DNA of 11,263 bases from Erysipelotrichaceae bacterium (GTDB lineage Bacteria > Bacillota_I > Bacilli_A > Erysipelotrichales > Erysipelotrichaceae), in contig DMBB01000031.1 of assembly GCA_003446295.1 (NCBI GenBank), forward strand, positions 1 through 11,263. Reading direction: 5' to 3'. Positions 1 through 11,263 of this stretch are shown one piece after another. The number at the start of each line of letters is the position of its first letter. Position 1 is the first letter of the stretch. The position numbers were made by a program, and so were the translations under genes. The notes under the pieces were generated by a model. It saw only the letters and a program-made list of their open reading frames with translations. It was not told the origin of the DNA and ran no database searches.

Positions 1-1175
1 TGACCTCTGATCTCAGCTTCGTCACGGACTCCTCCAAGGCTCATCTTGACGAATTTTCTGTCAAGGCTTCTTGCAATACTCTTGGCAAGTGATGTTTTGC
101 CGACACCCGGAGGACCGACAAGGCAGAGGATCGGGCTGTTCAGATTGCCCGTCATCTGTTTGACTGCGAGGTACTCCATGATGCGTTCCTTCACCTTTTT
201 CAGGCCGTAATGATCTTCATCCAGGATCTGTTTGACTTCCTTCAGATTCTCATTGTCTTCTGTGCACTGCCACCAGGGAACTTTCAGCAGCCAGTCAAGA
301 TACGTACGGGAAACAGAAGCTTCTCCGGATCCCGGAGGCAGCATTTCATAGCGTCTCAGTTCTTCTCTTGCCTTTTCCTTGACATGTTCCGGATACGGGT
401 TTTTCTCGATCATTTCCCGCATCTGTTCCGTGTCATCGGACATGCTGGTCGTATCGCCGAGTTCTTCTTTGATCGCCTTCAGCTTTTCTCTCAGATAGTA
501 TTCCTTCTGGCCATCGTCGATGTGTTCCTTCACCCTGTCATTGATCGTTGCTTCGATCTGGCTGAAGCGCTGCTGTTTTTCAAGCTCGGCAATGATCATC
601 AGCATTCTTTCGTTGACATCCAGTGTTTCCAGAAGCTTCTGTCTGACGGATGTATCCATCGGGAAATACTGTGAGATCTGGTCTGTCAGCGTGATTGCGG
701 AAACGCCGCGTGTCAGCTGGGAAATGACTTCTGCAGGGAATGAACTGCTCAGATTGCTGAATCGTTCAAATTCGGAAATGATGCGCTTTACAAGTGCCAT
801 CTCCTCCATCTGGTTGCCCTGGATATCATTCAGGACTTCGATATCAGCCATCATCATATCGCTGTTATTGTCAAGCTTGACAAGTCTTGCACGCTTCATT
901 CCCGTGAATGTTACGCGCATAAATCCTTCCTTGCGGCGGACGATCTTGATCTTGCTGAGCGTTCCGGTGCGGAAAAGGTTTTCTTCTTTCGGATCATCGA
1001 CCATGATGTCATTCTGGCATACGACCCAAACCATCGAATCATATGACTGTGAGGACGTGTTCACAGCATTGATCGATTTAGTACGGCCGACCTCGATCAT
1101 TGAATCGAGACCGGGGAACAGGATAATCCCTCTCGTTGCAACGACAGGAACTCTTACAATAGATTCATTACTCAT
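1..1175 (-). CDS. lon: ATP-dependent protease Lon (endopeptidase La), N-terminal part, cut by window edge
   Basis: Lon is a cytosolic AAA+ serine protease that degrades misfolded and selected regulatory proteins. Reading the minus strand from ATG at 1175 gives an open frame of 391 codons to the window edge, with no stop. It opens with [16 protein letters not shown], typical of the Lon substrate-binding (LON) domain, followed by a helical segment ([12 protein letters not shown], about residues 200-215) and the AAA+ module. The Walker A motif GPPGVGKT falls at residues 354-361, as expected for the family, and the visible part ends in [13 protein letters not shown]. The sensor motifs and the Ser-Lys protease domain lie beyond base 1. 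The start is supported by AGGAGGT at 1181-1187, five bases upstream. The gene follows tig after 83 bases, separated by a terminator-like hairpin, so expression could come from read-through of the CIRCE-controlled tig transcript or from an unseen local promoter. Identification is firm; only the fragment is visible. Confidence 0.97.
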
Positions 1176-1180
1176 TGAGT

Positions 1181-1187
1181 ACCTCCT
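1181..1187 (-). promoter_or_regulatory. Ribosome binding site of lon (AGGAGGT)
   Basis: AGGAGGT lies five bases before the lon ATG and fixes that start. A 10-base palindrome, TTATCGATAA, at 1189-1198 sits immediately upstream. I see no convincing -35/-10 pair in the short gap between the tig hairpin and this site. Confidence 0.85.
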
Positions 1188-1216
1188 GTTATCGATAAAC
1201 AATAACCCATTTGGAT

Positions 1217-1243
1217 AAAATAAGACGCCGGGCGTCTTATTTT
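1217..1243 (-). terminator. Hairpin terminator between tig and lon
   Basis: The 12-base arms 1217-1228 and 1232-1243 are perfect inverted repeats around a 3-base loop. The core GACGC/GCGTC is flanked by A/T-rich arms, so each strand ends in TTATTTT. It lies 16 bases beyond the tig stop codon. The T-run is part of the stem, so it could be a leaky terminator that tunes lon expression from the tig promoter. Confidence 0.75.
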
Positions 1244-1258
1244 GTTAAATTCCGATTT

Positions 1259-2581
1259 TTATTCTGCTTCAGCAGGTGCTTCGGCAGGTGTTTCAGGTTC
1301 CTCTTCAGGCACGCCCTTAGCGGACTTCTTGACGAAGTCATATGCCTTCTGGGATCTGATGTCTGTCATCAGCATGTCACGGTCAACGAGTTCTTTGACG
1401 CGTTCAACCGGCATCTGATACATTTCTGACAGATTCTGATATTCTTTTTCGATCTCTTCTTCTGTCAGTTCCAGGTTTTCAGCTTTTCCGATCGCTTCGA
1501 GTACGAGGCGCATCTTAACGGATTTTTCGGATTCCTCGCGGAAGCTTTCTTTGAACTGTTCAGCTGTCTGTCCCATCATCTGCAGATAACCTGTCAGAGA
1601 CATGTTGTACTGCTGCAGCTGTGACTGGAGCTGCTGTACATGATTCTGGATCTCGTCCTCGATCATGACTTCAGGGATATTGACTTCAGCGTTGTCGCTG
1701 ACACGTCTGAACAGATCTTCATCTGCTTCTCTTGTAGCAATCTGTTTCTTGCTGTCTTCCAGACGTTTTCTGACGAGTGCCTTCAGATCATCAACTGTTT
1801 CCACGCCCGGAGCGTTGACATCCTGTGCAAAATCATCATCCAGTTCAGGAAGAACCTTTTCTGTAACTTCGTTGACCTTTACCTTGAACACAACATCTGC
1901 GCCGGCAAGATCTTCTGCATGGTAATCCTCGGGGAATTTCAGGTTCAGTTCTTTTTCATCTCCTGCCTTTACACCGACCAGCTGCTCTTCAAATCCGGGG
2001 ATGAAGCTTCCGCTGCCCAGCACAAGCTTGTATCCTTCAGCGGAGCCGCCTTCGAATGCTTCATCGCCTTTGAATCCCTTATAATCAATGTTGACTGTGT
2101 CACCCATTGCTGCAGGGCCTTCTTTTGTAACGATGTCGGAATACTGTTCACGCATACGGTTGATCTCTTTATCGAAATCCTCATCCGTTACCGTTGTATC
2201 TCCCATGTTGTAGTCGAGTCCTTTGTATTCGCCGAGCTTGACTTCAGGCTTGACTGTAAGCTTGAAGATCAGTTCTGCGCATTCATCGTTCAATGTTCCA
2301 AGATCCAGTTCGGGTCTTGCGACCAGTTCCAGATTGTTTGCTTTTACTTCTGCCTGCAGTACATCATTTGCGACTGCATCGACTGCTTCGTAATATACCT
2401 GCTGTCTGGGAATCCTCTTTTCAAGCATCTTTCTGGGTGCTTTTCCTTTTCTGAATCCGGGCAGTTCGATCGTCTTTGCGATCTTGTTGAATGCCTTATC
2501 ACAAGCCTTTGTCCAGACCTCTCCCTCTACTTTAGCGACAAGCTCGCCGGTTGAATTCTCTTTCAGTGTCCAAGTTGACAT
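1259..2581 (-). CDS. tig: Trigger factor, ribosome-associated chaperone and peptidyl-prolyl isomerase
   Basis: Trigger factor binds the ribosome at the tunnel exit (protein L23) and shields nascent chains. The 440-residue length is normal. The ribosome-binding signature GFRKGKAP is at residues 42-49 in the N-terminal domain. The FKBP-type isomerase domain spans about 155-245 (GDTVNIDYKGF at 160-170, FIPGFEEQLVG at 193-203). The remainder is the helical C-terminal chaperone domain, ending in an acidic Pro/Ala/Glu-rich tail (residues about 424-440). The start is supported by AAAGGAG nine bases upstream. Transcription probably starts at the TTGACA/TATGAT promoter around 2703-2731, which carries two CIRCE-like operators. 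That implies HrcA heat-shock control of a gene usually not regarded as an HrcA target. lon lies directly downstream; clpX, often found between tig and lon in Bacilli, is absent here. Confidence 0.98.
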   Translation of the reverse strand: MSTWTLKENSTGELVAKVEGEVWTKACDKAFNKIAKTIELPGFRKGKAPRKMLEKRIPRQQVYYEAVDAVANDVLQAEVKANNLELVARPELDLGTLNDECAELIFKLTVKPEVKLGEYKGLDYNMGDTTVTDEDFDKEINRMREQYSDIVTKEGPAAMGDTVNIDYKGFKGDEAFEGGSAEGYKLVLGSGSFIPGFEEQLVGVKAGDEKELNLKFPEDYHAEDLAGADVVFKVKVNEVTEKVLPELDDDFAQDVNAPGVETVDDLKALVRKRLEDSKKQIATREADEDLFRRVSDNAEVNIPEVMIEDEIQNHVQQLQSQLQQYNMSLTGYLQMMGQTAEQFKESFREESEKSVKMRLVLEAIGKAENLELTEEEIEKEYQNLSEMYQMPVERVKELVDRDMLMTDIRSQKAYDFVKKSAKGVPEEEPETPAEAPAEAE

Positions 2582-2617
2582 TTGTTGAAGCTCCTTTCAT
2601 CTATAATTACCTGTTAG

Positions 2618-2626
2618 AGTATAACA
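2618..2626 (-). promoter_or_regulatory. Possible secondary extended -10 promoter for tig (TGTTATACT)
   Basis: TGTTATACT on the minus strand is an extended -10 (TGn plus TATACT, five of six consensus bases) about 37 bases before the tig start. No good -35 lies at the proper distance. It could give CIRCE-independent basal expression, but it may be chance in an A/T-rich leader. Confidence 0.3.
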
Positions 2627-2674
2627 AACTTCGTCATGAACTGCTACACTTTTAACAGCGATATCTGTTTTCAT

Positions 2675-2701
2675 TTAGCACTCGCACCTGAAACCTGCTA
2701 A
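2675..2701. promoter_or_regulatory. CIRCE-like HrcA operator 1 (downstream copy, overlaps +1 of tig promoter)
   Basis: The CIRCE consensus is TTAGCACTC, nine bases, then GAGTGCTAA. Here TTAGCACTC at 2675-2683 is a perfect left arm. A spacer of exactly nine bases follows, then ACCTGCTAA at 2693-2701, which matches six of nine right-arm positions. It covers the expected transcription start (about 2696) of the tig promoter, where HrcA would block initiation or clearance. Confidence 0.8.
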
Positions 2702-2724
2702 AATCATACACAATGATTTTAGCA
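2696..2724. repeat. Perfect 12-base inverted repeat linking the two CIRCE copies
   Basis: TGCTAAAATCAT (2696-2707) and ATGATTTTAGCA (2713-2724) are exact reverse complements around five bases. The repeat is made of the inner arms of the two CIRCE copies and contains the -10 and much of the promoter spacer. It produces four alternating TTAGCA/TGCTAA half-sites across the control region. Confidence 0.85.
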
Positions 2725-2731
2725 CTGTCAA
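2703..2731 (-). promoter_or_regulatory. Sigma-A-type promoter of tig (TTGACA, 17 bases, TATGAT)
   Basis: On the minus strand TTGACA (2731-2726) is a perfect -35. A 17-base spacer follows, then TATGAT (2708-2703), five of six -10 bases. Predicted start is near 2696, giving a leader of about 115 bases to tig. The -35 lies within CIRCE copy 2 and the start lies within CIRCE copy 1, so promoter and operators are interlocked. Confidence 0.85.
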
Positions 2732-2745
2732 CAGCTGACTGCTAA
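2719..2745. promoter_or_regulatory. CIRCE-like HrcA operator 2 (upstream copy, overlaps -35 of tig promoter)
   Basis: TTAGCACTG (2719-2727), exactly nine spacer bases, then GACTGCTAA (2737-2745): each arm differs from CIRCE at one position. The palindrome extends outward as ATTTTAGCA/TGCTAAAAT (2716-2724 and 2740-2748). It covers the TTGACA of the tig promoter. Confidence 0.85.
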
Positions 2746-2816
2746 AATTCTATGGTTTTTACAGAAGATCACTTTTCGTGATGCGTTCATTGATATGTGT
2801 TTCCGCTTTTGATACG

Positions 2817-3503
2817 TTAAGATCTTGATTTTACGACCTGTTCTGCCCTGCGGTATGTATTGCCGTCATCCATCAGTTCACTGACTTCACGAATCGCTTC
2901 CAGTGCAATGAATGATGCTTCTTCTGTTTCATATGACAGCGGCAGATACAAATATGCCTGATGCACAAGTACTGATCTTGCCATTTCCAGCATTGCCGGA
3001 TCTTTACCGATCAGATCATCGAGCATGCTCAGCGCTTCACGGAAGCCCAGGCTTTTGCTGACAGGCGTCACCGCATCGCCCCAGAAGGTATATTCCATAC
3101 CGTCCTTTACGATCTCGAATTCTTCCTGTATTTCCTGTTCAGCGATTGCATCTATGAGCAGCGCGGCTGCTTCCGGAAGCGGATCATTCCTGAGATATGC
3201 TTTGAGATCGGAAATGTATGTGCGCAGATTTCTGTCAGAAAGCTGCTGTGCTGCAGTCAGCTGGCTGGCAGGATTCCCTCCCAGCATTCTCAGCAGATCA
3301 TCTGCAGACTTTTCGTGTGATTCGTTCTTCTCGGTCTTTGCATAAACAGCGTCTTTCTGTAGCTTTCTCAGTTCCTGTTCTATATCAGGCGGAATATACG
3401 GCATCGACAGTTCTTTCCTGATCAGGAACAGTGCTTCGTCAGCTTCGCCGTTTTTTGTCAGCTGTCTGATCTCATCCAGGATCTCATCATAGTAGCTGCT
3501 CAT
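2817..3503 (-). CDS. Conserved hypothetical cytoplasmic protein, DUF3196-like
   Basis: This 228-residue, acidic, mostly helical protein has no signal peptide or membrane segment. The N-terminus (helices, then a conserved-looking MPYIPPD at residues 34-40 and a coiled segment IEQELRKLQKDA) resembles the DUF3196 family of Mollicutes and Erysipelotrichia. That assignment is from memory and tentative. A central linker rich in Lys/Glu/Ser (55-68) leads to a helical C-terminal half with hydrophobic repeats that could form a TPR-like fold. No catalytic motif is recognised and I assign no function. The start is supported by AGAGG upstream (CTTTATATGAGAGGTTATTATG). The gene begins 26 bases after tRNA-Arg and ends 235 bases before tig. 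A weak hairpin at 2768-2782 (ATCAC/GTGAT) follows it but lacks a T-run. Confidence 0.8.
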   Translation of the reverse strand: MSSYYDEILDEIRQLTKNGEADEALFLIRKELSMPYIPPDIEQELRKLQKDAVYAKTEKNESHEKSADDLLRMLGGNPASQLTAAQQLSDRNLRTYISDLKAYLRNDPLPEAAALLIDAIAEQEIQEEFEIVKDGMEYTFWGDAVTPVSKSLGFREALSMLDDLIGKDPAMLEMARSVLVHQAYLYLPLSYETEEASFIALEAIREVSELMDDGNTYRRAEQVVKSRS

Positions 3504-3529
3504 AATAACCTCTCATATAAAGAAAAAAG

Positions 3530-3603
3530 CGTCCTGGGAGGGATTCGAACCCGCGACCACTCGCTTAGAAGGCGAGTGCTCTATCCAACTGAGCTACCAG
3601 GAC
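3530..3603 (-). tRNA. tRNA-Arg, anticodon UCU
   Basis: The minus strand folds as a complete cloverleaf. The acceptor stem GTCCTGG (3603-3597) pairs with CCAGGAC (3537-3531), with discriminator G at 3530. The D arm contains AGCTCAGTTGGATAGAGC. The anticodon stem is CTCGC/GCGAG around loop CTTCTAA, giving anticodon TCT at 3567-3569. The T arm carries GGTTCGAATCC. This reads AGA/AGG Arg codons. CCA is not encoded; the acceptor stem is followed by C and six T (3528-3523), which may end transcription. It sits 15 bases beyond the metallophosphoesterase stop codon. Confidence 0.98.
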
Positions 3604-3612
3604 AGCGAAACT

Positions 3613-3641
3613 ATAATATCAGAAGTGTTTTCTGATTTCAA
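3613..3641 (-). promoter_or_regulatory. Promoter of tRNA-Arg (TTGAAA, 17 bases, TATTAT)
   Basis: TTGAAA (3641-3636) and TATTAT (3618-3613) are separated by 17 bases on the minus strand. Predicted initiation is near 3606, three bases before the mature tRNA 5' end. The -35 lies inside the end of the upstream metallophosphoesterase gene, so the tRNA (and perhaps the gene after it) can be transcribed independently. Confidence 0.65.
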
Positions 3642-4128
3642 GCATTTCATATTCCATTCTTTTCGTTTCTATATGATCTTCGTACAAATTGACGATCATA
3701 TAGGTCGGTTTTGAACCGTCACGGTTATAACGGATACTCCCGGGATTGAGCAGAATGATACCGTCCGATTCAATTTCCGTATATATGTGTGTATGACCGA
3801 AAAACACGATCTGACAGCCCATGTTCTTTGCCCGCTTAACGAGCGGTGCAACATTGCGCCAGTACATATCATGATGTCCATGGCACAGCAAAATCTTGTA
3901 CTTATCGATCTGGATGGTCAGATATTCCGGAAGATCACCGTAATAGTCATTGTTTCCTCTCACACAGGCATATCCATGAAGCATTCTTTTAGGAAACTCA
4001 CTGTCTCCAAGATGAAAGAAATAGTCAGCTTCTTTTGAATATACCTGCCGTATCCTGACGATCGGCTCTTCCAGACCGTGATTATCACTCACGGCAACAA
4101 TTGTAACAGGCCAGTTCATGTCAAGCAT
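3619..4128 (-). CDS. YfcE/YsnB-family calcineurin-like metallophosphoesterase
   Basis: The 169-residue size is normal for the MJ0936/YfcE family of small phosphodiesterases with a binuclear metal centre. All signature motifs are in order: SDNHG at 14-18 (D15, H17), HLGD at 39-42 (D42), RGNND at 57-61, CHGHH at 82-86 and GHTH at 111-114, with NPGS at 128-131. Such enzymes hydrolyse model phosphodiesters with Mn or Ni in vitro; the natural substrate is generally unknown. It is predicted cytosolic. The chosen ATG at 4128 has GAGG four bases upstream; an internal ATG three codons later (4119) is also possible. The gene is followed directly by tRNA-Arg and preceded by a long gene-poor stretch with mobile-element debris. 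A weak promoter (TTCCGA, 18 bases, TATATT at 4144-4139) may drive it. Confidence 0.93.
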   Translation of the reverse strand: MLDMNWPVTIVAVSDNHGLEEPIVRIRQVYSKEADYFFHLGDSEFPKRMLHGYACVRGNNDYYGDLPEYLTIQIDKYKILLCHGHHDMYWRNVAPLVKRAKNMGCQIVFFGHTHIYTEIESDGIILLNPGSIRYNRDGSKPTYMIVNLYEDHIETKRMEYEMLEIRKHF

Positions 4129-4176
4129 TATACCTCATAATATACGAGGCTGCTAACATTTTTCGGAAAACCTCTG

Positions 4177-4332
4177 TCACAGGCTGTGATCCAACACATC
4201 TCCGACTGAACCAGCTTCCTGCTTCATCGACAGGTAACTGCATTGCGTGCAATGCCCGACATAGCTGTCTCCGCAGGCTTGAGATTCCAAGACTGACCGA
4301 TTCCGATGGTGCCTCACCGTATGGTCAGTCCG
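4177..4332 (-). pseudogene. tnpB (fragment): C-terminal remnant of an IS200/IS605-family TnpB (RNA-guided nuclease)
   Basis: TnpB proteins are RuvC-type nucleases encoded by IS200/IS605-family elements and guided by an RNA derived from the element's right end. On the minus strand an open frame of 51 codons ends at TGA 4179-4177. It contains ESQACGDS, then SMKQEAGS, in the order and spacing of the extreme C-terminus of Firmicute TnpB proteins (the ACGD and EAGS motifs just after the zinc-ribbon region). No RuvC or zinc-finger part is recognisable upstream, where the frame meets noncoding-looking sequence. The DNA also carries hairpins expected of this terminus: 4240-4255 (GCATTGC/GCAATGC, two-base loop) and CCTG/CAGG around 4219-4234. 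A further stem that I would expect near 4200-4216 appears degraded. I read it as a decayed element end. Identification rests on remembered motifs, not an alignment. Confidence 0.7.
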
Positions 4333-4336
4333 TTTT
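4291..4336 (+). repeat. Long nested hairpin with T-run, at upstream edge of the TnpB remnant
   Basis: GACTGACC (4291-4298) and GGTCAGTC (4323-4330) pair perfectly, enclosing a second stem ATGGTG/CACCGT (4306-4311 and 4315-4320) with loop CCT. On the plus strand it is followed by CCGTTTTT, so it resembles an intrinsic terminator in that direction. Its overlap with the TnpB reading frame makes it equally likely to be part of the element's structured end. Confidence 0.5.
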
Positions 4337-4381
4337 TGCATATTTGTAAAAGTTATTTCTGGTATTTGTGATTCATTTTCT

Positions 4382-4421
4382 GTTATCGTCAGATAACGGA
4401 CTGCTGCTGTTGATGCAGCAG
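4382..4421. repeat. Two adjacent perfect hairpins
   Basis: GTTATC-gtca-GATAAC (4382-4397) and CTGCTGC-tgttgat-GCAGCAG (4401-4421) lie three bases apart. Neither has a T-run directly after it on either strand. On the minus strand they follow the stop codon of the micro-ORF at once. Confidence 0.6.
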
Positions 4422-4425
4422 ACGT

Positions 4426-4461
4426 TTATGTATTTGATACATGTTTGTTCATGTGTTTCAT
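4426..4461 (-). CDS. Possible micro-ORF or leader peptide (11 residues, MKHMNKHVSNT)
   Basis: An ATG at 4461 is preceded by a textbook AAGGAGG (4475-4469) at seven bases and is read for 11 codons to TAA at 4428-4426. The same frame can be opened from a GTG farther upstream, giving about 40 codons. A candidate promoter, TGGAAC (4547-4542), 17 bases, TATATT (4524-4519), lies about 50 bases before the ATG. Right after the stop come two strong hairpins (4421-4401 and 4397-4382). This is the layout of a leader peptide with attenuator-like RNA, but the downstream sequence is only the TnpB remnant and then the metallophosphoesterase. No homologue is recognised. It could be a relic or chance. Confidence 0.3.
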   Translation of the reverse strand: MKHMNKHVSNT

Positions 4462-4608
4462 CAGGCTGCCTCCTTCATTGAACTTCTGAGTATCATTCTG
4501 CTTTTTCTCAGGTACTTTAATATACGGACTGATATCATGCAGTTCCACGAAATTATTTCATTGATTTTGCTGTGTACATTCATGATTCATGTGTAAATGC
4601 GCTCTTTT

Positions 4609-4617
4609 TGTTATAAA
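4609..4617 (+). promoter_or_regulatory. Extended -10 promoter (TGTTATAAA) of the small membrane protein
   Basis: TGTTATAAA is an extended -10 (TGn plus TATAAA). A good -35 is not visible. Predicted initiation near 4623 leaves a leader of only about 14 bases that contains the ribosome binding site GGGTGA. Confidence 0.55.
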
Positions 4618-4636
4618 ATGAATTCGGGTGAAGATT

Positions 4637-5020
4637 ATGAATATTAATTTGTTTCCGTTTAATTTTTATATATTTTATGCAGCGATCGTACTGCTGATCA
4701 TTTTCCTGGTAATGACTGTTGTCAAAGCCATGCCCCTCCTGAAAGCATTGGGTGATCTGAAACAGCCTCTTGAACAGATGTCAACGAGGGTTGCTGATGT
4801 CAGTGAAAAAGCAGGCAAGGTTACTGCTATGGTCAACAGTATTGTTTCCACAGTCAAAAAAGTCGTGCCGATCATGGTTCTGCTGAGCCTGGCTAATGAG
4901 TTCTATCAGGATTCTGAGGAGAACGGCATCAAGGAGTTCGGCAGAAGCACAGTCAAAGCGATCCAGAAACAGCAGGATGAAAAGAAGCTTGCCAAGAACA
5001 TCGCCAAGCTTCTAAAATAA
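4637..5020 (+). CDS. Small membrane-anchored helical protein, function unknown
   Basis: This protein of 127 residues (from the ATG at 4637) is the only clear plus-strand gene here. Residues about 8-32 form one strong membrane helix (FYIFYAAIVLLIIFLVMTVVKA). An amphipathic, probably coiled segment follows (about 36-75, with EQMSTRVADVSEKAGKVTAMV), then a moderately hydrophobic patch VVPIMVLLSL (about 77-86). A Lys/Glu-rich tail ends in KKLAKNIAKLLK. The layout recalls small DUF948- or YtxH-like envelope proteins, but I cannot assign it to a family. I prefer the ATG at 4637 because GGGTGA at 4626-4631 is well placed for it; a GTG at 4628 in the same frame has no ribosome binding site. It converges on the winged-helix gene and shares a terminator region with it. 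Confidence 0.75.
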   Translation: MNINLFPFNFYIFYAAIVLLIIFLVMTVVKAMPLLKALGDLKQPLEQMSTRVADVSEKAGKVTAMVNSIVSTVKKVVPIMVLLSLANEFYQDSEENGIKEFGRSTVKAIQKQQDEKKLAKNIAKLLK

Positions 5021-5045
5021 CGCACGGTTAATCCCATGTATGAAC

Positions 5046-5080
5046 AAAGCACTCAAACATTTCTGTCTGAGCGCTTTTTT
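5046..5080 (+). terminator. Intrinsic terminator, partly bidirectional
   Basis: AAAGCACTCA (5046-5055) pairs with TGAGCGCTTT (5068-5077) with one A-C mismatch, and an inner ACA/TGT closes the loop. Six T (5075-5080) follow on the plus strand. It ends the membrane-protein gene. On the minus strand it lies 28 bases beyond the winged-helix gene and could terminate that too, with a poorer T-run. Confidence 0.8.
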
Positions 5081-5107
5081 GTTGTCTGCAGAATACTTTC
5101 TATGATG

Positions 5108-5395
5108 CTATGCGTTAACGAACTGATATCCCCTGCCCCAGCGTCTTTTCACAAACTCCGGACGGGAGGGATCATGTTCGATCTTTTCCCTGATATGTCT
5201 GATATGTACTGCGATCACAGGACGGCATTCAAACGGGACTGCCTGCCAGATATACTGATACAGTTCTTCCGGTGAAACGCAACTACCGGAATGATCGATC
5301 AGATAATCAAGGATCTCGAATTCCCGGGGAGTCAGATGAACTGTTCCCTGCGGTGTTTCAGCTGTACGGCTGCTGTGATTGAGAGTAATGTTCAT
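5108..5395 (-). CDS. Stand-alone OmpR/PhoB-type winged-helix DNA-binding protein
   Basis: All 95 residues correspond to the C-terminal effector domain of OmpR/PhoB response regulators. LTPREFEILDYLI (22-34) is the typical first helix. SPEELYQYIW (41-50) leads into the turn, VIAVHIRHIREKIE (60-73) is the recognition helix, and VKRRWGRGYQFV (82-93) forms the wing hairpin. The usual receiver domain with its phosphorylated Asp is absent, and no sensor kinase lies nearby. The start is certain, with GGAGGTGA three bases before ATG, so it is not a clipped longer gene in this window. It would act in the cytosol as a DNA-binding regulator controlled by abundance or a partner. It lies downstream of the BlaI-M23 pair but is separated by a terminator. 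An inverted repeat, GCCTGG/CCAGGC (5446-5451 and 5405-5410), in its leader touches the ribosome binding site. Confidence 0.88.
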   Translation of the reverse strand: MNITLNHSSRTAETPQGTVHLTPREFEILDYLIDHSGSCVSPEELYQYIWQAVPFECRPVIAVHIRHIREKIEHDPSRPEFVKRRWGRGYQFVNA

Positions 5396-5460
5396 AATTC
5401 ACCTCCAGGCTAAATACTGCCTTCATACTGATACACGGAATTTATGCCTGGCAGGTCACA

Positions 5461-5495
5461 AAAAAATACAAAAATAATAAAACGGCACCCGTTTT
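5461..5495 (-). terminator. Terminator of the BlaI-M23 operon
   Basis: On the minus strand AAAACGG/CCGTTTT (5495-5489 and 5485-5479, loop GTG) is followed by a long T-rich tail (ATTATTTTTGTATTTTTTT). It starts 19 bases past the stop codon of the M23 gene. Confidence 0.8.
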
Positions 5496-5513
5496 GAATA
5501 CCGTTTGATCTGT

Positions 5514-6920
5514 TTAGCCTCCGTATATGCTTTCCGGTCTTACCCTGCATGGTGCTCCTGCACCGTTTTCACAGAGTCTGTTCAAAGCTGCCGAACCCCA
5601 TCCGCATCCGAATGAGAAGTCACCGTTCCATGTCTGGGCATAGTTAGTGAAGTCAGCAGCGCTGCCGAGGTAGAAGATCTCAATGTGACAGTGCGGTCCT
5701 GTACTGTTTCCCGAGCTTCCCAAAGCACCGATTGCATCACCTGCCATAACGATGCTGCCGGCCGCGATTGGTGATCCCGCAAGCAGATGCAGATATTTGA
5801 TCGCGTAGAGTCCGCCGTTGACCTTAGTCAGAAGATAGACCTGGTTGCCGCCGCCTTGTGAGCCATTGCGGTTCTGTGCGCCGCATGAACTGCCGAGCTC
5901 TCCATACGGACATCCATCCTGACTCTTCAGGACAACTCCGTTTCCGATCGCTACAACAGTTGAGCCGAGCGGTCCGGCAAAGTCTGCACCGAGATGCACG
6001 CCTCCTGAAGCATAGTGCCATGTACCGGCTTCAGGGTTGATGCCTGCACCCGGTACCGGATGATTCCAGCCGCTGCTTGCAGTAACCTGGTTCAGTTTTT
6101 CCGTGATGCTGCGCATCATTTCCCGGATGCTGTCAATGTCACCTGCAATCGTGTTTCCTTGTGCTTCAAGGTTTGCGCTCTGCTTTCTGTATTCTTCCTG
6201 AATGACCTGTGCCTGGTATTTCAGTGCAAGGATCGAATTCTGGCGGGCAACAATATCAGCTTTTGCTTTATCCAGCTCTGCCTTTGCCTTTTCCAGTTCC
6301 TCTTTGGCTTCGTTCAGCCGTTCGATCTCTTCAGCAAGCTCTCTCATGACTTCTTCGTCATAACCGGTGATATCCGACAGACCATTGATCACTCTGATCA
6401 GATCCGAGAATTTCCGGACCCCCATGATGACATCCAGGAACTGGTTCAGTCTCATGGTTTCCTGTGAGATCTCCATTCGTTTCTGGATCTTTTCCTCCGT
6501 CACCGTAATATCTGCTTCTCTTTGATCAATATCAGCCTGTTTCTCATCGATCTCTGCCTGCTTGACTTCGATCTTGTAATTCAGATCGTAGATCTCTCCG
6601 TTCAGCGCATCAGCCTGTGACTGATATCCGCTCACCTGACGTGCATAGTACACAACGTTTTCAGCGATCGCTGCACGCTGTGCTTCGATCTCTTCCAGCT
6701 GTTTTTTCAGTTCCTCGCTCTGTGCCGACATGTAATCCATGTAAGCACTGCAGCTTTGCTTTTCAGAAGCTGTCAATGGCAGCAGACCCGAGCAGAGATT
6801 CGACCAATACTTTGAGTCAGAGTAATCGGGATCTTCTGCACTGGCAGGATAGATCGTAAAGCAGATACCTGTCATGACTGCCGCGCTGAATTGAATCAGT
6901 TTTTTACGTACAGTCTCCAT
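5514..6920 (-). CDS. Secreted coiled-coil M23 peptidoglycan endopeptidase (EnvC/PcsB-like layout)
   Basis: M23 enzymes are zinc metalloendopeptidases that cut peptide cross-bridges of peptidoglycan. The 468 residues start with a signal peptide (KK at 6-7, hydrophobic 8-24, likely cleavage after ASA at 26-28). A long coiled coil follows at about 65-280 with repeated KAxAELDKAKAD-type heptads, then the M23 domain from about 285. Zinc and catalytic residues are intact: H309 and D313 in HLGAD, H378 in YLHL, and H410/H412 in HCH. The mature protein has eight cysteines. Two (337, 346) lie in a Gly/Ser-rich insertion inside the M23 fold and three (439, 450, 458) in an added C-terminal tail, suggesting disulfides outside the cell. 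The ATG follows the repressor stop codon after one base, so translation is probably coupled and expression is under the BlaI-type repressor. Coiled-coil M23 proteins of this shape often act in daughter-cell separation. Confidence 0.94.
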   Translation of the reverse strand: METVRKKLIQFSAAVMTGICFTIYPASAEDPDYSDSKYWSNLCSGLLPLTASEKQSCSAYMDYMSAQSEELKKQLEEIEAQRAAIAENVVYYARQVSGYQSQADALNGEIYDLNYKIEVKQAEIDEKQADIDQREADITVTEEKIQKRMEISQETMRLNQFLDVIMGVRKFSDLIRVINGLSDITGYDEEVMRELAEEIERLNEAKEELEKAKAELDKAKADIVARQNSILALKYQAQVIQEEYRKQSANLEAQGNTIAGDIDSIREMMRSITEKLNQVTASSGWNHPVPGAGINPEAGTWHYASGGVHLGADFAGPLGSTVVAIGNGVVLKSQDGCPYGELGSSCGAQNRNGSQGGGNQVYLLTKVNGGLYAIKYLHLLAGSPIAAGSIVMAGDAIGALGSSGNSTGPHCHIEIFYLGSAADFTNYAQTWNGDFSFGCGWGSAALNRLCENGAGAPCRVRPESIYGG

Positions 6921-6921
6921 A

Positions 6922-7290
6922 TCATTTTCCTGTTTCTTTCTCCGATACGCTTTCCAGCAGAGCAGTCAGCTGCTGCGTTTCATTCACAGTCAGTTTTCTG
7001 TCTTTCAGATAGCTTGTAATGAAGTCCCCCAGTGAATCATTGAATTCTTCTTCTACAAGTTTTTTCGTTTTCTGACTGTAATACTCATCTTTGCTGATGA
7101 TCATCTTCAGACCGCTCCGCTGAGGAAGCAGATAACCTTTGTCTCTGATCCTCCGGATCAAGGTAAATACGGTTGATTTTTTCCACCCGTATGATTCTTC
7201 ACAGATATGCCAGACATCCATTGAAGAAATACCGGGATGATCCCAGATAATTCTTGCCACTCTGTTTTCGGCTTCACTAAGTCCTTCCAT
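6922..7290 (-). CDS. BlaI/MecI/CopY-family transcriptional repressor
   Basis: This 122-residue protein has the family's length and order. A winged helix spans about 1-70 (LSEAENRVARIIWDHPG at 4-20, WKKSTVFTLIRRIRDKGYL at 36-54). A dimerisation helix follows, with FNDSLGDFITSYL at 83-95, which lines up by eye with FNSLVLNFVEKE of MecI. The Asn-Phe bond that is cut in MecI/BlaI would correspond to D89-F90 here. These repressors are normally inactivated when a BlaR1/MecR1 sensor protease responds to beta-lactam, but no sensor gene is in the window. The start is ATG 7290 behind a run of six G three bases away. The upstream promoter carries two TACATATG-type operators, implying autoregulation and control of the M23 gene that follows after one base. 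Confidence 0.92.
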   Translation of the reverse strand: MEGLSEAENRVARIIWDHPGISSMDVWHICEESYGWKKSTVFTLIRRIRDKGYLLPQRSGLKMIISKDEYYSQKTKKLVEEEFNDSLGDFITSYLKDRKLTVNETQQLTALLESVSEKETGK

Positions 7291-7303
7291 GATCCCCCCA
7301 AAA

Positions 7304-7321
7304 GGACTACATATGTAGTCC
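7304..7321. promoter_or_regulatory. BlaI/MecI-type operator 1, perfect 18-base palindrome
   Basis: GGACTACATATGTAGTCC is an exact palindrome containing TACATATGTA, which fits the TACAnnTGTA core known for BlaI/MecI operators. It covers the predicted transcription start (about 7320) of the repressor gene and lies 14 bases before its ATG. Confidence 0.9.
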
Positions 7322-7326
7322 CTTTT

Positions 7327-7355
7327 ATCGTATTACTGAAGTTTACATATGTCAA
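7327..7355 (-). promoter_or_regulatory. Sigma-A-type promoter of the repressor-M23 operon (TTGACA, 17 bases, TACGAT)
   Basis: TTGACA (7355-7350) is a perfect -35, and TACGAT (7332-7327), four of six bases, stands 17 bases downstream on the minus strand. Both operators overlap this promoter: one at the -35 and one at the start site. Confidence 0.8.
7342..7355. promoter_or_regulatory. BlaI/MecI-type operator 2, imperfect, over the -35
   Basis: TTTACATATGTCAA has the same TACATATGT core as the perfect palindrome 38 bases away, with a weaker right arm that doubles as the -35 TTGACA on the minus strand. Confidence 0.65.
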
Positions 7356-7457
7356 CCTTTCAGGCTTTATTCATGCATGTTAAGCGATTGAGAAGGAGAT
7401 GAAAATGATCAGTTTCTGACTGTCTTTTTTCATTCCGCTTGATGATCTGTCCCGGAT

Positions 7458-7490
7458 AAAAAAAAGCTTCCGCTAGCGGTTAGCAGAAGC
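7458..7490 (-). terminator. Strong terminator of the mutS2-uvrC-VanY-like operon
   Basis: On the minus strand GCTTC-t-GCTA (7490-7481) pairs with TAGC-g-GAAGC (7475-7466) and is followed by eight T (7465-7458). The stop codon TAG (7475-7473) of the VanY-like gene lies inside the hairpin. Confidence 0.92.
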
Positions 7491-8513
7491 AATATAGTCA
7501 GCGAATGTCTGATGATTCAGATGAAGCTGTGTGGACAGCTGGTTTCCTACATACCGGTAATGGTACATCTGGGCACCGATTCCGGTAACCTTCTCACTTT
7601 CGTGATCCCAGCTGGTTATAAATCCGTATTTGTATGCATTTTCCTGGAGCCAGAGGCTCTGCAGTGTCCGCTCGAATGTCGCGTTGCTGATGCCTTCTAC
7701 ACGGAAATCACATGTCAGTCCGAGCTGCCGTTCACAATGACCGGGATACTGCTCATATCTGAGCACTTCTTTGCCGTATCTCAGTTTTGCTTCATCATAC
7801 AGTTCTTTCTGTGCATCATAGGATACGTAGCCTTCGGTCACGATCAGTCCTGCACATGCCCTTTCCGAATTCAGTCCTTTTTGAATATCCCTGCACATCT
7901 CTTCCAGATGTGTTTTGGCTTCATCCTGCATCAGGATCTGTTTATCACTCGGAACTTCTTCGGATAAGACGCGCAGCTGGGTCGGTGTTCGTTTTACGAT
8001 CGTATTGCTCGCATCTACCCAGGCGTCAAGATTGGATGCATTCATAACCAGAACACTGTCCTGTTTATAAGGATCTCCGTTGTCCAGATAGTCTTTGATC
8101 TCTTCATAGGAATACTGGGACAGCAGGATGATCAGCGTATCGATATCCATCACATCCCTTGTGTCTTCGACCATACGTACGATCTGGGCCGGTGTTCTAT
8201 CCCATTGATACGTTGAGAGGCGCTTGTACTCAGCCGCATTGTAAATATTGAATCCTTCTTCACGGATAAAAGCGATGAAGACATTCGGTGCGATCGAGTA
8301 TTCAATAATATAGTCGATCTCGTCCGGCGTCAGATATTCTTTGATCAGTTCCCGGCTTTTCTGATCTGTGTACGGATATCTTGACAGTGAATCATATTTG
8401 CTGTTAAGAATACCGATACATACAGAACCAAGCAAAGCGACACATAAAACAAATACAGCTGTCAGTATTCTGATCTTCAGACTGTTACGGTTTATCTCAC
8501 TCATACCTGACAT
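7473..8513 (-). CDS. Membrane-anchored VanY-like (M15) protein, probably not an active D,D-carboxypeptidase
   Basis: VanY-family enzymes trim D-Ala from peptidoglycan stem peptides. From ATG 8513 (AAGGA seven bases upstream) the protein has 346 residues. It has a short cytosolic N-terminus, one membrane helix at about 14-36, an unrecognised extracellular helical region at about 48-190 (YLTPDEIDYII, NVFIAFIREEGFNIYNAAEYKRL), then a VanY fold. The fold signatures are recognisable: GYVSYDAQ (228-235), PGHCERQLGLTCDF (257-270), ENAYKYGFI (291-299) and YHYRYVG (317-323). Compared with the usual motifs GYRS, SEHxxGLAxD and E-x-x-H, the Arg is V230, the first zinc His is R262 and the catalytic Glu is Q315. 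Only D269 and H318 of the metal site remain. It therefore looks like a pseudoenzyme that might bind wall peptides. It is the last gene of the mutS2-uvrC operon, four bases after uvrC. Upstream in-frame ATGs, up to 8600, lie inside uvrC and are less likely. Confidence 0.85.
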   Translation of the reverse strand: MSGMSEINRNSLKIRILTAVFVLCVALLGSVCIGILNSKYDSLSRYPYTDQKSRELIKEYLTPDEIDYIIEYSIAPNVFIAFIREEGFNIYNAAEYKRLSTYQWDRTPAQIVRMVEDTRDVMDIDTLIILLSQYSYEEIKDYLDNGDPYKQDSVLVMNASNLDAWVDASNTIVKRTPTQLRVLSEEVPSDKQILMQDEAKTHLEEMCRDIQKGLNSERACAGLIVTEGYVSYDAQKELYDEAKLRYGKEVLRYEQYPGHCERQLGLTCDFRVEGISNATFERTLQSLWLQENAYKYGFITSWDHESEKVTGIGAQMYHYRYVGNQLSTQLHLNHQTFADYIASANR

Positions 8514-8517
8514 TATA

Positions 8518-10284
8518 TCATCCTTCATCATGCAATGCCGCATATACTTTTTCTGCAGTTTCCATCGGAACGACTTCGGCAATGGCTTCAACGTCCGCAT
8601 TTTTGAGATTTGTGAAGTTTCCGAATGCTTTCAGGAGCTTCTGCTTGCGTTTGGGACCGACTCCCTCCACCTCATCCAGGATCGACTTTGTCTGTGCTTT
8701 TGAGCGAAGTTTGCGGTGATATGAGATCGCTCTCCGGTGCACTTCATCCTGCATTCTTGTCAGCAGGAAGAACAATCCGGAGTCACGGTCGATATCAAAT
8801 GTTCTGAAATCCGTATCCATCAGTGCATTTGTGTTATGTCTGTCATCCTTTACCAGACCCATGATCTTGATGTCAATGCCCAATGAGTCAATGATCTCTT
8901 TCGCGGCTTCGATCTGGGTTCTGCCTCCATCGACGAGGATACCGTCAGGCATTCTCCCGTTCTCCTTCAGCAGTCTGAAGTATCTGCGGTAAACGACTTC
9001 CTTCATGGAATCCACATCGGAATTGCCTGTATGGAGTTTATACAGACGGTAGCTTTTCCGATCAGGCACGCCATCCTCATATACAACACAGCTGGCAACA
9101 GTGAACTGACCTGAGATATGGCTGTTATCGAACAGTTCTACACGTCTCATAGGACGTCCTGCCAGTTCGGAAAGCTGCTTGACAGCATTTTCAGTCATGC
9201 TGTTCTGCTGTTCAGCCGCGTCGAATTTCAGGTTGAGCTGCTGTTTTGCATTTTCGATGCACATATCGATCAGCTTCTGACGGTAGCCCTTCTTCGGGAT
9301 GAATACCGCCATGCCGAGCGTATCCTGGAGGTCCTGCTGGAATGATTCGCATTCCGCGGAGAGCACCAGCTCTTTGGGTTTCGGATGATCCTCATAGAAC
9401 TGCAGCAGGAATGACTGAAATTCTTCCGCAGCATCCCCGTACAGAGGCTTTAAACGGAATTCTTTGTTCAGTACAGTGCCGTTTCTGACCAGGAATCCGG
9501 TGATTGCCAGATATCCCCTGTCTTCATACCACGCGAATACATCCCTTGTGCCTTTCTTGTCGGTTTCGATCATCTGACGGTCTATGACACGTTCGATGCT
9601 GGTGATCATCTCAAGATACTGGGCAGCTTTTTCAAACTCCAGGTTTTCACTGGCTTCCAGCATTTTTCTGTTCAGCTCTTTGGTGATCTCTTTGGTGTCC
9701 CCGTTCAGGAATGAAGTTACTCCGTCGGACATCTTTTCGTATTCTTCAGGACTGATCTCATACTCGCAGGGTCCGAGGCACTGGCCCATGTGATAGTACA
9801 GGCACACTTTGTCCGGGAGCTTTGTGCACTTGCGGAACGGGTAGAGTGTCTGCAGGATCTTCAGCGTATTGCGCGCTGCTGTCGCGTCAGGGAACGGCCC
9901 GAAGTATCTGGCGTTCCGGTCCTTCTTCATATCACGTGCGATCATCAGTCTCGGATACTTTTCCTTCGTCAGTTTGATGTAAGGATAGCTCGAGTCATCA
10001 ATGAACATGATATTGTATTTCGGCCTGTATTTTTTGATCAGATTGATCTCCAGGATCAGCGCTTCTTTTTCGCTTCTGGTGACAATGAAATCAAAATCAT
10101 CAATGTTGGATACAAGCTTGGTCGTTTTAAAATCATGTGCACCGGTAAAATACTGGTTGACACGGTTATGCAGGTTTTTTGCCTTGCCGACGTAGATGAT
10201 CTCGCCGTTTTTATCCTTCATCTGGTAACTGCCCGGTTCATCAGGCAGATTGGCTAGTTTCGCCTTTAAATATTCACGGTCCAT
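8518..10284 (-). CDS. uvrC: UvrABC excinuclease subunit C
   Basis: UvrC makes the two incisions of bacterial nucleotide excision repair after UvrA/UvrB load at the lesion. The 588-residue length is typical. The GIY-YIG nuclease domain is at about 14-92 (GSY at 18-20, YVGKAKNL at 31-38, LEINLIKKYRPKYN at 78-91), with the active-site Glu expected in its last helix. Four cysteines, C153, C161, C169 and C173, match the [4Fe-4S] ligand pattern. A UVR (UvrB-contacting) motif lies at about 200-235. The RNase-H-like C-terminal nuclease includes DNSHISG (386-392) and LVDGGRTQ (450-457), and helix-hairpin-helix repeats follow at about 535-585 (GVGPKRKQKLL). The start has AAAGGA eight bases upstream, inside the end of mutS2; the gap to mutS2 is four bases. 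All functional parts appear intact. Confidence 0.98.
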   Translation of the reverse strand: MDREYLKAKLANLPDEPGSYQMKDKNGEIIYVGKAKNLHNRVNQYFTGAHDFKTTKLVSNIDDFDFIVTRSEKEALILEINLIKKYRPKYNIMFIDDSSYPYIKLTKEKYPRLMIARDMKKDRNARYFGPFPDATAARNTLKILQTLYPFRKCTKLPDKVCLYYHMGQCLGPCEYEISPEEYEKMSDGVTSFLNGDTKEITKELNRKMLEASENLEFEKAAQYLEMITSIERVIDRQMIETDKKGTRDVFAWYEDRGYLAITGFLVRNGTVLNKEFRLKPLYGDAAEEFQSFLLQFYEDHPKPKELVLSAECESFQQDLQDTLGMAVFIPKKGYRQKLIDMCIENAKQQLNLKFDAAEQQNSMTENAVKQLSELAGRPMRRVELFDNSHISGQFTVASCVVYEDGVPDRKSYRLYKLHTGNSDVDSMKEVVYRRYFRLLKENGRMPDGILVDGGRTQIEAAKEIIDSLGIDIKIMGLVKDDRHNTNALMDTDFRTFDIDRDSGLFFLLTRMQDEVHRRAISYHRKLRSKAQTKSILDEVEGVGPKRKQKLLKAFGNFTNLKNADVEAIAEVVPMETAEKVYAALHDEG

Positions 10285-10288
10285 GCGG

Positions 10289-11263
10289 TCATCCTTTCAG
10301 TGTCACTACAGTAGCGCCTGTACCGCCTTCATTCGGCATTCCGAGCCTGTAGGAATCCACATCACGGTCATGGTCAAGCTTCTGATGAACTGCTTTGCGC
10401 AGTGCACCTGTTCCATCGCCATGTATGATCCGGAAGGAAAGCAGATGATTCATCTTGGCAGAATCCAGATAGTCTGACAGTTCTTCCATTGCTTCATCAA
10501 CCCTCATTCCGATCAGATTGCATTCAGGAGACATCGTGGAAGTCAGAACGTTTCCGCCGAATTTTACAAACGCTTCTTTTTTCTTTTCCGGCAGGATCTT
10601 CAGACTGTGACGGATCTGATCCTCTTTCACATGCATCTGTCTGCCGTTCAGTTCGATCGTAATGTCTTTCCGGCGGATCGAAGTGATCCTGGCCGCCTGA
10701 CCGTTGACCCTGAGTTCAACAACATCGCCCACCGCAAAGCCGCGGTCATCCTTGAGCGGTTCATTGTTCTGCGTTCTGATCTCTTCTTTGCGGTTCAGTT
10801 TCTGCCTGACTGCCAGAACTTCATGGTATTTCGCATTGCTCTGCATCTCGCGCATCTGCCGCAGGATCTCGTCAGCTTCCTCGTAAGCATTCTGACGGTA
10901 TGCATTGATCTCAGCTTCTGCTTTTGCCTTCCATTGGTCTTTTTCCTGTTCGAGGCGGTTCAGCAGTTCTTCTGTCTGCTTCTGTTTCGCATCCAGTTCC
11001 TGTTTTTCCTGTTCCAGCTGTTCTTTCAGCTGACGGTTTTCAGCAACCTGGCTCTCAAGCTGTTCGATCAGCTTGTCTTCCTGTGTCCTCGCCTGGTCTT
11101 TCAGGAATCTTGCATATTTGATGATACCGCCGGGCAGACCGTAGCGCTGTGCGACTTCAAAAGCATTTGACTGTCCGGTCGTTCCTTCCATATATCTGTA
11201 TGTAGGCTGGAGCTTTTCCATATCGAATTCAACGCTGGCGGTCAGAATATCGTCATGGCGTTT
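10289..11263 (-). CDS. mutS2: Endonuclease MutS2, C-terminal part, cut by window edge
   Basis: MutS2 is a MutS-like ATPase with a Smr nuclease tail, linked in Bacillota to suppressing recombination and to rescue of collided ribosomes. The window shows the last 324 codons in frame from the edge. There is the end of the ATPase domain (SVEFDMEKLQPTYRY, then GQSNAFEVAQRYGL), a long charged coiled coil (about 55-155 of the visible part), a KOW/SH3-like segment (GFAVGDVVELRVNGQ) and a Smr domain at about 248-324 with HGDGTGALRKAV. The Smr motif usually written LDLRG reads NLIGMR here. The Walker motifs lie outside the window. An internal ATG at 11221 is not the true start, because homology continues upstream to the edge. 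The stop codon is four bases before uvrC, indicating one transcript. Confidence 0.96.
   Translation of the reverse strand, partial: KRHDDILTASVEFDMEKLQPTYRYMEGTTGQSNAFEVAQRYGLPGGIIKYARFLKDQARTQEDKLIEQLESQVAENRQLKEQLEQEKQELDAKQKQTEELLNRLEQEKDQWKAKAEAEINAYRQNAYEEADEILRQMREMQSNAKYHEVLAVRQKLNRKEEIRTQNNEPLKDDRGFAVGDVVELRVNGQAARITSIRRKDITIELNGRQMHVKEDQIRHSLKILPEKKKEAFVKFGGNVLTSTMSPECNLIGMRVDEAMEELSDYLDSAKMNHLLSFRIIHGDGTGALRKAVHQKLDHDRDVDSYRLGMPNEGGTGATVVTLKG

Follow-up and report, generated by a model that had tools for sequence, protein, structure and literature searches.

The trigger factor gene tig and the adjoining gene for the Lon protease appear to form an operon with stacked promoters, in which a gene-proximal promoter (P2) would provide basal expression and a promoter further upstream (P1) would be controlled by the repressor HrcA through two operators; the probability of this reading is put at roughly 85%. 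If tig-lon does carry such a conserved HrcA switch, folding during translation and proteolysis by Lon would both be coupled to a feedback that senses GroE. On sequence grounds the known regulator HrcA gains in tig-lon a predicted new target operon, whose promoter module is widespread. The operon lies in the window, the whole 11,263-nucleotide stretch of DNA that was analysed, which is Erysipelotrichaceae-like in sequence (its tig product is closest, among the named proteins listed, to that of a Solobacterium sp. MAG, at 61%) and whose lineage is one of gut bacteria. The relevant features are as follows.

3 to 1202, minus strand: lon, ATP-dependent protease La, 5' part (Pfam LON_substr_bdg and AAA), running off the window
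1259 to 2581, minus strand: tig, trigger factor, 440 aa (Pfam Trigger_N, FKBP_C and Trigger_C; NCBIfam TIGR00115 at 409.8 bits, cut-off 180.2)
2618 to 2626, minus strand: predicted promoter P2, extended -10 TGTTATACT, 36 nt ahead of the tig start codon and outside both operators
2675 to 2701, minus strand: operator 2, CIRCE-type, TTAGCAGGT-N9-GAGTGCTAA, 3 of 18 arm bases off consensus
2703 to 2731, minus strand: predicted promoter P1, -35 TTGACA (2731-2726), 17 bp, -10 TATGAT (2708-2703)
2719 to 2745, minus strand: operator 1, CIRCE-type, TTAGCAGTC-N9-CAGTGCTAA, 2 of 18 arm bases off consensus

By their repeat pattern the sites at 2675-2701 and 2719-2745 are putative CIRCE operators. They are the only matches in the whole window to TTAGCACTC-N9-GAGTGCTAA with up to three mismatches allowed, the core TTAGCA-N15-TGCTAA is perfect in each and both spacers are nine bases long. 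The original prediction had described two copies of the HrcA operator pattern with nine-base spacers around one sigma-A promoter; coordinates and spacers hold, while the arms are not exact copies of the pattern, being three and two bases off. The position-matrix scoring that it proposed ranks both window sites first. Two matrices were built on 25 operator pairs located before hrcA in other genomes, with all tig sites and the genomes G218, G224 and G238 excluded from training; the operator-1 matrix has its top match at 2719-2745 with 29.1 bits and the operator-2 matrix at 2675-2701 with 28.1 bits (60 random sequences of 11 kb reached 12.3 at most with either matrix), so that the two sites agree in their order with the operators of the hrcA operon.

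P1 is the top promoter-like match in the scanned stretch 2300-7500, with 11 of 12 consensus bases. Its -35 is made up of the last four spacer bases and the first two right-arm bases of operator 1, and TTGACA is completed because that arm opens with a departure from consensus, G to C. Operator 2 starts one base past the P1 -10, and the start of transcription is predicted near 2696, about 7 bp past the -10 and within the left arm of operator 2. One operator covering the -35 and the other the start, as had been claimed, is therefore what the coordinates give, and the overlap is such that binding could block RNA polymerase. The claim of a single promoter did not survive: the TTGACA-17-TATGAT element is indeed promoter-like, but the extended -10 of P2 had been missed. 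An inner inverted repeat between the operators, TGCTAAAATCAT ... ATGATTTTAGCA, was considered as a further element and is taken to be incidental, since it is broken in L090 and further double-site loci.

The arrangement is conserved at tig among relatives, which is consistent with membership of an HrcA regulon. The gene was searched in 244 Erysipelotrichaceae genomes drawn evenly out of a larger group and found in 225; the 111 family loci compared comprise the window, 30 loci and 80 picked among the matches listed (225 matching genomes of 244). In 53 of the 111 loci the 400 bp upstream of tig contain at least one site with three mismatches or fewer, and in 24 they contain two. No CIRCE precedes tig in 58 loci of the wider family, one of them incomplete, which makes the link between tig and CIRCE lineage-bound. 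Sites occur between tig and lon in 2 of 111 loci and inside the tig coding sequence in none. A tig tree of 117 rows, which adds L004, L005, L065, L031 and two outgroup rows, places the window in a clade of 40 rows (SH-aLRT 100) with 25 double-site, 12 single-site and two site-less rows and one cut locus; the last, L099, whose contig ends 81 bp before tig, was excluded, which leaves 39 assessable clade loci; 37 of these retain one or both sites. The original prediction would have been refuted by relatives that lose the repeats and keep the promoter. The two site-less clade members (L097 and L118) do not answer to this description, as they have no TTGACA upstream of a retained P2 box; L003 (the same locus as L113) does in part, having lost operator 1 while keeping operator 2 and a -35 of TTGACT, and it indicates that the promoter can outlive one operator.

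Outside this clade, a separate group of 16 rows (SH-aLRT 85) carries in every row one CIRCE that starts 64-73 bp before the tig start codon. Inspection of five such rows, and of L232 from outside the group, shows the CIRCE forming the -35 of the promoter nearest to tig, which has a TTGAC-type -35 followed by TATAAT. A scan of genome contigs found a site before tig in six of the 80 loci listed (L001-L005 and L065) and none in L008 and L019, which are Erysipelotrichaceae by title; the other 72 of these loci, not Erysipelotrichia by title, have no site before tig either, with Longibaculum counted among the Erysipelotrichia. A plasmid search returned only tig genes of less than 60% identity and was not used.

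Trigger factor is usually seen as a housekeeping chaperone. P2 is free of CIRCE and is situated downstream of operator 2, ahead of the tig start codon, with P1 about 85 bp upstream of it. The extended -10 box TGnTATA(A/C)T is found in 24 of 24 double-site loci tested, 28-41 nt ahead of the start codon (200 dinucleotide shuffles gave a mean of 1.4 and a maximum of 5 of 24); this count leaves out L001, L002 and L004, retains near-identical loci and uses start codons assigned automatically by a script. Within 75 bp of the tig start, a P2-type box is present in 25/25 double-site, 30/30 single-site and 32/57 no-site loci, and its occurrence in the latter two classes suggests that it is probably the older, housekeeping element. 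A constitutive P2 and an HrcA-repressed P1 are favoured with good confidence as the best reading of the pair. As long as cells are not stressed, free GroEL/GroES would keep HrcA active, a feedback described for B. subtilis, and HrcA dimers would occupy both operators 44 bp apart and bar RNA polymerase from P1, with the operator-free P2 maintaining trigger factor and Lon at a basal level. Misfolded protein would occupy GroE and lead to the release of HrcA, upon which P1 would add tig and lon transcription alongside that of other HrcA targets. The presence of a second promoter implies that tig-lon is probably expressed without heat and raised by heat, rather than plainly switched. In E. coli, an excess of trigger factor is described in the available part of one study as cutting protein production and growth (PMC11559001), so that constitutive expression supplemented only upon heat would seem a sensible design.

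P2 may nevertheless make the net effect of HrcA small. It is possible, if on balance unlikely, that the operators bind HrcA while P2 carries nearly all tig-lon transcription, so that heat induction is slight and the operators serve chiefly to silence a weak P1. The P2-type box in all 25 double-site loci fits this, as does the variability of the stretch holding the P1 -10, whose pairwise identity is 0.49 across 17 double-site loci (those more than 85% alike removed). In the same loci, however, the operator arms have pairwise identities of 0.91-1.00, whereas the flanks (40 bp upstream, 25 bp downstream) fall to 0.29 and the spacer of operator 2 to 0.32. In a set of 27 double-site rows, the -35 is TTGACA in 26 (TTGAAA in L187). 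Conservation of the arms and the P1 -35 against drifting flanks suggests a selectable effect.

Control by HrcA would extend to lon by read-through from tig. The two genes adjoin in 110 of 111 family loci, the exception being L204, which ends right after tig. In the window they are 56-83 bp apart, according to which lon start codon is taken; it may be the ATG at 1175 instead. That HrcA controls tig only, with lon having its own promoter or being otherwise separated, is improbable: it draws on gaps of up to 238 bp in some relatives and on the two genomes in which a CIRCE pair in the tig-lon gap amounts to a lon promoter, but the gap of the window is short, no terminator-like site was seen on the minus strand between 1000 and 2820, and the pattern search with up to three mismatches gave no CIRCE-type site in the gap.

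In those two genomes (loci L206 and L214) the CIRCE pair is located between tig and lon rather than before tig, which suggests that lon has its own HrcA-type promoter there, as in mycoplasmas. According to the available part of a Mycoplasma pneumoniae study, lon (MPN332) is transcribed from the promoter of tig (MPN331) and is also under a CIRCE upstream of lon, and the same part does not name tig as HrcA-regulated (PMC7737663); the corresponding portions of reports on M. gallisepticum (PMC4245973) and Spiroplasma melliferum (PMC5138195) describe lon with CIRCE as well. Lon is thus likewise a CIRCE target in these three Mollicutes, with the difference that the M. pneumoniae element is upstream of lon and the operators of the window precede tig. 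The original prediction had noted that trigger factor, with lon directly downstream, is not a textbook HrcA target. For tig this agrees with the literature searched, in whose available parts tig was not found as an HrcA target (subscription papers and regulon databases lay outside the search); for lon it does not, since its description as a CIRCE/HrcA target in the three Mollicutes makes it a not unexpected one. Given the pairs before tig, the 16-row single-site group and the gap pairs of L206 and L214, the tig-lon operon is linked to predicted CIRCE elements in several ways across lineages. Loci with two operators and P2, with one operator on the gene-nearest promoter, with operators moved to lon and with none would form a natural comparison set.

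The repressor itself is encoded in the near-twin genomes G218 and G224, whose tig is 97-98% identical to that of the window; on TIGR00331 the G224 protein reaches 310 bits against a cut-off of 197.2. In a test of 27 genomes hrcA was found in 25, and in a smaller test in 8 of 9. Family-wide, 219 of the 244 genomes have it, and so do 48 of the 52 that carry a site before tig; the four in which it was not found are G226, G125, G057 and G084 (completeness not given). As hrcA is present in most site-less genomes too, its presence does not discriminate between them. An operator pair in a 44-bp register precedes hrcA in 28 of 33 loci, near-identical loci kept; among the remainder one has a spacing of 46 bp, three have a single site and one is cut (L086, L138, L152 and L156 have no assigned start codon and that of L087 looks wrong). 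The spacing at tig is likewise mostly 44 bp (43-46), and in sequence, order and 44-bp register the predicted operator pair is common to tig and hrcA in related genomes. The proposal that tig and lon belong to the HrcA regulon of this lineage gains support from the 37 of 39 clade loci, the hrcA gene of the near-twins and this match to the hrcA-operon operators. Cooperative binding of two dimers on one face of the DNA was considered as a reason for the register and set aside: the listed pairs across the class are spaced by 43-47 bp (47 being the limit of the pattern), a spread that suggests the spacing may merely follow promoter geometry.

Double operators are known from Lactobacillus plantarum, where the part of the report available gives two CIRCE elements before hrcA (PMC3842655), and from S. 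melliferum, whose dnaK and clpB promoters each have two copies in the excerpt available (PMC5138195). Across the class, a pair with TTGACA in operator 1 occurs at least once in 136 of the 395 genomes sampled, and with the pattern read backwards in none. In 30 sampled class loci the pair is within about 20 bp of the start of a clpB-like gene (18), hrcA (10) or htpG (2), the identity of ClpB having been checked by NCBIfam in 3 of 18, as best match on truncated proteins. The tig pair resembles the L. plantarum double operator but lies farther from the start codon than these class pairs: between its end and the start codon are 61-106 bp, which include the P2 box, and at tig an HrcA-type promoter has thus been added ahead of a further promoter.

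That the same pair precedes hrcA itself also speaks against the repeats being sites of another regulator with a similar palindrome or acting as RNA hairpins, a very improbable alternative in either form. Operator 2 does overlap the point where the P1 transcript should begin, yet its arms pair over six bases only, and apart from a tRNA elsewhere the window has no Rfam match. The hairpin form was rejected on its folding, since neither of the two strands folds more stably than shuffled sequence (z 1.16 and -0.52). Chance resemblance, which has nothing but the imperfect arms in its favour, has a negligible probability and is already refuted by the conservation of the sites in the clade; against it also stand their absence from the coding sequences of the 111 tig genes and the dinucleotide shuffles of the window, which hold a mean of 0.01 CIRCE sites and in 0 of 200 cases two.

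In the near-twins the putative operators extend well beyond tig. All ten exact TTAGCA-N15-TGCTAA sites of G224 are located before chaperone or protease operons, at seven promoters: groESL, hrcA-grpE-dnaK-dnaJ-clpB (two), one hsp20, an hsp20 pair (two), ftsH, htpG and tig-lon (two). Allowing one mismatch adds two sites, one beside the htpG site and one with no gene assigned, and the backwards control also gives two. The sites of the single hsp20 (L161) and of ftsH (L163) are between divergent genes and were assigned by distance, that of hsp20 also by a TTGAAA facing the gene; dnaJ was named from its N-terminus only, and clpB scores 1175.5 bits on TIGR03346, below the cut-off of 1232.1. G218 has the same set except that none was found before htpG, and G238 the same with one hsp20 locus instead of two and two further sites at contig ends where genes are not visible; groESL has a single site in all three genomes. 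At the hsp20 pair (L162, L166) the second TTAGCA-N15-TGCTAA site is 99 bp away, compared with the 44-bp pairs elsewhere, and is AT-rich and further off consensus. In G224 and G238 (L294, L295) the genes hrcA, grpE, dnaK, dnaJ and clpB follow one another in the same direction, so that HrcA may control clpB as well, by way of the promoter of hrcA. Pfam CtsR was found in 0 of 244 genomes and CtsR_C in 0 of 115 above cut-off, with two sub-threshold matches; this absence is provisional because the control detected only Lactococcus lactis and not B. subtilis, which has ctsR.

The B. subtilis operons named as repressed by HrcA in the available part of one source are two (PMC8957991). Operator class, repressor family and the position of the operator at the promoter are the same as in that regulon (groESL and hrcA-grpE-dnaK-dnaJ), but here tig-lon carries operators, and the near-twins add the hsp20 genes, ftsH and htpG. 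It may tentatively be suggested that HrcA, gauged by free GroEL, masters nearly the whole cytosolic protein-quality network of the lineage, which could then comprise the DnaK system with ClpB, GroE, the small Hsps, Hsp90, FtsH, and trigger factor with Lon. If this were true, the amount of nascent-chain chaperone would depend directly on chaperonin load, and having two promoters would be the solution by which a safe basal dose of trigger factor is kept. A conserved HrcA switch at tig-lon would also illustrate how, in a lineage related to the mycoplasmas, a small regulon has been extended to proteostasis in general.

Elsewhere in the window, a tRNA gene (3530-3603, minus strand; Rfam tRNA, 67.1 bits) is located upstream of tig between a metallophosphoesterase gene and a DUF3196 gene. 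At 6922-8600 (minus strand) a gene for a BlaI-type repressor (Penicillinase_R) adjoins one for a VanY-type D-Ala-D-Ala carboxypeptidase; no BlaR1-like sensor is among the ten window proteins scanned with Pfam. At 5108-5395 (minus strand) a 95-aa protein has no receiver domain and is made up solely of Trans_reg_C, a DNA-binding domain of the response-regulator type.
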